Assembly: GCA_945868825.1 (NCBI GenBank)
Contig: CAMBMM010000004.1
Coordinates: forward strand, 62,001 to 126,000
DNA: 64,000 nucleotides
From: Sphingobacterium thalpophilum
GTDB taxonomy: Bacteria > Bacteroidota > Bacteroidia > Sphingobacteriales > Sphingobacteriaceae
Direction: 5' to 3'
The stretch's first letter is position 1, and every line of letters starts with the position of its first letter. Of the stretch, positions 1 to 64,000 are shown one piece after another. The translations under genes were made by a program, and so were the position numbers. The notes under the pieces were generated by a model. That model had not been told where the DNA came from and searched no databases. It worked only from the letters and a program-made list of their open reading frames with translations.

Positions 1-1803
1 CAAGAGCTTACCGATATTATTTTAAACGGATCGGAAGATGTCATTCCGGTTTCGGTTGGGGCCAATTCATGGAATGTAAAAACGTATCAAATTACCTTTG
101 ATGGCATTATTAAGCTCTTAGAAGAACAATCCGAACGCCGTGGGGAAGAGGCTCTGGCCGATTTAGAGAATTTCCGTTCTTTAAAAACTTGTCCGGTGTG
201 TGAAGGGGCTCGGCTCAAAAAAGAATCGCTACACTTTAAAGTGGCTGGTAAAAATATTTACGAGCTGGCTAGTATGGATATTACCCAGCTAGCTGCTTGG
301 TTTAGTGAGGTGGAAAGTCAACTTTCGGAACGCCAACTGATTATCGGGAAAGAAATTTTAAAAGAAATTAGAGCTAGAATTAGCTTTTTGCTAGATGTGG
401 GTTTAACCTACCTTAGCTTAGATCGTACAGCCAAAACGCTTTCTGGTGGTGAAGCACAGCGTATTCGCTTGGCTACTCAAATAGGATCGCAATTGGTAAA
501 TGTGCTCTATATTTTAGATGAGCCAAGTATTGGTCTGCATCAAAGAGACAATAACCGTTTAATTACGGCTTTAAAGCATTTGCGTGATATTGGCAATACC
601 GTTTTGGTGGTGGAGCATGATAAGGATATGATTTTGGAGGCCGATTATGTATTGGATATGGGCCCGGCTGCCGGTATACATGGTGGCGAAGTGGTAGCTC
701 AAGGCACGCCTGCAGAATTGCTTAAAAAACATACTACCACTACCGATTATTTAAATGGAACAAAGGCCATTGCTGTGCCTAAAAATAGGAGAGCCGGCAA
801 CGGAAAATCGTTGGTACTTAAGAAAGCTAGCGGCAATAACCTTAAAAACGTAACGGCGCATTTCCCCTTGGGTACGCTCTCCTGTGTAACGGGTGTCTCG
901 GGTAGTGGTAAATCTACCCTAATTGCCGAAACGCTATACCCGATATTGAATCATTATTTTTTTAGAGCAAAAAAGAAACCGATGCCTTTTGCCGCTATTG
1001 AGGGTTTAGAACACATAGATAAGGTTATTGAGATTGACCAAACGCCTATTGGGCGTACGCCTCGTTCCAATCCATCTACGTATACGGGTGTTTTTTCTGA
1101 TATCCGCAATTTATTTGTGGCCTTACCCGAAGCTAAAATTAGAGGCTATAAGCCCGGTCGTTTTTCCTTTAATGTAAAGGGTGGCCGTTGCGAAACCTGC
1201 CAAGGTGCAGGCTTAAAAATTATTGAAATGAACTTCTTGCCCGATGTGCAAGTGCCTTGCGAAGAATGTGGCGGTAAACGCTACAATCGAGAAACCTTGG
1301 AGGTGCGTTATCGGGGTAAATCTATTAGCGATGTGTTGAACATGAGCGTTGAAGAGGCGGTTCCTTTTTTCGAATCCATTCCGGCTATATATCGTAAAAT
1401 AAAAACTTTGCAAGATGTAGGCTTGGGGTATATTACGCTTGGACAATCGTCTACCACCTTATCGGGTGGGGAGGCACAACGAGTAAAATTAGCTACCGAA
1501 TTATCTAAAAAAGATACCGGAAATACCTTTTATATTTTAGATGAACCTACTACTGGCCTACATTTCGAAGATATTCATGTATTGTTGGGTGTTTTAAACC
1601 GCTTGGTAGATCATGGCAATACCGTATTGATCATTGAACACAATTTAAATGTGGTTAAAGTGGCCGATTGGGTACTCGATTTAGGGCCCGAAGGTGGTTC
1701 GGGAGGTGGTGAAATTCTATTTGAAGGAACGCCCGAAGGCTTGGCCGCTTGTGCCAAAAGTTATACAGGAAAGTACTTGAAATCAGAATTAAAAATCAAA
1801 TAA
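1..1803 (+). CDS. uvrA: Excinuclease ABC subunit A, C-terminal 600 codons (5' truncated by window)
   Basis: UvrA is the DNA damage-recognition ATPase of nucleotide excision repair and works with UvrB and UvrC. The frame is open from base 1, so the gene starts outside the window; family members are about 940 aa. Visible in order (codons of this fragment): a Cys pair CPVC near 64, first ABC signature [12 protein letters not shown] near 147, Walker [11 protein letters not shown] near 171, second Walker [10 protein letters not shown] near 300, a zinc module with CETC and CEEC pairs near 397-425, second signature [12 protein letters not shown] near 487, and [10 protein letters not shown] near 512. 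All ATPase motifs look intact. It is convergent with lipA and the last 15 bases overlap. Confidence 0.97.
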
Positions 1804-2667
1804 ATGCTTTTCGGCATGGTAAGAAGAGCGTACCAATGGTCCGCTTTCTACATATTTAAAGCCCATTTCTAGGCCTATTGCTTTGTATTTATCGAATTGT
1901 TCTGGTCTTATCCAATCTACCACCGGATGATGGTTACGGCTAGGCTGTAGGTATTGGCCCAAGGTTAAAATATGCACCCCGGCTTTCAGCAAATCGGCCA
2001 TAGCCTCTATTACATCTTCTTCGGTTTCGCCCAGGCCAAGCATAATGCCCGATTTGGTACGGACGCCTGCGGCAGAAATTCTGCTTAAGCATTCTAAGCT
2101 ACGGTCGTATTTTGCTTGTATGCGAACCTCTTTGGTTAATCGGCGTACAGTTTCTAAATTATGTGAAACTACTTCCGGGCGAACAGCTAATAATCTATCG
2201 AGGTTCTCCCAAATGCCTTTAAAATCAGGTATGAGTGTTTCTAAGGTAGTTTCTGGGCTCTCTCTGCGGATAGCTAATATGGTTTCTGCCCAAATGGTAG
2301 AGCCTCCATCTTTTAAATCATCACGATCAACAGAGGTAATCACGCAGTGTTTTACCTGCATCAGCTTTACCGATTGCGCCACTCTGTTCGGCTCATCGGT
2401 ATCTACCGCTAAAGGCCTGCCTGTAGCTACAGCACAAAAAGAGCATGATCGGGTGCAAATATTTCCCAATATCATGAAAGTGGCCGTGCCAGCACCCCAG
2501 CATTCGCCCATGTTGGGACAATTGCCACTTTCGCAAATGGTATGTAATTTGTGTGTATCTACTAAACTACGAACATGTGCATATTCTTTACCAACTGGTA
2601 ATTTTACGCGTAACCAATCTGGTTTGCGTGGACTTTCGTTGGCTGGAATAACCGGTAGTTCGATCAT
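1789..2667 (-). CDS. lipA: Lipoyl synthase (radical SAM)
   Basis: LipA inserts two sulfurs into protein-bound octanoyl groups to make lipoate for 2-oxoacid dehydrogenases and the glycine cleavage H protein. It shows the auxiliary-cluster motif [12 protein letters not shown] (C-x4-C-x5-C), the radical-SAM motif CTRSCSFC (C-x3-C-x2-C), and the C-terminal RSSY motif whose serine ligates the auxiliary cluster. The frame can be extended to an ATG at 2682 (adding M-Y-F-C-S), but that extension is encoded by the -7 promoter box at 2672-2679. I therefore start at ATG 2667 (MIELPVIPA), giving 292 aa. The gene is convergent with uvrA. gcvP elsewhere in the window belongs to a lipoate-dependent system. 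Confidence 0.95.
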
Positions 2668-2671
2668 GGAA

Positions 2672-2679
2672 CAAAAATA
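2672..2679 (-). promoter_or_regulatory. -7 element TATTTTTG of lipA, 4 nt from the start codon
   Basis: This is an exact match to the Bacteroidota -7 consensus TAnnTTTG on the minus strand. It ends 4 nt before ATG 2667, so transcription should begin at or next to the start codon, giving a leaderless or nearly leaderless message. No clear -33 TTG is visible. Confidence 0.6.
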
Positions 2680-2756
2680 CATATTTTGCTTTAGATAGCC
2701 GATGAACTCGTCATTGGAGTTTCATTTTTTGCTAACTTGCGTTATAAAATTAACTT

Positions 2757-3164
2757 ATGGCTACAGTAGAAACGGTTTATGTTGGCGAATTGCGTACGCA
2801 AGCCACCCATGTTGGTTCTGGGAATCAATTAATTACCGATGCTCCTTTGGATAATCATGGTAAAGGCGAAGCCTTTTCGCCTACCGATTTACTTGCTACG
2901 GCTTTAGGTAGTTGCATGCTTACGGTAATGGGTATAGCTGCCGAAAAGTACGAGGCAGATTTAACAGGTACTACCTGTTCTATTACTAAAATGATGGCCG
3001 AAAATCCACGTAGAGTGGCTGAGGTGCAAATCACTTTTAATTTCCCAAAGAGAGACTTTAGCGAAAAAGTGAAAACTGTTTTAGAGCGGGCTGCGCATAC
3101 CTGTCCGGTTTCTAAGAGCTTGCACCCCGATTTGATAGAAAAATTAGTATTTAATTGGGCTTAA
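2757..3164 (+). CDS. OsmC/Ohr family peroxidase-like protein
   Basis: A 135-aa protein of the OsmC superfamily, cytoplasmic thiol-dependent peroxidases that reduce hydroperoxides. The two conserved cysteines are present in their usual contexts: LGSCM near residue 52 and HTCPVSKSL near residue 114. The FSPTDLLATALGSC stretch is the family hallmark. It is divergent from lipA and converges with the bacilliredoxin gene, overlapping it by 4 nt. Its subgroup (OsmC, Ohr or YhfA-like) cannot be fixed by eye. The nearby bacillithiol redox gene suggests, without proving, a shared role in thiol and peroxide stress. Confidence 0.9.
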   Translation: MATVETVYVGELRTQATHVGSGNQLITDAPLDNHGKGEAFSPTDLLATALGSCMLTVMGIAAEKYEADLTGTTCSITKMMAENPRRVAEVQITFNFPKRDFSEKVKTVLERAAHTCPVSKSLHPDLIEKLVFNWA

Positions 3165-3490
3165 TTGATTTGTTCGGCTAGTTCTTCTGCAGAAATTTCT
3201 CCGTGACTAGCTTCAAAAACACATTCACCATTATTTAATAGTAAGATTTGGGGAGATTGGTGCGGTACCTGAAAGGTTTCGGCAACAGCATTAGAGATTT
3301 CGCGGTAGTTTAATAAATCTAAGTAATACACCGGAATATCGGCTGGGATAGCATCACCTTCTAATTCTAATTTCTTTTTAGCCATTAAGCTAATAGAGCA
3401 ACGTGTGCTATGCTTAAAAATAATGCTAAAGCCCGTACAGTTTTTAATTCCGTTTAGCTCGTTTAAAGAAGTTAAGTCTTGCCAATTCAT
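3161..3490 (-). CDS. ytxJ: Bacillithiol system redox-active protein YtxJ-like
   Basis: A 109-aa thioredoxin-fold protein of the YtxJ (BrxC) family, a monothiol bacilliredoxin thought to act on S-bacillithiolated proteins. The diagnostic segment is IIFKHSTRCSIS near residue 25, with a single catalytic-type Cys. A cis-Pro-containing loop follows (QVPHQSPQILLL). It is preceded by a 38-codon lipoprotein gene with a 7-nt gap, so the two are probably cotranscribed. A second bacilliredoxin (BrxA/B type) lies at 38928-39338, so this organism probably makes bacillithiol. Confidence 0.88.
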   Translation of the reverse strand: MNWQDLTSLNELNGIKNCTGFSIIFKHSTRCSISLMAKKKLELEGDAIPADIPVYYLDLLNYREISNAVAETFQVPHQSPQILLLNNGECVFEASHGEISAEELAEQIN

Positions 3491-3497
3491 GGAGGTA

Positions 3498-3614
3498 TTA
3501 ACGACCTCTTTTGCTAGGATATGAGCTATAAGCTGGGCAAAGTTTATTTGAGCATGCGCTCAAAATGCTGGTACTTATGGTAATGGCAACTAAAACAATC
3601 AGCAATTTTCTCAT
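3498..3614 (-). CDS. Small lipoprotein, 38 aa
   Basis: A short frame starting at ATG 3614 and ending in TAA. It encodes a basic N-terminus (MRKLL), a hydrophobic stretch, and a lipobox LSAC with the lipidation cysteine at residue 21. A 17-residue mature tail follows: it begins CSNKLCPAYSSYP and ends in basic residues. The tail pattern C-P-A-Y-x-x-Y is one I associate with very small Bacteroidota lipoproteins; the function is unknown. The stop is 7 nt before the ytxJ start, so this is probably the first gene of a two-gene operon. A TAAGTTTA stretch upstream could be a degenerate -7 element. Confidence 0.7.
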   Translation of the reverse strand: MRKLLIVLVAITISTSILSACSNKLCPAYSSYPSKRGR

Positions 3615-3700
3615 GGTGTTTTAAATCTTAGGTAAACTTATCTCTTTTTATCAAAAAACGCAAGTTTTAAAGCATTTTATAAACAAGAACGTGTTTAAAC

Positions 3701-3733
3701 AAAAAAGCTTATCAGAAACCCGATAAGCTTTTT
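3701..3733 (-). terminator. Rho-independent terminator downstream of the TPR gene
   Basis: The inverted repeat AAAAGCTTATC / GATAAGCTTTT has a 7-nt loop and lies 17 nt beyond the stop of the minus-strand TPR gene. A/T tracts on both sides mean it could act in both directions. Confidence 0.75.
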
Positions 3734-3749
3734 AGGAGTGGTAATTAAA

Positions 3750-4430
3750 TTATTGTTGTGCTTCTACACGAGCAATTAAAGACTCGATAGTAGCCGCTTC
3801 GGCACTTTGTGTATAGTTTTCTTTAATTTGCTTGTAGGTTTTAAGAGCAGCATCGAAATCTTTTTGTTGCTCATATACCAAGCCTAATTTTTTTAAGAAA
3901 AGAGGGGTAGTAAACTCGTTGTTGCTTTTTCCGGCTGCTTTTTTGTAGTAGGTAGCGGCATTATCGTAATCTTTTAATTCACTATAAGCATCGCCCAACA
4001 TACCCAATACCAGTGGATCGATAACAGGACTACCTGTGCTGCTGTAATTGCCCAAAGCTTCAATAGCTTTTTCGAATTCTCCTTTTTTAAGATATAAACC
4101 CCCTAAATAGGCATTTGCTATGTTTGCAGATTTGGTGCTGGTGTATTCTTGTGCAATTTTCTCAAAACCCGGGTAAGAACCATCGCCGTTTATTGCTTTG
4201 TCGCTTAAAGAATCGGCTGTAGCGTATTGCTCTGCTTTAAACATTTCGTTTACGGCTTTTTCGGCACGAGGAGCTAAGTAGAATTTTTGGTACCCAATGT
4301 ATAAGAGTATTAGTGCTAAAATGGCACCACCAATTAGTAGTAAACTTTTGCTATTTTCTTGAACAAAAGATCCGGTTGCTTTTTCGGTTGCTTCGGATAC
4401 TTCCGGAGAATTTTTTTCTTTGCTTGACAT
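3750..4430 (-). CDS. Membrane-anchored tetratricopeptide-repeat protein
   Basis: 226 aa. A charged cytoplasmic N-terminus of about 28 residues precedes one transmembrane helix (LLLIGGAILALILLYIGY, about residues 30-47). A periplasmic part follows with at least three TPR-like helical hairpins (for example NAYLGGLYLKKGEFEKAIEAL and LGMLGDAYSELKDYDNAATYY). The architecture resembles YfgM/CcmH-type single-pass TPR scaffolds and is common in Bacteroidota; the partner is unknown. It has its own promoter at 4453-4460 and terminator at 3701-3733, so it is monocistronic. It is divergent from recF. Confidence 0.85.
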   Translation of the reverse strand: MSSKEKNSPEVSEATEKATGSFVQENSKSLLLIGGAILALILLYIGYQKFYLAPRAEKAVNEMFKAEQYATADSLSDKAINGDGSYPGFEKIAQEYTSTKSANIANAYLGGLYLKKGEFEKAIEALGNYSSTGSPVIDPLVLGMLGDAYSELKDYDNAATYYKKAAGKSNNEFTTPLFLKKLGLVYEQQKDFDAALKTYKQIKENYTQSAEAATIESLIARVEAQQ

Positions 4431-4452
4431 GCTTTATAAAATTTTGAAGAAG

Positions 4453-4460
4453 CAAAAATA
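4453..4460 (-). promoter_or_regulatory. -7 element TATTTTTG of the TPR gene
   Basis: Exact TAnnTTTG match on the minus strand, 22 nt before the TPR start codon. Confidence 0.55.
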
Positions 4461-4539
4461 CAGTTTTACGCATAAGTATCAACAATTTAAATTTTTGCGC
4501 TTATTTTTTTCGAGTACGAGCTTTAAAAAATAGAAATTG

Positions 4540-4547
4540 TACCTTTG
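4540..4547 (+). promoter_or_regulatory. -7 element TACCTTTG of recF
   Basis: Exact TAnnTTTG match, 16 nt before the recF ATG. It should drive recF and the overlapping DUF721 gene. Confidence 0.6.
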
Positions 4548-4563
4548 ATTTCTCCCTAAAATT

Positions 4564-5673
4564 ATGTGGTTACAGCGTTTATCTCTTATCAATTTTAAAA
4601 ATTATGAAGAAGCTAGTTTGGCTTTTTCGCCTACAATAAACGCTTTTACGGGCAATAATGGTGCGGGTAAAACCAATTTACTCGATGGTATACACTATCT
4701 TTCTTTGTGTAAAAGCTACTTTAATCCGATAGATACACAACAAATTAGGCAGGGTGCCGATTTTTTTATGATTCAGGGTGATTTTGAGTTGGTGGGTAAA
4801 AAAGAGGTGATTGCTTGTTCCTTAAAGCGTAATCAGAAAAAACAATTTAAACGGAATAAAAAAGAATATCCGAGGTTGGCAGATCACGTAGGAATTTTTC
4901 CTTTAGTAATGATTTCGCCTTATGATGTGAGCATTGTAATGGAGGGAAGTGAGGAGCGCAGAAAATTTTTGGATAATGCCATTAGCCAAACCGATAGGCA
5001 ATATTTAGATGAGGTTATACTATACAATAAGTGCTTGGCTAACCGAAATGCCTTGCTGAAGCAAATTGCACATACTGACGCTTACGACCCCACTTTATTA
5101 GAAATTTACGATGAACAGTTGGCGAACTTAGGTACTCATATTTTTACCAAGCGCCAAAAATTTATGGAAATGTTTGAGGAAGTATTTAATCAACATTATT
5201 CTTTTTTAAGCGACGATGCTGAAAGAGTATCGCTAGTTTACGAATCGCAATTAAACCACGATAGTTTAGCCAATTTGCTTAAAAAGCATGTAGAAAAAGA
5301 TAGGGTGCTAGAGCGCACCAATGCCGGCGTACATAAAGACGATTTGGTGTTTAGTATACACGGCATGCCGCTTAAAAAGTTTGGTTCTCAGGGTCAACAG
5401 AAATCGTTTTTAATTGCTTTAAAATTAGCTCAATACACGTATTTAAAGCAAAAAAAGGGTTTTGAGCCCATTTTATTGCTCGATGATATTTTTGATAAAC
5501 TAGATGATTTGCGCACCAAAAAATTGATGAAAAAAGTGTCTGACCACGATTTTGGCCAAATTTTTATCACCGATACAAGTGCAGAGCGTATTCAAGCTAT
5601 TTTCGATGAAATTGGGGAGCAAGTGCGTATTTTTAACGTAGAAAATGGCCAAGTGAGCCAAAAAGATGCGTAA
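4564..5673 (+). CDS. recF: DNA replication and repair protein RecF
   Basis: RecF is an SMC-like ATPase that loads RecA at single-strand gaps together with RecO and RecR. 369 aa, the usual length. Motifs: N-terminal LINFKNYEEA, Walker A GNNGAGKTN near residues 31-39, ABC signature GSQGQQKSFLIALKLAQ near 278, Walker B ILLLDDIFDKLD near 302, and the D-loop/His-switch region FITDTS. The stop overlaps the DUF721 start by 8 nt, so the two genes are translationally coupled. In many bacteria recF sits with dnaA, dnaN or gyrB; here it pairs only with DUF721. Confidence 0.96.
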   Translation: MWLQRLSLINFKNYEEASLAFSPTINAFTGNNGAGKTNLLDGIHYLSLCKSYFNPIDTQQIRQGADFFMIQGDFELVGKKEVIACSLKRNQKKQFKRNKKEYPRLADHVGIFPLVMISPYDVSIVMEGSEERRKFLDNAISQTDRQYLDEVILYNKCLANRNALLKQIAHTDAYDPTLLEIYDEQLANLGTHIFTKRQKFMEMFEEVFNQHYSFLSDDAERVSLVYESQLNHDSLANLLKKHVEKDRVLERTNAGVHKDDLVFSIHGMPLKKFGSQGQQKSFLIALKLAQYTYLKQKKGFEPILLLDDIFDKLDDLRTKKLMKKVSDHDFGQIFITDTSAERIQAIFDEIGEQVRIFNVENGQVSQKDA

Positions 5674-5956
5674 GCCCAACGATAAATCCATAAAAGAAGC
5701 CATGGATCAATTGTTTCAGGTATATAAACTGCAACAAAAGTTCGATGAAACAGCACTTATTGCCGCTTGGCCCGAAATGATGGGAGTTGCCATTGCCAAC
5801 CGAACTAAAGAACTCTATATCCGCCAGAAAAAATTATTTGTACGTGTAGAATCGTCGGTAATTAAGAATGAACTGATGATGATGCGTTCTCAAATTATCG
5901 AAAAAATGAACGAGCGGGCAGGTGGAGAAGTGATTTTAGAAATCGTATTATTATAA
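5666..5956 (+). CDS. DUF721 (DciA-like) protein
   Basis: 96 aa with the DUF721 core: a helical N-terminus, the motif AAWPEMMGVAIANRT near residues 33-47, then a KH-like beta part (LFVRVESSVIKNELMMM). DciA, a relative in many bacteria lacking DnaC, helps load the replicative helicase DnaB. Extending that role here is inference from family and from linkage to recF. It overlaps recF by 8 nt and is followed by a strong terminator. Confidence 0.85.
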   Translation: MRKPNDKSIKEAMDQLFQVYKLQQKFDETALIAAWPEMMGVAIANRTKELYIRQKKLFVRVESSVIKNELMMMRSQIIEKMNERAGGEVILEIVLL

Positions 5957-5989
5957 AAAAAGCCCCCTGAATTCAGGGGGCTTTTTTTT
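5955..5989. terminator. Bidirectional terminator between recF-DUF721 and ndk
   Basis: A perfect 11-bp-arm palindrome (AGCCCCCTGAA / TTCAGGGGGCT) has a run of A on the left and T on the right. It can end both the plus-strand recF operon and the minus-strand ndk transcript. Confidence 0.9.
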
Positions 5990-6003
5990 GAGGTTAATTT
6001 CGG

Positions 6004-6423
6004 CTAGAAACGTTCGAAAGCCGAGAAGAAAAAATTCCCTTCAATGGCTGCATTTTCGTCAGAATCTGATCCGTGAACCGCATTGGCATCAATAGATTTT
6101 GCATATTTATTACGAATGGTACCTGCATCGGCTTTAGCCGGATCGGTATTGCCAATTAATTTTCTAAAATCTTCAATGGCATTGTCTTTTTCTAAAATGG
6201 CCGCTACAATTGGTCCAGATGACATAAAATTTACCAATTCGCCATAAAACGGGCGCTCTTTATGCACTGCATAAAACTCACCTGCTTTTTCTGAAGGTAA
6301 GTGAGTGTATTTTAACGCGATAATTTTAAATCCACTTGCGGTAATATCATTTAAAATTGCACCAATATGTCCGTTTTTAACGGCATCGGGCTTAATCATT
6401 GTAAAAGTTCTATTTGTTGCCAT
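6004..6423 (-). CDS. ndk: Nucleoside diphosphate kinase
   Basis: Transfers the gamma phosphate from ATP to nucleoside diphosphates through a phosphohistidine. 139 aa, the standard length. It begins with the typical [17 protein letters not shown]. The active-site histidine is in NAVHGSDS near residue 117, followed by an acidic-to-aromatic C-terminus (FFFSAFERF). Monocistronic: promoter at 6441-6448, shared terminator at 5955-5989. Confidence 0.97.
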
Positions 6424-6440
6424 GTTTTTTAATTTTGGGG

Positions 6441-6448
6441 CAAAAATA
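6441..6448 (-). promoter_or_regulatory. -7 element TATTTTTG of ndk
   Basis: Exact TAnnTTTG match on the minus strand, 17 nt before the ndk start. Confidence 0.55.
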
Positions 6449-6555
6449 CGCCTTTAGTCGGTAATTACCTACCGAGATGTAAAAATTAATTAGCATTTAA
6501 TTTCAGTCTAACCGAATTTACCCGCTATAAATTGTGCTATGCTGCAGCTTTTTAA

Positions 6556-6563
6556 TAGATTTG
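6556..6563 (+). promoter_or_regulatory. -7 element TAGATTTG of the DHH phosphoesterase gene
   Basis: Exact TAnnTTTG match 15 nt before ATG 6579. It lies inside the longer open frame from 6534, which argues that the true start is 6579. Confidence 0.6.
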
Positions 6564-6578
6564 CAATTAGAAACACAC

Positions 6579-7589
6579 ATGGTAAATATAGCTGCATTAA
6601 AAACACTTTTGGCCGAGCCCAAAAAGATTGTCATTACTACCCATCATAAGCCCGATGGCGATGCCATGGGTTCTTCTTTGGGTTTATACAATTACTTGCT
6701 ACAAAAAGGACACCATGTGCATGTTATTACCCCGACAGATTACCCGATATTTTTACATTGGTTGCCAAACAATTGCGAAGTGCTCATTTATACCGATAAA
6801 CTAGCTGAGAGCAAAAAATTGGTGGCCGATGCCGATTTGATTTTCTGTTTAGATTTTAATGCCTTATCTCGAATTAACGAGTTGGGTGAATGTGTGGCTG
6901 CATCGTCTGCTAAAAAAGTGATGATTGACCACCACCTAGATCCCGAAGATTTTGATGATTTTAGATTGTGGAATGTAAATGCCTGCTCTGCTGCCCAATT
7001 GGTGTACGAGTTTATTGTAGACTTTATGGCCGAACCTGAGTTTATTAATAAAGATGTAGCCAACTGTTTATATACCGGCATTATGACGGATTCGGGTTCG
7101 TTCCGTTTCCTAAATACCACTGCAGCTGTACACCGTATTGTGGCTAATTTGATTGAAAAAGGTGCAGAAAATGCTCGTATTCATCAATTGGTATACGATA
7201 CCTCTACCGAAAGCCGCTTAAAATTTTTAGGCCATTGCTTAAGTAACCGTTTGCAGGTGTTTGAAGAATACAATACCTCCTTAATTACCGTTTCTAAAGA
7301 AGATTTGGCCATGTTCACCATTACAACTGGCGACACCGAAGGTTTGGTGAATTATGGTTTAGCAATTAACGGTATCCGATTAGCAGCCCTTATTATTGAA
7401 CGCCCAGATCGGGTAAAACTCTCACTGCGGTCTACTGGCGATTTTCCGGCAAATGAAATTTGCAAGAAATATTTTAATGGAGGTGGACACCGCAATGCAG
7501 CAGGTGGCGCTTCCGACGATTCGTTCGAAAAAACTATTGAAACCTTTAAAACTTTATTACCTACCTATAAAACCTTATTATTGCAATAA
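6579..7589 (+). CDS. DHH/DHHA1 phosphoesterase, NrnA-type nanoRNase / pAp phosphatase
   Basis: Family members degrade 2-5-nt RNA oligomers and/or dephosphorylate 3'-phosphoadenosine 5'-phosphate; some hydrolyse cyclic-dinucleotide products such as pApA. Motifs (numbered from ATG 6579, 336 aa): THHKPDGDAMGSS near 22, DFNA near 77, the DHH motif MIDHHLDPEDFDD near 112, MTDSGSFRF, and C-terminal DHHA1 GGGHRNAAGG near 303. The alternative start at 6534 is rejected because the -7 box lies inside that extension. It is 17 nt upstream of the FKBP gene, so probably cotranscribed. cdaA in this window makes c-di-AMP, so a link to c-di-AMP turnover is possible but unproven. Confidence 0.9.
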   Translation: MVNIAALKTLLAEPKKIVITTHHKPDGDAMGSSLGLYNYLLQKGHHVHVITPTDYPIFLHWLPNNCEVLIYTDKLAESKKLVADADLIFCLDFNALSRINELGECVAASSAKKVMIDHHLDPEDFDDFRLWNVNACSAAQLVYEFIVDFMAEPEFINKDVANCLYTGIMTDSGSFRFLNTTAAVHRIVANLIEKGAENARIHQLVYDTSTESRLKFLGHCLSNRLQVFEEYNTSLITVSKEDLAMFTITTGDTEGLVNYGLAINGIRLAALIIERPDRVKLSLRSTGDFPANEICKKYFNGGGHRNAAGGASDDSFEKTIETFKTLLPTYKTLLLQ

Positions 7590-7606
7590 ATTATATCTTA
7601 AAACAA

Positions 7607-8548
7607 ATGAAAAAACCCTTACTATTATTAAGCCTTTTGGCGCTAGCACTTAGTGCATGTACACGATTTAAAACCGGAGATGGCGGTTTACAATACGCTA
7701 TTCATACCGATAAAGATGGTCCAACTATTCAAGAAGGCGACTTTTTTGTAGTTTCTGGTACGCAAAAAACCGAGAAAGATTCGGTATTATTCAGTACTGA
7801 TGATACTGGCCGCCCAGCATTTTTATCTGCTCAAAAATCACAATTTAAAGGCGATTTGTTCAGCGCATTTGCTATGTTGAGCGAAGGCGATAGTGCGACT
7901 TTCAAAATCAATTTAGATACCCTTGCTTTAAAAACAGGGCAGCCAAAACCTCCTTTTGCTAAAAACGATCATTTCTTAATTTTCTCTGTAAAAGTTGAAA
8001 AAGTAATTCCAAAAGGCAAATTAGATGACCAAACGTTTACCAACCAAATTAACCAGTATATTAAGAAAGATATTGAGATAATTAAAAAAGCTGAACCGGC
8101 AAAACTAAAAGCTTATGTTGCTGCCAAAGGTTTAAAATTAACTACAACTGCATCTGGCTTGGGCTATCAAGCTACTAAATCGGGAACTGGCGAAAAAGCA
8201 GTAGCTGGTGATAGCGTAGTAGTAAATTATGTAGGTAAATTCTTAAGTGATAAAGTATTTGAGACCAGTATTGCTGCGGAGGCAAAAAAAGCCGGAAAAT
8301 TTATCCCCGGCCGACCTTATGAACCTATGAGAACCATTGTGGGCATGCAGAAAAGCATTCCTGGTTTCGACGAAGCCTTGTTGCTATTCCCGGTAGGTAC
8401 TAAAGTAACGGTGGTTATACCATCTGCATTAGCGTATGGCGAACAAGGGAACCAACTTATTCCACCGTTTACCCCATTGGTATTCGATTTAGAAATTTTA
8501 AAAGTAATTAAAGCACCAACTGCACCAGCGGTTGCCCCTAAAAAATAA
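7607..8548 (+). CDS. FKBP-type peptidyl-prolyl isomerase lipoprotein
   Basis: 313 aa. A lipoprotein signal (MKKPLLLLSLLALALSAC, lipid Cys at 18) places it in the periplasm on a membrane. Residues about 30-140 form an FKBP-like N-terminal domain (GDFFVVSG...LSEGDSATFKI). Residues about 195-300 form a second FKBP domain with GDSVVVNYVGKFL, PGFDEALLLFPVGTKV and IPSALAYGEQGN. A Pro/Ala/Lys tail follows. Two FKBP-like units per chain are common in Bacteroidota lipoproteins. It lies 17 nt after the DHH gene and is closed by a terminator at 8566-8598. Confidence 0.9.
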   Translation: MKKPLLLLSLLALALSACTRFKTGDGGLQYAIHTDKDGPTIQEGDFFVVSGTQKTEKDSVLFSTDDTGRPAFLSAQKSQFKGDLFSAFAMLSEGDSATFKINLDTLALKTGQPKPPFAKNDHFLIFSVKVEKVIPKGKLDDQTFTNQINQYIKKDIEIIKKAEPAKLKAYVAAKGLKLTTTASGLGYQATKSGTGEKAVAGDSVVVNYVGKFLSDKVFETSIAAEAKKAGKFIPGRPYEPMRTIVGMQKSIPGFDEALLLFPVGTKVTVVIPSALAYGEQGNQLIPPFTPLVFDLEILKVIKAPTAPAVAPKK

Positions 8549-8565
8549 TGTATTCAATTTATAGG

Positions 8566-8598
8566 AAAGCCCCTCCGATTTTCGGAAGGGCTTTTTTT
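8566..8598 (+). terminator. Terminator after the FKBP gene
   Basis: Hairpin AAAGCCCCTCCGA / TCGGAAGGGCTTT with a 3-4-nt loop and a T run. It ends only 3 nt before the tatD -7 element, so terminator and promoter are packed back to back. Confidence 0.85.
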
Positions 8599-8601
8599 AT
8601 G

Positions 8602-8609
8602 TAGTTTTG
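8602..8609 (+). promoter_or_regulatory. -7 element TAGTTTTG of tatD, 4 nt from the start codon
   Basis: Exact TAnnTTTG match ending 4 nt before ATG 8614, the same tight spacing as at lipA and pdxJ. It predicts a leaderless or nearly leaderless transcript. Confidence 0.6.
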
Positions 8610-8613
8610 TGCC

Positions 8614-9381
8614 ATGGTTCTCACCGATACGCATACCCATTTATATTACGAAACTGATCCGCAAGCGCTTACTGCCTTGATGCAACGTTCGTTAGATAAT
8701 CAAGTTTCTCGTTTGTTTTTGCCCAATGTAGATGTGGCTTCTATTCCCTTGGTGTTGAACTTGGCTAATCTGTACCCTGAAAATTGTTTCCCGATGTTAG
8801 GCTTGCATCCCTGCGATGTAAAAGAAACATATAAAGAAGAATTGGCCAGTATTTATGCCGCTATTCCGGCGCAAAAAATTTATGCCATTGGCGAAATTGG
8901 CATCGATTTATATTGGGATAAAACTACGCTAGCAAAACAAATACAAGTATTTGAAACCCAAATTAACTGGGCCAAGGACTTAAATTTGCCTATTGTTATT
9001 CATTGTAGAGATGCTTTTGAAGAAGTATATGCTGTACTTTTAAAACACCGCGATGAAAAACTACGAGGTATTTTTCACTGTTTTACCGGCAACTTAGATC
9101 AAGCCAAAAAAATCATTGACTTGGGTTTTTATTTAGGCATTGGTGGCGTGGTTACCTATAAAAATGCTGGTTTAGATGCTGTAGTAGCACAGATCCCTGT
9201 CGATAACCTGGTGCTCGAAACCGATTCGCCCTATTTACCACCGGTACCTTTTAGGGGTAAGCCTAACGAGAGTAGTTACTTGGTACACATTACCCAAAAA
9301 GTGGCCGATTTACATCAAATTTCTATACAAGAACTGGCTCGAATTACTACCGAAAATTCTACAAAAATATTTGGCATTTAG
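8614..9381 (+). CDS. tatD: TatD family metal-dependent hydrolase
   Basis: 255 aa. TatD proteins are TIM-barrel metalloenzymes with 3'-5' exonuclease activity on DNA and RNA. Metal-binding signatures: DTHTHLYY at residues 4-11, GEIGIDLYWD near 95, VIHCRDAFEE near 129, the HCF segment near 155, and the terminal ETDSPYLPPVPFRGKPNE near 205-222. It starts right after a terminator and has its own promoter 4 nt away. ansA follows after 26 nt, so it may share this transcript. Confidence 0.93.
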   Translation: MVLTDTHTHLYYETDPQALTALMQRSLDNQVSRLFLPNVDVASIPLVLNLANLYPENCFPMLGLHPCDVKETYKEELASIYAAIPAQKIYAIGEIGIDLYWDKTTLAKQIQVFETQINWAKDLNLPIVIHCRDAFEEVYAVLLKHRDEKLRGIFHCFTGNLDQAKKIIDLGFYLGIGGVVTYKNAGLDAVVAQIPVDNLVLETDSPYLPPVPFRGKPNESSYLVHITQKVADLHQISIQELARITTENSTKIFGI

Positions 9382-9407
9382 TTGCGATATTTGTTAAAAC
9401 AAAAACC

Positions 9408-10427
9408 ATGGCCAATATTTTAATCATATACACCGGCGGAACCATTGGCATGGTGAAAGATAAAAAAAGTGGGGTACTCTTACCGCTAAATTTCGATCAT
9501 ATAAAACACAATGCGCCCGAGTTGGAGCGCATGGAACACCGCCTAACGGTACATTCGTTTAACCCCATTATCGATTCTTCGGATATGAACCCCAAAATTT
9601 GGGTAGCCTTAGCCGAACTTATCGAAAAAAATTACCACCAATACGATGGCTTTGTAGTGCTACACGGCTCCGATACCATGGCCTTTACCACCTCGGCATT
9701 AAGCTTTATGCTCGAAGGTTTGACTAAACCCGTGGTTTTTACCGGATCGCAATTGCCTATTGATGAAATTAGAAACGATGCCCGAGAAAATTTAATTACG
9801 GCTATTTTAATTGCATCCGAGAAATTCGAAGAGCAAGCCGTGGTACCCGAAGTATGCATCTTTTTTGATTACCAATTATTACGAGGCAATCGAGCCACCA
9901 AATACAATTCAGCTAAATTTGAGGCTTTTCAATCGCCAAACTACCCTTTATTAGCCGAGGCCGGCGTGCATATCGACTTTTTTAGTAATGCCATTGCCAT
10001 GCCTTTAGATAAACCACTTAAAGTACACAAAGACTTCGATAGTTCGGTGGCGGTACTCAAACTATACCCTGGCATCAGTCAAAAAGTAGTCGATGCGGTG
10101 TTAGAATGCGATTGCAAAGCCATTATTATGGAAACGTTCGGATCTGGAAATACCACCACCGATCCGGTTTTTTTAGATTCCTTACGTCGGACCATTGCGC
10201 AAGGAAAACTGATTTTAGACATTTCGCAGTGCCGAGGTGGATCGGTAGAATTGGGCCGCTACGAAACCAGTATTCAGCTTAAAGAAATGGGTGTAGTGAG
10301 CGGCTACGATATGACCTTTGAAGCCGCTGTGACCAAACTGATGTTCTTACTGGGTTCGGGCAAACCCATGGATGTGGTAGCCCGCCTACTCGAATTAAAT
10401 TTACGAGGCGAATTAACAGAAAATTGA
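9408..10427 (+). CDS. ansA: Type I (cytoplasmic) L-asparaginase
   Basis: 339 aa. Hydrolyses asparagine to aspartate and ammonia. The catalytic elements are YTGGTIGM (Thr nucleophile, residues 8-15), the second Thr in HGSDTMAFT near 86, the FTGSQLPIDEIRNDA segment near 110, and GSGNTTTDP near 245. There is no signal peptide, so it is the cytoplasmic type. It lies 26 nt after tatD and is followed within 20 nt by the tRNA-Ser gene. Confidence 0.93.
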   Translation: MANILIIYTGGTIGMVKDKKSGVLLPLNFDHIKHNAPELERMEHRLTVHSFNPIIDSSDMNPKIWVALAELIEKNYHQYDGFVVLHGSDTMAFTTSALSFMLEGLTKPVVFTGSQLPIDEIRNDARENLITAILIASEKFEEQAVVPEVCIFFDYQLLRGNRATKYNSAKFEAFQSPNYPLLAEAGVHIDFFSNAIAMPLDKPLKVHKDFDSSVAVLKLYPGISQKVVDAVLECDCKAIIMETFGSGNTTTDPVFLDSLRRTIAQGKLILDISQCRGGSVELGRYETSIQLKEMGVVSGYDMTFEAAVTKLMFLLGSGKPMDVVARLLELNLRGELTEN

Positions 10428-10447
10428 TAGTTTTGTCCTCCCCAAAC

Positions 10448-10537
10448 GGAGAGATGTCAGAGTGGTCGAATGAGCTAGCTTGGAAAGCTGGTATACTCGT
10501 AAGGGTATCGAGGGTTCGAATCCCTCTTTCTCCGCCA
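10448..10537 (+). tRNA. tRNA-Ser (anticodon GGA)
   Basis: 90 nt with encoded CCA. The acceptor arm GGAGAGA pairs with TTTCTCC with one G-T wobble, discriminator G. The anticodon arm CTAGC / GCTGG carries loop TTGGAAA, anticodon GGA at 10482-10484. A long variable arm (TACTCGTAAGGGTA) is typical of type II serine tRNAs. The T arm is GAGGG-TTCGAAT-CCCTC. Followed by a terminator at 10550. Its last 23 nt recur at 20992-21014, on the far side of the accessory region. Confidence 0.96.
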
Positions 10538-10549
10538 GTTTATACTAAT

Positions 10550-10580
10550 GCCATCGTTTTTAAACGATGGCTTTTTTGTT
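10550..10580 (+). terminator. Terminator of tRNA-Ser
   Basis: Hairpin GCCATCGTTT / AAACGATGGC followed by a T run. The same stem recurs at 21027-21048 after the second copy of the tRNA 3' end. Confidence 0.85.
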
Positions 10581-10615
10581 TTCGTTCTTTCTATAGCTAA
10601 ATATCTATTTAATAG

Positions 10616-10651
10616 TGTACGTTGTCAAGTTCATTTGGACAAGTGTTAAAC
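10616..10651 (+). repeat. Left terminal inverted repeat (36 bp)
   Basis: It starts TGTACGTTGTCAAG and ends AAGTGTTAAAC. The reverse complement at 20917-20952 matches at 33 of 36 positions, the last 22 without mismatch. Weaker similarity continues about 10 bases further inward. It sits 35 nt after the tRNA-Ser terminator. Confidence 0.85.
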
Positions 10652-10774
10652 AAAACTAATCGAGTGTTTCCACAACCCCCACAAAATAAAAAAATAAAAA
10701 AAGTGCTGATATACAAAAAAATAATTCTAGATTGCAAAACTTCTTAAATCAAAGTGCAATTAGTTTAAGACAAA

Positions 10775-11119
10775 ATGAATAAAAAATTTACTCCGCGTTA
10801 TTTTTTATTAGTGATACTCTTGGCAATGTCATGCGAAAAGAGCTTGAATTCCCCTATAATATTACCTATGATTATAGCATCGGCTGTCTCCGGTCTTGAA
10901 GTTACACCAGCAATATGCGGTGGGAATGTGATGAGCAATGGTGGTGGGACAATAACGGCTGCAGGAGTGATTTGGAGTGATGCACCAATCCAACTATTTC
11001 TTTGGACCACAAAAACAATAGATAGGACTTCAATAGGGTCTTTTACAAGTAATATAACTGGGCTATCTCCTCTCAGTGATGTAGATTGTCAGCATAAAGT
11101 GGCCATAAGTGTGACCTAA
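10775..11119 (+). pseudogene. Truncated lipoprotein with one FnIII-like repeat
   Basis: 114 codons. A lipoprotein-type signal (YFLLVILLAMSC, Cys near 20) leads into one copy of a repeat common in large Bacteroidota surface lipoproteins. The repeat runs from VTPAICGGNVMSNGGGTITA through AAGVIWSD to GSFTSNITGLSPLSD. In intact relatives the next residues are usually a Tyr-rich strand (YYVRAYA-like), and many repeats or a C-terminal domain follow. Here the frame turns unrelated after LSPLSDV and stops. It is therefore probably the 5' remnant of a longer gene cut by rearrangement, lying between the left inverted repeat and the left transposase fragment. A short intact lipoprotein is less likely. 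Confidence 0.6.
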
Positions 11120-11152
11120 CAAAGTTATACTTTGAGCCATGAATTGCTCACA

Positions 11153-11265
11153 ATGAAAGAAAAAGAACCAAAGAATGCGAAGGCGGTTATCAAGAATATT
11201 CGCCAAGAACCAAGCGTAAATTCAGCTCTGAGGAAAAAATCAGATTTGACATTGTAACTAATTAA
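11153..11265 (+). pseudogene. Transposase orfA N-terminal remnant (IS3-like), left copy
   Basis: From ATG 11153 the frame reads MKEKEPKNAKAVIKNIRQ and then goes out of register. In the next frame it continues KFSSEEKIRFDIV and stops at 11265. Restoring one base after the CAA codon near 11206 would join the two parts into a run like the basic N-terminus of IS3-family OrfA HTH proteins (R-x-K-[FY]-S-x-E-E-K-I-R pattern). I see no orfA remainder, no orfB and no DDE motif. A 37-bp core (11204-11240) is repeated with one mismatch at 20796-20832. Assignment to IS3 is from motif memory. Confidence 0.6.
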
Positions 11266-11358
11266 AATCTAATTTAGTATAAGCTTAGAACTATTCACTC
11301 ATAATTGCGTCTACGTACAACCATAAGGTTGGGGTATTTTAAAATAAATTATAGACAG

Positions 11359-13416
11359 ATGAAAAAAATTCTTACACTTTTATTAATGGTAATTGCTGTG
11401 CAAGTATTGGGGCAAACATATCCTATCACTAGTATAACCATTTCATTACCGGCAAATCCCGATGCAAACACGGCTAATTGGGGAAGCGGAACCTCCTTAT
11501 TTACCATAACCGCCAACTCCAAAGCGGTAAACGGAAAGGTTGATGGCTATGTTACGGAAAGTAAAGTATTGGTAACTATTAAAAAGGGCGGGGCTAAAGT
11601 ATGTGGTTCATTTACCGCTAATACAGCTCCTGCATCCAATTTTAATACGCTTACCAAAGTTTGGAGCGGCAGTAATGCGGTTTCATTATTAGGACAGGGC
11701 TGCGTGTTGCCTGCGGGTGATTATGAACTTACCGTGCAATTTTTTGGTACTGGAGCGACCGGGCTTGCCGGGCTTGCTCCTTTAAGCGAAGAAAAAACAA
11801 AGCCATTTTCAATAAGAGCGAAAGAGCAGCTAAGCTATCAACCGCCGCAGGCTATTGCTCCGGCAAATGGCACTGTTTTAAGTGAAATTGACATTAAAAA
11901 GCCCATAGCATTCCGCTGGACACCCGTTATTCCAAGGTCGCAAGAGCCGGTAACCTACCGCTTAAAGGTTTGGCAATTGATGCAGGGGCAAAACGGTTCG
12001 GAGGCAATGGCCACAAACCAACCCATAATTACCAAAGATGTTGACAACCTTACGCAGACTATGATTACTAGTTTAATCTCCGGGCCTTGTAAACCTCCAT
12101 ATTTATGTGATTTTGTTTGGAATGTACAAGCACTTAACCGGGAAGGGAAACCGGTAGGAGGAAATAATGGGATGAGTGAAGCATTGAAATTCAATGTGCA
12201 ATCTGTAAATGATGCTCCATCAAAAATTACTCTGGTTTTCCCTGCAAATGGTTCTACCATCTCTGCCAAAGACAAGCCAAAATTTACATGGACGCATGAA
12301 AAGCAAACCGCCGAGTCATCGAGTTCTTACAAAATAAAGATCATCGAGATTATTGGAGATCAATCACCTGAAGTGGCGCTAAGAACCAATAAACCGCATT
12401 TTGAAAAAGATAGTTTGAAGGAGCAATCTTTTCAATATCCTTCTTCTGCCAAAATGTTTATAGCTGGGAAAAAATATGGATGGTATGTACAGGCAAAAGA
12501 AAGTGATGGAAAGTCTGTTGGTTCTAATGATGGAATGAGTGATGTTCGGGTGTTTAGCGTTATATCAGCAGATGTAGCTATCACCAACTTTAAAGTCAGT
12601 TGCGGGAATGTATATGGATCTTATACATATACACTAACTGCAGAAAATCCCGGAAATAATCCTTTTAATACAACCTCAATTACTTTTACAAGTCCGGGTG
12701 GATCAATATCGGGAGCAACTTTTACCCCTCCTTCATCAAGTACGGTTATTAATCCAGGTTCTGCTAACGCAGTTACATTTACGGGCGGATTTAATTACAC
12801 AGGAATTTATCCTGCGGTTGTATACACTACAATAAATGGAACCCAATTAGGAGATATAAGTCTCCCTAGTATTGATACAGAAGTGGATAGTATATATGCG
12901 TGTATTTGTCATGACTGCGACACGGCTCTATTCAGTTTCACACCTTCTGGTATTACACCCGGGGCCAATAATAACCAAATTAACCTGGCAGGCAATATAA
13001 GCGTAAGCGGCCTGCCGGCAGTTTATGGGCTTGAGATCCAGGTACAATCCTATAATTATAGTGCAAGTCCTTCTGCTTGCAGCAACGGGGTAACAGGCAT
13101 CGAACAATCAGGAGTATTTTTAATGCCAAGCACAAGCATCAATGGAATAACATCGATACAAATGTTTAATGAAACGACTTCCGGAAGTTCGAACAATAAT
13201 GCCTCTAAAACTATAAAACTTGTAAGTACCACAGCTTTTCCCAATAGCATTCCTGTAAACTTAACAATAGGGTTGCCGGGCCCATTACCAGGGCTTGACA
13301 GAGATTGCTGCAAAATAAAATATGATCTGTGCATTAAAGTAACAGTCTTTTACGATAAAGAGGCTTGCAAATCGTGTGTATTCACTTATTGTTTCCCTTC
13401 TTTCAATAATCAATAA
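11359..13416 (+). CDS. Secreted FnIII-like surface protein with Cys-rich C-terminal domain (cassette gene 1)
   Basis: 685 aa from ATG 11359 (MKKILTLLLMVIAVQVLGQ, a clear Sec signal); the frame also opens at 11305 but that extension has no signal. Layout: N-terminal beta domain about 20-155; FnIII-like module about 159-280 with FRWTPVIPRSQEPVTYRL and FVWNVQALNREGKPVGG; a second, more divergent module about 285-404 (FTWTHEKQTAE, GWYVQAKESDGKSVGS); an Ig-like segment about 407-515; a C-terminal domain about 518-685 with D-C-C at 649-651 and later Cys residues (CKSCVFTYC). It lacks a recognisable T9SS type A or B sorting domain. The C-terminal domain is shared with the next gene, 5 nt downstream. 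The specific function is unknown. Confidence 0.8.
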   Translation: MKKILTLLLMVIAVQVLGQTYPITSITISLPANPDANTANWGSGTSLFTITANSKAVNGKVDGYVTESKVLVTIKKGGAKVCGSFTANTAPASNFNTLTKVWSGSNAVSLLGQGCVLPAGDYELTVQFFGTGATGLAGLAPLSEEKTKPFSIRAKEQLSYQPPQAIAPANGTVLSEIDIKKPIAFRWTPVIPRSQEPVTYRLKVWQLMQGQNGSEAMATNQPIITKDVDNLTQTMITSLISGPCKPPYLCDFVWNVQALNREGKPVGGNNGMSEALKFNVQSVNDAPSKITLVFPANGSTISAKDKPKFTWTHEKQTAESSSSYKIKIIEIIGDQSPEVALRTNKPHFEKDSLKEQSFQYPSSAKMFIAGKKYGWYVQAKESDGKSVGSNDGMSDVRVFSVISADVAITNFKVSCGNVYGSYTYTLTAENPGNNPFNTTSITFTSPGGSISGATFTPPSSSTVINPGSANAVTFTGGFNYTGIYPAVVYTTINGTQLGDISLPSIDTEVDSIYACICHDCDTALFSFTPSGITPGANNNQINLAGNISVSGLPAVYGLEIQVQSYNYSASPSACSNGVTGIEQSGVFLMPSTSINGITSIQMFNETTSGSSNNNASKTIKLVSTTAFPNSIPVNLTIGLPGPLPGLDRDCCKIKYDLCIKVTVFYDKEACKSCVFTYCFPSFNNQ

Positions 13417-13421
13417 ACATC

Positions 13422-16400
13422 ATGAAAATGAAAAAAATATTACCAACAATAAAAACATGCCTGCTCTTATTTTTGGGGGTAGCAACTGCCCTGCATGCTA
13501 ATGCGCAGGTAGTATCAAGCGACATTTGCACTACTTTAGGTGATAATGCTGCAATTAGTTTAAAAGATGCCTCAGGAAATCCATTAACATCTATAAAGAC
13601 GGGTCTCGACTTTAACCTGATTCTTACCTTGCCGGGAGGGCTTTGCCAGGGAGGTAAGTATGAGGTCACAATAACCACTTCCGATAACCTGGTATTGGGA
13701 AATCCAAATCCAAATTATCCATTTTATAGTACAGGTACAAATCAATTTGAAAATTCTACGGTAATATCCTCAAACAGTGGGTTAGGAATTAATATACCAT
13801 TTAAATTTAAAGCAGGTGTAACTTGTAATAATGAAAAAGGAACATTTGATGTAACGATAAAATTAATATGCGATGGAGTTGCTGACAGGGTATGTACTTT
13901 TAAACAAATATCCCTGAATGCCAAAGCACAAAATTATTGGGTTGTAGAAAAGAAACATATTTTTGGTAATTTATCTGGAGGAGGGATTTACTGGGACGTT
14001 ATCATCAAAAACACAAATGGCACGCCCGGTATAGGTGATTTAAATATTTTTAATGGTTCTATTACGGATGCTGTGTCTAGCGGCCAAATAATTTCTGTTA
14101 CCGGCGGCGGACTTTCTGGCCTTACTGGTCTGAATACTTCAACTGCTTCATGGAATACCGGCACCATTTTAAGCACAACTACTCAGGTAGTGTATCGCGT
14201 TCAAACTTACAGTTGTATGCCTGCAGGTACAGTGGTAACAAATTGTGTAAAGTATAATTTTTGCCTTGGTAAAGAAGTAACATTGGTAGCTAACCCAGCT
14301 AAAGGAGATATTCAAAAAGCAAGGAGTTCTGATTCTAAAATATCCTCTGCGGCTAGCATTCCTCCTTTTGGACCAGCTCAAAAACCATGTTGTGATAGGG
14401 CAACAGGTGAGGTATGTGCATCTGTAACACTTGTTGGCACAGCTGTTACTAGTGCTAATTTTAGCAAATCTCTCACTTATGCCAATAATCTAAACTATGC
14501 ACCAGGATGCGAAGGAGAATACCAAATTATAGTGGCAAATAATGGGAACATTCCTTTAAATAACTTGGTAATAACCGATACTTTTCCCACTGGTATCCAG
14601 GTATTTCAAATAAGTGTTACGGCAAGTGGCGCTAGTATGTATTACGATATTCCGTTCGGATCTACTACAACTGGTTTTAATACGTCAGGCCCTAATTATT
14701 CTCAAACCTGGACTTCTGGTTTTCCAACCCAATTTAATCTAAACACTACTTCAGGTACATTGCTTGGAGGAGTAATTATTATTAAAATAAAGTTTAAGAT
14801 ACTTGCTGCGATTGGAACAACTATTATAAATTGTGCTAATCTTAATTACAGCGGTACTTATGATGGATGGAGCAATTGGTGCGGAATTCAATTGCCCCCT
14901 CCTAATCAAAATGTATCAGCTCCTCAAAGTTGTGTTTCATTTATAGTACAAGAGCCTAAAGCCATACCGGGCATTAGAAAATGTATCCCAACTGGACAAC
15001 AATCATTTTCTGTAGGTGATATCATCCCTTTCAGAATTGTTGTTTCTAACCATGGTGCGGCAAGTTTCTCTGGCAATCTGGCAGATTTATTAGGGACTAC
15101 TTCTCTTCAAAATCTTGGCTTGGTAGCTGGTTCCGTTCAATATTCCTATGGAATGGGACCTTATAGCCCTTATTCTACCACGCCTGGTTGTATAAATAGT
15201 TTTAGTAATATTTCAACTACACCTCCATCTTGGGTAAGTGTAACTCAACAAACTTCACAAAACTTAGGATGGAGTATAAGTAACATGCCCGGAAATTGTG
15301 AATTAGCAACTGCTTCTTATCTTGTCATTGATTTTAAAGCGACAGTATTGCCACAATCTTTTGGCAATTACATAAACACTGCTAAGCTAGTTACATCAAC
15401 TGGCACACTAAATGGACTTGCTTACTACAATGTATTGAGAACGGCTCAAATTTCAACAACAAAGCAGGTAAATACGGCATTTGTAGAGCCGGGGCAATCT
15501 TTCAATTATATTATAGTTGTAAAAAATGAGGGAAGTGTGGCTTTGAAAAATATCAAGGTGGAAGATACGTTGCCTTCTTGTGTAACTTATACTGCCAGAA
15601 GCGCCAAGTACTTGGATGTAAATGGTACCATGATATCCTCTGTTAGTGTAGCATGGGCATCCCCCACTTTTACTTTTCCTTCTACTTTGATTCTTCAACC
15701 CGGGGAAAGTGTTGAATTAACAGTAACGGTTACTAGAAATGCAAATGACCAAAATAAGCAATGTTGCAACCCGTCGGCAAGAGGAAGCGGGATTACCAAC
15801 GATGCGTCGGCTGATGTAATTTCGGATGTTGATGGTCCGGTATGCGTAACGAGTAGTCTTTGCTGCAATATTGAAGACCTGAATGTTAGTTTTGGGACTG
15901 CAGCGATCAACGGTGGAATTGTCCCGGTATTTTTGATAACCGGCGGCACGGTACCGATTCAGGAAATTGAAATCTCCCTGATCGATTATCATGCAGAATA
16001 CAATGCAGTTGCTTGCAAGCCCGCCAATATGGGTAACCTATTCGGGCATATTCAACCTTTTAACGGTTACTATGGTTCTAATTACTATAATTTCAATTCC
16101 CTGCCTTTTTCTGGTTCACCGTCATTACAGCTCCAAACTGTTGTAAACCCTGTAAATAATTCATTGACTTGGTCTGGATCTAACCCTATTAATCTTTCAA
16201 CAGCGGGGGGATTGAACTTTAACGGTTTGATTGCTTTAAATTTTATAGCACCGGATATCGTTAACCTAGATTGCTGTACCGGTAGAGTGTTTTACTGCTT
16301 TAAGGTGAGGGTAAAAGATGCCAATTGTAATGTTTGCGAAAAAATAGTCTGTGGCTCTTTTGAAATACCTAAGGCAACACAACCTCACTGGAAAAATGAA

Positions 16401-16514
16401 AAAGCAAAAGACCAGTTTAAGTTAAAATCTCTTGAGGGCAACCAGATTCAGGGAAATAAATTAATGAATGGCGAAAGCTTGGAGGAATTTATTAAAAGAA
16501 ATATATCTAAATAA
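13422..16514 (+). CDS. Large secreted DUF11-repeat protein with Cys-rich C-terminal domain (cassette gene 2)
   Basis: 1030 aa with a Sec signal (MKMKKILPTIKTCLLLFL...HANAQ). An N-terminal beta region (about 25-290) precedes at least three DUF11-like beta-sandwich repeats near 355-480, 495-670 and 679-790. Hallmarks are VANNGNIPLNNLVITDTFP and VKNEGSVALKNIKVEDTLP. A domain at about 813-985 has D950-C951-C952 followed by YCFKVRVKDANCNVCEKIVC, and matches the C-terminus of the 685-aa protein. A basic, hydrophilic tail of about 45 residues ends the chain. DUF11 repeats are typical of long surface stalks or adhesins, which is the inferred role. No T9SS sorting domain is seen. It begins 5 nt after gene 1. 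Confidence 0.8.
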   Translation: MKMKKILPTIKTCLLLFLGVATALHANAQVVSSDICTTLGDNAAISLKDASGNPLTSIKTGLDFNLILTLPGGLCQGGKYEVTITTSDNLVLGNPNPNYPFYSTGTNQFENSTVISSNSGLGINIPFKFKAGVTCNNEKGTFDVTIKLICDGVADRVCTFKQISLNAKAQNYWVVEKKHIFGNLSGGGIYWDVIIKNTNGTPGIGDLNIFNGSITDAVSSGQIISVTGGGLSGLTGLNTSTASWNTGTILSTTTQVVYRVQTYSCMPAGTVVTNCVKYNFCLGKEVTLVANPAKGDIQKARSSDSKISSAASIPPFGPAQKPCCDRATGEVCASVTLVGTAVTSANFSKSLTYANNLNYAPGCEGEYQIIVANNGNIPLNNLVITDTFPTGIQVFQISVTASGASMYYDIPFGSTTTGFNTSGPNYSQTWTSGFPTQFNLNTTSGTLLGGVIIIKIKFKILAAIGTTIINCANLNYSGTYDGWSNWCGIQLPPPNQNVSAPQSCVSFIVQEPKAIPGIRKCIPTGQQSFSVGDIIPFRIVVSNHGAASFSGNLADLLGTTSLQNLGLVAGSVQYSYGMGPYSPYSTTPGCINSFSNISTTPPSWVSVTQQTSQNLGWSISNMPGNCELATASYLVIDFKATVLPQSFGNYINTAKLVTSTGTLNGLAYYNVLRTAQISTTKQVNTAFVEPGQSFNYIIVVKNEGSVALKNIKVEDTLPSCVTYTARSAKYLDVNGTMISSVSVAWASPTFTFPSTLILQPGESVELTVTVTRNANDQNKQCCNPSARGSGITNDASADVISDVDGPVCVTSSLCCNIEDLNVSFGTAAINGGIVPVFLITGGTVPIQEIEISLIDYHAEYNAVACKPANMGNLFGHIQPFNGYYGSNYYNFNSLPFSGSPSLQLQTVVNPVNNSLTWSGSNPINLSTAGGLNFNGLIALNFIAPDIVNLDCCTGRVFYCFKVRVKDANCNVCEKIVCGSFEIPKATQPHWKNEKAKDQFKLKSLEGNQIQGNKLMNGESLEEFIKRNISK

Positions 16515-16555
16515 AGAGTTCACCTAAGGCATAAGCAACATTCGATCTTAAAACG

Positions 16556-18301
16556 ATGAACTATCCTACCAAAATAGCTTTGTTTATGGCCTTATTCCTG
16601 GCTTTCGAGTCAAATGCCCAAGAGAAGAAGAAACCTATCTCTATTGGTGGCGATATGGGTATTTGGTATGACGGTTATGGGCTCAATAAAGCTCCAAGCT
16701 CGTCTGTGCCTGATTTTTATCAGGCCCGTCGCCCATCCAACCTCTTCCGGTATTCCTTTAATCCAACTATCGCTGTTGGCAAATGGAACATTCCGCTTAA
16801 CTTCAACTTTAGTCCGATGCAAACCAATTTAACTACCCCTTCTACTTCTTTAGGTGGTAAACAAAGCATCTGGCAGTTTTTAACTAATCCTGTGAATAAT
16901 TTTGGCATTCGCCCTAAAATTGGCACTACTGAGATCTTTCTGGGCACACAATACCTGAAATATAGTGATCTTAGTACCGGCGATCTAGGTGTGTTTGGTT
17001 ATGGCGTTAATTTGGCGCCTGGAAAATTTAGGATTAAGCTGTTTAATGGGGTATCGCAAAGACCTGTCAATTATCTGGCACCTACCATTATTCCATTATC
17101 AGATGGCGTGACTGGCGCTTACCAGCGCAATCAGTGGATGGGCCAGTTAGGTCTTGAAAAGGAAGGTAAATACTTTGCAGGCATCAACTTTGTTAAATCT
17201 ATTGACAAACTGAGTTCTATAAGCTCAGCGCCCTTGTCTCCCATTGATCCGCAGGAAAATATGGTCGTTAGCTTTTTAACCAAAGTTACTACAGATAAAG
17301 GCTGGAATTACCATGTAGAGCTAGGACAGAGTTTTTATACCCGGAATTTAAATACTCCGCTGTCATCCAGTCCGGTCGAAGATTTTAAGCCTTTTATCAG
17401 CTCCCATACTTCCACAAATAAAGATAATGCGGTAATGCTGGGTATTGCAAAAAAGGGAAAAGACTGGGAAGCAGGCGCCAAGTTCAATTATTACGGTGCA
17501 GGGTATTATACAGCAGGCTACCCGTTTATGAACAACGACCGGATGGAATACCTGGCCAATACACGCTTTAATGCCTGGAAAAAGAAAATGAATGTAGTGG
17601 CCAGTATCGGCCAGCGCTTTGGCAATCTGAGCCGTATTTCCGGTCCCAGTCTAACCAAACAGATTATAGCCAATGTGAATGTGTTTACCCAGTTTACTGA
17701 CCGCTTCAGCATGAATACCAGCTTCAATAATTTTGGCTTTAATGTTCCAGGTTTTTTTGGATATAAAAGCGTAAGTAATGAGCTAAGCGTAAACCCTGCT
17801 TATGCCTGGATTAATAGTGAAATGAGCCATTTGATAAGCGGTACTTATACCTGGAGCAAGTATGATGAAACAACTTTAAACGTAATGACCAACAACAATA
17901 CTCAAACTGCTCTAATTCTTTACGTTCCCACATTTTTTAACAAAAAAATCAGTCCGGATTTTAGCCTGATGTGGTTCAGAAACACGGCCCCTTCCATTAC
18001 CCTAAACCTGCTAAGCGCTACCAGCGGAGTGACCTGGGAACCTGCCCCAAAAATTAACCTGAAGGCGCAGTTACAATATAACCTAAGCACTATGGCACCG
18101 TTTACGGCCAATAAACATCTATTGGCTACCAGCGGTTTTGACTGGGACATTTACAAAAAGCTAACCTGGCAATTTTCAATGACCGTAAATTTATACCGTT
18201 TCGGTACCGAATTGCCCGGAAGTTTGTTTACGCCGGCTTATTCAGGTAGTCCGGGATATTCAGAAAGTACGCTTAGAACAGGTCTTCAATACAAATTTTA
18301 G
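16556..18301 (+). CDS. Outer-membrane beta-barrel protein, unknown family (cassette gene 3)
   Basis: 581 aa with a signal peptide (KIALFMALFLAFESNAQ). The rest is alternating amphipathic strands rich in aromatic and Gly/Asn residues (FRYSFNPTIAVGKWNIPLNF, FFGYKSVSNELSV, INLKAQLQYNLST). It ends in the strand LRTGLQYKF with a terminal Phe, the classic signal for barrel insertion by BAM. It is larger than the PorP/SprF barrels of T9SS clusters (about 300-340 aa) and I see no plug domain. Leucine codon CTG is frequent: by rough hand count about 14 of 50, against about 3 of 30 in tatD. Context suggests a pore or anchor for the two large secreted proteins; that is inference. Confidence 0.75.
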   Translation: MNYPTKIALFMALFLAFESNAQEKKKPISIGGDMGIWYDGYGLNKAPSSSVPDFYQARRPSNLFRYSFNPTIAVGKWNIPLNFNFSPMQTNLTTPSTSLGGKQSIWQFLTNPVNNFGIRPKIGTTEIFLGTQYLKYSDLSTGDLGVFGYGVNLAPGKFRIKLFNGVSQRPVNYLAPTIIPLSDGVTGAYQRNQWMGQLGLEKEGKYFAGINFVKSIDKLSSISSAPLSPIDPQENMVVSFLTKVTTDKGWNYHVELGQSFYTRNLNTPLSSSPVEDFKPFISSHTSTNKDNAVMLGIAKKGKDWEAGAKFNYYGAGYYTAGYPFMNNDRMEYLANTRFNAWKKKMNVVASIGQRFGNLSRISGPSLTKQIIANVNVFTQFTDRFSMNTSFNNFGFNVPGFFGYKSVSNELSVNPAYAWINSEMSHLISGTYTWSKYDETTLNVMTNNNTQTALILYVPTFFNKKISPDFSLMWFRNTAPSITLNLLSATSGVTWEPAPKINLKAQLQYNLSTMAPFTANKHLLATSGFDWDIYKKLTWQFSMTVNLYRFGTELPGSLFTPAYSGSPGYSESTLRTGLQYKF

Positions 18302-18314
18302 AAAGTATTCTATA

Positions 18315-19214
18315 ATGAAAAAATACCATTTATTGTTAACTATAGCAATGTTCCTGATTGCTCAGGTGGCCAGGGCTCAAATCACTCTTAACCTTGCTTT
18401 AAACAATAGGCCACAGCCCTGGTTGTCTGATTGGGTAAATCCGGTTAACGGTCAGATGATTATCTCCTATATGATGGGACCGGCGCTGAATGATCCTTCC
18501 GTAAAATTAAAAACGACCCTTCTTGATGAGAGGGGAAGCATAATAGGTGTCTCGAATATTAATTCTGCACGAATATACACCTTAAGACCAGGAGTAAACC
18601 AGTTCAGCATAGCCGATGCACTCCAGCTGCAAAATTTAGCGTTGCAGGGAAATTTACAAAATCTGCTTCAACGTACTGGACGTTTAACTGCGGGTCAATA
18701 TCAATTAATGGTTGAAGTAATGAATACCAAGGGCGATGTTGTTCGGGCAATACAAACCCGTCCATTTTTTATCACTTCCTACCAGTTGCCTATTTTAATG
18801 CAGCCTGCCAGCGGAAGCAGCCTGGATGCCCACCTGGCTCAAAACATAATTATATTTCGTTGGACTAACTTAATACCCAGCTCCCAGGAGCTTATACAAT
18901 ACCGAGTACAGGTGTTTGAAATTCTGCCCGGACAAACAGCTATGCAGGCTTTTAGGGGTAATCGTCCTTTATTAGACGAACCAGCCATAAGAGGTACTAC
19001 ACAATATATCTGGCGGCCTAATTTGCCTATGTTGGATTCTACAGCCAACAAACAGTTTATCTGGACGGTACAAACACTCGATGCAGAGGGATTGCCCATC
19101 CCCGGAATGGATATGAACATCCAGGGAAGAAGTGAGCCGGCTATATTCAGTATTGTGAACCAAATGGGTACTATGGATATGAACAGGAAGAATGAAGATC
19201 CAATAAAACGCTGA
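18315..19214 (+). CDS. Exported two-domain protein with FnIII-like module (cassette gene 4)
   Basis: 299 aa. Signal peptide (LLTIAMFLIAQVARAQ). The N-terminal domain (about 22-150) opens with ITLNLALNNRPQPWLSDWV and ends LTAGQYQLMVEVMNTKGDVV. This layout reminds me of the TANFOR-type domain of Tannerella surface proteins, a low-confidence resemblance. Residues about 157-277 form an FnIII-like module (IIFRWTNLIPSSQELIQYRV, FIWTVQTLDAEGLPIPG) clearly related to the first module of the 685-aa protein. No lipobox. The stop and the next start share one base (TGATG), so translation is coupled with the OmpA-type gene. Probably periplasmic or surface-exposed and part of the same complex. Confidence 0.72.
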   Translation: MKKYHLLLTIAMFLIAQVARAQITLNLALNNRPQPWLSDWVNPVNGQMIISYMMGPALNDPSVKLKTTLLDERGSIIGVSNINSARIYTLRPGVNQFSIADALQLQNLALQGNLQNLLQRTGRLTAGQYQLMVEVMNTKGDVVRAIQTRPFFITSYQLPILMQPASGSSLDAHLAQNIIIFRWTNLIPSSQELIQYRVQVFEILPGQTAMQAFRGNRPLLDEPAIRGTTQYIWRPNLPMLDSTANKQFIWTVQTLDAEGLPIPGMDMNIQGRSEPAIFSIVNQMGTMDMNRKNEDPIKR

Positions 19215-20758
19215 TGAAACGTATAATCTGTATAATCTTACTGGCTTGTTTGGTTCCGCGGCTATCCGCCCAGGTTAATCAGGAAAAAAAGCCATCGACC
19301 CTAGTTTTCCATATTTTTTATAACGATTTTAAGACTGCTCAGTTAATGAGAACCACCTCGTTAAAGAATGTACTTGACAAAGGTCAATGGAGTAATATTG
19401 GCGATATGCAAATGGGGTTTGGGTTCAACTACCTGAAGGGAATCAGTAAGAAAATTGATGCGATTGCTACGCTCGATGGCAGTTCAACGGACTATCTTTT
19501 TAAGAATGGCAGCACCAATGGCAGCAGTAAATTTTTATTGGATGCCAATGCCGCACTGAATATAAAACTGCTTAGCGATAGTCATACACTTGTGCCATAC
19601 TTTTCAATTGGAGCCGGTCTTTCATCTTATAATGGCAAAACTGGGTTCTATATTCCTGGAGGAGTAGGGATACAGTTCAATTTATTTAACGAGGCCTTTC
19701 TTCTTACCAATATTCAATACAGATCTGCGTTAACTTCAACTGTAAATGATCATTTTTATTACTCGATTGGTGTAGGTACCAATATCGGCAAAAAGAAAAT
19801 AAAAGCTGTAAGAGTGGTAGAAGTAACAGCATTGCCCGAACCTGTGAAGAAAGAAATAATAATACCTTTCAGGGACATTGTTATTACTGTAATGGATGAA
19901 GCTACAGGACAGCCCTTACCCTATGTGGAGGTAGTTTTAAACGAACCTGGGGGCAAAAGACTAAGCGGTTCTACTGATGTGGATGGGAGAGTTACTTTCA
20001 ACAAATTGACACCCGGTGATTATACAGTTAGTGGTTTGCTTAACAATATCAATACATCTGTGCAGAATATTAAAAAAGGCAATTTTGAGACAAACGAGAA
20101 TCAAATTAACATTAAAATCACCCACAATGATCCAAGATATACACTTTCGGGTGTGGTCATTAATAAAACCAAAAATATTCCCGAAGTAGGGGTAGACGTG
20201 AATGTCACCAACGAAACTAAGCAAAGCATCATAACAAAACAAGGTCATGCAGGAAATGGCATTTTTAATGCACAATTAGAAGCAGAGAGCGACTTTACTC
20301 TTGTTGGCAAAAAGGCAGAGTATATCTCTACCATTGAAAGAATCAGTACAAAAGGATTGAACAGGAGTACAACATTATATATAAAACTGGAATTGGGCAT
20401 TGAAGAAGCAAAAGTCGGTCAAAGTATTGTGATGAATAATATTTATTATGAAGTTGGCAAAACAGACATCAATACTACTTTCTCAACTGATCTAGATAAA
20501 TTAATCCAATTCCTCAAGGATAATCCTGAAACAAGGCTTGAGATACAGGGTCATACAGATAATTCCGGAAGCCTGAGCCTGAACAACAAGCTAAGCCAGT
20601 ACAGGGCAAACAGTGTGGTAGATTATCTGACAAAAAATGGAATAAACAAGAGCCAACTAATTGCCAAAGGTTACGGGCCATCGTTGCCCGTTGCAGACAA
20701 TGCGACCGCTGAAGGAAGAAAAAAAAATAGAAGGGTTGTGATGAAAGTAATACAATAG
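19214..20758 (+). CDS. OmpA-family outer-membrane protein with two CarboxypepD_reg-like domains (cassette gene 5)
   Basis: 514 aa. Signal peptide (IICIILLACLVPRLSAQ). Residues about 25-200 look like a small beta-barrel. Residues about 222-290 (ITVMDEATGQPLPYVEVVL, TDVDGRVTFNKLTPGDY) and 308-390 (YTLSGVVINKTKNIPEVGV) form two carboxypeptidase-regulatory-like beta domains. Residues about 408-514 form the OmpA C-terminal peptidoglycan-binding domain (NNIYYEVGKTDI, EIQGHTDNSGS, IAKGYGPSLPVADN, RKKNRRVVMKV). It probably anchors the cassette's envelope complex to the cell wall. Its stop at 20756-20758 is followed in the same frame by a transposase remnant. Confidence 0.85.
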   Translation: MKRIICIILLACLVPRLSAQVNQEKKPSTLVFHIFYNDFKTAQLMRTTSLKNVLDKGQWSNIGDMQMGFGFNYLKGISKKIDAIATLDGSSTDYLFKNGSTNGSSKFLLDANAALNIKLLSDSHTLVPYFSIGAGLSSYNGKTGFYIPGGVGIQFNLFNEAFLLTNIQYRSALTSTVNDHFYYSIGVGTNIGKKKIKAVRVVEVTALPEPVKKEIIIPFRDIVITVMDEATGQPLPYVEVVLNEPGGKRLSGSTDVDGRVTFNKLTPGDYTVSGLLNNINTSVQNIKKGNFETNENQINIKITHNDPRYTLSGVVINKTKNIPEVGVDVNVTNETKQSIITKQGHAGNGIFNAQLEAESDFTLVGKKAEYISTIERISTKGLNRSTTLYIKLELGIEEAKVGQSIVMNNIYYEVGKTDINTTFSTDLDKLIQFLKDNPETRLEIQGHTDNSGSLSLNNKLSQYRANSVVDYLTKNGINKSQLIAKGYGPSLPVADNATAEGRKKNRRVVMKVIQ

Positions 20759-20872
20759 CATTTAACCAAGAACAAAGACAAAAAGATTCAGGAATCAAGA
20801 ACCAAGCGAAAATTCAGCTCTGAGGAAAAAATTCTCAAAAAAACAACAAACAAAAAACTATTTTACAAATAA
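20759..20872 (+). pseudogene. Transposase orfA N-terminal remnant (IS3-like), right copy
   Basis: Directly after the OmpA-type stop and in its frame, an open stretch reads IQESRTKRKFSSEEKI and then runs into low-complexity Lys/Asn/Thr codons until TAA at 20870-20872. The 37-bp core 20796-20832 matches 11204-11240 with one mismatch. Here the frame through TKRKFSSEEKI is intact, which supports the one-base loss inferred in the left copy. There is no start codon and nothing of the catalytic part. Confidence 0.6.
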
Positions 20873-20916
20873 TAATAAACCCCCTATTGCAAATTAACAA
20901 TTAATCACTTGGTTTG

Positions 20917-20952
20917 GTTTAACACTTGTCCAAATGAATTTGAAGACGTACA
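20917..20952 (-). repeat. Right terminal inverted repeat (36 bp)
   Basis: Reads GTTTAACACTTGTCCAAATG... on the plus strand and ends CGTACA; it is the inverted partner of 10616-10651 with three mismatches. The outer dinucleotides are TG and CA at the two element ends, as in IS3-family elements. Confidence 0.85.
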
Positions 20953-20991
20953 AGGTTTTTGTTCTTTTAAATTATACCAAAATATCACACA

Positions 20992-21014
20992 TTCAAGTCC
21001 CTCTTTCTCCGCCA
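20992..21014 (+). pseudogene. Duplicated 3' end of tRNA-Ser (23 nt)
   Basis: Matches tRNA-Ser 10515-10537 at 21 of 23 positions, from the T-loop through CCA. The two differences lie in the T-loop (TTCAAGT here, TTCGAAT in the tRNA), and both are plausible T-loops. No 5' part of a tRNA precedes it. It fits either an att-site duplication from integration into the tRNA or the remnant of a second tandem tRNA-Ser. Confidence 0.85.
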
Positions 21015-21026
21015 TTGTACGTTAAA

Positions 21027-21058
21027 GCCATCGTTTAAAAACGATGGTTTTTTTGTTT
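21027..21058 (+). terminator. Second copy of the tRNA-Ser terminator
   Basis: The hairpin has the same CCATCGTTT / AAACGATGG stem as 10550-10571, followed by a T run. The bases between the tRNA end and the hairpin differ between the two copies. Confidence 0.8.
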
Positions 21059-21125
21059 TTTAAAGTCTACAAATCCAAAAAATAGCCTCCAATTGCGTAA
21101 GTTTGTAGGGCTGTAAAGCCTACCT

Positions 21126-22097
21126 ATGATTAAACTGGACGCCCTTCAGAAACCCATTGCTGCTGAACTTAAAACTTTTGAGAAAAAGTTTAAAGAAGCA
21201 ATGAAGACGACCACCCCACTGCTCGATCGCATTACCCGCTATATACTTAAACGCAAGGGCAAGCAAATACGCCCCATGTTTGTACTCTCGGCTGCTAATT
21301 TTTGTGGTGGAATTACCGAGGCAAGCTACCGTGGAGCAGCTTTGGTAGAGTTGTTGCATACAGCTACTTTGGTGCACGACGATGTGGTGGACGATGCCTA
21401 CCAACGCCGAGGTTTTTTCTCTATAAATGCCCTTTGGAAAAATAAAATTGCCGTCTTGGTTGGCGATTATCTCCTGGCTAAAGGCCTATTGCTTTCTGTA
21501 AACAATGAAGACCATCGTTTGCTAAAAATTGTTTCGGAGGCGGTACAGCAAATGAGCGAAGGAGAACTTTTGCAATTAGAAAAAGCCCGAAAATTAGATA
21601 TTGATGAAGCCGTTTATTTTGAAGTGATACGTAAAAAAACCGCTTCGTTAATTGCCTCCTGCTGTGCCTGTGGCGCCGCTTCTGCCGGGGCCACCGAAGA
21701 AGAAATAGAACGCATGCGTTTATTTGGTGAAAAAATTGGCATTGCCTTTCAAATCAAAGACGATTTGTTTGATTTTGGATTTGACCAAATTGGCAAACCT
21801 TTAGGCATTGACATCAAAGAAAAGAAAATGACTTTGCCCTTGATTTATGCCTTGCAACAAAGCAATCGCTCCGAAAAAAGACGCATCATCAACATCATTA
21901 AAAACAAGAACGATGAGCCCAACCAAGTACAAATAGTGCTCGATTTTGTGCGCCAAAGTGGCGGCTTGGCCTATGCCGAAACACAAATGAAATGCTACCA
22001 ACAAGAAGCCTTCGATTTAATAGCCAATTTAGGTAGCGATACGCACCGCAACCATTTAGAAAACCTAGTTCTTTATACCACCCAACGTACGAATTAA
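21126..22097 (+). CDS. Trans-polyprenyl diphosphate synthase (long-chain, quinone side chain)
   Basis: 323 aa. Condenses isopentenyl diphosphate onto an allylic primer. First Asp-rich motif LVHDDVVDDAYQRRG near 78-92 and second Asp-rich motif IKDDLFDFG near 212-220. QIRPMFV and KKTASLIASCC are also family-typical. The length and alignment pattern favour the octaprenyl/heptaprenyl (menaquinone side chain) type over short-chain farnesyl synthases, but product length cannot be read safely by eye. The stop shares one base with the TerC start (TAATG), so the pair is coupled. Confidence 0.9.
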   Translation: MIKLDALQKPIAAELKTFEKKFKEAMKTTTPLLDRITRYILKRKGKQIRPMFVLSAANFCGGITEASYRGAALVELLHTATLVHDDVVDDAYQRRGFFSINALWKNKIAVLVGDYLLAKGLLLSVNNEDHRLLKIVSEAVQQMSEGELLQLEKARKLDIDEAVYFEVIRKKTASLIASCCACGAASAGATEEEIERMRLFGEKIGIAFQIKDDLFDFGFDQIGKPLGIDIKEKKMTLPLIYALQQSNRSEKRRIINIIKNKNDEPNQVQIVLDFVRQSGGLAYAETQMKCYQQEAFDLIANLGSDTHRNHLENLVLYTTQRTN

Positions 22098-23140
22098 TGA
22101 CTTCAGAATTTGTCTTTTTTGCCTGTTTTTTACTTTTTATTGGCTGCATGTTAGCCATTGATTTGGGTGTATTTAATAAAAAACAACATAGTGTAGGTTT
22201 TAAGGAAGCCGCTATAATGAGTGCCATTTGGGTGTCTTTTGCCCTAGGTTTTTATGTATTGCTCTTACTCAAAGGCGATATGCTCCATCAAATTCAATCT
22301 GCAGAACAGTTGCAGCAAGTTACCAAACTATATGGCCAAACAATTCCTTCAAATGTGCAAGATTTTGGTACGAGCTTACAGTATTACCGACAAAATTTAG
22401 CTCTCGAGTTTATTACCGGTTATGTGGTAGAATACGCCCTTTCGGTAGATAATATTTTTGTGATGGTACTTATTTTTTCAGCCTTTTCGGTTGAAGAAAA
22501 GTATTACCACCGGGTATTATTTTGGGGCATTATAGGTGCGCTTTGCTTGCGTTTTTTATTCATTTTTACCGGAGCGGTCCTCTTGGCTAAGTTTAGTTGG
22601 GTTGTGTATGTATTCGGTGCTTTTTTAATTTATACCGGAGCAGCTATGTTTTTAGGCCGAGATGAAGATGAATCCTTAGACCCAGAAAATCACAAAGTGG
22701 TTAAGTTTGCAGCCAAGTATTTTCCGGTAGCAACAGAGTATGGCGGCGGAAAGTTTATTATTAAGCAAGCAGGAAAATGGTTTATTACGCCCCTTTTTAT
22801 TGTGCTATTGGTGGTAGAGTTTACCGATTTGTTATTTGCCGTAGATTCTATTCCAGCTATTTTTTCGGTTACCAAAGATCCTTACATCGTATTCTTTTCT
22901 AATATTTTTGCCATTCTGGGCTTGCGATCTATGTTCTTTTTGCTGGTGAACATCATTCATAAATTTCAATACCTCAAAATCGGGCTTTCTATATTGCTGG
23001 TATTTATTGGATTTAAAATGTTGGCGCACAATTATTTAGTGCAAGTCGGATTTAATACTCTACATTCTTTAGTGGTTATTTTGCTTATTTTGAGTGCCAG
23101 TATAATCGCTTCTTTCTTATTTCCTAAGAAAGAGCGCTAA
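22097..23140 (+). CDS. TerC family integral membrane protein (Alx-like)
   Basis: 347 aa with about nine hydrophobic segments. TerC signatures: VEYALSVDNIFVMVLIF near 117-133 and the acidic-hydrophobic DLLFAVDSIPAIFSVTKDP near 236-254. A cytoplasmic loop carries DEDESLDPENHKV. Family members are linked to Mn2+ export and tellurite or pH response. No ter operon genes are near, so it is best called a TerC/Alx-type metal transporter. Coupled to the polyprenyl synthase by TAATG, and convergent with the GH3 gene with a 17-nt overlap. Confidence 0.88.
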   Translation: MTSEFVFFACFLLFIGCMLAIDLGVFNKKQHSVGFKEAAIMSAIWVSFALGFYVLLLLKGDMLHQIQSAEQLQQVTKLYGQTIPSNVQDFGTSLQYYRQNLALEFITGYVVEYALSVDNIFVMVLIFSAFSVEEKYYHRVLFWGIIGALCLRFLFIFTGAVLLAKFSWVVYVFGAFLIYTGAAMFLGRDEDESLDPENHKVVKFAAKYFPVATEYGGGKFIIKQAGKWFITPLFIVLLVVEFTDLLFAVDSIPAIFSVTKDPYIVFFSNIFAILGLRSMFFLLVNIIHKFQYLKIGLSILLVFIGFKMLAHNYLVQVGFNTLHSLVVILLILSASIIASFLFPKKER

Positions 23141-24644
23141 TTAATTTCAGAATTTCTTCGACATATTTTCGCTCGTTGGCCAAACGAGGTACCTTATGTT
23201 GTCCGCCTAGTTTTCCTCTATTTTTCATCCAGGTGTAAAAGGTACCGTTAGGAGCTTGGTGAATTTTAGGTAGGCCTAAGGCCATATCTTTATACCGCTT
23301 AGCATCGTAGTCGGAGTTTAGTTCCCGCAGGTGTTGATCTAATATTTCGGTGAAACGAATAAGGTCTTTAGGTGCCTCTTCAAATTCAATAATCCACTCG
23401 TGGGCACCAGCCTCGTTGTCTTTAAAATAAATAGGGCAGGCGGTATATTCTTTAATAGCACTAGTTGTTTCGGCACACGTTTTAGCCAAGGCTTTTTCGG
23501 CATTGTCAATAATCAATTCTTCGCCAAAAGCATTTATAAAATGTTTGGTACGCCCCGTAATTTGAATGCGGTAAGGCGATAGGGACGTAAATTTAATGGT
23601 GTCGCCAATGAGGTAGCGCCACAAGCCGGCATTGGTAGAAATAATAAGCGCATAGTTTTTATCCAACTCCACCTCGTTTAAGCTTAAGGTTTTTGGCTGT
23701 TCGTCATCAATATGCTCCATGGGTAAAAACTCGTAGTAAATACCGTAATCTAGCATTAGTAGCAATTCTTCGGAATTGGATAAATCCTGTATACCAAAAA
23801 ATCCTTCTGAGGCATTGTAGGTTTCCAAATAATACATTTGGTCTGACGGAATGAGTTGTTTGAACTGTTCTCGGTAAGGGGTGAAATTCACCGCACCATG
23901 AAAATACAATTCCAAATTTGGCCAAACTTCTAGCAAGTGCGATTTGCCACTCAACTCTAAAATGCGTTTAGCAAGCACCACATTCCAAGTAGGCACTCCC
24001 GAAATATTGGTTACGTTTACATCGATGGTAGCTCTTGCCATTTTCTCTATTTTTTCTTCAAAATTTTCGAGAAGGGTAATCGATTGGTCGGGTGTACGAT
24101 AAAATTCGGCCCAAATGGGTAAATTTTTAATCAATACGGCAGATAAATCGCCGTAGGAGGCATCTGTATTAAGCTGATTAACCTTAGAACTCCCACCTAA
24201 AACCAAACATTTACCTGTAAATATTTTGCTTTCGGGGCGGTTATTGCAGTATATAGAAAGCAAGTCTTTGCCTCCTTTATAATGGCATTCTTCTAATGAT
24301 TCTTCGCTTACCGGAATAAATTTACTACGGTCGTTAGTGGTGCCGGACGACTTGGCAAACCATTTAATTTCAGAGGGCCACAATACGGCTTGTTCTCCGG
24401 CCAACATGCGCTCAATATAAGGTTTTAGGGTATCGTAGGTTTGTATGGGCACTCTATTCTTAAACTCGTCTGACGATTTAATGTCGGCATACCCATAAGT
24501 TTTGCCCCACTCGGTATTTTTAGCGGTATCTACTAAATTATGCAACCATTCTTCTTGTACTTCATGCGGATATTTCATGAAAAGCTCAATCTGATGCATA
24601 CGCTTTTTCATAATCCAGGTAAAGAAAGAGTTGACTAAAGTCAT
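23124..24644 (-). CDS. GH3 auxin-responsive-promoter family protein (acyl-adenylate ligase-like)
   Basis: 506 aa. GH3 proteins are ANL-superfamily adenylating enzymes; plant members conjugate amino acids to hormones, and bacterial substrates are mostly unknown. Visible: KWFAKSSGTTNDRSKFIPV near 98-116 (ATP/P-loop motif), the YNASEGFFGIQD segment near 285, and RYLIGDTIKF near 345. It is the last gene of recJ-lptB-GH3, 11 nt after lptB. The neighbourhood suggests an envelope-related role, but that is a guess. Confidence 0.88.
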   Translation of the reverse strand: MTLVNSFFTWIMKKRMHQIELFMKYPHEVQEEWLHNLVDTAKNTEWGKTYGYADIKSSDEFKNRVPIQTYDTLKPYIERMLAGEQAVLWPSEIKWFAKSSGTTNDRSKFIPVSEESLEECHYKGGKDLLSIYCNNRPESKIFTGKCLVLGGSSKVNQLNTDASYGDLSAVLIKNLPIWAEFYRTPDQSITLLENFEEKIEKMARATIDVNVTNISGVPTWNVVLAKRILELSGKSHLLEVWPNLELYFHGAVNFTPYREQFKQLIPSDQMYYLETYNASEGFFGIQDLSNSEELLLMLDYGIYYEFLPMEHIDDEQPKTLSLNEVELDKNYALIISTNAGLWRYLIGDTIKFTSLSPYRIQITGRTKHFINAFGEELIIDNAEKALAKTCAETTSAIKEYTACPIYFKDNEAGAHEWIIEFEEAPKDLIRFTEILDQHLRELNSDYDAKRYKDMALGLPKIHQAPNGTFYTWMKNRGKLGGQHKVPRLANERKYVEEILKLISALS

Positions 24645-24655
24645 GCTGATTTTTA

Positions 24656-25387
24656 CTAAACCTTCTTTCTGAGTTCGAAATTCTGGCCTAAATAAAATTT
24701 ACGAGCCAATTCGTTGCTTGCAATTTCTTTAGGAGTACCGGTCAGCATAATCTTGCCTTCGGCAAGTAGGTAAGCCCTATCGGTGATAGACAAAGTTTCT
24801 TGCACATTATGGTCGGTAATTAAAATACCAATGTTGCGTAATTTTAATTTGGCTATAATAGACTGAATTTCTTCTACCGCAATAGGGTCAACTCCTGCAA
24901 AGGGCTCATCGAGTAAGATAAATTTAGGGTCGGCGGCCAATGCTCGGGCAATTTCGGTTCGTCTGCGTTCTCCTCCAGAGAGTAAATCGCCACGGTTTTT
25001 ACGAACTTTTTCGAGGCTAAATTCTGCTATTAATTCTTCTAATTTGGCTTTTTGTTCTTCTTTAGAAAGCTCGGTCATTTCTAAAATGGCCATAATATTA
25101 TCCTCTACCGTTAACTTTCTAAAAACGGAGGCTTCTTGCGCCAAATAGCCAATTCCCTTTTGTGCCCGGCGGTACATGGGGTCTTCGGTAATGTCTTCAT
25201 CTTCCAAATAAACATGCCCTTCATTAGGTTTAATTAACCCCACTATCATATAAAAAGAAGTGGTTTTTCCGGCACCGTTAGGCCCCAATAAACCCACAAT
25301 TTCGCCTTGGGCAACTTCAAACGACACGTTGTTTACTACCGTTCGTTGCTTATATTTTTTTATAAGGTTTTCTGCTTTTAAAATCAT
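24656..25387 (-). CDS. lptB: Lipopolysaccharide export ABC transporter ATP-binding protein
   Basis: LptB powers extraction of LPS from the inner membrane with LptF, LptG and LptC. 243 aa from ATG 25387 ([12 protein letters not shown]). Walker [11 protein letters not shown]-loop in [12 protein letters not shown], signature [16 protein letters not shown], Walker [13 protein letters not shown], and switch His ITDHNV. A longer frame up to 25456 exists, but the 25387 ATG overlaps the recJ stop as ATGA, a typical coupled start, and matches family length. LptB-type ABC proteins often stand alone, as here. Confidence 0.95.
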
Positions 25388-27102
25388 AACACGTTGTTGC
25401 CCTCTAAAATACGAATGTCTTTGATGTTTAACTGAATGTTTCGTCGATCTTTCCAACTATTTTCTTCAATACTAAAACACATATCGAAGCTTTTGCTTCT
25501 TGATAGGGTTTCTTTGAGCTTTCCTAAGCCAAACCCAATGCAGTCGAAAACGTTTGAATCGCCTTGTTTTACCTGCATTTTTAAGTGTTTATCGCCTACA
25601 ATGCCAATGGCCCCTGCTAGTTCTACGCCGTTGGCTCTAAAAACCGGCGACATGTTTTGTGGACCAAAGGGCTCGAACTGAGAAAGAATGCGAAAAAATT
25701 TGGCATCAATTTGCGCTAAATTCAAAGGCGAATCTATGCTGATTTCTGGTACCAATAATTCTTCCGAAATACTAGCCGAAACCACTTCTTCGAAACGTTG
25801 TTGAAATGCTGGCACATTTTCTGCTTTCATGGTAAGTCCAGCGGCATATTTATGCCCGCCAAATTGCTCCAATAAATCGGTGCAGGCTAATAATGCTTCA
25901 TACAAATCAAAACCTAACACCGAACGGGCCGAACCCGCAACCATGCCGTTAGATTGGGTAAGTACAATGGTTGGGCGGTAATATTTTTCGGTTAAGCGGG
26001 AGGCCACAATGCCGATAACGCCTTTATGCCAGCCTTCGTTAAATACTACGGTACTTTTGCGTATTTTAAAATCAACACCTGATTCTAATTGTGCCAAGGC
26101 TTGTTCGGTAATATCGCTATCGTGTTCGCGGCGTTCGTCGTTGTGTATGTCAATCAGTTTGGCAATTTCTAGGGCTTCTGTTTGGGTGCTGCAACTCAAT
26201 AAACGCACGGCTTGCTTGGCATCGGCAATGCGGCCGGCGGCGTTTATCCGAGGCCCTAATTGAAACACGGCATCCGAAAGCGTGTAATAAGGTTTTTGCT
26301 TCGCAATACTTCTTAGGGCGGCCAAGCCAGCACATGGCTGTTCGTTTAGGCGTTTCATGCCAAACCAAGCTAAGGTTCGGTTTTCGCCACTAATGGGAAC
26401 AATATCTGCAGCTATGCTTACGGCCACCAAATCTAAATAAGCTTCTAAGTCCTCAAAAGGTAAGTCGTTTTTTTGCGAATAGGCTTGTATTAATTTAAAT
26501 CCAATACCACAGCCTGCTAATTCTTTATAGGGGTAGCTACAATCGCTGCGTTTCGGATCTAATACAGCCACCGCATCTGGTAAGTTTTGGCCGGGTAAAT
26601 GGTGGTCGCAAATAATAAAATCTACAGCTTTTTCTTTGGCATAGGCCACATGATCTATAGATTTAATGCCGCAATCGAGTGCAATAATTAAGCTGAAATT
26701 ATTTTCAGCTGCATAATCAATGCCCTTGTAGGAAATACCGTATCCTTCCAAATAGCGGTCGGGAATGTAATATTCTAACAGAGTATAGTATTTGCTGAAA
26801 AAGCTATAAACGAGTGCCACAGCCGTGGTACCATCGACATCGTAATCGCCAAAAACGAGTATTTTTTCTTGTTGGGCAATGGCTTGTTCAATGCGTTCAA
26901 TGGCTTGTTCCATATCCTTCATTAAAAATGGATCGTGTAGGTGATGGATATTGGGTCTGAAAAAATCACGGGCTTCGTCATAGTTATGCACTCCTCTTAA
27001 AACCAAGAGCTTAGCCAATACCTCATTTATTTGTAAAGAGGCTTGAAGCTCAGGGATGAGTTCGGGAGTAGTTAGCGGGATTTCTGCCCATCTTTTTTGC
27101 AT
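25384..27102 (-). CDS. recJ: Single-stranded-DNA-specific 5'-3' exonuclease RecJ
   Basis: 572 aa, the standard length. DHH-family nuclease used in RecF-pathway recombination and repair. Motifs: [13 protein letters not shown] near 80, ALDCGIKS near 143, the DHH motif CDHHLPGQ near 165, [19 protein letters not shown] near 275, and DHHA1 GGHKYAAGL near 418. A C-terminal OB-like domain follows. First gene of recJ-lptB-GH3. recF also lies in this window. Confidence 0.96.
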
Positions 27103-27109
27103 ATCTTTG
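27102..27109 (+). promoter_or_regulatory. -7 element TATCTTTG of the MBL hydrolase gene
   Basis: Exact TAnnTTTG match on the plus strand, 43 nt before GTG 27153. Its first base is the start codon of the divergent recJ gene. Confidence 0.5.
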
Positions 27110-27152
27110 TGCTGCGTTTATCGCCTAAATATACTAAAACGAACCCTATACC

Positions 27153-27920
27153 GTGATTATTTTTCCGCTTGATGAAGGTTTTTATTCTGTAGACAACAGC
27201 AAAAAATTTATTCCCTTTAATCCAGAGCTACACGATACCAAAGATCGACCAGCTTCTTTATTTGTTTACGTTCGGCCTTTTTTGGTACAAACGGCTAGCG
27301 ATTTAATTTTGATTGATACTGGCCTGGGCTACGAAAATGAACAAGGTAATTTGTATTTGCATGAGCATATTCGAGCTGCAGGTTTTTCTCCAGATGATGT
27401 AAGCTTGGTATTAATGTCGCACCTGCACTTTGATCATGCCGGCGGTATGGTACAAAACAAAGACAGTCGTACGGTGTTGAGTTTTCCCAATGCCGAATAT
27501 GTGATTCAGCGGGGAGAGTGGGAAGCGGCGTATAGCAAGCCATCGGCTTCTTACCATACCGATATTTTTGATGTGGTACAACGCAGCGGCAGCATTCGTT
27601 TTGTAGAAGGGAATGGTCAATTGAACAAAAATATTCGATTTGAAGTAAGTGGCGGACATACCGAATTTCATCAGGTATTTATGATTGAAGAATCAGGCGA
27701 AACCCTCTTTTTTGGCGGAGATGTAGTGCCCGAGCCCGAACAATTGATCCGAAAATTTATGGCCAAATACGATTTCAATCCTCGTAAAACTATGGAACTT
27801 CGCGAAGCCTACGGAAAACAGGCTGCCGAAGGCAATTGGATCTGTTTGTATTACCATGCGAAAAGCAAGCCTTACTCCAAGGTAGACTTTAAGGATGATA
27901 CTTTCCAAATTCTTTCCTAA
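27153..27920 (+). CDS. MBL-fold metallo-hydrolase
   Basis: 255 aa from a GTG start; no upstream ATG lies in this frame after the promoter. Metallo-beta-lactamase fold with the metal motif SHLHFDHAGG (HxHxDH) near residues 89-98. A second metal His lies in VSGGHTEFHQ near 170 and the bridging Asp in FFGGDVVPEP near 190. Resembles the lactonase/glyoxalase-II-like group; the substrate cannot be deduced. It stands alone, divergent from recJ and convergent with yceI across a terminator. Confidence 0.87.
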   Translation: MIIFPLDEGFYSVDNSKKFIPFNPELHDTKDRPASLFVYVRPFLVQTASDLILIDTGLGYENEQGNLYLHEHIRAAGFSPDDVSLVLMSHLHFDHAGGMVQNKDSRTVLSFPNAEYVIQRGEWEAAYSKPSASYHTDIFDVVQRSGSIRFVEGNGQLNKNIRFEVSGGHTEFHQVFMIEESGETLFFGGDVVPEPEQLIRKFMAKYDFNPRKTMELREAYGKQAAEGNWICLYYHAKSKPYSKVDFKDDTFQILS

Positions 27921-27925
27921 CAAAA

Positions 27926-27955
27926 AAAGCCCCATTCATTGCTGAATGAGGCTTT
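27926..27955. terminator. Terminator between the MBL gene and yceI
   Basis: Hairpin AAGCCCCATTCA / TGAATGAGGCTT. The seven-base A run on its left makes a strong T tract for the minus-strand yceI transcript. It may also act for the MBL gene. Confidence 0.75.
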
Positions 27956-27975
27956 CTAATATAACTTAAATCTAC

Positions 27976-28563
27976 TTATTTGCTAGCAATTAGCGTAATG
28001 TCAAGCGTAAATTCATCATCTATAGCTTTGTCGCCAATGCTATCGAAAAAGCTTTTAGAACCGTAACGGATATCGTATTTGGTGCGGTCTACTTTTACGC
28101 CTTTAGCTACTGCAGTTAGGCTATTGCCTTTTACAGCCAAGGTAGCAGGAAATGAAAGTGCTTTGGTAATGCCTTTAATGGTTAAGTTACCACTAACAGT
28201 AAGTTTACCAGCAGCAGCAGGTGTTACTTTGGTAATTACAAAATTGGCAGTGGGAAATTTCTCTACGCCAAAAAAATCGTCGGCTTTTAAGTGACCCTCT
28301 AATCGAGCACCTGCACCATCGGTACTGGTAATGGTAGTCATGTCGATAGTGAAAGATCCTTGAGTTAAATCAGTGCCGCTCAAACTTAATTCGCCACCAG
28401 CTAGTTTTATGGTACCGCTGTGTTCGCCGGTTACTTTTTTACCATTCCAAAGAACAATTGATTTTTTTGTGTCTACTTTAAACGTAGTAGCTTTTGGTGC
28501 AGTAGTAAATGCAAAACCTACAAAGGTTAGGCCTAGTACTACCATAGATAAGATTTTTTTCAT
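27976..28563 (-). CDS. YceI family periplasmic protein
   Basis: 195 aa with a Sec signal (ILSMVVLGLTFVGFAFT). YceI proteins are lipocalin-like barrels that bind polyisoprenoid-type lipids. Family marks: FKVDTKKSIVLWNGKKVTGEHSG near 28-50, LEGHLKADDFFGVEKFPTA near 105, and the terminal IDDEFTLDITL. The FFDSIGDKAIDDEF block is typical of the Bacteroidota version. Monocistronic, promoter at 28588-28595. The exact ligand is unknown. Confidence 0.9.
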   Translation of the reverse strand: MKKILSMVVLGLTFVGFAFTTAPKATTFKVDTKKSIVLWNGKKVTGEHSGTIKLAGGELSLSGTDLTQGSFTIDMTTITSTDGAGARLEGHLKADDFFGVEKFPTANFVITKVTPAAAGKLTVSGNLTIKGITKALSFPATLAVKGNSLTAVAKGVKVDRTKYDIRYGSKSFFDSIGDKAIDDEFTLDITLIASK

Positions 28564-28587
28564 ATGCTGATTAATTTTTTAGTTATA

Positions 28588-28595
28588 CAAACATA
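28588..28595 (-). promoter_or_regulatory. -7 element TATGTTTG of yceI
   Basis: Exact TAnnTTTG match on the minus strand, 24 nt before the start codon. Confidence 0.55.
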
Positions 28596-28655
28596 GGGAA
28601 TATAAAAAGATGTTTAAACAACTACTCCTATTTATTAATAATTTTATAATACAAA

Positions 28656-28687
28656 AACGGCGTTCCAATTTAAATTGGAACGCCGTT
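28656..28687 (-). terminator. Perfect 32-bp palindromic terminator of gcvP
   Basis: Two 16-nt arms (AACGGCGTTCCAATTT and its exact complement) with no loop mismatch, followed on the minus strand by a T run. It lies 24 nt beyond the gcvP stop. Confidence 0.85.
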
Positions 28688-28711
28688 AGTTCCATTATAT
28701 TATAGACAAAT

Positions 28712-31582
28712 TTATACGTAGCTCTCTATTGGAGGACAAGCACAAATCAGAGTACGGTCGCCATGGGTATCGTTTACCCGGCCTACCGAAGGCCAAAATT
28801 TGCGGTCTGCTACATAAGGCAATGGGAAAGCTGCAGTTTGACGAGAATACGGATGTGCCCAGTCATCGGCAGTAAGTACCGCAGCTGTATGAGGTGCATT
28901 TTTTAATGGATTGTTCATTTTATCCGCTGTGCCTTTTTCTACAGAATCAATTTCTTGACGGATAGCAATCAAGGCATCGCAAAAACGATCTAGTTCATGC
29001 TTCGGCTCAGATTCGGTAGGTTCTACCATTAAGGTGCCCGCTACCGGAAAAGAAACGGTTGGTGCATGAAATCCGTAGTCCATTAAGCGTTTGGCAATAT
29101 CGGTTACTTCTACGCCAAAGTTTTTGAAGGCACGGCAATCTAAAATCATTTCGTGAGCACAACGGCCGTTGGCCCCGGCGTACAATACCGGATAGCTTTT
29201 TTCTAAACGGACTTTCATGTAGTTGGCGTTTAAAATGGCGTATTTGGTAGCATCGGTTAAGCCTTGGCCACCCATCATGGCAATATAGGCATGAGAAATT
29301 ACCAAGATAGAAGCCGAGCCCCATGGTGCTGCAGAAACTGCAGGAATAGATTTTTCGCCCCCTATAGCTACTACGGTATGCCCCGGTAAATAAGGAACCA
29401 AGTGTTTAGCTACACCAATTGGGCCCATACCTGGGCCACCGCCACCGTGCGGTATGCAGAATGTTTTATGCAAGTTTAGGTGACACACATCGGCACCAAT
29501 TGCCGCCGGACTAGTTAAGCCAACTTGTGCATTCATGTTGGCGCCATCCATATATACTTGCCCACCATGCTGGTGAATGGTAGCACAAATTTGAATAATT
29601 GATTCTTCAAATACCCCGTGAGTAGAGGGGTAGGTAACCATTAAACACGATAAATTTTTACTATGTTCTTCGGCTTTGGCTATTAAATCGGCTACATCTA
29701 TATTTCCTTTTTCATCACAAGCAACTACTACAATTTGCATGCCTGCCATGGTGGCTGATGCTGGGTTGGTGCCGTGTGCCGATGATGGAATTAAGGCCAC
29801 ATGTCGGTGTCCTTCGCCACGATCGTGGTGGTAGGCTCTAATAACCATTAGACCTGCGTATTCGCCTTGGGCACCAGCATTTGGTTGTAAGCTCATGGCG
29901 GCAAAGCCGGTAATTTCGCTAAGCCATTGGTTTAATTCATCAAATAGTTGCATGTAGCCACCCACCTGATCGGTTGGCGCAAATGGATGCATATTGCCAA
30001 ATTCTGGCCAAGTAACGGGCACCATTTCGGTGGTGGCGTTTAGCTTCATGGTACACGATCCTAATGCAATCATAGAATGGCAAAGCGATAAGTCTTTGGC
30101 TTCTAAAGATTTCATATAACGCAATAATTCGTGCTCTGAATGGTGCGAATTAAATAACGGATGGCTTAGGTAGGCCGATGTGCGGGCCAATACCTTTGGG
30201 TAGTTTTGTATTACACCGCTTGCTATTTTCTCTAAATCTAAGTCGTGGATAGTTTTGCCTTTTACTTTGGCAAATAAACGTACCAAGGTCTCAATATCGG
30301 CAAGCTGTGTAGTTTCATCAATAGAGATGCTAGCACTAGTACCTTGGTAGTGGAAATTGACTTCGTTGTTTAATGCTTCGCCATGTATAGGTCCGCATAA
30401 ATCACCCAACTCAAAAGTAAGCGTATCAAAAAAGTGGGTATTGGTTTGGGTATAGCCTAATTCTTTTAAGGCAGCAGCCAATACGCTAGCTAAACCGTGT
30501 ATGCGTTCTGCTATTAATTTTAATCCTTTTGGACCGTGATACGTGGCATACATACCGGCCATAATGGCTAATAAAGCTTGTGCGGTGCAAATATTAGAGG
30601 TGGCTTTATCTCTACGGATATGTTGCTCACGGGTTTGTAAAGCCATGCGCAAGGCATAATTACCAGCACTATCAATGGTTACACCGATAATACGGCCAGG
30701 CATAGAACGCTTGTATTCTTCTTTAGTGGCAAAAAATGCTGCATGTGGTCCGCCAAAACCCATTGGAATGCCAAAACGTTGGGTAGAACCTACTACGATA
30801 TCGGCTCCCCATTCTCCAGGAGGAGTTAATAGGGTAAGGCTCATAATATCGGCCACAACTGTTAATTTAACTTCTTGTTGCTGGGCTTTTTCTGCAAAAT
30901 TACGGTAGTCATACACTTCGCCATTTCTGGCAGGATATTGTACCATGGCCCCAAAGAAATCTTGGTTGAGTACAATGTCTTGATGATTGCCAATGACTAA
31001 TTCGATACCATAAGGTGCCGAACGAGTACGTAACACATCAATAGTTTGAGGAAAAACAGCTTCGGAAACAAAGAAACGTTTAGCCTCATCGCGACTACGC
31101 AAACTGTATTGCATAATGAGGGCTTCTGCCGCTGCAGTACTCTCATCTAATAAAGAGGCATTGGCAATTTCCATCCCTGTTAAATCCAACACCATAGTTT
31201 GGAAATTTAATAAGGCCTGTAAACGTCCTTGTGCAATTTCTGCTTGGTAAGGAGTGTATTGGGTGTACCAGCCTGGATTTTCTAAAATATTTCGTTGAAT
31301 TACACCCGGAACCTGTACGCCATAATAGCCTTGCCCAATGTATGATTTGAACACCTTGTTTTTGGAAGCCGTTTGTTTAAGCTGACTTAAATAATTTGCT
31401 TCACTAAGCGGTTCGGGTAAGCGAAGTGCTTGCTTTAATCGGATGTTGGCCGGAACGGTTTGGTCAACTAATTCGTCAATTGATTTTACACCGATGGTTT
31501 TTAACATCGCCTGCGTATCTGCCGAATTAGTTGCAATATGTCTGTGTTGAAATTTTTCCTGATAGGTTACGTTTGTGCTCAT
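28712..31582 (-). CDS. gcvP: Glycine dehydrogenase (decarboxylating), P protein
   Basis: 956 aa, the fused full-length form. The PLP-dependent P protein decarboxylates glycine and passes the aminomethyl group to the lipoyl arm of the H protein. The PLP lysine lies in [17 protein letters not shown] near residue 710; [12 protein letters not shown] and [11 protein letters not shown] are also diagnostic. It has its own promoter and terminator; gcvH and gcvT are not in the window. lipA at the window start supplies the lipoate cofactor. Confidence 0.97.
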
Positions 31583-31606
31583 TTATGTGCGTACTAGTTG
31601 GTGTAG

Positions 31607-31614
31607 CAAAGGTA
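31607..31614 (-). promoter_or_regulatory. -7 element TACCTTTG of gcvP
   Basis: Exact TAnnTTTG match on the minus strand, 24 nt before the start codon. Confidence 0.55.
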
Positions 31615-31676
31615 TAATTTAGCGCTTATAAAGCAATAAATTCTTGTTCGCAAAATCTCCTTTTAAGGTCAAATTT

Positions 31677-32735
31677 CTAGCTTATTTGAATGAGTGCAGT
31701 TGTGCTATCGGCTGGGAATAATTCGCCGAAAGATTTTCTATTTTTTTCGGGAATATTTAGGGTTTCTAATAATTTTTCGAAATTCTCTGTAAAAGCAGGA
31801 TCAATAGCCACCAATAGCCCACCACTTGTTTGTGGATCAGCTAAAATGGTAGTTCTAATGCTTAATTCTGGGCCTTCGTTAATTTTATGGCCATAGCTAG
31901 CCCAATTGCGGTTGGTTCCACCCGGAATGCACTTTTGTGCTAGGTATTCATCCAATACGTCTAGTTTGGGTACCTTATCGAAATTAATACGTACTTGTAA
32001 ATTACTTCCTTCGCACAGTTCGCTGAGGTGCCCTAATAGCCCAAAACCTGTTACATCGGTCATAGCCTTTACGTACTCTAGTTTGCCAAACATTTCTCCA
32101 GCTTCGTTCAATTTAGCCATTGATTCGGGAGCGATGTGTTGATGCTCGGGTTTAAGAATGCCTTTTTTCTGGGCCGTGGTTAATATGCCTACGCCAAGGG
32201 CCTTGGTTAAATATAATTTACAGCCAGCGGTTGCTGTGGAGTTTTGTTTTAAATTTTTAATGTCTACCAATCCGTTTACAGCCAAGCCAAATACCGGTTC
32301 GGGGCAATCGATACTATGTCCACCGGCTAAACTAATGCCGGCTTCGGCACAAATTGATCGGGCACCTTCTAATACTTTTTGGGCTACTTCTGGTCCCAGC
32401 TTATCAACAGGCCAGCCTAAAATGGCAATGGCCAATACCGGCTTTCCGCCCATGGCGTATACATCGCTAATGGCATTTGCCGAGGCGATTCGACCGAAAT
32501 CGTAAGGGTCATCTACAATGGGCATGAAAAAATCGGTGGTAGAAATTAGGGCTGTTCCATTGCCTAAATCAAAAACTGCTGCATCATCACGGGTAGCGTT
32601 CCCCACCAATAAACGGGCATCGGCAGGTTGTTTAATTGGGCTATGCAGCATTTTATCTAATATTGCCGGGCTAATTTTGCAGCCGCAGCCGGCGCCATGC
32701 GAATATTGGGTAAGTTTTATGGATTCGTTGCTCAT
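31677..32735 (-). CDS. selD: Selenide, water dikinase
   Basis: 352 aa. Makes selenophosphate from selenide and ATP. The catalytic site reads GAGCGCKI (residues 15-22), so this is the cysteine form, not a selenoprotein. ATP/Mg residues are in [20 protein letters not shown] and [17 protein letters not shown] and [13 protein letters not shown] are further marks. It overlaps the mnmH stop by 4 nt (ATGA). That linkage, with no selA or selB in view, suggests the selenophosphate goes to tRNA modification. Confidence 0.96.
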
Positions 32736-33760
32736 TTGATCGTGTTTGCTTTTTCTAAAATGGGTTTTACATTAGTATCATCTGCGGCTAGTGTGCCTGC
32801 TAATTCATAAATACTGCATTCTTCCCGCATATTTTGCCCGTTTTTATAAGTCTTATCATAATAGACTAAAACTAAGCGAATAAAATCCGACATGCGGTTT
32901 TCTTCGATGGCTAAAATGGCATCTCTAGTTTGCTCAGGCCCTAAGCGTTTGCCAATGCGCTGGGTGCATTCAACCAAAAAATCAGGATTTAGTTTGCCAT
33001 ATTCTTGGGTTAAAAAACGAATGCGTTCTTCTATTGGGATGTTTAGTTTTATTAGCGGAGCGGCTCTCATTTGATCCCATAGTGGGTTCGGGACGGCGCA
33101 CTTGCCTATAGTTCGGCTTTCATCTTCTAGCCAAAGAATTTTGTTTTTATCAATTTTACATATTTGATACGCTAGGTTATTTTCGAATTGCTCTTGACTG
33201 GGTTGTACGAGAGTGCCCATACTTCCATAAGATGAGCCTTGGTGTTGTGCCAGGTCTTCGAGGTCAATTACTTGTTCACCAGTATTTTTTATTTGATTTA
33301 GTATTTGGGTTTTACCCGATCCCGTCATTCCGCCTAGAATGAGGATATTGAATGTTTGGGAGAACTGGCTTAATGCCCATTGGCGGTAGCTTTTATATCC
33401 ACCTTCGAGTAGGTACACTTCAAATCCATAGAGATTTAATGCCCAAGCCATGGCGCCGCTTCTCATGCCACCCCGCCAACAATGCAAGGCAATTTTTTTA
33501 TGTGGAGCAATCCTTAATGCCTCTTTAATAAAGCCGCTCCATTTGGGGCCAGTAAATTCAAAACCTAGTAAAATAGCTTCTTCTCGGCCTATTTGCTTGT
33601 AGGTAGTACCCACCTGCACCCGCTCTTCATTAGTAAAAATGGGTAGGTTATGCGCCTGGGGTATATGTCCTTGATCAAATTCTGCAGGAGTTCGCACGTC
33701 TGCTATTGGTATTGTGGGAGCAAGTGCAAGAAATTCCTCAATTTGTATAGTACGGATCAT
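32732..33760 (-). CDS. mnmH: tRNA 2-selenouridine synthase (SelU/MnmH)
   Basis: 342 aa. Replaces sulfur by selenium at the wobble 2-thiouridine of tRNA-Lys, -Glu and -Gln. An N-terminal rhodanese domain carries the active-site Cys in [14 protein letters not shown] near residue 93. A P-loop GMTGSGKTQ lies near 143. It overlaps pdxJ upstream and selD downstream, each by 4 nt (ATGA type), so all three genes are translationally coupled. Confidence 0.95.
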
Positions 33761-34476
33761 TTTTTAAGTTGGTGCAAATAACGCTGAATGGTATTCTCCA
33801 TACCCAAATAAAGGCAATCGCATACCAATGCATGCCCGATGCTTACTTCTACTAATTGGGGAACATGTTGGGCGAAAAACTGGAGGTTGTGTATATCTAA
33901 ATCGTGGCCGGCATTCACTCCTAGGTTTAGTTGTGTGGCCAAATCTGCTGCTTTACGATAGGGGGCTATTGCTAAGTCGGGATTTTGAGTAAATTTTTGA
34001 GCATAGCCTTCTGTGTATAACTCAATTCTGTCGGTACCTGTTTGTGCTGCGCCTTCAACCATTTTTTCGTTGGCATCTACAAAAATGGATACCCGTATTT
34101 CTGCTTTTTTAAATTCGGTAATAATTTCTTTTAAATAAGATTGATGCGTGATTGTATCCCAGCCATGGTTAGAAGTTAATTGCCCCAAGGCATCTGGTAC
34201 TAGCGTAACTTGAGTAGGTTTATTTGCCAATACCAAGTCTACAAAACTGCGTTCTTTCGGGTTGCCTTCTATATTAAATTCGGTAGTGATGTTTTCTTTT
34301 AGTTCGTATACATCGCGGTAACGAATGTGCCGTTCGTCTGGACGAGGGTGCACCGTAATACCTTGGGCACCAAAGCGCTCAGCATCTAACGCCACCTGAA
34401 CTAAGTTGGGGTTATTGCCCCCACGTGCGTTTCGTAGGGTTGCAAATTTGTTGATGTTTACCGATAATTTTGTCAT
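33757..34476 (-). CDS. pdxJ: Pyridoxine 5'-phosphate synthase
   Basis: Last step of DXP-dependent vitamin B6 synthesis: condenses 1-deoxyxylulose 5-phosphate with 3-amino-2-oxopropyl phosphate. 239 aa from ATG 34476 (MTKLSVNINKFATLRNARGG). Motifs: ITVHPRPDERHIRY near 43, EFNIEGNP near 68, LVPDALGQLTSNHGWD near 100, GVNAGHDLD near 190. The frame reaches ATG 34491 (M-Y-F-C-A), but that piece is encoded by the -7 box at 34481-34488, exactly as at lipA. First gene of the pdxJ-mnmH-selD operon. Confidence 0.95.
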   Translation of the reverse strand: MTKLSVNINKFATLRNARGGNNPNLVQVALDAERFGAQGITVHPRPDERHIRYRDVYELKENITTEFNIEGNPKERSFVDLVLANKPTQVTLVPDALGQLTSNHGWDTITHQSYLKEIITEFKKAEIRVSIFVDANEKMVEGAAQTGTDRIELYTEGYAQKFTQNPDLAIAPYRKAADLATQLNLGVNAGHDLDIHNLQFFAQHVPQLVEVSIGHALVCDCLYLGMENTIQRYLHQLKK

Positions 34477-34480
34477 CGCA

Positions 34481-34488
34481 CAAAAGTA
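34481..34488 (-). promoter_or_regulatory. -7 element TACTTTTG of pdxJ-mnmH-selD, 4 nt from the start codon
   Basis: Exact TAnnTTTG match on the minus strand ending 4 nt before ATG 34476. It predicts a leaderless or nearly leaderless operon mRNA. Confidence 0.6.
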
Positions 34489-34517
34489 CATTCTTTCTTT
34501 GAATTTGCCCTAAAAAT

Positions 34518-34554
34518 GCAAAGAGCCCAACCGAATACCGGCTGGGCTCTTTGC
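34518..34554 (-). terminator. Terminator after the OmpA/TSP3 gene
   Basis: Long hairpin GCAAAGAGCCCA / TGGGCTCTTTGC with an inner CCG/CGG stem, 18 nt beyond the stop of the minus-strand gene. Confidence 0.75.
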
Positions 34555-34571
34555 GATTACAAACAAACCTA

Positions 34572-37301
34572 TTAATTAACTTTAAATTCTACTCGGCGAT
34601 TTTTCTGACGTCCTTGTGGGGTTTTGTTGCTGGCAATTGGTTTGCTTGAACCATAGCCTACTGCAGCAATTCTACTACCATCAACACCAGCATCTTCCAA
34701 GTATGCTTTTACGGCTTCTGCTCTTTTACGACTTAACACTTTGTTTTTTGCCGGTATACCCACATTATCGGTGTGGCCAGAAAGAATTAGGGTTAGTTCG
34801 GGGCGTTTTACCATGAGCGCTGCCAATTCATCTAAACTATCAAAGGAGTATGCTTTGATTACCGATTTTCCGCTTTCGAATTGTAAATCGGATACGGCAG
34901 TAAAGATGATTTTTTCTTCAACTTTAGTTAGTGTAGGGGCGACAGTTATTGGACAGCCGCCGTTTGAGGCAGGGCCAACCACATCTACACATTTATCGTC
35001 TTTATCAGGCACACCGTCGCCATCTTTATCTGGGCAACCTTTACTTGCTAGGGTACCAAACACATCCGGACAAAGATCATCTGCATCACCCACGCCGTCT
35101 TTATCTCTATCTGGGCAACCTTTTAATGCCAATAATCCTGGTACAGTTGGACAGGCATCTTCGCTATCTGCAATGCCATCTTTATCTGTATCTGGGCAAC
35201 CTTTAAAGGCTAATGGTCCAGCTGCAGTTGGGCAAAGATCATCTTTATCAAGTACGCCATCGCCATCGGTATCAGGGCAACCTTTAGTTGCCATTGGACC
35301 TGCCAAATCTGGGCAAGCATCGTCTTTGTCGGCTACGCCATCATTATCTCTATCTGGGCAACCTTTTAGGGCAATGCTTCCCGGTACATCTGGACAAAGA
35401 TCTTCGCTATCGGCTACGCCATCATTATCTTTATCAGGGCAACCCAATAGGGCGGCAGTGCCTGGAGTGTCTGGGCATTTATCGTCTTTATCTGCAATGC
35501 CATCATGGTCTCTATCCGGGCAACCCTTTGCATCTCTACTGCCTGGTAATGTTGGACATAAGTCGTCTTTGTCTGCAATACCATCACCATCGGCATCTGG
35601 ACAGCCTTGTGCAGAGAGTGGACCCGGTATGCTTGGACAATTATCGCCATTATCGGCTACGCCATCGCCATCAGAATCTGGACAACCTTTAGAAGAAGCT
35701 GGGCCCGGAAGGGTAGGGCACCCATCGTCTTTATCCGGAATGCCATCCTTGTCGGTATCTGGCCATGGACAACCTTCGTTTTCCACGGGTCCGGCAATGG
35801 TTGGGCATTTATCTAATTTGTCGCTTATTTTATCGTGATCGCGGTCTTTAATGCGTTTTTTGCCAATAGAAAAATTCAGACCTGCGTATACATTAAAGGA
35901 GGTGAATTTTCCAATTCCTAAAGCGCCGCCTATATCATCGGTGCCTATAAAAAAGGCACCTGTTCTACTAGTTAAGCCGAGATTTGTTTTTTTGTAACGA
36001 GAAGAATAGGTGATAGGTAGTGCAAGTTCGTAACTGGGCTTTTCAATTCTAGGGATCACTGAGATGAGTGTACCAGTTGGATCGATAACTGATCGATCAT
36101 TAGAAACATCTAAGATGTTGCGTTTTTTTGTGAATCCTCCTATGTAGTTTGAGGCTATATAAAAGTTTTTAGCCACCTTAACATCTAAATTAATATTTAA
36201 ACGGGTTGGTAGGTAAGCTCTATAGTTTGGGCTAGAGGACACCGCCCCTGCACCGTATACATTTGTGAAAGATGTTTCCAAATCAGCCAAATCAAAGTTA
36301 TCGATTTGTGCTTGTGTCCATTGTTTATTCGGGGTATCGTCATTTAGTTTTAACACTTTACCTTGACTATAAGTAATGGATCCAACATCGGTAAGTGCAG
36401 CACCAAATTTTAATGCATATTTAGAAACGGAGTTATCATCCAATAGTTTGCCATCCACTTCATACTGATAGTTTTTGAATTTTGGTCTCCATTCATATTC
36501 AAATCCAAAATCGGTACCAAAGCCCTGTCCTCTACTATCGGTTATATCTTTTAATGAGAAACTAGTATTTTGGAAGCCTAATAATTTAGAGTTAGAAACC
36601 CATGTGTTTACGTGAACGCCGTTTGTAGTAAGGGCATTGGTTGGAGGCACCCCAATTTCAGTAATGCTTATATTGGTATTTGTGTTGTTTATTTTGGCAT
36701 TACCCGCCCCCCAAAGGTATTTACCTGTTACCCCAGCTTTAAATACATGATTTCCAGTATTTACAAGGTTTAGAGCGTAGGTTAAGCCCATTTCACTAAA
36801 TACGTTTGCGTTTATATCAAAAGTAGCATTTGTAATAACGCCATAGTCATCGGTTTCTTTGAATCCCTTTATAAGTGCGGTCATCAATTCTTCGGAAACG
36901 TTATTGGCACTGCTAAGAAAACGGGCACGGCTGCTAAAAGCTAAACTTTGGCTGTGACCCAAGGAAGCAACAAACGAGGGACCGCGAAATTCAACACCCA
37001 AGTCTAGGTTTTTGGCCTTGCCATTTTGTTGTAGGGTTAAAATGTCGCCAAACTCACCGTTGTTTTGTACAGTTTTAATGAGTTTAGGAATGGATTGAAG
37101 CACGCCATAATCATTGGCAACATATACATTGAACCCAATAAGGTTAAATTGGAATTTTTGTTTAGAATCGGCAATTTTTGCAGGGTTAAAATAAACCGAC
37201 TGAACTGGTGCATAGTTGCTATTGTTAAATATTCCGAAGCCTTGTGCAAATACAGATGCTTTTAAGCCAATTAGCAATAATAGGAGCGTAATTTTTTTCA
37301 T
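34572..37301 (-). CDS. OmpA-family outer-membrane protein with N-terminal barrel and 11 TSP type 3 repeats
   Basis: 909 aa. Signal peptide (ITLLLLLIGLKASVFAQ). Residues about 20-485 are beta-strand rich and resemble the DUF5723-type barrel of Bacteroidota. Residues about 490-785 form eleven calcium-binding thrombospondin type 3 units of about 27 residues (for example DGDGVADNGDNCPSIPG). Residues about 795-909 are the OmpA peptidoglycan-binding domain (LILSGHTDNVGIPAKN, IAAVGYGSSKPIASN, RQKNRRVEFKV). It probably tethers outer membrane to cell wall through a Ca2+-stiffened rod. Monocistronic, terminator at 34518-34554. No exact TAnnTTTG lies upstream. Confidence 0.9.
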   Translation of the reverse strand: MKKITLLLLLIGLKASVFAQGFGIFNNSNYAPVQSVYFNPAKIADSKQKFQFNLIGFNVYVANDYGVLQSIPKLIKTVQNNGEFGDILTLQQNGKAKNLDLGVEFRGPSFVASLGHSQSLAFSSRARFLSSANNVSEELMTALIKGFKETDDYGVITNATFDINANVFSEMGLTYALNLVNTGNHVFKAGVTGKYLWGAGNAKINNTNTNISITEIGVPPTNALTTNGVHVNTWVSNSKLLGFQNTSFSLKDITDSRGQGFGTDFGFEYEWRPKFKNYQYEVDGKLLDDNSVSKYALKFGAALTDVGSITYSQGKVLKLNDDTPNKQWTQAQIDNFDLADLETSFTNVYGAGAVSSSPNYRAYLPTRLNINLDVKVAKNFYIASNYIGGFTKKRNILDVSNDRSVIDPTGTLISVIPRIEKPSYELALPITYSSRYKKTNLGLTSRTGAFFIGTDDIGGALGIGKFTSFNVYAGLNFSIGKKRIKDRDHDKISDKLDKCPTIAGPVENEGCPWPDTDKDGIPDKDDGCPTLPGPASSKGCPDSDGDGVADNGDNCPSIPGPLSAQGCPDADGDGIADKDDLCPTLPGSRDAKGCPDRDHDGIADKDDKCPDTPGTAALLGCPDKDNDGVADSEDLCPDVPGSIALKGCPDRDNDGVADKDDACPDLAGPMATKGCPDTDGDGVLDKDDLCPTAAGPLAFKGCPDTDKDGIADSEDACPTVPGLLALKGCPDRDKDGVGDADDLCPDVFGTLASKGCPDKDGDGVPDKDDKCVDVVGPASNGGCPITVAPTLTKVEEKIIFTAVSDLQFESGKSVIKAYSFDSLDELAALMVKRPELTLILSGHTDNVGIPAKNKVLSRKRAEAVKAYLEDAGVDGSRIAAVGYGSSKPIASNKTPQGRQKNRRVEFKVN
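34946..35838 (-). repeat. Tandem 81-nt coding repeat array (TSP type 3)
   Basis: Eleven consecutive units of about 81 nt code for D-x-D-x-D-G-[IV]-x-D-x-x-D-x-C-P-...-G-C-P-D. The DNA is similar between units but each has diverged, so the array is old. It creates a long open but meaningless frame on the opposite strand (34741-35838). Confidence 0.88.
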
Positions 37302-37418
37302 AATGCTTTTGTTTTAAAAATAAAAAAACTGTAGTACGTATGTGTTTTTGGTACTATATAGAGCAAAACGAAACCAAGCGCTAAAAATTGTTTCAACAAG
37401 CGTAAATTTTTGTGCCAC

Positions 37419-37452
37419 AAAAAAAGCCGAAACGTTGTGTTTCGGCTTTTTT
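37419..37452 (-). terminator. Terminator of ahcY
   Basis: Hairpin AAAAAAGCCGAAAC / GTTTCGGCTTTTTT, 20 nt past the ahcY stop. Confidence 0.85.
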
Positions 37453-37472
37453 AAACTAAGTTAATTATAAAT

Positions 37473-38792
37473 TTAGTAGCGGTATTCGTCGGTTTTGAAT
37501 GGTCCAGCTACATTTACGCCAATATAATCGGCCTGTTGTTGGTCTAATATATCAAGCTCAACCCCAATTTTTTCAAGGTGTAAACGAGCTACTTTTTCAT
37601 CTAAATGTTTAGGTAGGGTGTACACCTTGTTTTCGTAGTTATCGGTATGCAACCACAGTTCTAGTTGAGCCAATATTTGGTTGGTAAACGAAGCAGACAT
37701 TACGAAAGATGGGTGGCCTGTGGCGCAACCAAGGTTCACTAAACGACCTTCGGCTAATACAATTACATCTTTACCTTCAATAGTATATTTATCTACTTGT
37801 GGTTTAATTTCTACTTTTTGAGATCCGTAGTTTTTGTTTAACCAGGCTATGTCAATTTCGTTATCGAAGTGGCCAATATTACATACAATGGCTTTATCCT
37901 TCATTAGTTTGAAGTGTTCGCCACGAACAATATTGCAGTTGCCGGTAGCAGTTACTACAATATCAGCCTCTTTAACGGCGGCAGCAAATTTTTTCACTTC
38001 GTAGCCTTCCATAGCGGCTTGTAGCGCACAAATAGGATCAATTTCGGTTACAATTACTCGTACACCTGCATTGCGTAACGAATCGGCTGAACCTTTACCT
38101 ACGTCGCCAAAACCGGCAACTACAGCAACTTTTCCAGCCATCATCACATCGGTAGCACGACGAATAGCATCTACTAAGGATTCGCGACAACCGTATTTAT
38201 TATCAAATTTAGATTTGGTTACCGAGTCGTTTACGTTGATAGCTGGTAAGTGTAAGGTGCCGTTTTTCATACGCTCAATTAAGCGGTGAACGCCGGTAGT
38301 TGTTTCTTCAGAGAGGCCTTTAATACCCGAAATTAATTCAGGGTATTTATCAAAAACCATATTGGTTAAATCGCCACCATCATCTAAAATCATATTTAGT
38401 GGTTTGCGATCTTCGCCAAAAAACAAGGTTTGCTCAATACACCAGTCAAATTCTTCTTCATTCAGACCTTTCCAAGCATAAACCTGAAAGCCGGCAGCGG
38501 CAATAGCTGATGCTGCATGATCTTGTGTAGAGAAAATATTGCACGACGACCAGGTAACTTCAGCACCTAAGGCTTTTAACGTTTCAATTAAAACGGCAGT
38601 TTGAATAGTCATGTGTAAGCAACCTGCAATGCGGGCTCCTTTTAAAGGCTGTGTTGCGCCATATTCTTTGCGCAAGGCCATTAATCCCGGCATTTCTGCT
38701 TCGGCTAACTCAATTTCTTTACGACCCCAATCGGCCAAAGTAATATCTTTAACTTTGAAAGGAGCGTAGGTTGTTGTGGCTACTGATGACAT
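37473..38792 (-). CDS. ahcY: Adenosylhomocysteinase
   Basis: 439 aa. NAD-dependent hydrolysis of S-adenosylhomocysteine to adenosine and homocysteine in the methyl cycle. Family marks: [19 protein letters not shown] near 52-70, [13 protein letters not shown] near 83, [15 protein letters not shown] near 185, NAD-binding [10 protein letters not shown] near 227, and the terminal [11 protein letters not shown]...[10 protein letters not shown]. The C-terminus ends KTDEYRY, the usual K-x-x-x-Y-R-Y. Single-gene unit with promoter at 38816-38823. Confidence 0.97.
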
Positions 38793-38815
38793 AGATTATT
38801 TTTTAGTTTGAGTTA

Positions 38816-38823
38816 CAAAATTA
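38816..38823 (-). promoter_or_regulatory. -7 element TAATTTTG of ahcY
   Basis: Exact TAnnTTTG match on the minus strand, 23 nt before the start codon. Confidence 0.55.
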
Positions 38824-38899
38824 CAGAATTCTATTTGATTCTTGAAGTCAAGATTGTGTAAACTTACAGTAGTCAATAGCACTGGGCCGAAAGAATTCG

Positions 38900-38907
38900 T
38901 ATTTTTG
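38900..38907 (+). promoter_or_regulatory. -7 element TATTTTTG of the bacilliredoxin gene
   Basis: Exact TAnnTTTG match, 20 nt before ATG 38928. Confidence 0.55.
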
Positions 38908-38927
38908 AGTATTAAATCTATTCAAAC

Positions 38928-39338
38928 ATGTATCCAGAATATTTAGTTGCTCCCATGCGTGAGGAGCTTACAAGCGTAGGATTTACCGAGTTAAAAACAG
39001 CATTAGAGGTTGATACTGCCGTAAAAGGCAGCGGCACTGCTTTGGTGGTTGTAAATTCGGTATGTGGTTGTGCGGCTGCAAATGCCCGCCCTGGTGTGAG
39101 AGAAGCTGTAAGTGCTATTAAAAAACCAACCAATTTATATACGGTATTCGCCGGTATGGAAAAAGAAGCGGTTGATAGAGCAAGAGCTCACATGGTGCCT
39201 TTCCTGCCATCCTCACCTTCTATTGCTTTATTTAAAGATGGCGAATTGGTTCATATGATTGAACGTCATCAAATTGAAGGTAGAAGTGCCCAACTTATTG
39301 CAGATAATTTAGCTGCAGCTTTTGAGCAATATTGCTAA
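38928..39338 (+). CDS. BrxA/BrxB family bacilliredoxin
   Basis: 136 aa thioredoxin-fold protein with the family's CGC active site (C46-G-C48) in VNSVCGCAAANARPG, followed by VFAGMEKEAVDRAR and FLPSSPSIALFKDGELV. Bacilliredoxins remove bacillithiol from oxidised proteins. Together with ytxJ at 3161-3490 it indicates bacillithiol-based redox control. Single gene with its own promoter and terminator. Confidence 0.93.
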   Translation: MYPEYLVAPMREELTSVGFTELKTALEVDTAVKGSGTALVVVNSVCGCAAANARPGVREAVSAIKKPTNLYTVFAGMEKEAVDRARAHMVPFLPSSPSIALFKDGELVHMIERHQIEGRSAQLIADNLAAAFEQYC

Positions 39339-39356
39339 TTGTGGTATATACAACAT

Positions 39357-39387
39357 AAAAAAAGCCCCGAAAATCGGCGCTTTTTTT
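39357..39387. terminator. Bidirectional terminator between bacilliredoxin and cdaA
   Basis: Hairpin AAAGCCCCGA / TCGGCGCTTT (one mismatch) flanked by A and T runs, between two convergent genes. Confidence 0.75.
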
Positions 39388-39389
39388 AT

Positions 39390-40181
39390 TTAATAATAGT
39401 TGAGTAGTAATTTTTCTAATTCGGAGAAACTAACTTTCATTTTTACCTTGCCCTGTCGGGCGTAAGATATCTCATTGGTTTCCTCAGAGATGATGATAGC
39501 CAATACGTCACTTACCTCGGATATGCCAATGCCGGCTCGGTGGCGCAAGCCAAAGTGTGCCGGTAACCGATCGTTTTCAGTAAGCGGTAAAATGGTAGAA
39601 GCTGTTTTAATTTTACCTTCGGCAATTATTACCGCACCATCGTGCAGGGGGCTATTTTTTTGAAATATACTTTCTAATAATCGTTTAGAAACTGTGGCGT
39701 TTAGTACTTCTCCAGTATTTTGAAAATAAGGTTCTTCGGTATGTTTGGCAAAGACCATTAAGGCTCCTGTTTTGGTTTTTTGCATACTTTTACAAGCATC
39801 AAGAATGGGCTTTAATCGGGCTAAATTCTGATTAATTTCTTCTTTTTTACCAAAAAGATATACCCACCAGGCTTTGTTCTTTTGTTGTGATGCATTTTTA
39901 CCCAAAACCAATAAAAATCGACGTATTTCTTGCTGAAAAACAATAACCAAGGCAATAAAGCCAAGGCTAATAAACCCGCCCAATAACTGTGTTAGCAAGC
40001 GCATTTGAGCCTGTTGAACCAACACATAGCCGATGTACATGAGACATAAACCAATAAAAATATTTACAGCAATGGTGCCTCTAATTAGGTTGTAAACGTA
40101 ATATATAATGAGTGCAACCAGTAAAATGTCGAGCACATCAAATAAACGGAATTGTAATAGGTTGGTGGAGATTGCTTCCAT
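39390..40181 (-). CDS. cdaA: Diadenylate cyclase CdaA (c-di-AMP synthase)
   Basis: 263 aa. Three N-terminal transmembrane helices (about residues 13-80) precede a DisA_N catalytic domain. Active-site motifs are DGAVII near 180 and RHRAGIGISE near 213. Makes cyclic di-AMP at the membrane for osmotic and cell-wall control. It lies 20 nt downstream of folP on the same strand, so folP-cdaA is probably an operon, an arrangement I recall from other Bacteroidota. No CdaR-type regulator is adjacent. Confidence 0.94.
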   Translation of the reverse strand: MEAISTNLLQFRLFDVLDILLVALIIYYVYNLIRGTIAVNIFIGLCLMYIGYVLVQQAQMRLLTQLLGGFISLGFIALVIVFQQEIRRFLLVLGKNASQQKNKAWWVYLFGKKEEINQNLARLKPILDACKSMQKTKTGALMVFAKHTEEPYFQNTGEVLNATVSKRLLESIFQKNSPLHDGAVIIAEGKIKTASTILPLTENDRLPAHFGLRHRAGIGISEVSDVLAIIISEETNEISYARQGKVKMKVSFSELEKLLLNYY

Positions 40182-40201
40182 ACGTTAAAAATAGGTAAAT
40201 T

Positions 40202-41107
40202 TTAGTTGGCTTGCAGTTTTGCCACTAATTTTATAGCTTCTACAGCAGGTTTTACATCGTGTACTCGTAAAATTTGTGCACCCTTTTGCAAGGCAATGGT
40301 GTGTAGAACGGTGGTTCCGTTTAGGGCCTCGGATGGTGTGCTATCCAATGCCTTATAAATCATTGATTTTCTAGAAACTCCGGCCAATAGCGGATAGCCC
40401 AGACTATGTAGTTCTTGAAATCTATTTAATAACTCATAATTATGTTCTAGCGTTTTAGCAAAACCAAAACCTGGGTCGATAATAAGTTGGTTTGCTCCTA
40501 ATTGTTTTAATAGAGTTATTTTTTCTGAAAAATAGCTCAATACCTCGGACACTAAATTGGTATAGTTTGCTAGATCTTGCATGGTTTGAGGCGTGCCTTT
40601 GAGGTGCATTAAAATATAGGGAACCTGTAGCTGCGCAATGGTTTCGAACATGCGTTCGTCTAATTGTCCAGCAGAAATATCGTTTATAAGATGTGCACCT
40701 TCCCCAATACTTTTTTTAGTAATTTCCGAACGAAAGGTATCTACCGAAATAAGGGCTTCGGGAAATTCTTTAGCCAATGCTTTTACAGCCGGAAGTACTC
40801 GATCGGCTTCTTCTTTTTCCGATACGTCTTCGGCGCCCGGACGGGAAGAATATCCACCCAAATCGAGAAAATAAGCCCCTTCTAGTAAGTGTTTTTCCGC
40901 TTCTTTGAGCACCTGGTTAGTGGAAGGTAGTTCATTATATCTACTGGCTGATTGGTAAAAAGAGTCGGGCGTGAGGTTTATAATCCCCATTACTTTGGGC
41001 GTATGCAGGTCAATAAGCCGCCCGCCACTATGTAGTGTAAATTTCTGCACACTTGCTGTGCCCAAAGCTGTAATATTCTGCTGAAAATCTGTATTTTTAC
41101 CCGTCAT
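40202..41107 (-). CDS. folP: Dihydropteroate synthase
   Basis: 301 aa. Condenses p-aminobenzoate with dihydropterin pyrophosphate in folate synthesis; target of sulfonamides. Motifs: VMGIINLTPDSFYQ near 39-52, LDLGGYSSRPGAE near 81, ISVDTFRSE near 120, HLINDISAG near 137, DPGFGFAKT near 213, and LLAGVSRKSMI near 240. Promoter at 41143-41150; cotranscribed with cdaA. Confidence 0.95.
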   Translation of the reverse strand: MTGKNTDFQQNITALGTASVQKFTLHSGGRLIDLHTPKVMGIINLTPDSFYQSASRYNELPSTNQVLKEAEKHLLEGAYFLDLGGYSSRPGAEDVSEKEEADRVLPAVKALAKEFPEALISVDTFRSEITKKSIGEGAHLINDISAGQLDERMFETIAQLQVPYILMHLKGTPQTMQDLANYTNLVSEVLSYFSEKITLLKQLGANQLIIDPGFGFAKTLEHNYELLNRFQELHSLGYPLLAGVSRKSMIYKALDSTPSEALNGTTVLHTIALQKGAQILRVHDVKPAVEAIKLVAKLQAN

Positions 41108-41142
41108 TATTTGGCAAAATACCGATAATTTTACCTTTTATT

Positions 41143-41150
41143 CAAAAATA
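41143..41150 (-). promoter_or_regulatory. -7 element TATTTTTG of folP-cdaA
   Basis: Exact TAnnTTTG match on the minus strand, 35 nt before the folP start. It lies within the 52-bp gap to the divergent DUF1599 gene. On the plus strand a TTTGGC about 18 nt before TACCTTTT (41132-41139) may be the opposing promoter. Confidence 0.5.
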
Positions 41151-41159
41151 TACCGCATT

Positions 41160-41711
41160 TTGGCACAATCCACTTCCGCAGCATTCGACGCAGTAATTAG
41201 CACGTGTAAAGAGTTATTCTTAAAGAAAACCAAAGATTACGGAACAGCTTGGCGCATTTTGCGTTTATCGAGCATTACCGATCAGGTGTTTATTAAGGCT
41301 CAGCGCATTCGTACCCTCGAGCAAAAAAAAGTATCGAAAGTGGGTGAAGATATTGAATCGGAATACATTGGTATTGTAAATTATTGCGTTATTGCTATGT
41401 TGCAAGAGGAGTTGGGCGACGATACGGCTACCGAGCTTTCGGTAGAAGAGGTAGACGTGCTATTTGACAGAAAGGTACAAGAAACCAAGGAGTTGATGTT
41501 TGCCAAAAATCATGATTATGGCGAAGCTTGGCGTGATATGCGCATTAGTTCTTTAACCGATTTGATTTTAATGAAACTCTTGCGGGTAAAACAAATTGAA
41601 GATAACGATGGCCAAACCTTGGCATCGGAAGGCATTAAAGCCAATTATCAGGATATGTTAAATTATTCCGTTTTTGCATTGATTAAAATTAGCGAAGGTG
41701 AAAAAATTTAG
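41160..41711 (+). CDS. DUF1599 protein with internal duplication
   Basis: 183 aa from a TTG start (no ATG nearby in frame). Two homologous halves each carry K-x-x-DYG-x-AWR-x-x-R-x-SS-x-TD: KKTKDYGTAWRILRLSSITD near 21-40 and AKNHDYGEAWRDMRISSLTD near 118-137. Pfam lists DUF1599; the family has been proposed to act in nucleotide modification, and function in Bacteroidota is unknown. It overlaps the DoxX-like gene by 14 nt. Conserved DYG and AWR residues in both halves suggest two equivalent sites or an internal pseudo-dimer. Confidence 0.82.
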   Translation: MAQSTSAAFDAVISTCKELFLKKTKDYGTAWRILRLSSITDQVFIKAQRIRTLEQKKVSKVGEDIESEYIGIVNYCVIAMLQEELGDDTATELSVEEVDVLFDRKVQETKELMFAKNHDYGEAWRDMRISSLTDLILMKLLRVKQIEDNDGQTLASEGIKANYQDMLNYSVFALIKISEGEKI

Positions 41712-42849
41712 TATTGCGTTTAGTCGCATTTTAGTTGGACTTCTGTTCATTTTCTCGGGCCTAATCAAAGCCAATGATCCGCTGGGATTTAGCTACAAAT
41801 TGGAAGAATATTTTGAGGTTTTTCACCTCACTGTTTTTAACGATTACGGCTCTTTAATTGCCATTTTTTTATGTGGTCTAGAGATTATATTAGGTGCGGC
41901 GCTTTTGTTAGGGATATATGCTAAAAAAGTAGCTTGGGGTCTATTTGGCCTTATTGTCTTCTTCACCTTTCTAACTTTCTACTCTGCCTATTTTAAAGTG
42001 GTTACTTCTTGCGGTTGTTTTGGCGATGCCATTCCGCTTACCCCATGGCAATCTTTTAGTAAAGATGTAGTCCTGTTCGTATTTATTCTGATTTTGTTCG
42101 TTTACCGCAGCCAAATAACACCACTTTTTAACAAAGCTACAATGCAGGCAAGTTTGGTAGGGCCACTTTGTATTATAGGATTTGGTGTTGGGTTTTTCAC
42201 CCTAAAATATGGGCCAGTGTTCGATTTCTTGCCCTATAAAATTGGCAACAACATTCCCCAATTGATGGTAGCACCTCCTGGCGCTCCGCAAGATGAATAC
42301 GAAATTCAATACACCTTAAAAAACAGTAAAACTAGTGCCATCAAGTCGCTCACCGATAAGGAATACCTAAAGCAGGAGGTTTGGAAAGATAGTACGTGGG
42401 TAATTATAGGCGATCCGGAATCTAAATTGATTAAGAAAGGCTACGAGGTAAAAATAAAGGATTTAAAAATTGTCGACCCTGCTGGTGAAGATTTCACCAA
42501 GCTTATTCTGGAGTATCCCGACTACCAGTTTATTGTTGTGGCCTATGAGTTAAAAAATGCCGACCGCTATGCTTTGAAACGAATAAACGAGGTGAATAAA
42601 ACCTTGGCCCAGCAATTTAGGATTCCTACCATCATTTTAACCGCATCTTCTATTGCCGAATCGTACGAGTTGAACCGAGTATTGTTCCTCGATTTTCCTT
42701 TTTTCTTTGCCGATGCCGTGCCTTTAAAAAGTATGGTTAGGGCCAACCCGGGTATTTTGTTGCTTAAAAACGGGGTAGTAATAAATAAATGGCATTTCCG
42801 TAGGTTCCCCTCTGCAGAGCAACTACGCAATACCTATTTCAAAAAATAA
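41698..42849 (+). CDS. DoxX/MauE-like membrane protein, BT_3928 family
   Basis: 383 aa. Four transmembrane segments in the first 150 residues with the DoxX-type start RILVGLLFIFSGLIKANDPLG and a CGCFGD motif near 111. A fifth helix near 160-175 is followed by a long soluble domain ending in LLKNGVVINKWHFRRFPS, like the tail of a thioredoxin fold. This architecture is found in many Bacteroidota. A role in quinone- or thiol-linked redox chemistry is plausible but unproven. It overlaps DUF1599 by 14 nt and precedes aroK by 11 nt. Confidence 0.8.
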   Translation: MKKFSIAFSRILVGLLFIFSGLIKANDPLGFSYKLEEYFEVFHLTVFNDYGSLIAIFLCGLEIILGAALLLGIYAKKVAWGLFGLIVFFTFLTFYSAYFKVVTSCGCFGDAIPLTPWQSFSKDVVLFVFILILFVYRSQITPLFNKATMQASLVGPLCIIGFGVGFFTLKYGPVFDFLPYKIGNNIPQLMVAPPGAPQDEYEIQYTLKNSKTSAIKSLTDKEYLKQEVWKDSTWVIIGDPESKLIKKGYEVKIKDLKIVDPAGEDFTKLILEYPDYQFIVVAYELKNADRYALKRINEVNKTLAQQFRIPTIILTASSIAESYELNRVLFLDFPFFFADAVPLKSMVRANPGILLLKNGVVINKWHFRRFPSAEQLRNTYFKK

Positions 42850-42860
42850 GCCTTTTCTTA

Positions 42861-43373
42861 ATGAGAATATATTTAGTTGGATTTATGGGTAGTGGTAAAA
42901 CCACTTTTGGGCGAAAATTGGCACAAAAGCTTGGCTATACTTTTGCCGATTTAGACGAACGTTTAGCTGCTCAGAGTGGCAAAACCATTCCAGAACTATT
43001 TGCCAATTTAGGCGAAGCCGAGTTTCGAAAATTAGAGCAAGAAGTACTGCACCAAACCATAGCCGATGCCGATGTAGTGGTTTCTACTGGTGGCGGAACG
43101 CCTTGTTTTTTCGATAATATGGCTTGGATGAATACGCAGGGTAAAACCGTATACATGCATTTAGATGCAAAGGCCTTGGCCAACCGCTTGGAGCATGCCA
43201 AATCGCCTAGACCATTGTTGGCCGGAAGAAACGGAGAAGAATTGCTACATTTTATTGAGGGGAAGTTAGCCGAGCGCCAAGCTTTTTATCAGCAAGCAAA
43301 TATGATGGTAAGTGGCATTGATTTAACGCCCGAAAAACTATTGGTTTACTTAGAAGCTGCTCAGGTCAGGTAA
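42861..43373 (+). CDS. aroK: Shikimate kinase
   Basis: 170 aa. Phosphorylates shikimate in aromatic amino acid synthesis. Walker A GFMGSGKTTFG (residues 7-17), DLDERL near 34 (shikimate-binding Asp), FRKLEQEVL near 57, STGGGTPCF near 76, and RPLL lid Arg near 114. Third gene of a likely operon DUF1599-DoxX-aroK. It converges with the phosphoribosyltransferase gene, overlapping 13 nt. Confidence 0.95.
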   Translation: MRIYLVGFMGSGKTTFGRKLAQKLGYTFADLDERLAAQSGKTIPELFANLGEAEFRKLEQEVLHQTIADADVVVSTGGGTPCFFDNMAWMNTQGKTVYMHLDAKALANRLEHAKSPRPLLAGRNGEELLHFIEGKLAERQAFYQQANMMVSGIDLTPEKLLVYLEAAQVR

Positions 43374-43870
43374 ACAGCGTCTTCTTCACCTGGACTATCT
43401 AAAACCACCAAAACATGTTCTTTTAATACCGTAGCCAATTGCAAGCCTGTATAATCTGGTGCAACCGGGAAACGACGGTGGCTGCGATCTACCAATACCA
43501 CGGTACGTATTTTTTTTAGTGGAATATTTAAGAAATAGGCCAAACCATACACCAAGGTACGGCCGCTGTTTAATACATCATCTACCAAAATAACCGCCCG
43601 ATTTTCTACCTCGTTTAAAGGCACATTGGCACTGGCTTGTAAATGGTGGCTGTCTTTATCCAACTCAATGCTCATGAGCGTTACGTTTATGGAAGATATT
43701 TTTTCCAACACCTTTTTTAGCCGCTGAGCCACCGTAAAACCACGGTTCAAAATACCGGCCAATACCAGTTCCTTTTCTTCTAAATTATCCTCCAAAATTT
43801 GATACGCTATGCGTTCAATTTTTTGTTGAATTTGTTTTTGATTAAGAATAAGTACTTTTTTTTCGCTCAT
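43361..43870 (-). CDS. PyrR-like phosphoribosyltransferase
   Basis: 169 aa. Type I phosphoribosyltransferase with the PRPP-binding motif AVILVDDVLNSGRTLVYG near 94-111 and a flexible-loop region before it. LVDRSHRRFPVAPDYTGL resembles PyrR, the pyr attenuator/uracil phosphoribosyltransferase, but family members in Bacteroidota need not regulate RNA. No pyr genes are adjacent. It is the last gene of the minus-strand run from kbl. Confidence 0.82.
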   Translation of the reverse strand: MSEKKVLILNQKQIQQKIERIAYQILEDNLEEKELVLAGILNRGFTVAQRLKKVLEKISSINVTLMSIELDKDSHHLQASANVPLNEVENRAVILVDDVLNSGRTLVYGLAYFLNIPLKKIRTVVLVDRSHRRFPVAPDYTGLQLATVLKEHVLVVLDSPGEEDAVYLT

Positions 43871-43900
43871 GATTTTGCAATGCTGAATTCTAAGATACGT

Positions 43901-44299
43901 TTATTTGGGATAGGGATAAAACACGAAATTGGCACCTTCTGGTACAATTACAAATAGGCACATAAAATGTTGCGAATTTTTAAACTGCTCCATAAAGGCT
44001 TGTTTTTTAGCTGCCTTAATAATACCTTTTTCTACAAATTCTTCTAGGGTAGATGCATTTATGCTCCAGCCGGTATGCAATTCTTCCTTATCTAAAATTG
44101 GTTCACCCACACTTACTTCGTGTTGGTGGGCTACAAAAATGGGGTAGGCAGAAAGACCTTCTACCATAATTTCGGTCGAAATTTCTTTAATAGATTCGGC
44201 AAAAAACTTTAAGTCGGCCTCTAAACTTTTTAGTGGACTTTCTTTCGGCTTGGCCGCTTGGCTTTCCCCATCTGGGTTTAATAATTCTTCTGGATTCAT
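43901..44299 (-). CDS. Conserved hypothetical protein, 132 aa
   Basis: I do not recognise a named family. An acidic, charged N-terminus (NPEELLNPDGESQ) is followed by a compact mixed alpha/beta domain: KEISTEIMVEGLSAYPIFVAH, an HTGWSINASTLEEFVEKGII segment, and a C-terminal hydrophobic strand pair FMCLFVIVPEGANFVFYPY. No signal peptide or membrane helix, so cytoplasmic. Its start overlaps the rlmD stop by 4 nt (ATGA), so expression is coupled to that rRNA methyltransferase. It is of a size and kind conserved among Bacteroidota. Confidence 0.75.
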   Translation of the reverse strand: MNPEELLNPDGESQAAKPKESPLKSLEADLKFFAESIKEISTEIMVEGLSAYPIFVAHQHEVSVGEPILDKEELHTGWSINASTLEEFVEKGIIKAAKKQAFMEQFKNSQHFMCLFVIVPEGANFVFYPYPK

Positions 44300-45705
44300 T
44301 TTTTTAATACCAATAAAACCACATTTTCTACGTGTTGGGTTTGTGGGAACATATCAACCGGGCGAATTCTGCTCACGGTATATTTTTCTTGTAATAAAGC
44401 AATATCTCGGGCTTGGGTAGCGGCATTGCAACTTACATATACAATTTTTTCGGCTTCCATTTCTAGTAAACGGGCAACCACATCGGGGTGCATACCGGCC
44501 CGTGGCGGATCGGTGATTACTACATCGGCTTTGCCATGCTCTGCAATAAAGTCGGGCGTTAAAATATCTTTCATATCGCCGGCATAGAATTCGGCATTGG
44601 TTATTTGGTTGAGCTCTGCATTCGCTTTGGCATCTTCAATAGCCGTGGGCACATATTCTACGCCAATTACTTTTTTCACTTTTTGGGCTACAAATTGGGC
44701 AATAGTGCCAGCCCCAGTATATAAATCATATACCAATTCATTGCCTTTTAAATCAGCAAAATCTCGGGTAATTTTATACAACTCATAGGCTTGTGCCGAA
44801 TTGGTTTGGTAGAAAGATTTGGCACCAATTTTAAATTTAAGACCTTCCATTTCTTCGAAAATATGATCAAGACCATTGAAAATAACAATTTCTTGATCGA
44901 AGATGGTATCGTTTTTCTTTTGGTTTTCGATGTATAATAAGGAAGTAATTTCTGGAAAACTATCCTTTAAATGAGTCATTAAGCCCTTAATTTCTTTTTT
45001 ATTGACATAGGCAAACACCACAATAACCATAATTTCGCCAGTAGAGCTGGTGCGTATAATAAGGTTACGCAAAGCGCCTTCATGTTGGCGTAAATCGTAA
45101 AAAGAGAATTCGTTTTTTAGCGCATATTCCCGCACCGAATTGCGAATGGCATTCGATGGATTGGCTTGCAGGTAGCAATGCTCAATTTCTAAAATCTTAT
45201 CGAAACGACCAGGTACGTGAAAGCCCAAGGCATCCATACTCAAGTCGTCGCGGTTGGCCATATCGTTTTCATCCAACCAACGTTTGTTGGAAAAAGTAAA
45301 CTCTAATTTGTTTCTATAGTATTGCGTTTCGGCAGAACCTAAAATGGGCTCGGCGCTAGTGGTATTTACACCGCCCAAACGTTCTAGGGCATCTAATACT
45401 GTTTTTTGTTTGAAACGGGTTTGGGCTTCGTAGCTTAAATGTTGCCACTTACATCCTCCGCAGGTGCCAAAATGGGCACAAAATGGTTCGGTTCTGTCGG
45501 CAGAGTGTTGTTTAAAGGCGGTAATTTTCGCTTCTGCCAAATTTTTCTTTACTCGGGTTATTTCTATATCTACCACATCGCCGGGAACGGCTTTATCAAT
45601 AAATATCACTAAATCTTGGTGTTTGCCCACTCCCTTGCCTTGTTCGGCAATATCTATTATGGTAATATTTTCTAGGAACTGAATCTCGGCAGGCACTTTC
45701 TTCAT
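44296..45705 (-). CDS. rlmD: 23S rRNA (uracil-C5)-methyltransferase, RlmD/RumA family
   Basis: About 469 aa from ATG 45705 (MKKVPAEIQFLENIT). N-terminal TRAM domain; iron-sulfur cysteines CAHFGTCGGCKW near 79-90 plus a fourth in IEHCYL; SAM-binding DLYTGAGTIAQF near 330; catalytic TDPPRAGMHPDV near 400; and YVSCNAATQARD near 426 with the nucleophilic Cys. A TTG codon at 45714 extends the frame, but it lies inside the -7 box TAATTTTG, so the ATG is preferred. Exact target (U1939 or another site) is by family. Confidence 0.92.
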   Translation of the reverse strand: MKKVPAEIQFLENITIIDIAEQGKGVGKHQDLVIFIDKAVPGDVVDIEITRVKKNLAEAKITAFKQHSADRTEPFCAHFGTCGGCKWQHLSYEAQTRFKQKTVLDALERLGGVNTTSAEPILGSAETQYYRNKLEFTFSNKRWLDENDMANRDDLSMDALGFHVPGRFDKILEIEHCYLQANPSNAIRNSVREYALKNEFSFYDLRQHEGALRNLIIRTSSTGEIMVIVVFAYVNKKEIKGLMTHLKDSFPEITSLLYIENQKKNDTIFDQEIVIFNGLDHIFEEMEGLKFKIGAKSFYQTNSAQAYELYKITRDFADLKGNELVYDLYTGAGTIAQFVAQKVKKVIGVEYVPTAIEDAKANAELNQITNAEFYAGDMKDILTPDFIAEHGKADVVITDPPRAGMHPDVVARLLEMEAEKIVYVSCNAATQARDIALLQEKYTVSRIRPVDMFPQTQHVENVVLLVLKK

Positions 45706-45711
45706 AGCCGC

Positions 45712-45719
45712 CAAAATTA
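45712..45719 (-). promoter_or_regulatory. -7 element TAATTTTG of rlmD, 6 nt from the start codon
   Basis: Exact TAnnTTTG match on the minus strand. Its TTG is the start codon of the longest ORF, but the box ends 6 nt before ATG 45705, which predicts an almost leaderless mRNA. Confidence 0.55.
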
Positions 45720-45751
45720 CGGTTTAAATCTCGATGTGGAAAGGGGAAAAC

Positions 45752-46168
45752 TTAATTCGTAACCATCAAATACAAACTATTTGCCGTTACCTGATAGCTT
45801 TTTAAGCTTTTGGTTGCTGGGGCTTTTACCGGAGTACCATCAAATAACGAAAATTTGGCACCACTACAGGGGTCGGTTACCGTAAGGCTTGGGTTATCTA
45901 GCGTAACGGCGCATTTACTTTGAGGATTTACAGAACTGCAGCGGTCGTAGGCCACGTACACATTATCAGATCTGCGGTAAATAATAATACCAGCTACACC
46001 GTGCCCACTGATTACTACGGCACCGCCGGGTCCATTGAGTGCACTAATGCTGGGGTCATTTATTGGAACGGTGTAGTTTACATATACATCGGGTATGTAG
46101 GTGCCATCATCTTTTCCACAGCTTAAAAGCAGCAAAATAGATAGGGCTAATACGCTCCAAAATTTCAT
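45752..46168 (-). CDS. Lipoprotein with degenerate Rieske-like domain
   Basis: 138 aa. A lipoprotein signal (SVLALSILLLLSC, Cys near 17) is followed by a small beta domain. It has the Rieske layout (YRRSDNVYVAYDRCSS, then VTDPCSGAKFSLFDGTPVKAPATKSLKSY) but lacks the His residues that, with Cys, hold the 2Fe-2S cluster. The cysteines left may form disulfides. It starts 2 nt after the pheS stop, so it is cotranscribed with pheS. Function unknown; such dead-Rieske lipoproteins recur in Bacteroidota. Confidence 0.75.
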   Translation of the reverse strand: MKFWSVLALSILLLLSCGKDDGTYIPDVYVNYTVPINDPSISALNGPGGAVVISGHGVAGIIIYRRSDNVYVAYDRCSSVNPQSKCAVTLDNPSLTVTDPCSGAKFSLFDGTPVKAPATKSLKSYQVTANSLYLMVTN

Positions 46169-46170
46169 GT

Positions 46171-47205
46171 TTAGCTAATTTCTGATTGAAATTGTTTTAA
46201 GAAACGCACATCGTTCTCGGAGAATAAACGCAAATCTTTAATCTCATATTTTAGGTTGGTTATGCGTTCTATACCCATCCCAAACGCAAAGCCGGTATAT
46301 TTTTTTGAATCGATGCCGCAGTTTTCTAATACATTCGGATCGACCATACCACAACCTAAAATTTCTACCCAACCCGAACCTTTACACATGTTGCAACCGA
46401 CACCTTTACAGATACTGCAAGAGATATCCATTTCGGCCGAGGGTTCGGTAAATGGGAAGTATGATGGACGGAAACGGACCTGGGTGCCTTCGCCGTATAA
46501 TTCTTGTACAAAATAAAATAAGGTTTGTTTTAAATCGGCAAAGGATACGTTTTCATCTACATATAAACCCTCAATTTGGTGGAAAAAGCAGTGTGCACGA
46601 GCCGAAATGGCTTCGTTTCGGTAAACACGGCCGGGCATAATAGATCGGAAAGGTGGTTTGCCTTGTTCCATCATACGTACTTGTACCGATGAAGTGTGGG
46701 TACGTAAAGCGATATCGCCTTTTTCGCCCCCTTTTTTAATAAAAAAGGTATCCTGCATGTCTCTTGCCGGATGTTCTTCGGGGAAATTTAACGCAGAAAA
46801 GTTATGCCAATCGTCTTCAATTTCTGGGCCTTCGGCTACAATGAAGCCTAATTTTTTAAATATTTCTACAATTTCACGGCGCACCAATTGCAAAGGGTGG
46901 CGGGCGCCCAATTCTATACCTTCACCCGGTAGGGTTAAGTCGGTGTCTAATTTTTGGGTGCTTGCACTCGATTCAAATTGCGCTTTGCAAGCTTCGAATT
47001 TTGCTTCGGCTACTTGCTTAAATTCGTTTAATACTTTACCAAATACTCGTTTTTCTTCTGGTCCTACCGATTTAAATTCATCAAACAGGTCTTTAATAAT
47101 GCCTTTGGTACCCAAAAATTTGATACGGAAACTTTCTACCTCCTCGGCAGTGCCAGGTGTAAATTGATTGATTTCGGCTGTGTATTGGTCGAGTTTTGCT
47201 TGCAT
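46171..47205 (-). CDS. pheS: Phenylalanine-tRNA ligase alpha subunit
   Basis: 344 aa. Class II synthetase catalytic subunit; pairs with PheT, whose gene is not here. Coiled-coil N-terminus; motif 2 around MPGRVYRNEAISARAHCFFH; motif 3 GFAFGMGIERI near 316-326. A cysteine-rich insertion (SCSICKGVGCNMCKGSGW near 270-287, then LGCG) could hold a metal; similar insertions occur in PheS of several phyla. Located 41 nt downstream of kbl on the same strand. Confidence 0.95.
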   Translation of the reverse strand: MQAKLDQYTAEINQFTPGTAEEVESFRIKFLGTKGIIKDLFDEFKSVGPEEKRVFGKVLNEFKQVAEAKFEACKAQFESSASTQKLDTDLTLPGEGIELGARHPLQLVRREIVEIFKKLGFIVAEGPEIEDDWHNFSALNFPEEHPARDMQDTFFIKKGGEKGDIALRTHTSSVQVRMMEQGKPPFRSIMPGRVYRNEAISARAHCFFHQIEGLYVDENVSFADLKQTLFYFVQELYGEGTQVRFRPSYFPFTEPSAEMDISCSICKGVGCNMCKGSGWVEILGCGMVDPNVLENCGIDSKKYTGFAFGMGIERITNLKYEIKDLRLFSENDVRFLKQFQSEIS

Positions 47206-47246
47206 TGTTTGGTATAAATTTTTGGTTAAAGCCCAAAATAACAGTT

Positions 47247-48437
47247 TTATTTAATAACCCCCAACTCTTTACCCACTTTGGTAAAGGCTGCAATGGCTTT
47301 GTCGAGCTGTGCTTGTTCGTGGGCTGCAGATAATTGTACCCGAATACGAGCTTTGCCCTGGGCAACTACAGGGTAGTAAAACCCGATGACGTAAATGCCT
47401 TCTTCGAGCATGCGGGCTGCAAAGGTTTGCGCTAGTTTGGCATCGTAAAGCATTACGGGTACAATAGGATGCACGCCGGGTTTAATATCGAAACCTGCTT
47501 CGGTCATTTTGCTTCGGAAATACTGGGTATTGAACTCCAATTTATCGCGTAGTTCGGTGGTTTCGCTCAGCATATCTAATACCGCAATAGAACCGCCTAC
47601 GATCGAAGGAGCCAAGGTGTTTGAAAACAAATAAGGACGAGAGCGTTGGCGCAATAAATCGATTATTTCTTTACGTCCGGAAGTAAATCCGCCGGAGGCG
47701 CCACCTAGGGCTTTGCCTAAAGTACCTGTAATAATATCAATTTGACTCATTACCCCGTGGTGTTCGTGGGTACCGCGACCGGTTTTTCCTAAAAAGCCCG
47801 AGCAGTGACATTCATCAATCATGACCAAGGCTTGGTATTGTTCGGCCAAGGCGCAAATTTTATCTAATTGGGCAATGGTGCCATCCATAGAGAAAGTGCC
47901 ATCGGTTACAATAATGCGGTGGCGTAGGTTTTGAGTGGCTTGTAATTGTACTTCCAAATCGGCCATATCATCGTGTTTGTAGCGGTAGCGTTGGGCTTTG
48001 CACAAACGTACCCCATCAATAATAGAGGCGTGGTTTAATTCATCCGAAATAATGGCATCTTGTTCGTTAAATAACGGTTCAAAAACCCCTCCGTTGGCAT
48101 CAAAAGCGGCGGCGTATAAAATGGTGTCTTCGGTGCCTAAAAATTCTGAAATTTTGCGCTCCAATTCTTTGTGAATGTCTTGCGTGCCACATATGAAACG
48201 CACCGATGATAATCCGAAACCACGGCTATCAATGGTGGCTTTTGCAGCGGCTATTACCCGAGGATGGGAACTAAGACCTAAATAATTGTTTGCACAAAAA
48301 TTGAGTACATACTTGTTGCCCTCTACCGAAATTTCGGCTCCTTGCGCCGAAGTAATAATGCGTTCTTGTTTATATAAACCGGCTTCTTTAATGCTGCTCA
48401 GTTCTTGTTGTAAAACGGGTTGTAGGGTTTTGTACAT
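47247..48437 (-). CDS. kbl: Glycine C-acetyltransferase (2-amino-3-ketobutyrate CoA ligase)
   Basis: 396 aa PLP enzyme of threonine breakdown, converting 2-amino-3-oxobutyrate and CoA to glycine and acetyl-CoA. The PLP lysine is in [15 protein letters not shown] near 242-256. [16 protein letters not shown] near 47, [13 protein letters not shown] near 182 and [16 protein letters not shown] near 211 are typical. The alpha-oxoamine synthase family also holds BioF and serine palmitoyltransferase, but the motifs and full-length match favour Kbl. The glycine it makes could feed gcvP. No tdh in view. Confidence 0.92.
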
Positions 48438-48558
48438 ACCTTTTTAATTGAAGCATAAAATTAAGCAATTCGGGTCGAATTTTTTTTATGTTTTTTTCAC
48501 AGTAGATGGTGCAACTCTTAAGAGATAAATTGCATCTTTACAATACCGTCAAAGATTC

Positions 48559-51015
48559 ATGAAACTACGCTGTCTACTCTTTTTTTTATTGCTAAGCCAA
48601 GCCCTATTTGGGCAAACGGTGCTCTTAAGCGGTAAAGTAACTGATACGAAAGGGCAGCCCATTTCTTTTGCTAGTGTGTATGTTAAAGGTACAACGGTGG
48701 GTACTTCTGCCAATTCAGAGGGTTTGTATCAATTACGAGTAAAGCAGGGCGCTTTAGAAGTAATGGTTAGAGCGGTTGGCTATAAGCAGTATAGTACTCT
48801 ACTTACACTTTCGGCCGATACTAAACTTAATTTTACCTTACAGCCCGAAGCCTATCAATTAAGTGATGTGGTAATTAAGGCTGATGTCGAAGATCCGGCT
48901 TATGCCATCATTCGCCAAGCCATAAAAAATCGCAAAACACATTTAACAGAGGTAAAAACTTATACGGCCGAGGTTTATATAAAGGGGATGCAAAAATTAT
49001 TGTCTGCTCCTAAAAAATTTATGGGTTTTAATATCGATGAATTGGGCAAGCAATTGGGCTTAGATTCTAACCGACGAGGAATTATTTACCTATCTGAATC
49101 TGAATCGAAATTAAGCTACCAACAACCAAATCAATACCGCGAAGAAATGGTTTCTTCTAAAACTTCGGGCAATAATAGGGCCTTCAGCTTTAACCGTGCT
49201 ACTGATTTAAAGGTAAATTTTTATGAGAATTATCAGAGTTGGGAAGGCTTGAGTTTACGCCCACTGGTATCGCCCATAGCCGAGGATGCTTTTTTATACT
49301 ATACCTATAAATTTTTGGGTAATACTGTAGAAAATGGTGAAATGGTGAATAAAATTCAGGTAATACCCAAAAGGGCTTCCGATCCGGTATTTCGTGGTAA
49401 CATTTACATTTTGGAAGATTCGTGGCGTATTTATAGTACCGACTTGTATTTGAGCAAAGATAATAACCTGAACTTTGTAGATACGTTGAAAATTAAGCAA
49501 GATTATATTCCAACAGGTGTCAATAGTTGGATGCCGGCTTCGGTAAAAATGGAGTTTAACGGCGGTTTTATGGGCTTTTCTTTTGGTGGGTATTTTGTAG
49601 CTGTATTTAAAAATTACCAATTAGAGCCTGCTTTCGAAAAAAATAATTTTAGAGAGGCACTTCGAATAACTAAAGAAGTAAATAAAAAAGATTCTACCTA
49701 TTGGGAACGATCGCGACCGATACCCCTTACCGAAGAGGAGGCCACCGACTATTTGAAAAAAGAAACACTGGCTACTAAACGAGAATCGAAATCGTATTTA
49801 GATTCTTTAGATAGCAAGAGTAATATCTTTAAACCGATGCGTTTTTTGGTAGGCTCTGGTTACACGCGTAGCAATCGTTTTAAAAAGCAATACTTGCGTA
49901 TTAATTCTTTATTACGTTCCGCATTTTACAATACGGTAGAAGGGTTTGGTGTAAACTTTGGGGCGGCTTATGTAAAGCAAATAGATAGTTTAAGCAATAA
50001 ATGGGTGCGCTATTCGGCCAACGTGCGTTATGGTTTTGCCAATCAATTAATTAATGCACACATCAAAGGTTCTTTGCCGGTGGGCAATGGTATATTCTCT
50101 TTTGCCTTAGGCTCTGACATACAGGATTTAAATCAGAGAGGCTCGGTAACGCCTAAGCAAAACAGCATTAGCTCTCTATTTTTTGAGCGTAACGATTTAA
50201 AATTGTATCATAATGTCTTTGCAAAATTGGGGCTTAGTGGCCGTATTTTGGGTAATGTGCGTACTTCTGCTTCGCTTGAGTTTGCTAGTAGAAAAAGTTT
50301 GGTGAACGCTAGTGCCTATCGAATAAACGATTTCGATGATAGAACGTTTAGTTCAAATAATCCGTTAAATCCTTCGCAGGATGTACCGCTTTTCCCGAAC
50401 AATCAATCGGTTAAATTGGAACTTCGGGCCAGTTATAATTTTAGCAACAAGTATGTAACCTATCCAACGGGTAAATATTACCAAGCTTCAAAGTACCCCA
50501 CTTTGGGCTTAAACTATGTACGCGGAATGAATGGATTTCTTTCATCTGATGTTCGCTACGATGTGTTAAGTTTTGATTTAACCAAATCAGATATTTCACT
50601 GGGATTTTATGGTAAATCTTCATTTTATGTTGCAGCCGGAAAATATCTCAATAATTCTTCAGTTTTCTTTCCAGATTACCAACATTTTACAGGCAATTTG
50701 CGTACAGCTTTTCAGGCCCAGCCTAATAGCTTTTTATTCTTAGATTACTATACCCACAGTACAGCCGGGCAATTTGTAGAAGCGCATGTTTCGCATAATT
50801 TTTCAGGATTTATTTTTAATAAAATTCCGCTCATTCGTAAATTAAAACTCCAGGAATTGGTAGGATTTAATTATTTAAAAACGCCTAATCTAGGTTATTA
50901 CAATGAATGGTATGCTGGCCTACAATGGCTAAATTTTAAGGTGTTTTACGGTCAATCGAACGATTTAAATCTGGCCAAAAATAGGGGCATTCGCATTGCT
51001 ATTGGGTTAAATTAA
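48559..51015 (+). CDS. DUF5686 outer-membrane protein with CarboxypepD_reg domain
   Basis: 818 aa. Signal peptide (CLLFFLLLSQALFGQ). A carboxypeptidase-regulatory-like beta domain (about 20-105: VLLSGKVTDTKGQPISFASV, RAVGYKQYSTLL) precedes the DUF5686 region (YAIIRQAIKNRKTH near 112). A C-terminal barrel-like part ends LAKNRGIRIAIGLN. The family is an abundant Bacteroidota outer-membrane type without an assigned substrate. No plug domain, so not a standard TonB receptor. Single gene; the GCATCTTTAC stretch upstream is at most a weak -7 candidate. Confidence 0.88.
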   Translation: MKLRCLLFFLLLSQALFGQTVLLSGKVTDTKGQPISFASVYVKGTTVGTSANSEGLYQLRVKQGALEVMVRAVGYKQYSTLLTLSADTKLNFTLQPEAYQLSDVVIKADVEDPAYAIIRQAIKNRKTHLTEVKTYTAEVYIKGMQKLLSAPKKFMGFNIDELGKQLGLDSNRRGIIYLSESESKLSYQQPNQYREEMVSSKTSGNNRAFSFNRATDLKVNFYENYQSWEGLSLRPLVSPIAEDAFLYYTYKFLGNTVENGEMVNKIQVIPKRASDPVFRGNIYILEDSWRIYSTDLYLSKDNNLNFVDTLKIKQDYIPTGVNSWMPASVKMEFNGGFMGFSFGGYFVAVFKNYQLEPAFEKNNFREALRITKEVNKKDSTYWERSRPIPLTEEEATDYLKKETLATKRESKSYLDSLDSKSNIFKPMRFLVGSGYTRSNRFKKQYLRINSLLRSAFYNTVEGFGVNFGAAYVKQIDSLSNKWVRYSANVRYGFANQLINAHIKGSLPVGNGIFSFALGSDIQDLNQRGSVTPKQNSISSLFFERNDLKLYHNVFAKLGLSGRILGNVRTSASLEFASRKSLVNASAYRINDFDDRTFSSNNPLNPSQDVPLFPNNQSVKLELRASYNFSNKYVTYPTGKYYQASKYPTLGLNYVRGMNGFLSSDVRYDVLSFDLTKSDISLGFYGKSSFYVAAGKYLNNSSVFFPDYQHFTGNLRTAFQAQPNSFLFLDYYTHSTAGQFVEAHVSHNFSGFIFNKIPLIRKLKLQELVGFNYLKTPNLGYYNEWYAGLQWLNFKVFYGQSNDLNLAKNRGIRIAIGLN

Positions 51016-51062
51016 TTTTTCTCTATTTCCAATAAATTTTATCGAGCTACGTTAAAAGGGGT

Positions 51063-51527
51063 ATGAAGTTCTTGTACCGTTTTTTAGTTGTTTTATTTTT
51101 TTTGGTGTGGTTAGGAGGCATGTATTTAGTGTTTACCACTACCCAAGATATAAACCGTGTTGGAAAAATGACCGTGTGGTTAGCCCAATATGTAGCAAAC
51201 CCATATTTTATTGTCTTGTTTTCAGGTGGTTTGGTAGCCATTATGGTTATTTTTTGGTTACCCATATGGCTAAAAGCCTATCGCCAAAAACGGTTGTATA
51301 AGCGCTTGAAAAAGGAAGGAGTTTGGGCTACAGTACCCATCATTCACATTGTGGATACTCGACTTACAGTGAATAAAAATCCACGAATAGCTATTAGTGT
51401 ACGCATATTAAATAAGTTGGCAACTTTTGAACTTATGGTGTCTAGAGTACAAATCCCTCGGGTGGGCGATTTAATAGAGATACTTTACGATCCAAACGAC
51501 CCTAGACTTGCTGTTCCAGCACTATAG
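51063..51527 (+). CDS. Two-helix membrane protein with DUF3592-like domain
   Basis: 154 aa. Two transmembrane helices (about 5-25 and 47-70) frame a short loop. A cytoplasmic or periplasmic beta domain follows: ATVPIIHIVDTRLTVNKNPRIAISV and VQIPRVGDLIEILYDPNDPRL. The pattern of a V-x-D-T strand, N-x-x-P, and G-D-x-I-x-x-x-Y-D-P matches what I know of DUF3592-type proteins. No function is known. It lies 47 nt after the DUF5686 gene in the same direction. Confidence 0.7.
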   Translation: MKFLYRFLVVLFFLVWLGGMYLVFTTTQDINRVGKMTVWLAQYVANPYFIVLFSGGLVAIMVIFWLPIWLKAYRQKRLYKRLKKEGVWATVPIIHIVDTRLTVNKNPRIAISVRILNKLATFELMVSRVQIPRVGDLIEILYDPNDPRLAVPAL

Positions 51528-51549
51528 TACATTTTTCATGCGCTATTCC

Positions 51550-51557
51550 TATATTTG
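51550..51557 (+). promoter_or_regulatory. -7 element TATATTTG of trhO-crtW
   Basis: Exact TAnnTTTG match, 32 nt before ATG 51590. Confidence 0.5.
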
Positions 51558-51589
51558 TAATTCATTTAACGCTGTTTGCAGCAGCATCA

Positions 51590-52558
51590 ATGATTATGAA
51601 AAACTATCAAACTTTACTTTACTATTGCTATAGCCCTATAGCAGAAGCCAAACAATTTGCTGCCGATCATTTAAAATTTTGTCAATCGTTAAATCTTGTA
51701 GGCCGAATTATTGTGGCCGATGAAGGACTGAATGGAACTGTTTCGGGTACGCCAGAAGCTTGTAAAACCTATATGCATACACTGCATTCCGACCCTCGTT
51801 TTGCCAAAACGGAGTTTAAAATTGATGAGGTAGACGAGCCTTCATTTATTAAAATGCATTGCCGTTACAAATCGGAAATTGTGCATTCGGGCCTGCGAAA
51901 TCCAAAAATTATTGACCCAACTAAACAAACGGGTAAGCATTTAGAACCTGCCGATTTTCTGGCTATGAAAGATGAGGAAGATGTAGTGATTTTAGATGTG
52001 CGTTCTAACTACGAACACAATATGGGCCGTTTTAAAAATGCCATTACCCTCGATATTGAAAATTTCAGAGAATTTCCTGAAAAAATTAACGAATTGGCGC
52101 AATATAAAGACAAAAAAATTTTAACCTACTGCACCGGCGGTATTAAATGCGAAAAAGCTTCAGCATTATTATTACATGAAGGTTTTAAAGACGTATATCA
52201 ATTACACGGCGGTATTATTAAATACGGTAAAGAAGCTGGCGGTAAAGATTTTGAGGGTAAGTGCTATGTATTCGACAGCCGGGTTGCTGTTGAAGTGAAT
52301 AGCAAAAATCCAGTTATCGTGTCCACCTGTTTTAACTGTAGCGACACTACAGCCAAAATGATTAATTGCGCCAATCCGGAATGTAACGAGCACTTTACCC
52401 AATGTGATACTTGTGGAGATGAATTGCAAGGTTGTTGCTGCGAAACCTGCATGGAGCACCCACGCAAACGAGCATACGATGGTACAGGATATTATGTAAA
52501 AGTACCTCAGCCTGTAAATAGCAGTAAAAAAAGTTTAAAGACAGTGGCTAATGACTAA
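51590..52558 (+). CDS. trhO: tRNA uridine(34) hydroxylase TrhO (rhodanese family)
   Basis: 322 aa. Oxygen-dependent formation of 5-hydroxyuridine at tRNA position 34. An N-terminal acylphosphatase-like part (VADEGLNGTVSGTPEA near 43) is followed by a rhodanese domain with active-site Cys in TYCTGGIKCEKASALL near 180. A Cys-rich C-terminus follows (CFNCSDTTAKMINCANPECNEHF, then CDTC, CCCETC), as in YceA/TrhO proteins. A second ATG two codons in (51596) is an equal start candidate. It overlaps the desaturase-like gene by 8 nt. Confidence 0.93.
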   Translation: MIMKNYQTLLYYCYSPIAEAKQFAADHLKFCQSLNLVGRIIVADEGLNGTVSGTPEACKTYMHTLHSDPRFAKTEFKIDEVDEPSFIKMHCRYKSEIVHSGLRNPKIIDPTKQTGKHLEPADFLAMKDEEDVVILDVRSNYEHNMGRFKNAITLDIENFREFPEKINELAQYKDKKILTYCTGGIKCEKASALLLHEGFKDVYQLHGGIIKYGKEAGGKDFEGKCYVFDSRVAVEVNSKNPVIVSTCFNCSDTTAKMINCANPECNEHFTQCDTCGDELQGCCCETCMEHPRKRAYDGTGYYVKVPQPVNSSKKSLKTVAND

Positions 52559-53222
52559 GTATGTATCTAATTGGGGGGTAGTGATAGCCGTGTTGGTAAT
52601 AGCCACTTGGGCTTTCAGCCTGTGTAATTTACTCGTTTTTACCATTACGTGGTCCAATCCTTGGGTGTATGTATTGGTGCTTTTACAAATGCATTTGTAT
52701 ACCGGCTTATTTATTACTGCCCACGATGCCATGCACGGTACCGTATCATCAAACAAACTAATCAATAATTTTATTGGAGGATTGTGTACCCTTTTATACG
52801 CACTCTTTCCCTTATCGGCATTGTATCAAAAGCATCACGAGCATCATAGGCACGTCCATACCGACAAAGATCCCGATTACAATGAAGGAAACTTCTTCAC
52901 GTGGTATTTTAACTTTGTAAAAACGTATATAAAGTGGTGGCAAATTTTAATTTTAGCCATACTATTCAACCTATTAAAAATTTGGTTTTCAGAAAGTAAC
53001 TTAATTTTATTTTGGGTGCTTCCATCGCTTTTAAGTACCCTGCAATTATTCTTTTTTGGCACCTGGATGCCTCATCATGGGGAACACGAAAACAAACATC
53101 AATCCAATACCCTGCAAAAAAATCATTTTTTAGCATTTATTACCTGCTACTTTTTTGGCTACCACTACGAACATCACGATTCGCCGGGAACACCTTGGTG
53201 GAAGCTATGGCGATTAAAATAA
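52551..53222 (+). CDS. crtW: Fatty-acid desaturase-fold enzyme, probable beta-carotene 4-ketolase (CrtW-like)
   Basis: 223 aa, about five transmembrane helices. Histidine boxes for a di-iron centre: HDAMHGT near 62-68, HHEHHRHVH near 90-98, WMPHHGEHENKH near 172, and YHYEHHDSPGTPWWKLWR near 204-221. The last box plus HTDKDPDY is the pattern of CrtW ketolases (beta-carotene to canthaxanthin/astaxanthin). No crtB, crtI, crtY or crtZ lies in the window, so the carotenoid route must be encoded elsewhere. Overlaps trhO by 8 nt. A different lipid desaturase cannot be fully excluded. Confidence 0.8.
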   Translation: MTKYVSNWGVVIAVLVIATWAFSLCNLLVFTITWSNPWVYVLVLLQMHLYTGLFITAHDAMHGTVSSNKLINNFIGGLCTLLYALFPLSALYQKHHEHHRHVHTDKDPDYNEGNFFTWYFNFVKTYIKWWQILILAILFNLLKIWFSESNLILFWVLPSLLSTLQLFFFGTWMPHHGEHENKHQSNTLQKNHFLAFITCYFFGYHYEHHDSPGTPWWKLWRLK

Positions 53223-53279
53223 GAGCGTAATTGCATTGTCATAAATAAACACATAGTTATTGGCTTAGCTTGGCAATAG

Positions 53280-53287
53280 TACCTTTG
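53280..53287 (+). promoter_or_regulatory. -7 element TACCTTTG of the TonB receptor-hemH unit
   Basis: Exact TAnnTTTG match, 14 nt before ATG 53302. TTGG occurs about 19-20 nt upstream at a -33-like position. Confidence 0.6.
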
Positions 53288-53301
53288 TTAAAATTTAACC
53301 C

Positions 53302-55686
53302 ATGAAACATCGTTTTCTTTTCATCGCATGTATATGCTTGGCTCAGGTGGCTTTGGCACAACGTACCACACAAAATTTGGCTACACTTAGCGGCAGTGTA
53401 AAAGATGCCTTAACCAACGAGCCCTTAGTTGGGGTAACGGTGAGTATACAAGGTATAAATGGCGGTTTAAAAACTGATTCTGCAGGTATATATGTATTTA
53501 AAAACCTTAAGCCGGCTGTATATAACCTTCAGTTTTCATTGGTTGGCTTTCAGAAAAAAATGCAATTTGATGTGCAATTAAGCAATGCCAAACCAACGGT
53601 GTTGGATGTATTGTTAGAGGCACAAATGACCACCCTTGGAGAAGTAAGCATTAGAGCGCCACTCTTTATAAAACCTGTAGAAAGTCCGGTCTCTTTACGC
53701 AACATTGGCGTAACCGAAATAAAGCGTAATCCGGGTGGCAACCGAGATATTTCTAAAGCCATTCAATCTTTGCCCGGTGTGGCTACGCAGGTAAGTTTCC
53801 GCAACGATATTGTGATTCGCGGTGGCGCACCCAGCGAAAACCGATTTTATATAGATGGAATCGAAATTCCCAATATCAATCACTTTTCAACTCAGGGTTC
53901 TTCGGGTGGTCCCGTAGGCTTAATCAATGTCGATTTTATTCGTGATGTTGATTTTTATTCCGGAGCCTTCCCTGCAAATCGTGGCAATACCCTCAGTTCA
54001 GTATTCGAATTTCGCCAAAAAGATGGCCGCAGCGATAAATTGAGTAGTTCACTTACGGTAGGCTCAAGCGATTTTGCCACTACCCTAGAAGGCCCTATAG
54101 ATGCGAAAACTACTTTTTTAGCTTCTTATCGCTATTCGTATTTGCAGGGAGTATTTAAACTATTAGGCTTGCCTTTTTTACCAGCCTACCAGGATTATCA
54201 GTTTAAAATTAAGCATAAAATCAACCCTAAAAATGAGCTAACTTTTATAGGCTTAGGTGCAATAGATCGCTTTAAACTTAATTTTGATGCCGAAAAAACC
54301 GAAAGCAATCAATACATTTTAGATTATATTCCGGTAAATGAACAAGACAATTACACCTTTGGTATAACCTACCGCAACTACCGAGCAAAAGGTAACTCTT
54401 TATGGGTTATTAGCCGAAACTATTTTAAAAATAGGGCACTCAAATATCAAGACAACGACCCAACAAAAACTAGCACCATCGATTATCTTTCATCAGAAGC
54501 AGAGAATAAATTCCGTTTTGAAAATAACACCTTTATTGGCGGGTATAAATTAAATTTAGGAGCCAGTGCCGAATCGTCAGCCTATAGCACCGATACCAAA
54601 CAACTTTTTCCATTGGGCGCTGTGCAATACCAATCGGCATTGTCCATTTTTAAATATGGTCTGTTCGCCCAGTTGAGTAAAAGTTTTTTAAGCGATAAGC
54701 TAAATTTTTCGGCAGGTATTCGTGCAGATGCGAATAATTTCTCGGCTAGTATGAATAATCTATTGAAAACCCTTTCACCAAGGGTTTCAATGGCCTATAA
54801 TTTTACTGAAAAATTGAGTATGAATGCCAATCTTGGACTATATTACCAATTACCTGCCTATACCTTATTGGGCTATCGGGCCCAAACTGGCGGAGCTTTA
54901 GAAAATACTGAAGCCCAATATATTCGCTCAAAACAAGCGGTTTTAGGCTTCGAATACAACACACTTAGTAATACCCGCTTTACGGTGGAAGGATTCTATA
55001 AATATTACGATCGCTACCCGATGGTTCGGGTGTTTGGACGAGATATTCCATTAGCCAATTTAGGGGCTGATTTTGGCGTAGTGGGCAACCGCGAACTCAC
55101 CGGATTTTCGCAGGGACGCAGCTACGGGTTAGAGTTATTGGCCCAGAAACGATTAAAAGACGGCTTTTACGGCTTGGCATCCTTCACCCTATTCCGTAGC
55201 GAATTTAAAGATCTGGCTAGTCAATACATACCTTCTTCATGGGATACTCGTTACATTATAAGTGTAACAGCAGGAAAATTATTTGGCCGAAATTGGGAAT
55301 TAGGTGCTCGTTTCCGTATGAGTGGGGGTGGACCTTTTACGCCTTACGACCTAGCTACCTCCTCCTTAAAAACCAATTGGGATTTTTATCCAAGAGGGGT
55401 GCCTAATTACAACCAATTGAATAGCCAACGCTTAAAAAACTTTGCGCAGTTAGATCTTCGCTTAGACAAAAAATATACATTTAAGTCATTCAACTTAAAC
55501 TTGTTTCTAGATATTCAGAATATTACGAATTCCGTTTATCAGCAACAAAAACAATTGGTTTTAGATCGTTCGGCTAGTGGTGCGCCGCAAAGCGACCCTT
55601 CTGATGCCACACGTTATAAAATGAAATTTATTGAAGATCCTGCTGGTACCATTTTGCCAACAATAGGAATTATATTCGATTTTTGA
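53302..55686 (+). CDS. TonB-dependent receptor with CarboxypepD_reg domain
   Basis: 794 aa. Signal peptide (FLFIACICLAQVALAQ). N-terminal CarboxypepD_reg-like domain (about 27-110: LSGSVKDALTNEPLVGVTV). Plug domain (about 125-225: AIQSLPGVATQVSFRNDIVI, then RGGAPSENRFYIDGIEI). A 22-strand-type barrel follows and ends TILPTIGIIFDF with terminal Phe. No SusD partner follows, so it is not a glycan SusCD pair. hemH starts 1 nt after its stop. That suggests, but does not prove, an iron or haem-related ligand. Confidence 0.92.
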   Translation: MKHRFLFIACICLAQVALAQRTTQNLATLSGSVKDALTNEPLVGVTVSIQGINGGLKTDSAGIYVFKNLKPAVYNLQFSLVGFQKKMQFDVQLSNAKPTVLDVLLEAQMTTLGEVSIRAPLFIKPVESPVSLRNIGVTEIKRNPGGNRDISKAIQSLPGVATQVSFRNDIVIRGGAPSENRFYIDGIEIPNINHFSTQGSSGGPVGLINVDFIRDVDFYSGAFPANRGNTLSSVFEFRQKDGRSDKLSSSLTVGSSDFATTLEGPIDAKTTFLASYRYSYLQGVFKLLGLPFLPAYQDYQFKIKHKINPKNELTFIGLGAIDRFKLNFDAEKTESNQYILDYIPVNEQDNYTFGITYRNYRAKGNSLWVISRNYFKNRALKYQDNDPTKTSTIDYLSSEAENKFRFENNTFIGGYKLNLGASAESSAYSTDTKQLFPLGAVQYQSALSIFKYGLFAQLSKSFLSDKLNFSAGIRADANNFSASMNNLLKTLSPRVSMAYNFTEKLSMNANLGLYYQLPAYTLLGYRAQTGGALENTEAQYIRSKQAVLGFEYNTLSNTRFTVEGFYKYYDRYPMVRVFGRDIPLANLGADFGVVGNRELTGFSQGRSYGLELLAQKRLKDGFYGLASFTLFRSEFKDLASQYIPSSWDTRYIISVTAGKLFGRNWELGARFRMSGGGPFTPYDLATSSLKTNWDFYPRGVPNYNQLNSQRLKNFAQLDLRLDKKYTFKSFNLNLFLDIQNITNSVYQQQKQLVLDRSASGAPQSDPSDATRYKMKFIEDPAGTILPTIGIIFDF

Positions 55687-55687
55687 T

Positions 55688-56710
55688 ATGGGAAAAAAGG
55701 GAGTTTTGTTGGTTAATTTGGGTACGCCCGATAGCCCATCTACAGCAGATGTACGCAAGTATTTAGCCGAATTTTTAATGGATGGCCGGGTTATCGACGT
55801 TCCTTATGCATTAAGGGCGCTGTTGGTTCGCGGTATTATTGTTCCTTTTCGTGGCCCTAAATCTGCTAAAACCTATCGTGCCATTTGGTCTGATAAAGGT
55901 TCTCCATTAATGCATTATAGTGTGCGCTCTGCGGAACTTTTGAAAGAGCGCCTGGGCGATGAGTATCATCTAGAATTGGCCATGCGTTACCAAAGTCCGT
56001 CTATAAAATCGGCGTTGGATAAACTCAAAGCCGCTAAAGTAGACAGCATTAAAGTGATTCCACTTTTCCCGCAATACGCTTCGGCCACTACCGGCTCTAT
56101 TCACGATAAGGTGATGGAAATCGTGCGCACTTGGCAAACCATTCCAAGCATATCTTTCCTGAATTCTTTTTATGATGATGCAGGGGTGGTTAAAAATTTC
56201 GCTGAAAATGGAAAAAAATACCAGCCCGAAAGCTTCGATCATATTCTTTTTAGTTTCCACGGTTTGCCACAACGTCATTTACGTAAAGGCGATGACAGTA
56301 AACAACATTGCCTAAAAGTGGATAAATGCTGTGAAACGATAACTGAGAATAATAAGTTTTGTTACAGTGCCCAATGCTACCGTACGGCTCAATTAATTGC
56401 TGCCGAATTGGGTATTCCGAAAGATAAATACACTATTACCTTTCAATCTCGGTTAGGCCGCGACCCCTGGGCGCAACCTTATACCAGCGAAGTGATTGAG
56501 CATTTAGCTGAACATGGTGCCAAAAATATATTGGTGTTTTGCCCTGCTTTTGTGGCCGATTGTTTGGAAACCATTTTCGAAATTGCCGAAGAATACCAAG
56601 AAGAGTTTGTGGAAGCCGGTGGCGAAAAAATTCAGTTGGTAGAAAGCCTCAACGATCATCCAATGTGGATTGATACCTTAGAGCGCTTGGTGAAAACGCC
56701 CCAAAACTAA
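55688..56710 (+). CDS. hemH: Ferrochelatase
   Basis: 340 aa. Inserts Fe2+ into protoporphyrin IX, the last haem step. Start MGKKGVLLVNLGTPDSPS is typical; FSFHGLPQRHLRKGD near 188-202 holds the catalytic His; TFQSRLGRDPWAQPYT near 253 and the late CPAFVADCLETIFEI near 286 complete the signature. There is 1 nt between the TonB receptor stop and this start, so the two are cotranscribed. Convergent with waaA with a 4-nt overlap. Confidence 0.96.
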   Translation: MGKKGVLLVNLGTPDSPSTADVRKYLAEFLMDGRVIDVPYALRALLVRGIIVPFRGPKSAKTYRAIWSDKGSPLMHYSVRSAELLKERLGDEYHLELAMRYQSPSIKSALDKLKAAKVDSIKVIPLFPQYASATTGSIHDKVMEIVRTWQTIPSISFLNSFYDDAGVVKNFAENGKKYQPESFDHILFSFHGLPQRHLRKGDDSKQHCLKVDKCCETITENNKFCYSAQCYRTAQLIAAELGIPKDKYTITFQSRLGRDPWAQPYTSEVIEHLAEHGAKNILVFCPAFVADCLETIFEIAEEYQEEFVEAGGEKIQLVESLNDHPMWIDTLERLVKTPQN

Positions 56711-57927
56711 GCTAAAATCTTCTTCAAAATTTGACCAGTAGCGCCGGTATGGGCATCTACATAGGCTTTTGCCTGCTTTCCGGCTTCTTTGTGGGTATCG
56801 GATTGTAGCAGTTTAAAACAGTCATTTAACTCGGCTTGGTTGCTAATGCTAAAGCCTGCTTTTAGCTCAACCAAATCTTTTGCTTCCTGGAATTTCTGAT
56901 ACCTAGGTCCAAAAATTACAGGCAAGCCAAAGGCAGCCGCCTCTAAGGTATTGTGAATGCCCTTGCCAAAACCACCACCAATGTAGGCCACATGCCCATA
57001 GCTATAGAGCGATGATAACAAACCAATATTATCAATAATAAGTACTTGTGGAAGTGAAGATTTGTGCACTTTTAAATTCGAATAGCGCATTGTTTTTCCA
57101 ATCAATTGCTTTTCAAGTTGCTGAAGATTTGCTTCCACAATTTCGTGTGGTGCGATGATGATTTTCCAATTCGGATAGCTTTCAATTATGGTATTTAATA
57201 ACTCTTCATCAGCAGGCCAGGTACTGCCGGCTACAAATACCTTCGAGCTACCGCAAAAGGCTTCAATTTCTTTCAGTTCTTTTTTGTTTTTGGCATTTTC
57301 GGCCACTCGGTCGAAACGGGTATCGCCACTTAGGGCTACATTCTGATATCCAAGGCTAGTTAATAAATCTTTGCTCTCTTTATTTTGAACAAAAAAGTAA
57401 GTAATAAAGCCCAGCATTTGTCGGTAAAAACCACCGTACCATTTAAAAAAAACTTGATTTTGTCTAAAAATTGCCGAAACGATGTAGAGCGGAATATGTT
57501 GCTGTTGTAAGGTTCTAAAGAAGTAAAACCAGTATTCATATTTGGTAAATACGGCATACTTGGGTTTTATGATTTCAATAAAGGTAGTCGCATTGTTAGG
57601 CGTATCTAGTGGGAGGTAGCAAACCGCTTTAGCCAAAGCATAATTTTTGCAGATTTCATACCCTGAAGGAGAAAAAAAGCTGATAATAATGTTCGTTTTG
57701 GGTTCGGCTTTTTTAAGTGCTTCCAAAACAGGCCGACCTTGTTCGAACTCACCCAAAGAAGCAAAATGAAACCATACACTCGAGTCGATTTTGCCTACTT
57801 TACTACGCAGTTCTTCTTCCCAATGTTTGCGTCCGCTAACCCAAAGTTTGGCTTTGGGGTGCCAGAGAGATGCAAATTTCATCAGAATATAGAAAATAGT
57901 CAGGCCGAAGCGATATAGTAAAAGCAT
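56707..57927 (-). CDS. waaA: 3-deoxy-D-manno-octulosonic acid (Kdo) transferase
   Basis: 406 aa GT-B glycosyltransferase that adds Kdo to lipid A at the inner membrane. N-terminal membrane anchor (LLLYRFGLTIFYILM). The acceptor-domain catalytic Glu lies in FHFASLGEFEQGRP near 53-66, the donor-domain motif in GGGFGKGIHNTLEAAAFG near 316-333, and PVIFGPRYQKFQEA follows. Supports a lipid A-Kdo envelope, consistent with lptB and the nucleotide-sugar operon next door. Confidence 0.94.
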   Translation of the reverse strand: MLLLYRFGLTIFYILMKFASLWHPKAKLWVSGRKHWEEELRSKVGKIDSSVWFHFASLGEFEQGRPVLEALKKAEPKTNIIISFFSPSGYEICKNYALAKAVCYLPLDTPNNATTFIEIIKPKYAVFTKYEYWFYFFRTLQQQHIPLYIVSAIFRQNQVFFKWYGGFYRQMLGFITYFFVQNKESKDLLTSLGYQNVALSGDTRFDRVAENAKNKKELKEIEAFCGSSKVFVAGSTWPADEELLNTIIESYPNWKIIIAPHEIVEANLQQLEKQLIGKTMRYSNLKVHKSSLPQVLIIDNIGLLSSLYSYGHVAYIGGGFGKGIHNTLEAAAFGLPVIFGPRYQKFQEAKDLVELKAGFSISNQAELNDCFKLLQSDTHKEAGKQAKAYVDAHTGATGQILKKILA

Positions 57928-57983
57928 GTAAAAATCGTATCTTCGTCGAAGTTACTATTTAATGCCCAAAAGAATAATTTGAA

Positions 57984-59294
57984 ATGAAAATAGCTGTAGT
58001 AGGAACCGGATATGTAGGACTAGTTACAGGCACCTGTTTGTCGGAAACTGGCAATATGGTGACTTGTGTTGATATTAACGAAGATAAAGTAACTCAGCTA
58101 AGAAATGGCCAGGTTCCTATTTATGAGCCCGGTTTAGATGTGCTTTTGCATCGTAATACAGAACAAGGTCGTTTGCGTTTTACTACCAATTTGGCCGAAG
58201 CTGTTGCGGATGCTCAATTGATTTTTTTAGCGCTGCCAACTCCTCCGGGTGGTGATGGTGCTGCCGATTTGAGTTATGTGCTGGGTGCTGCTAAAGATAT
58301 TGCCGGCATAATTACCGATTATAAAGTGGTTATTACCAAATCGACTGTGCCCGTGGGTACTGCCGATAAAGTTAAAGCCATTTTCACCCAATATACTTCG
58401 GTAGAAGTAGATGTGGTTTCCAATCCCGAGTTTTTGAGAGAAGGCGTAGCGGTAGACGATTTCATGAAGCCTGACCGAGTGGTGGTAGGAACTACGAGCG
58501 AACGTGCACAAAAACTCATGAGCGAATTATATGGCCCATATGTGCGCCAAGGCAATCCGATTATTTTTATGGACGAACGTTCATCAGAATTAACAAAATA
58601 TGCTGCAAACTCGTTTTTGGCAACCAAAATTACATTTATGAACGAAATTGCCAATGTATGCGAATTGGTAGGAGCCGATGTAGATGCGGTTCGTAAAGGC
58701 ATTGGAGCCGATGACCGTATTGGCAAACGCTTTCTTTTTCCGGGTATTGGTTACGGCGGATCTTGTTTCCCTAAAGATGTGCAGGCCTTGGCAAAATCGG
58801 CGGATGAAATTGGTTACGATTTCAAACTATTAAACTCCGTAATGGAGGTGAACGAAATACAGAAAAAAGTACTTTTCTCAAAAGTAAAAACCTATTTCAA
58901 TGGCAATTTAGCCGGTAAAAAGTTTGCGTTTTGGGGTTTGGCCTTTAAACCCGGAACCGACGATATTCGTGAAGCACCGGCTTTATATATTATCGAAGCA
59001 TTGCTACAAGCAGGCGCTGAAGTGGTAGCCTTTGATCCGGAGGCGATGCCCAATGTAAAGCGTTTACTGGGCGATACCATTAGTTTCTCGGAAAATGCTT
59101 ACGATGCGCTACAAGATGCCGATGCCTTACTGATTGCTACCGAATGGTCTGTTTTCCGCAATCCCGATTTTGAATTAGTAGGTCAAAAACTAAAAAACAA
59201 AGTGATATTTGACGGACGTAATTTGTACGATTTACAAAAAATGATCGACCTAGGCTTTTATTATAATAGTATTGGTCGTAAATTGATAAACTAA
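57984..59294 (+). CDS. ugd: UDP-glucose 6-dehydrogenase
   Basis: 436 aa. Oxidises UDP-glucose to UDP-glucuronate with two NAD+. N-terminal [10 protein letters not shown]; catalytic Cys in [14 protein letters not shown] near 255-268; [17 protein letters not shown] near 313 is also typical. First gene of ugd-uxs-galE-rfbB; the stop shares one base with the next start (TAATG). A TATCTTCG about 42 nt upstream is a near match to the -7 box, in the 56-bp gap to waaA. Confidence 0.96.
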
Positions 59295-60274
59295 TGGGCA
59301 GAAAACGGGTATTAATTACGGGTGCAGCTGGATTTTTAGGATCGCATTTATGCGACCGATTTATCCGTGAAGATTTCCACGTTATCGCAATGGATAATTT
59401 AATTACCGGCGATTTACGCAATATTGAACATTTATTCAAATTAGAAAACTTCGAATTTTGTCACCACGATGTTTCTACCTACGTAAACGTACCCGGCAAG
59501 CTAGACTATATTTTGCATTTTGCATCGCCGGCAAGTCCCATCGATTATTTGAAAATTCCTATACAAACCCTCAAAGTAGGTTCTTTAGGTATTCATAATT
59601 TATTGGGTTTGGCCCGAAAAAAGAATGCTAGAATTCTTATCGCTTCCACTTCCGAAGTGTATGGCGACCCCACAGTTAATCCACAACCCGAAGAATATTG
59701 GGGCAATGTAAATCCCGTGGGTCCAAGAGGCGTATATGACGAAGCCAAGCGTTTTCAAGAAGCCATGACCATGGCTTACCATACTTTTCACGGCTTAGAA
59801 ACCCGCATTGCCCGTATTTTTAATACGTACGGGCCTCGTATGCGACTAAACGATGGCCGAGTATTACCTGCTTTTATTGGCCAGGCTTTACGTGGCGAAG
59901 ATTTAACCGTATTTGGCGACGGCTCACAAACCCGTTCATTTTGTTATGTAGACGATTTGGTAGAGGGTATTTATCGCTTGTTGTTTTCTGATTATGCCTT
60001 GCCTGTAAACATAGGTAACCCCGATGAAATTACCATCAAACAATTTGGCGAAGAAATTATAAAACTCACCGGAACCAAGCAGAAAATGGTTTTTGAACCT
60101 CTGCCTGTCGACGATCCGAAACAACGCCGCCCCGACATTACCAAGGCCAAAGCCTTATTAGGTTGGGAGCCGAAAGTAGATCGTGCCAAAGGTTTAAAAA
60201 TTACTTACGAGTATTTTAAATCGCTGCCCGAGCAAGAAATACAACACAAAGATTTTACGTATTACAATAAATAA
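59294..60274 (+). CDS. UDP-glucuronate decarboxylase (UDP-xylose synthase), SDR family
   Basis: 326 aa extended SDR. NAD-binding [13 protein letters not shown] near 7-19; substrate-specific STSEVYGDP near 117; catalytic Y-x-x-x-K in [12 protein letters not shown] near 145; [18 protein letters not shown] near 175. This pattern matches UXS enzymes, which turn the product of the upstream ugd gene into UDP-xylose. One-base overlaps with ugd and galE. Linkage supports the substrate; an epimerase activity is less likely. Confidence 0.9.
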
Positions 60275-61302
60275 TGAGTGCTCAAAAAATTTTGGTTACC
60301 GGTGGAACCGGCTATATAGGTTCGCATACCGTGGTGGAATTAATTTCCGCTGGTTATGAGCCCATTATTGTAGATAATTTGAGCAATTCGAGTATCAACA
60401 TACTCGATCAAATTACTGAAATTACCGGAGTAAAACCTACATTTTTTAATCTCGATTTATGTGATGAACATGCAGTAAAAAACTTTTTTGCAGCGCATAC
60501 TATCCAAAATATTATTCATTTTGCGGCCTATAAAGCTGTAGGAGAATCGGTAGTAGAACCCTTAAAATATTATCGAAACAACCTATTTTCTTTAGTAAAC
60601 TTGCTAAATTATTGCGGAGAAAAGGATGTAAACTTTGTGTTTTCGTCTAGTTGTACCGTTTACGGCCAACCCGATGCATTGCCTGTAACAGAAGATGCGG
60701 TGGTAAAACCCGCACAATCGCCCTATGGCCATACCAAACAAATGGCCGAAGAAATTTTACAAAATACTGCTGCTGTTAAAAAGGGATTAAAGGTGAGTTC
60801 TTTGCGTTATTTTAACCCTGTTGGTGCGCACGAATCAGCCAAAATTGGTGAATTGCCTATTGGTGTACCTCAAAATTTGGTTCCCTTTATTACGCAAACC
60901 GCTATTGGTAAACGAGAAAAATTAACCGTTTTTGGTACCGATTATGCTACAGCTGATGGTTCTTGCATTCGCGATTACATTCACGTGGTTGATTTGGCAA
61001 AAGCGCACGTAGCAGCTTTGGAGACTTTGCAAAAACCAAACGCTACAAATTACGAGGTATTTAATATTGGCACCGGTAAAGGCAGTACAGTGTTAGAAGT
61101 AATAAAAACCTTTGAAGCCGTAAGTGGTCAAAAACTGAACTATGAATTAGGTCCACGTCGCCCAGGAGATGTAGAACAAGTATATGGAGATGTGCGCAAA
61201 GCCGAAAGCCAACTGGGCTGGAAAGCGGAGTTAGATTTAAGCGATATGATGAGTTCGGCTTGGGCTTGGGAAAAATATCTAGTTGAGCATCCTATTTTGT
61301 AA
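60274..61302 (+). CDS. galE: UDP-glucose 4-epimerase
   Basis: 342 aa extended SDR. VTGGTGYIGSHTVVELI near 8-24; VDNLSNSS near 36; HFAAYKAVGESV near 84; catalytic SPYGHTKQMAEEIL near 149; LRYFNPVGAHESAKIGE near 180. All residues expected of GalE are present. One-base overlap with the upstream decarboxylase. By specificity it could also act on UDP-GlcNAc or pentose substrates. Confidence 0.94.
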   Translation: MSAQKILVTGGTGYIGSHTVVELISAGYEPIIVDNLSNSSINILDQITEITGVKPTFFNLDLCDEHAVKNFFAAHTIQNIIHFAAYKAVGESVVEPLKYYRNNLFSLVNLLNYCGEKDVNFVFSSSCTVYGQPDALPVTEDAVVKPAQSPYGHTKQMAEEILQNTAAVKKGLKVSSLRYFNPVGAHESAKIGELPIGVPQNLVPFITQTAIGKREKLTVFGTDYATADGSCIRDYIHVVDLAKAHVAALETLQKPNATNYEVFNIGTGKGSTVLEVIKTFEAVSGQKLNYELGPRRPGDVEQVYGDVRKAESQLGWKAELDLSDMMSSAWAWEKYLVEHPIL

Positions 61303-61303
61303 T

Positions 61304-62359
61304 ATGAAAAAAATCATCATCACCGGCGGTGCCGGATTTATTGGTTCGCATGTGGTTAGGCGTTTTGTAAACAGCTACCCCAATTATCAGATTATCAATC
61401 TCGATAAATTAACCTATGCAGGTAATTTGATGAATTTAAGCGATGTTGAGCAGCAGCCCAACTACCGTTTTGTAAAGGGAGATATTACCGATGCGGCCTT
61501 CATCGATCAATTATTTGAAAAGGAACAGCCCGATGCCGTGATTCATTTGGCTGCCGAATCGCATGTAGACCGTTCCATTAGCAACCCTTTAGACTTTGTG
61601 GTAACCAACGTGTTGGGCACCGTTAATTTATTAAACGCAGCCCGCAAGTATTGGGTGGGCAAATTTGATAAAACTCGTTTTTATCACGTTTCTACCGATG
61701 AAGTATACGGCACTTTGGGCGAAGGTACCGAGCTATTTACCGAAACTACCGCCTACGACCCACACAGTCCATACTCAGCTTCTAAAGCTAGTTCCGATCA
61801 TTTTGTGCGTGCTTACCACGATACCTATGGCATTGATGCCGTAATTTCAAATTGTTCTAATAACTATGGGTCTCACCATTTCCCCGAAAAATTGATTCCA
61901 TTAGCCATTCATAATATCAAAAACAACAAAGCTATTCCGGTATATGGAAAAGGGGAAAACGTTCGCGATTGGCTTTGGGTTGAAGATCATGCTCGGGCCA
62001 TCGACACTATTTTCCATAAAGCAAAAGCCGGCAACACTTACAATATTGGTGGTCATAACGAATGGGAAAACATCGATTTAATTCGCTTGCTATGCCGTAT
62101 TATGGATCAGAAATTAGGTCGCGAAGTAGGTAGTTCTGAACAACTGATTTCGTTTGTAACCGACCGAGCAGGCCACGATTTGCGCTATGCCATTGATGCC
62201 ACCAAATTGAAAAATGAATTGGGCTGGGAGCCAAGTTTGCAATTTGAAGAAGGCTTAGAAAAAACGGTAGATTGGTATTTAGCCAATGAGAATTGGTTAA
62301 ACGAAGTTACTTCAGGCCATTATCAGGCCTATTACCAAGAACAATACGCTAAACGGTAG
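61304..62359 (+). CDS. rfbB: dTDP-glucose 4,6-dehydratase
   Basis: 351 aa from ATG 61304 (MKKIIITGGAGFIGSHV), 1 nt after the galE stop; the frame is open back to 61283, but that stretch codes over galE. Extended SDR with HLAAESHVDRSI near 79, STDEVYGTLGEG near 125, and catalytic SPYSASKASSDHFV near 153 (Tyr-Lys). Makes dTDP-4-keto-6-deoxyglucose for rhamnose and other deoxysugars. The other dTDP-rhamnose genes (rfbA, rfbC, rfbD) are not in the window. Last gene of the sugar-nucleotide operon. Confidence 0.93.
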   Translation: MKKIIITGGAGFIGSHVVRRFVNSYPNYQIINLDKLTYAGNLMNLSDVEQQPNYRFVKGDITDAAFIDQLFEKEQPDAVIHLAAESHVDRSISNPLDFVVTNVLGTVNLLNAARKYWVGKFDKTRFYHVSTDEVYGTLGEGTELFTETTAYDPHSPYSASKASSDHFVRAYHDTYGIDAVISNCSNNYGSHHFPEKLIPLAIHNIKNNKAIPVYGKGENVRDWLWVEDHARAIDTIFHKAKAGNTYNIGGHNEWENIDLIRLLCRIMDQKLGREVGSSEQLISFVTDRAGHDLRYAIDATKLKNELGWEPSLQFEEGLEKTVDWYLANENWLNEVTSGHYQAYYQEQYAKR

Positions 62360-62375
62360 ATTTTAGGCAAAAAAC

Positions 62376-63008
62376 TTACAATTTTTTTGGTTCTATACCC
62401 GGCTTAGCATAGGCCAATCGCCCAATTTTTTGAGTGCGATGATAACTGTCTAAACCGGCTACTGTTATACTTCCTGCAGCTTCCAAATTAACCATTCCGT
62501 CGTCTAAAAGGTATTTTTCGTCCAAGCGAATCAACACAATTTCGCCAATAACAATAGTAGTTCCGTTTGCCTTTACCGGAATGACTTCTTTTAGTTTTAG
62601 CCCAATTTGTATGCTCGATTCTTTAACAAATGGCACCGGAAAACCGGCTATATATTCTTCTTCAAAGTCACACGCCTTAAATTCCGATTCGCCGGAAACA
62701 TAGCGGGCACTGGTTTGATGCGCTTGTTGGTAAAACGCTTCTTTAACATTGTTTAGGGTATAATGCTCTTGGCCAAGAATGTTTTTTAGCGTATCGTGTT
62801 CAGGTCCATCTGGACGAACTACCAAGCCTAGGTAGGGTGGATTTGCCCCTACATGAAAAGTAGAGTTAAATACAGCCAGGTTTGTTACACCATCTTGGTT
62901 TTTAGTACCCAAGAGTTGTAAACTTTTAAAACCCGATAGGCTATTGATAAAATTGGTCCGATAGGGTTTTTCTTGCTCGATTAGTTCCTTGCTGGTAAAA
63001 ATTCTCAT
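62376..63008 (-). CDS. Flavin reductase-like domain protein
   Basis: 210 aa. FMN-binding split-barrel of the flavin reductase-like (PF01613) family. N-terminal SGFKSLQLLGTKNQDGVTNLAVFNS near 25-49 and ANPPYLGLVVRP near 56 are typical, as is VIGEIVLIRLDEKYL near 158. Such proteins reduce or bind flavin for oxygenase partners or act alone; the exact reaction is unknown. Overlaps the SDR gene by 4 nt (ATGA), so the two are coupled. Confidence 0.85.
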   Translation of the reverse strand: MRIFTSKELIEQEKPYRTNFINSLSGFKSLQLLGTKNQDGVTNLAVFNSTFHVGANPPYLGLVVRPDGPEHDTLKNILGQEHYTLNNVKEAFYQQAHQTSARYVSGESEFKACDFEEEYIAGFPVPFVKESSIQIGLKLKEVIPVKANGTTIVIGEIVLIRLDEKYLLDDGMVNLEAAGSITVAGLDSYHRTQKIGRLAYAKPGIEPKKL

Positions 63009-63718
63009 AAAGATTTTATACTTGATAAGCCACCATCAACAGCCAATACTTGTCCTGTCATCCAGCTACTAGCTTCACTAAGTAAAAATAAAGTGGCTCC
63101 TGCAATATCGTTTGGTTGGCCAATGCGACCCAAGGGATGCCGTTTATTTGAAGCTTCTATTTTTTCTGGACTAGATAGAAGAGCAGCTGCCAATGGAGTA
63201 TCGGTTAATGAAGGAGCAATTACATTGAAACGGATATTGCTGTTGGCGTACTCCGCTGCTAAAGATAGAGATAAGCCCTCTAAAGCTCTTTTGGAGGTAG
63301 CTACCGACGCATGAAAATTCATACCTTGGTTTGCGGCCACCGTGCTGTATAAAACTACACTTGCATTGCCCGATTTTTTTAAGGCATTGATGCTTTGGCG
63401 AATGGCCCGAATGGCCCCCATCACATTAATTTCGAAATCGTTTAAAAATTCAGCATCGCTAATCCGGGCAAATGGCCTCAAATTTATGCTTCCTGGACAA
63501 TAAACCAATCCATCCAGCTTTTCTGGTAGCAAAGCGGAAAGGTCGGATGTGGCATCTGTAGCATCCCAAACTAAATGGGTACCACCATAGTTTGCGGTTG
63601 CCTGGCGTGATGCTGTAATTACCGAAGCATTTTCGGCTTCTAGCTGGCGTACCAATTCGGCACCAATGCCTGAGGTTCCACCAATGATTAAAATGGTTTT
63701 ATTGGCCAATCTGCTCAT
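63005..63718 (-). CDS. Short-chain dehydrogenase/reductase
   Basis: 237 aa classical SDR. Cofactor motif IIGGTSGIGAELV near 11-23, YCPGSINLRP (variant of N-A-G) near 74, catalytic Ser in VVLYSTVAANQGM near 123. At the catalytic Tyr-x-x-x-Lys position the sequence reads FHASVATSKRALEG, so the Tyr appears to be replaced (position H/A-x-x-x-x-K). This is odd and could mean reduced or changed activity. The C-terminus MTGQVLAVDGGLSSI is normal. First gene of a two-gene operon with the flavin reductase-like gene. Confidence 0.88.
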   Translation of the reverse strand: MSRLANKTILIIGGTSGIGAELVRQLEAENASVITASRQATANYGGTHLVWDATDATSDLSALLPEKLDGLVYCPGSINLRPFARISDAEFLNDFEINVMGAIRAIRQSINALKKSGNASVVLYSTVAANQGMNFHASVATSKRALEGLSLSLAAEYANSNIRFNVIAPSLTDTPLAAALLSSPEKIEASNKRHPLGRIGQPNDIAGATLFLLSEASSWMTGQVLAVDGGLSSIKSL

Positions 63719-63742
63719 GTTTTTTTTACTTTTTTGTGTCTA

Positions 63743-63750
63743 CAAATATA
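63743..63750 (-). promoter_or_regulatory. -7 element TATATTTG of the SDR-flavin reductase operon
   Basis: Exact TAnnTTTG match on the minus strand, 24 nt before the start codon. Confidence 0.55.
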
Positions 63751-63856
63751 TCTGCAATCGGCCAGCAATAGCTAAATCTATTAAATCTTACATAGTAATG
63801 ATAAAAAAGTAGATTTGATATAACCTCTATTAGGTTAATTCTGCAATTTTTGTAGG

Positions 63857-64000
63857 GTGAAATTTACAAACCCCCATCAATTGCCGGTTAAAATCTGTAC
63901 GGTTTGCCAAAAGCCTTTTACTTGGCGTAAAAAATGGGAAAAGAATTGGGAATTGGTAAAGTATTGTAGTGAGAGATGTCGGAAAGGGGCAAGGAATAGC
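63857..64000 (+). CDS. DUF2256 family protein (3' truncated by window)
   Basis: 48 codons from GTG 63857 to the window edge, all open. The protein shows the whole DUF2256 signature: [16 protein letters not shown], then W[11 protein letters not shown]. Two CxxC-like pairs (CTVC, and C in YCSERC) suggest a zinc ribbon. The family is short (about 50-70 aa), so nearly all of it is here. Often found near cryptochrome/photolyase genes; the next gene lies outside the window. The start codon is a choice; no ATG is near. Confidence 0.8.

What the first reader, a model, noticed from the sequence alone, without database searches (positions are those of the whole stretch)
12910..16370. Shared cysteine-rich C-terminal domain in two otherwise different secreted proteins
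The last about 165 residues of the 685-aa protein and residues about 813-985 of the 1030-aa protein align by eye. Both have an E-I-x-[VI]-x-x-x-x-Y strand and an A-C pair early. Both then have D-C-C, Y-x-C-x-K-V-x-V, and a C-x-x-C-x(4)-C cluster at the end. Upstream of it the proteins differ (FnIII-like versus DUF11). A domain shared only at the C-terminus of adjacent cargo-like proteins is what a sorting or attachment signal looks like. I know no name for it.
Basis: seen in the sequence. Interest (0 to 1): 0.8.

Follow-up and report, generated by a model that had tools for sequence, protein, structure and literature searches.

The report
Paired cysteine-rich domain in barrel island
Two neighbouring exported proteins of a lake Sphingobacteriales bacterium do share an unnamed ten-cysteine immunoglobulin-like domain, but relatives place it in mid-protein or in front of a real export signal, so it looks like a paired docking or display module of a small gene island built around an outer-membrane barrel rather than a new sorting signal.

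Summary
P0001 residues 511-685 and P0002 residues 809-986 are homologous. Their direct pairwise match is insignificant (BLASTP E 0.19), but profiles of orthologues match at 97-98% probability, above cysteine-preserving controls. The domain has exactly ten cysteines in all 14 core copies, has no Pfam, NCBIfam or PDB-sequence relative, and is predicted as an Ig-like beta-sandwich (pLDDT 84.6). Relatives occur in Chitinophagaceae, Ignavibacteriales and other Bacteroidota-group genomes. In 15 of 24 loci two copies form an adjacent A-then-B gene pair, or one fused protein.

The 'sorting signal' reading fails as stated. 18 of 41 copies are internal. Five precede a genuine T9SS type A tail above Pfam's cut-off, and one precedes a beta-lactamase domain. 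The barrel link is real but partial (8 of 24 loci).

The surroundings are the larger find. The five genes sit on a 10.5-kb island between tRNA-Ser and a copy of its 3' end, absent from three congeners. P0004 and the N-terminus of P0001 are remote relatives of the TANFOR domain of Bacteroidetes polymorphic toxins. In Sphingobacteriales, 27 of 30 sampled TANFOR genes have a homologue of this barrel directly next to them.

Best reading: a paired docking/display domain of a TANFOR-like barrel module. Mechanism inferred.

The parts
10448..10537 (+). tRNA-Ser(gga) at the left border of the island
   Evidence: ARAGORN
10515..10582 (+). Left att-like direct repeat: tRNA-Ser 3' end plus terminator hairpin, 68 nt, 84% identical to 20992-21059
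   Evidence: the repeat finder D1; hairpin
10616..10659 (+). Left arm of a 44-nt, 89% complementary inverted repeat just inside the island
   Evidence: the repeat finder I1
11359..13416 (+). Protein A (P0001, 685 aa): signal peptide, TANFOR-like + Fn3, second Fn3, Ig-like domain, Cys-rich C-terminal domain
   Evidence: signal peptide read by eye
11359..12231 (+). TANFOR-like + Fn3 region of protein A (about residues 1-291), homologous to P0004
   Evidence: P4-family HMM 98 bits; hhalign 99.2% against TANFOR set
12889..13413 (+). Cys-rich Ig-like domain, A copy (residues 511-685), 10 Cys
13422..16514 (+). Protein B (P0002, 1030 aa): signal peptide, DUF11-type repeats, Cys-rich domain, 44-residue charged tail
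15450..15758 (+). DUF11 domain of protein B directly before the shared domain
   Evidence: PF01345 2.5e-13, TIGR01451 1.2e-20
15846..16379 (+). Cys-rich Ig-like domain, B copy (residues 809-986), 10 Cys
16556..18301 (+). P0003, 581 aa, putative outer-membrane beta-barrel of the family that neighbours TANFOR genes; barrel fold not proven
   Evidence: structure prediction failed
18315..19214 (+). P0004, 299 aa, TANFOR-like + Fn3 protein without a C-terminal effector region
   Evidence: hhalign 99.3% to TANFOR set, TANFOR part alone 96.1%
19214..20758 (+). P0005, 514 aa, OmpA-type protein with a carboxypeptidase-regulatory-like domain
   Evidence: PF00691 2.1e-21, PF13620 4.8e-10
20909..20952 (-). 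Right arm of the 44-nt inverted repeat
   Evidence: the repeat finder I1
20992..21059 (+). Right att-like direct repeat: copy of the tRNA-Ser 3' end and hairpin
   Evidence: the repeat finder D1, sequence

Best explanation
The shared segment is a new Ig-like, disulfide-rich protein module, not a transport signal in its own right. Shown: homology of the two copies; ten conserved cysteines; a predicted Ig-like beta-sandwich; ancient A and B types inherited as an adjacent A-then-B pair; fusion of A and B into one chain in one lineage; co-residence with a putative outer-membrane barrel, TANFOR-like proteins and an OmpA-type protein on a tRNA-Ser island in the window genome. Inferred: both proteins leave the cytoplasm by signal peptide. 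Protein A is held at the barrel through its TANFOR-like N-terminus, which resembles P0004. The A and B copies of the Cys-rich domain dock onto each other in the oxidising envelope or outside it, so that the DUF11 stalk protein B is tied to A at the cell surface. OmpA-type P0005 would anchor the complex to peptidoglycan. Where the barrel is missing, some relatives of B carry a T9SS tail instead.
For: Domain homology. Ten Cys in 14 of 14 core copies, 8 to 13 elsewhere. Ig-like model, pLDDT 84.6, pTM 0.81; closest solved folds are generic Ig-like domains, many from adhesins. Adjacent A-then-B pair in 14 loci and A+B fused in both large proteins of L112. Core A and B copies form two well-supported clades with matching internal order, and their identities correlate at 0.95 over 21 genome pairs. 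P3-family barrel in 8 of 24 loci, three times fused behind a TANFOR-like/Fn3 N-terminus. TANFOR-like character of P0004 and the P0001 N-terminus. Barrel ORF beside 27 of 30 TANFOR genes. Island borders and absence from the same site in three congeners.
Against: No direct evidence that A and B touch: matching trees are also expected from vertical co-inheritance or joint transfer. Nine loci have a single copy without a partner, so pairing is not obligatory. The barrel nature of P0003 rests on alternating strands, mostly aromatic C-termini and lack of other matches; its model failed (pLDDT 27). If P0003 is an even-stranded barrel, the N-terminal TANFOR-like domains of the fusion proteins would lie in the periplasm, which leaves open on which side A and B sit.
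Confidence: 0.4

Rival explanations
1. One reading: the domain is an export or retention signal read by the 581-aa barrel, as type B C-terminal domains are read by PorP/SprF proteins.
For: In the window neither protein has a type A or type B tail, both end in or near the domain, and the barrel gene follows directly. Cargo gene then barrel gene is the layout of type B substrates and their shuttles (PMC12618676, PMC9143113). 23 of 41 copies lie within 50 residues of the C-terminus.
Against: 18 of 41 copies are internal, also in three barrel-linked loci (L086, L112, L113). Five copies precede a Por_Secre_tail above cut-off. Six pair loci have no barrel of this family in the stretch fetched. Barrels of the family sit beside TANFOR genes without the domain in the stretches fetched. 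P0003 has no NCBIfam match, so no sign of PorP/SprF membership.
Confidence: 0.22
2. The domain is a ligand-binding or structural Ig-like module of surface adhesins, and the adjacent pair is a duplicated adhesin gene whose products do not touch.
For: Predicted fold resembles generic Ig-like adhesin domains, none above Z 7.3. Partners are DUF11, PKD and Fn3 repeats. Single copies exist in T9SS substrates.
Against: The N-terminal parts of A and B are unrelated, so it is not a simple gene duplication. The A-then-B order is constant over distant lineages and the two are fused in L112.
Confidence: 0.27
3. The domain is an effector (toxin-like) domain: it takes the C-terminal place that toxin domains occupy in TANFOR proteins.
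For: Protein A begins with a TANFOR-like region and TANFOR proteins are polymorphic toxins (PMC7073777).
Against: No catalytic-looking conserved residues: the columns invariant across the core alignment are Cys, Gly and Pro. The domain recurs in mid-protein in T9SS substrates and in both partners, and the fold is Ig-like.
Confidence: 0.03
4. The similarity is convergent: cysteine-rich secreted segments of biased composition.
For: The window pair alone is not significant.
Against: Reciprocal HMM matches at 38 and 50 bits exceed 700 cysteine-preserving shuffles (maximum 22) and reversed sequences; one HMM recovers both copies genome after genome.
Confidence: 0.02

Closest known systems
T9SS type A C-terminal domain (PF18962, TIGR04183)
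   Same: Predicted Ig-like beta-sandwich; often at the C-terminus of exported Bacteroidota proteins; the window genome has T9SS (SprA 2635 bits; four PF18962 proteins).
   Different: About 175 residues with ten Cys versus a 75-position profile; no profile match; the new domain lies before a type A tail in five proteins.
T9SS type B C-terminal domain (PF13585, TIGR04131) with PorP/SprF shuttle
   Same: Cargo genes next to a putative barrel gene; OmpA-type protein nearby, comparable to the role of PorE (PMC10202324).
   Different: No match to either profile in P0001, P0002 or P0003; the domain is not confined to C-termini.
TANFOR polymorphic toxins (TIGR02542; Jana et al. 2020, PMC7073777)
   Same: P0004 and the N-terminus of P0001 are homologous to TANFOR + Fn3; the barrel family is the usual neighbour of TANFOR genes in Sphingobacteriales.
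   Different: TIGR02542 itself does not hit them at E 1 or below; the C-terminal part here is the Cys-rich Ig-like domain, not a recognised toxin domain; the paper's main text has no occurrence of 'barrel'.
DUF11 / B_ant_repeat surface proteins (PF01345, TIGR01451)
   Same: Protein B is built of these repeats.
   Different: The Cys-rich domain is not part of those families.

Membership tests
T9SS type A C-terminal domain | Match to PF18962 / TIGR04183 at the C-terminus | tested here: not met
   No PF18962 match in P0001 or P0002 at E 1 or below; no TIGR04183; no Pfam or NCBIfam family matched by the 14 copies beyond stray weak hits
T9SS type A C-terminal domain | Position at the extreme C-terminus | tested here: not met
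   18 of 41 copies followed by 74 or more residues
T9SS type A C-terminal domain | Directs export by T9SS | not testable with these tools
   Needs a reporter fusion
T9SS type B C-terminal domain with PorP/SprF shuttle | Match to PF13585 / TIGR04131 | tested here: not met
   No such match in P0001 or P0002
T9SS type B C-terminal domain with PorP/SprF shuttle | Neighbouring barrel belongs to the PorP/SprF family | tested here: not met
   P0003 has no Pfam or NCBIfam match at E 1 or below; the ten-member family has no coherent Pfam match. Fold comparison impossible because the model failed
T9SS type B C-terminal domain with PorP/SprF shuttle | Cargo gene linked to a barrel gene | tested here: inconclusive
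   8 of 24 loci have a P3-family barrel in the fetched stretch
TANFOR proteins | N-terminal TANFOR domain (TIGR02542) | tested here: inconclusive
   Curated model silent on P0001 and P0004; profile comparison with TANFOR proteins 99.2-99.3%, TANFOR part alone 89.6-96.1%
TANFOR proteins | C-terminal toxin domain, in the same or the next protein, with immunity gene | tested here: not met
   No toxin domain in any of the five proteins; the five genes fill the module
TANFOR proteins | Barrel of this family next to the gene (association found here) | tested here: met
   P0003 lies 13 bases before P0004; 27 of 30 TANFOR loci in Sphingobacteriales, 2 of 11 mostly weak hits elsewhere
Ig-like beta-sandwich domains | Two-sheet sandwich of about seven strands | tested here: met
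   Confident model with generic Ig-like folds as nearest structures; no specific superfamily, best Z 7.3

The most novel reading that the evidence does not exclude
The barrel family of P0003 is a dedicated outer-membrane secretion or display partner of TANFOR and TANFOR-like proteins, separate from the T9SS translocon, and the paired Cys-rich domains are the tag or coupling that ties DUF11 stalk proteins to it; the whole is carried between strains on tRNA islands.
Probability: 0.2. Interest if true: 0.8.

Novelty: new variant of a known kind. Interest (0 to 1): 0.55.

Why it matters
How TANFOR polymorphic toxins cross the outer membrane is open; the one paper found on them supposes T9SS export (PMC7073777). 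A putative barrel found directly beside 27 of 30 sampled TANFOR genes in Sphingobacteriales is a concrete candidate for a partner, and the window shows a compact island with the same barrel, two TANFOR-like proteins and a new paired Cys-rich domain. If the domains dock, this is a new way of building two-protein surface complexes in Bacteroidota. The new domain can also be given a profile, which would name many proteins now without annotation beyond DUF11 or 'hypothetical'.

Tried and rejected
Direct pairwise comparison of the two window segments (BLASTP, shuffled local alignment): not significant, hence the move to orthologue profiles. A longer shared region (Ig or DUF11 plus domain): local score 79 against a shuffle maximum of 77 suggested it, but upstream profiles do not match, so rejected. 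PDB sequence search with the domain: one match at E 0.12, treated as chance. PDB sequence and Pfam searches with the barrel family: nothing coherent. Structure of P0003 with a four-sequence alignment: pLDDT 27, discarded, no fold search made. N-terminal barrel fused to protein A in Thermoflavifilum, Hydrotalea and Chitinophaga: suggested by eye, no Pfam support, alternation score no higher than that of Ig-like domains, so left as a possibility only. Absence of a specific fold relative in the VIA-align list is not evidence of a new fold. Compositional shift of the island: none seen (38-42% GC against 38-40% in flanks).
Full report
What was checked. The two proteins and the motifs are present at the stated place. 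The A copy is P0001 residues 511-685 (12889-13413); the B copy is P0002 residues 809-986 (15846-16379). By direct comparison the pair is not significant (BLASTP E 0.19; local score within the range of shuffles). Orthologues settle it. With three sequences a side hhalign gives 93.6%, with seven a side 97.4-98.1%. HMMs made from one type alone recover the other at up to 38 and 50 bits, while 700 shuffles that keep every cysteine in place reach at most 22 bits. The regions just upstream do not match.

What the domain is. Alignment of 14 copies from the window and six named contigs shows ten invariant columns, eight of them cysteine; each of the 14 copies has exactly ten cysteines. Ten cysteines in exported proteins suggest five disulfides (inference). 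No Pfam, NCBIfam or PDB-sequence family matches it beyond stray weak hits. A model made with the 14-row alignment has pLDDT 84.6 and pTM 0.81. Foldseek and VIA-align place it among generic Ig-like sandwiches, many of them adhesin domains, best Z 7.3, with no specific relative.

Where else it occurs. With the first six-row profile, 3 of 295 Bacteroidia genomes hit, all already known, and 13 of 197 genomes of the family that includes Thermoflavifilum and Hydrotalea (Chitinophagaceae), nine of them convincingly. With the 15-row profile, 13 of 395 genomes of the phylum as grouped by the tool hit, including several outside the class. Named carriers of the full-length B protein are the Lac Pavin Sphingobacteriales MAG, an uncultured Bacteroidia bin, three Thermoflavifilum, Hydrotalea sandarakina and an Ignavibacteriales MAG. 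The domain is thus rare but widely scattered.

Position and partners. Over 24 loci and 41 copies, 23 copies lie within 50 residues of the C-terminus and 18 are followed by 74 or more residues. In five proteins the domain is followed by a Por_Secre_tail above Pfam's cut-off (L087, L116, L121; L118, L120), with two more just below it (L115, L117). In L086 it is followed by a beta-lactamase domain. A signal that must be last to work would not sit there. In 14 loci an A gene is followed directly by a B gene, and in L112 two large proteins each carry an A copy and then a B copy. In the tree the seven core A copies and the seven core B copies form separate, well-supported clades with matching internal order; the distant copies are not resolved. 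Identities of A and B across genomes correlate at 0.95. This is what two domains that work together would look like, but joint inheritance alone would give it too.

The barrel. A profile of P0003 homologues finds the same family in the window and its near twin, in L123, L024 and L086, and, fused behind a TANFOR-like or Fn3 region, in L112, L113 and L128: 8 of 24 loci with the domain. It is not seen near the pairs of Thermoflavifilum, Hydrotalea and Chitinophaga. The fold is not proven: the model failed, no family matches, but alternating strands are enriched (20% of windows against 5% in permutations) and most members end in an aromatic residue or close to one.

The TANFOR link. In five Sphingobacteriaceae loci the gene after the barrel encodes a very large protein that begins with a TANFOR domain, the mark of a class of Bacteroidetes polymorphic toxins (PMC7073777). 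Of the 30 best TANFOR loci from 201 genomes of the order, 27 have a P3-family barrel ORF in the 1500-base flanks. In a phylum-wide sample only 2 of 11 mostly weak TANFOR hits do, so the link is strongest in this order. P0004, 13 bases behind the barrel gene, is homologous to these TANFOR + Fn3 regions (99.3%; TANFOR part alone 96.1%), and so is the N-terminal part of P0001 (99.2%; TANFOR part alone 89.6%). The curated model TIGR02542 does not hit them, so they are called TANFOR-like. A word search of that paper's main text finds no occurrence of 'barrel' or 'OmpA', and it is the only paper in the library that names the domain.

The island. The five genes lie between tRNA-Ser(gga) and a second copy of its 3' end and terminator hairpin (68-nt direct repeat, 84% identical, 10,477 bases apart), with a 44-nt inverted repeat just inside each end. 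No other copy of the hairpin is in the window. In three congeners the same tRNA-Ser lies between the same asparaginase gene and the same polyprenyl synthetase gene, with one unrelated gene or little else in place of the module. The module is therefore gained or lost as a unit, which argues that the genes work together. No integrase was seen in it.

How it most likely works. Shown: homology, fold prediction, pairing, linkage and island. Inferred: signal peptides take A and B out of the cytoplasm; the TANFOR-like part of A, like P0004, is held at the barrel; the A and B copies dock; OmpA-type P0005 anchors the complex. The genome has T9SS (SprA; four type A substrates), so T9SS export of B by an unrecognised route remains possible. 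The sorting reading stays as a rival at 0.22 because in the window the domain does end protein A and a barrel gene follows, the layout of type B substrates and PorP/SprF shuttles (PMC12618676, PMC9143113).

Verdict. Real, unnamed domain; not a general C-terminal sorting signal; most likely a docking or display module. The new association between this barrel family and TANFOR proteins is the more consequential result and was not part of the finding.

Noticed in passing
window 10448-21059: The five-gene module is a 10.5-kb island between tRNA-Ser(gga) and a duplicated tRNA 3' end plus hairpin, with 44-nt inverted repeats inside; the site lacks the module in three congeners (L177-L179). No integrase found.
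   Followed up: yes
L130-L159: 27 of 30 TANFOR-domain genes sampled from Sphingobacteriales genomes have a homologue of the window's 581-aa barrel in the adjacent 1500 bases.
   Followed up: partly
L123, L125, L126, L127, L080, L089, L092, upstream of the modules: By eye, a large sensor-kinase-like protein (about 950-995 aa) and a small response regulator (about 213-257 aa) recur just upstream of the pair or of the barrel; the window island lacks them.
   Followed up: no
L086:7635-13763: A 2042-aa secreted protein joins PKD repeats, the Cys-rich domain and a beta-lactamase-type (PF00144) domain in one chain.
   Followed up: no
L088, L090, L092, gene before the barrel: By eye, collagen-like lipoproteins of 500-700 aa with repeated G-x-x-GDYY...YGPK blocks directly precede the barrel-TANFOR pair in several Sphingobacteriaceae.
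   Followed up: no
window 10775-11119: A 114-aa lipoprotein-like ORF with a truncated Fn3-like segment lies at the left end of the island, possibly a gene remnant; the twin genome has a different 155-aa ORF there (L025).
   Followed up: no
window 11204-11240 and 20796-20832: A 37-nt direct repeat (97% identical) flanks the five genes inside the inverted repeats.
   Followed up: no
window 9408-10427 and L127:17518-18594: A type I asparaginase gene lies close to the pair both in the window and in Thermoflavifilum, on opposite sides; possibly coincidence.
   Followed up: no
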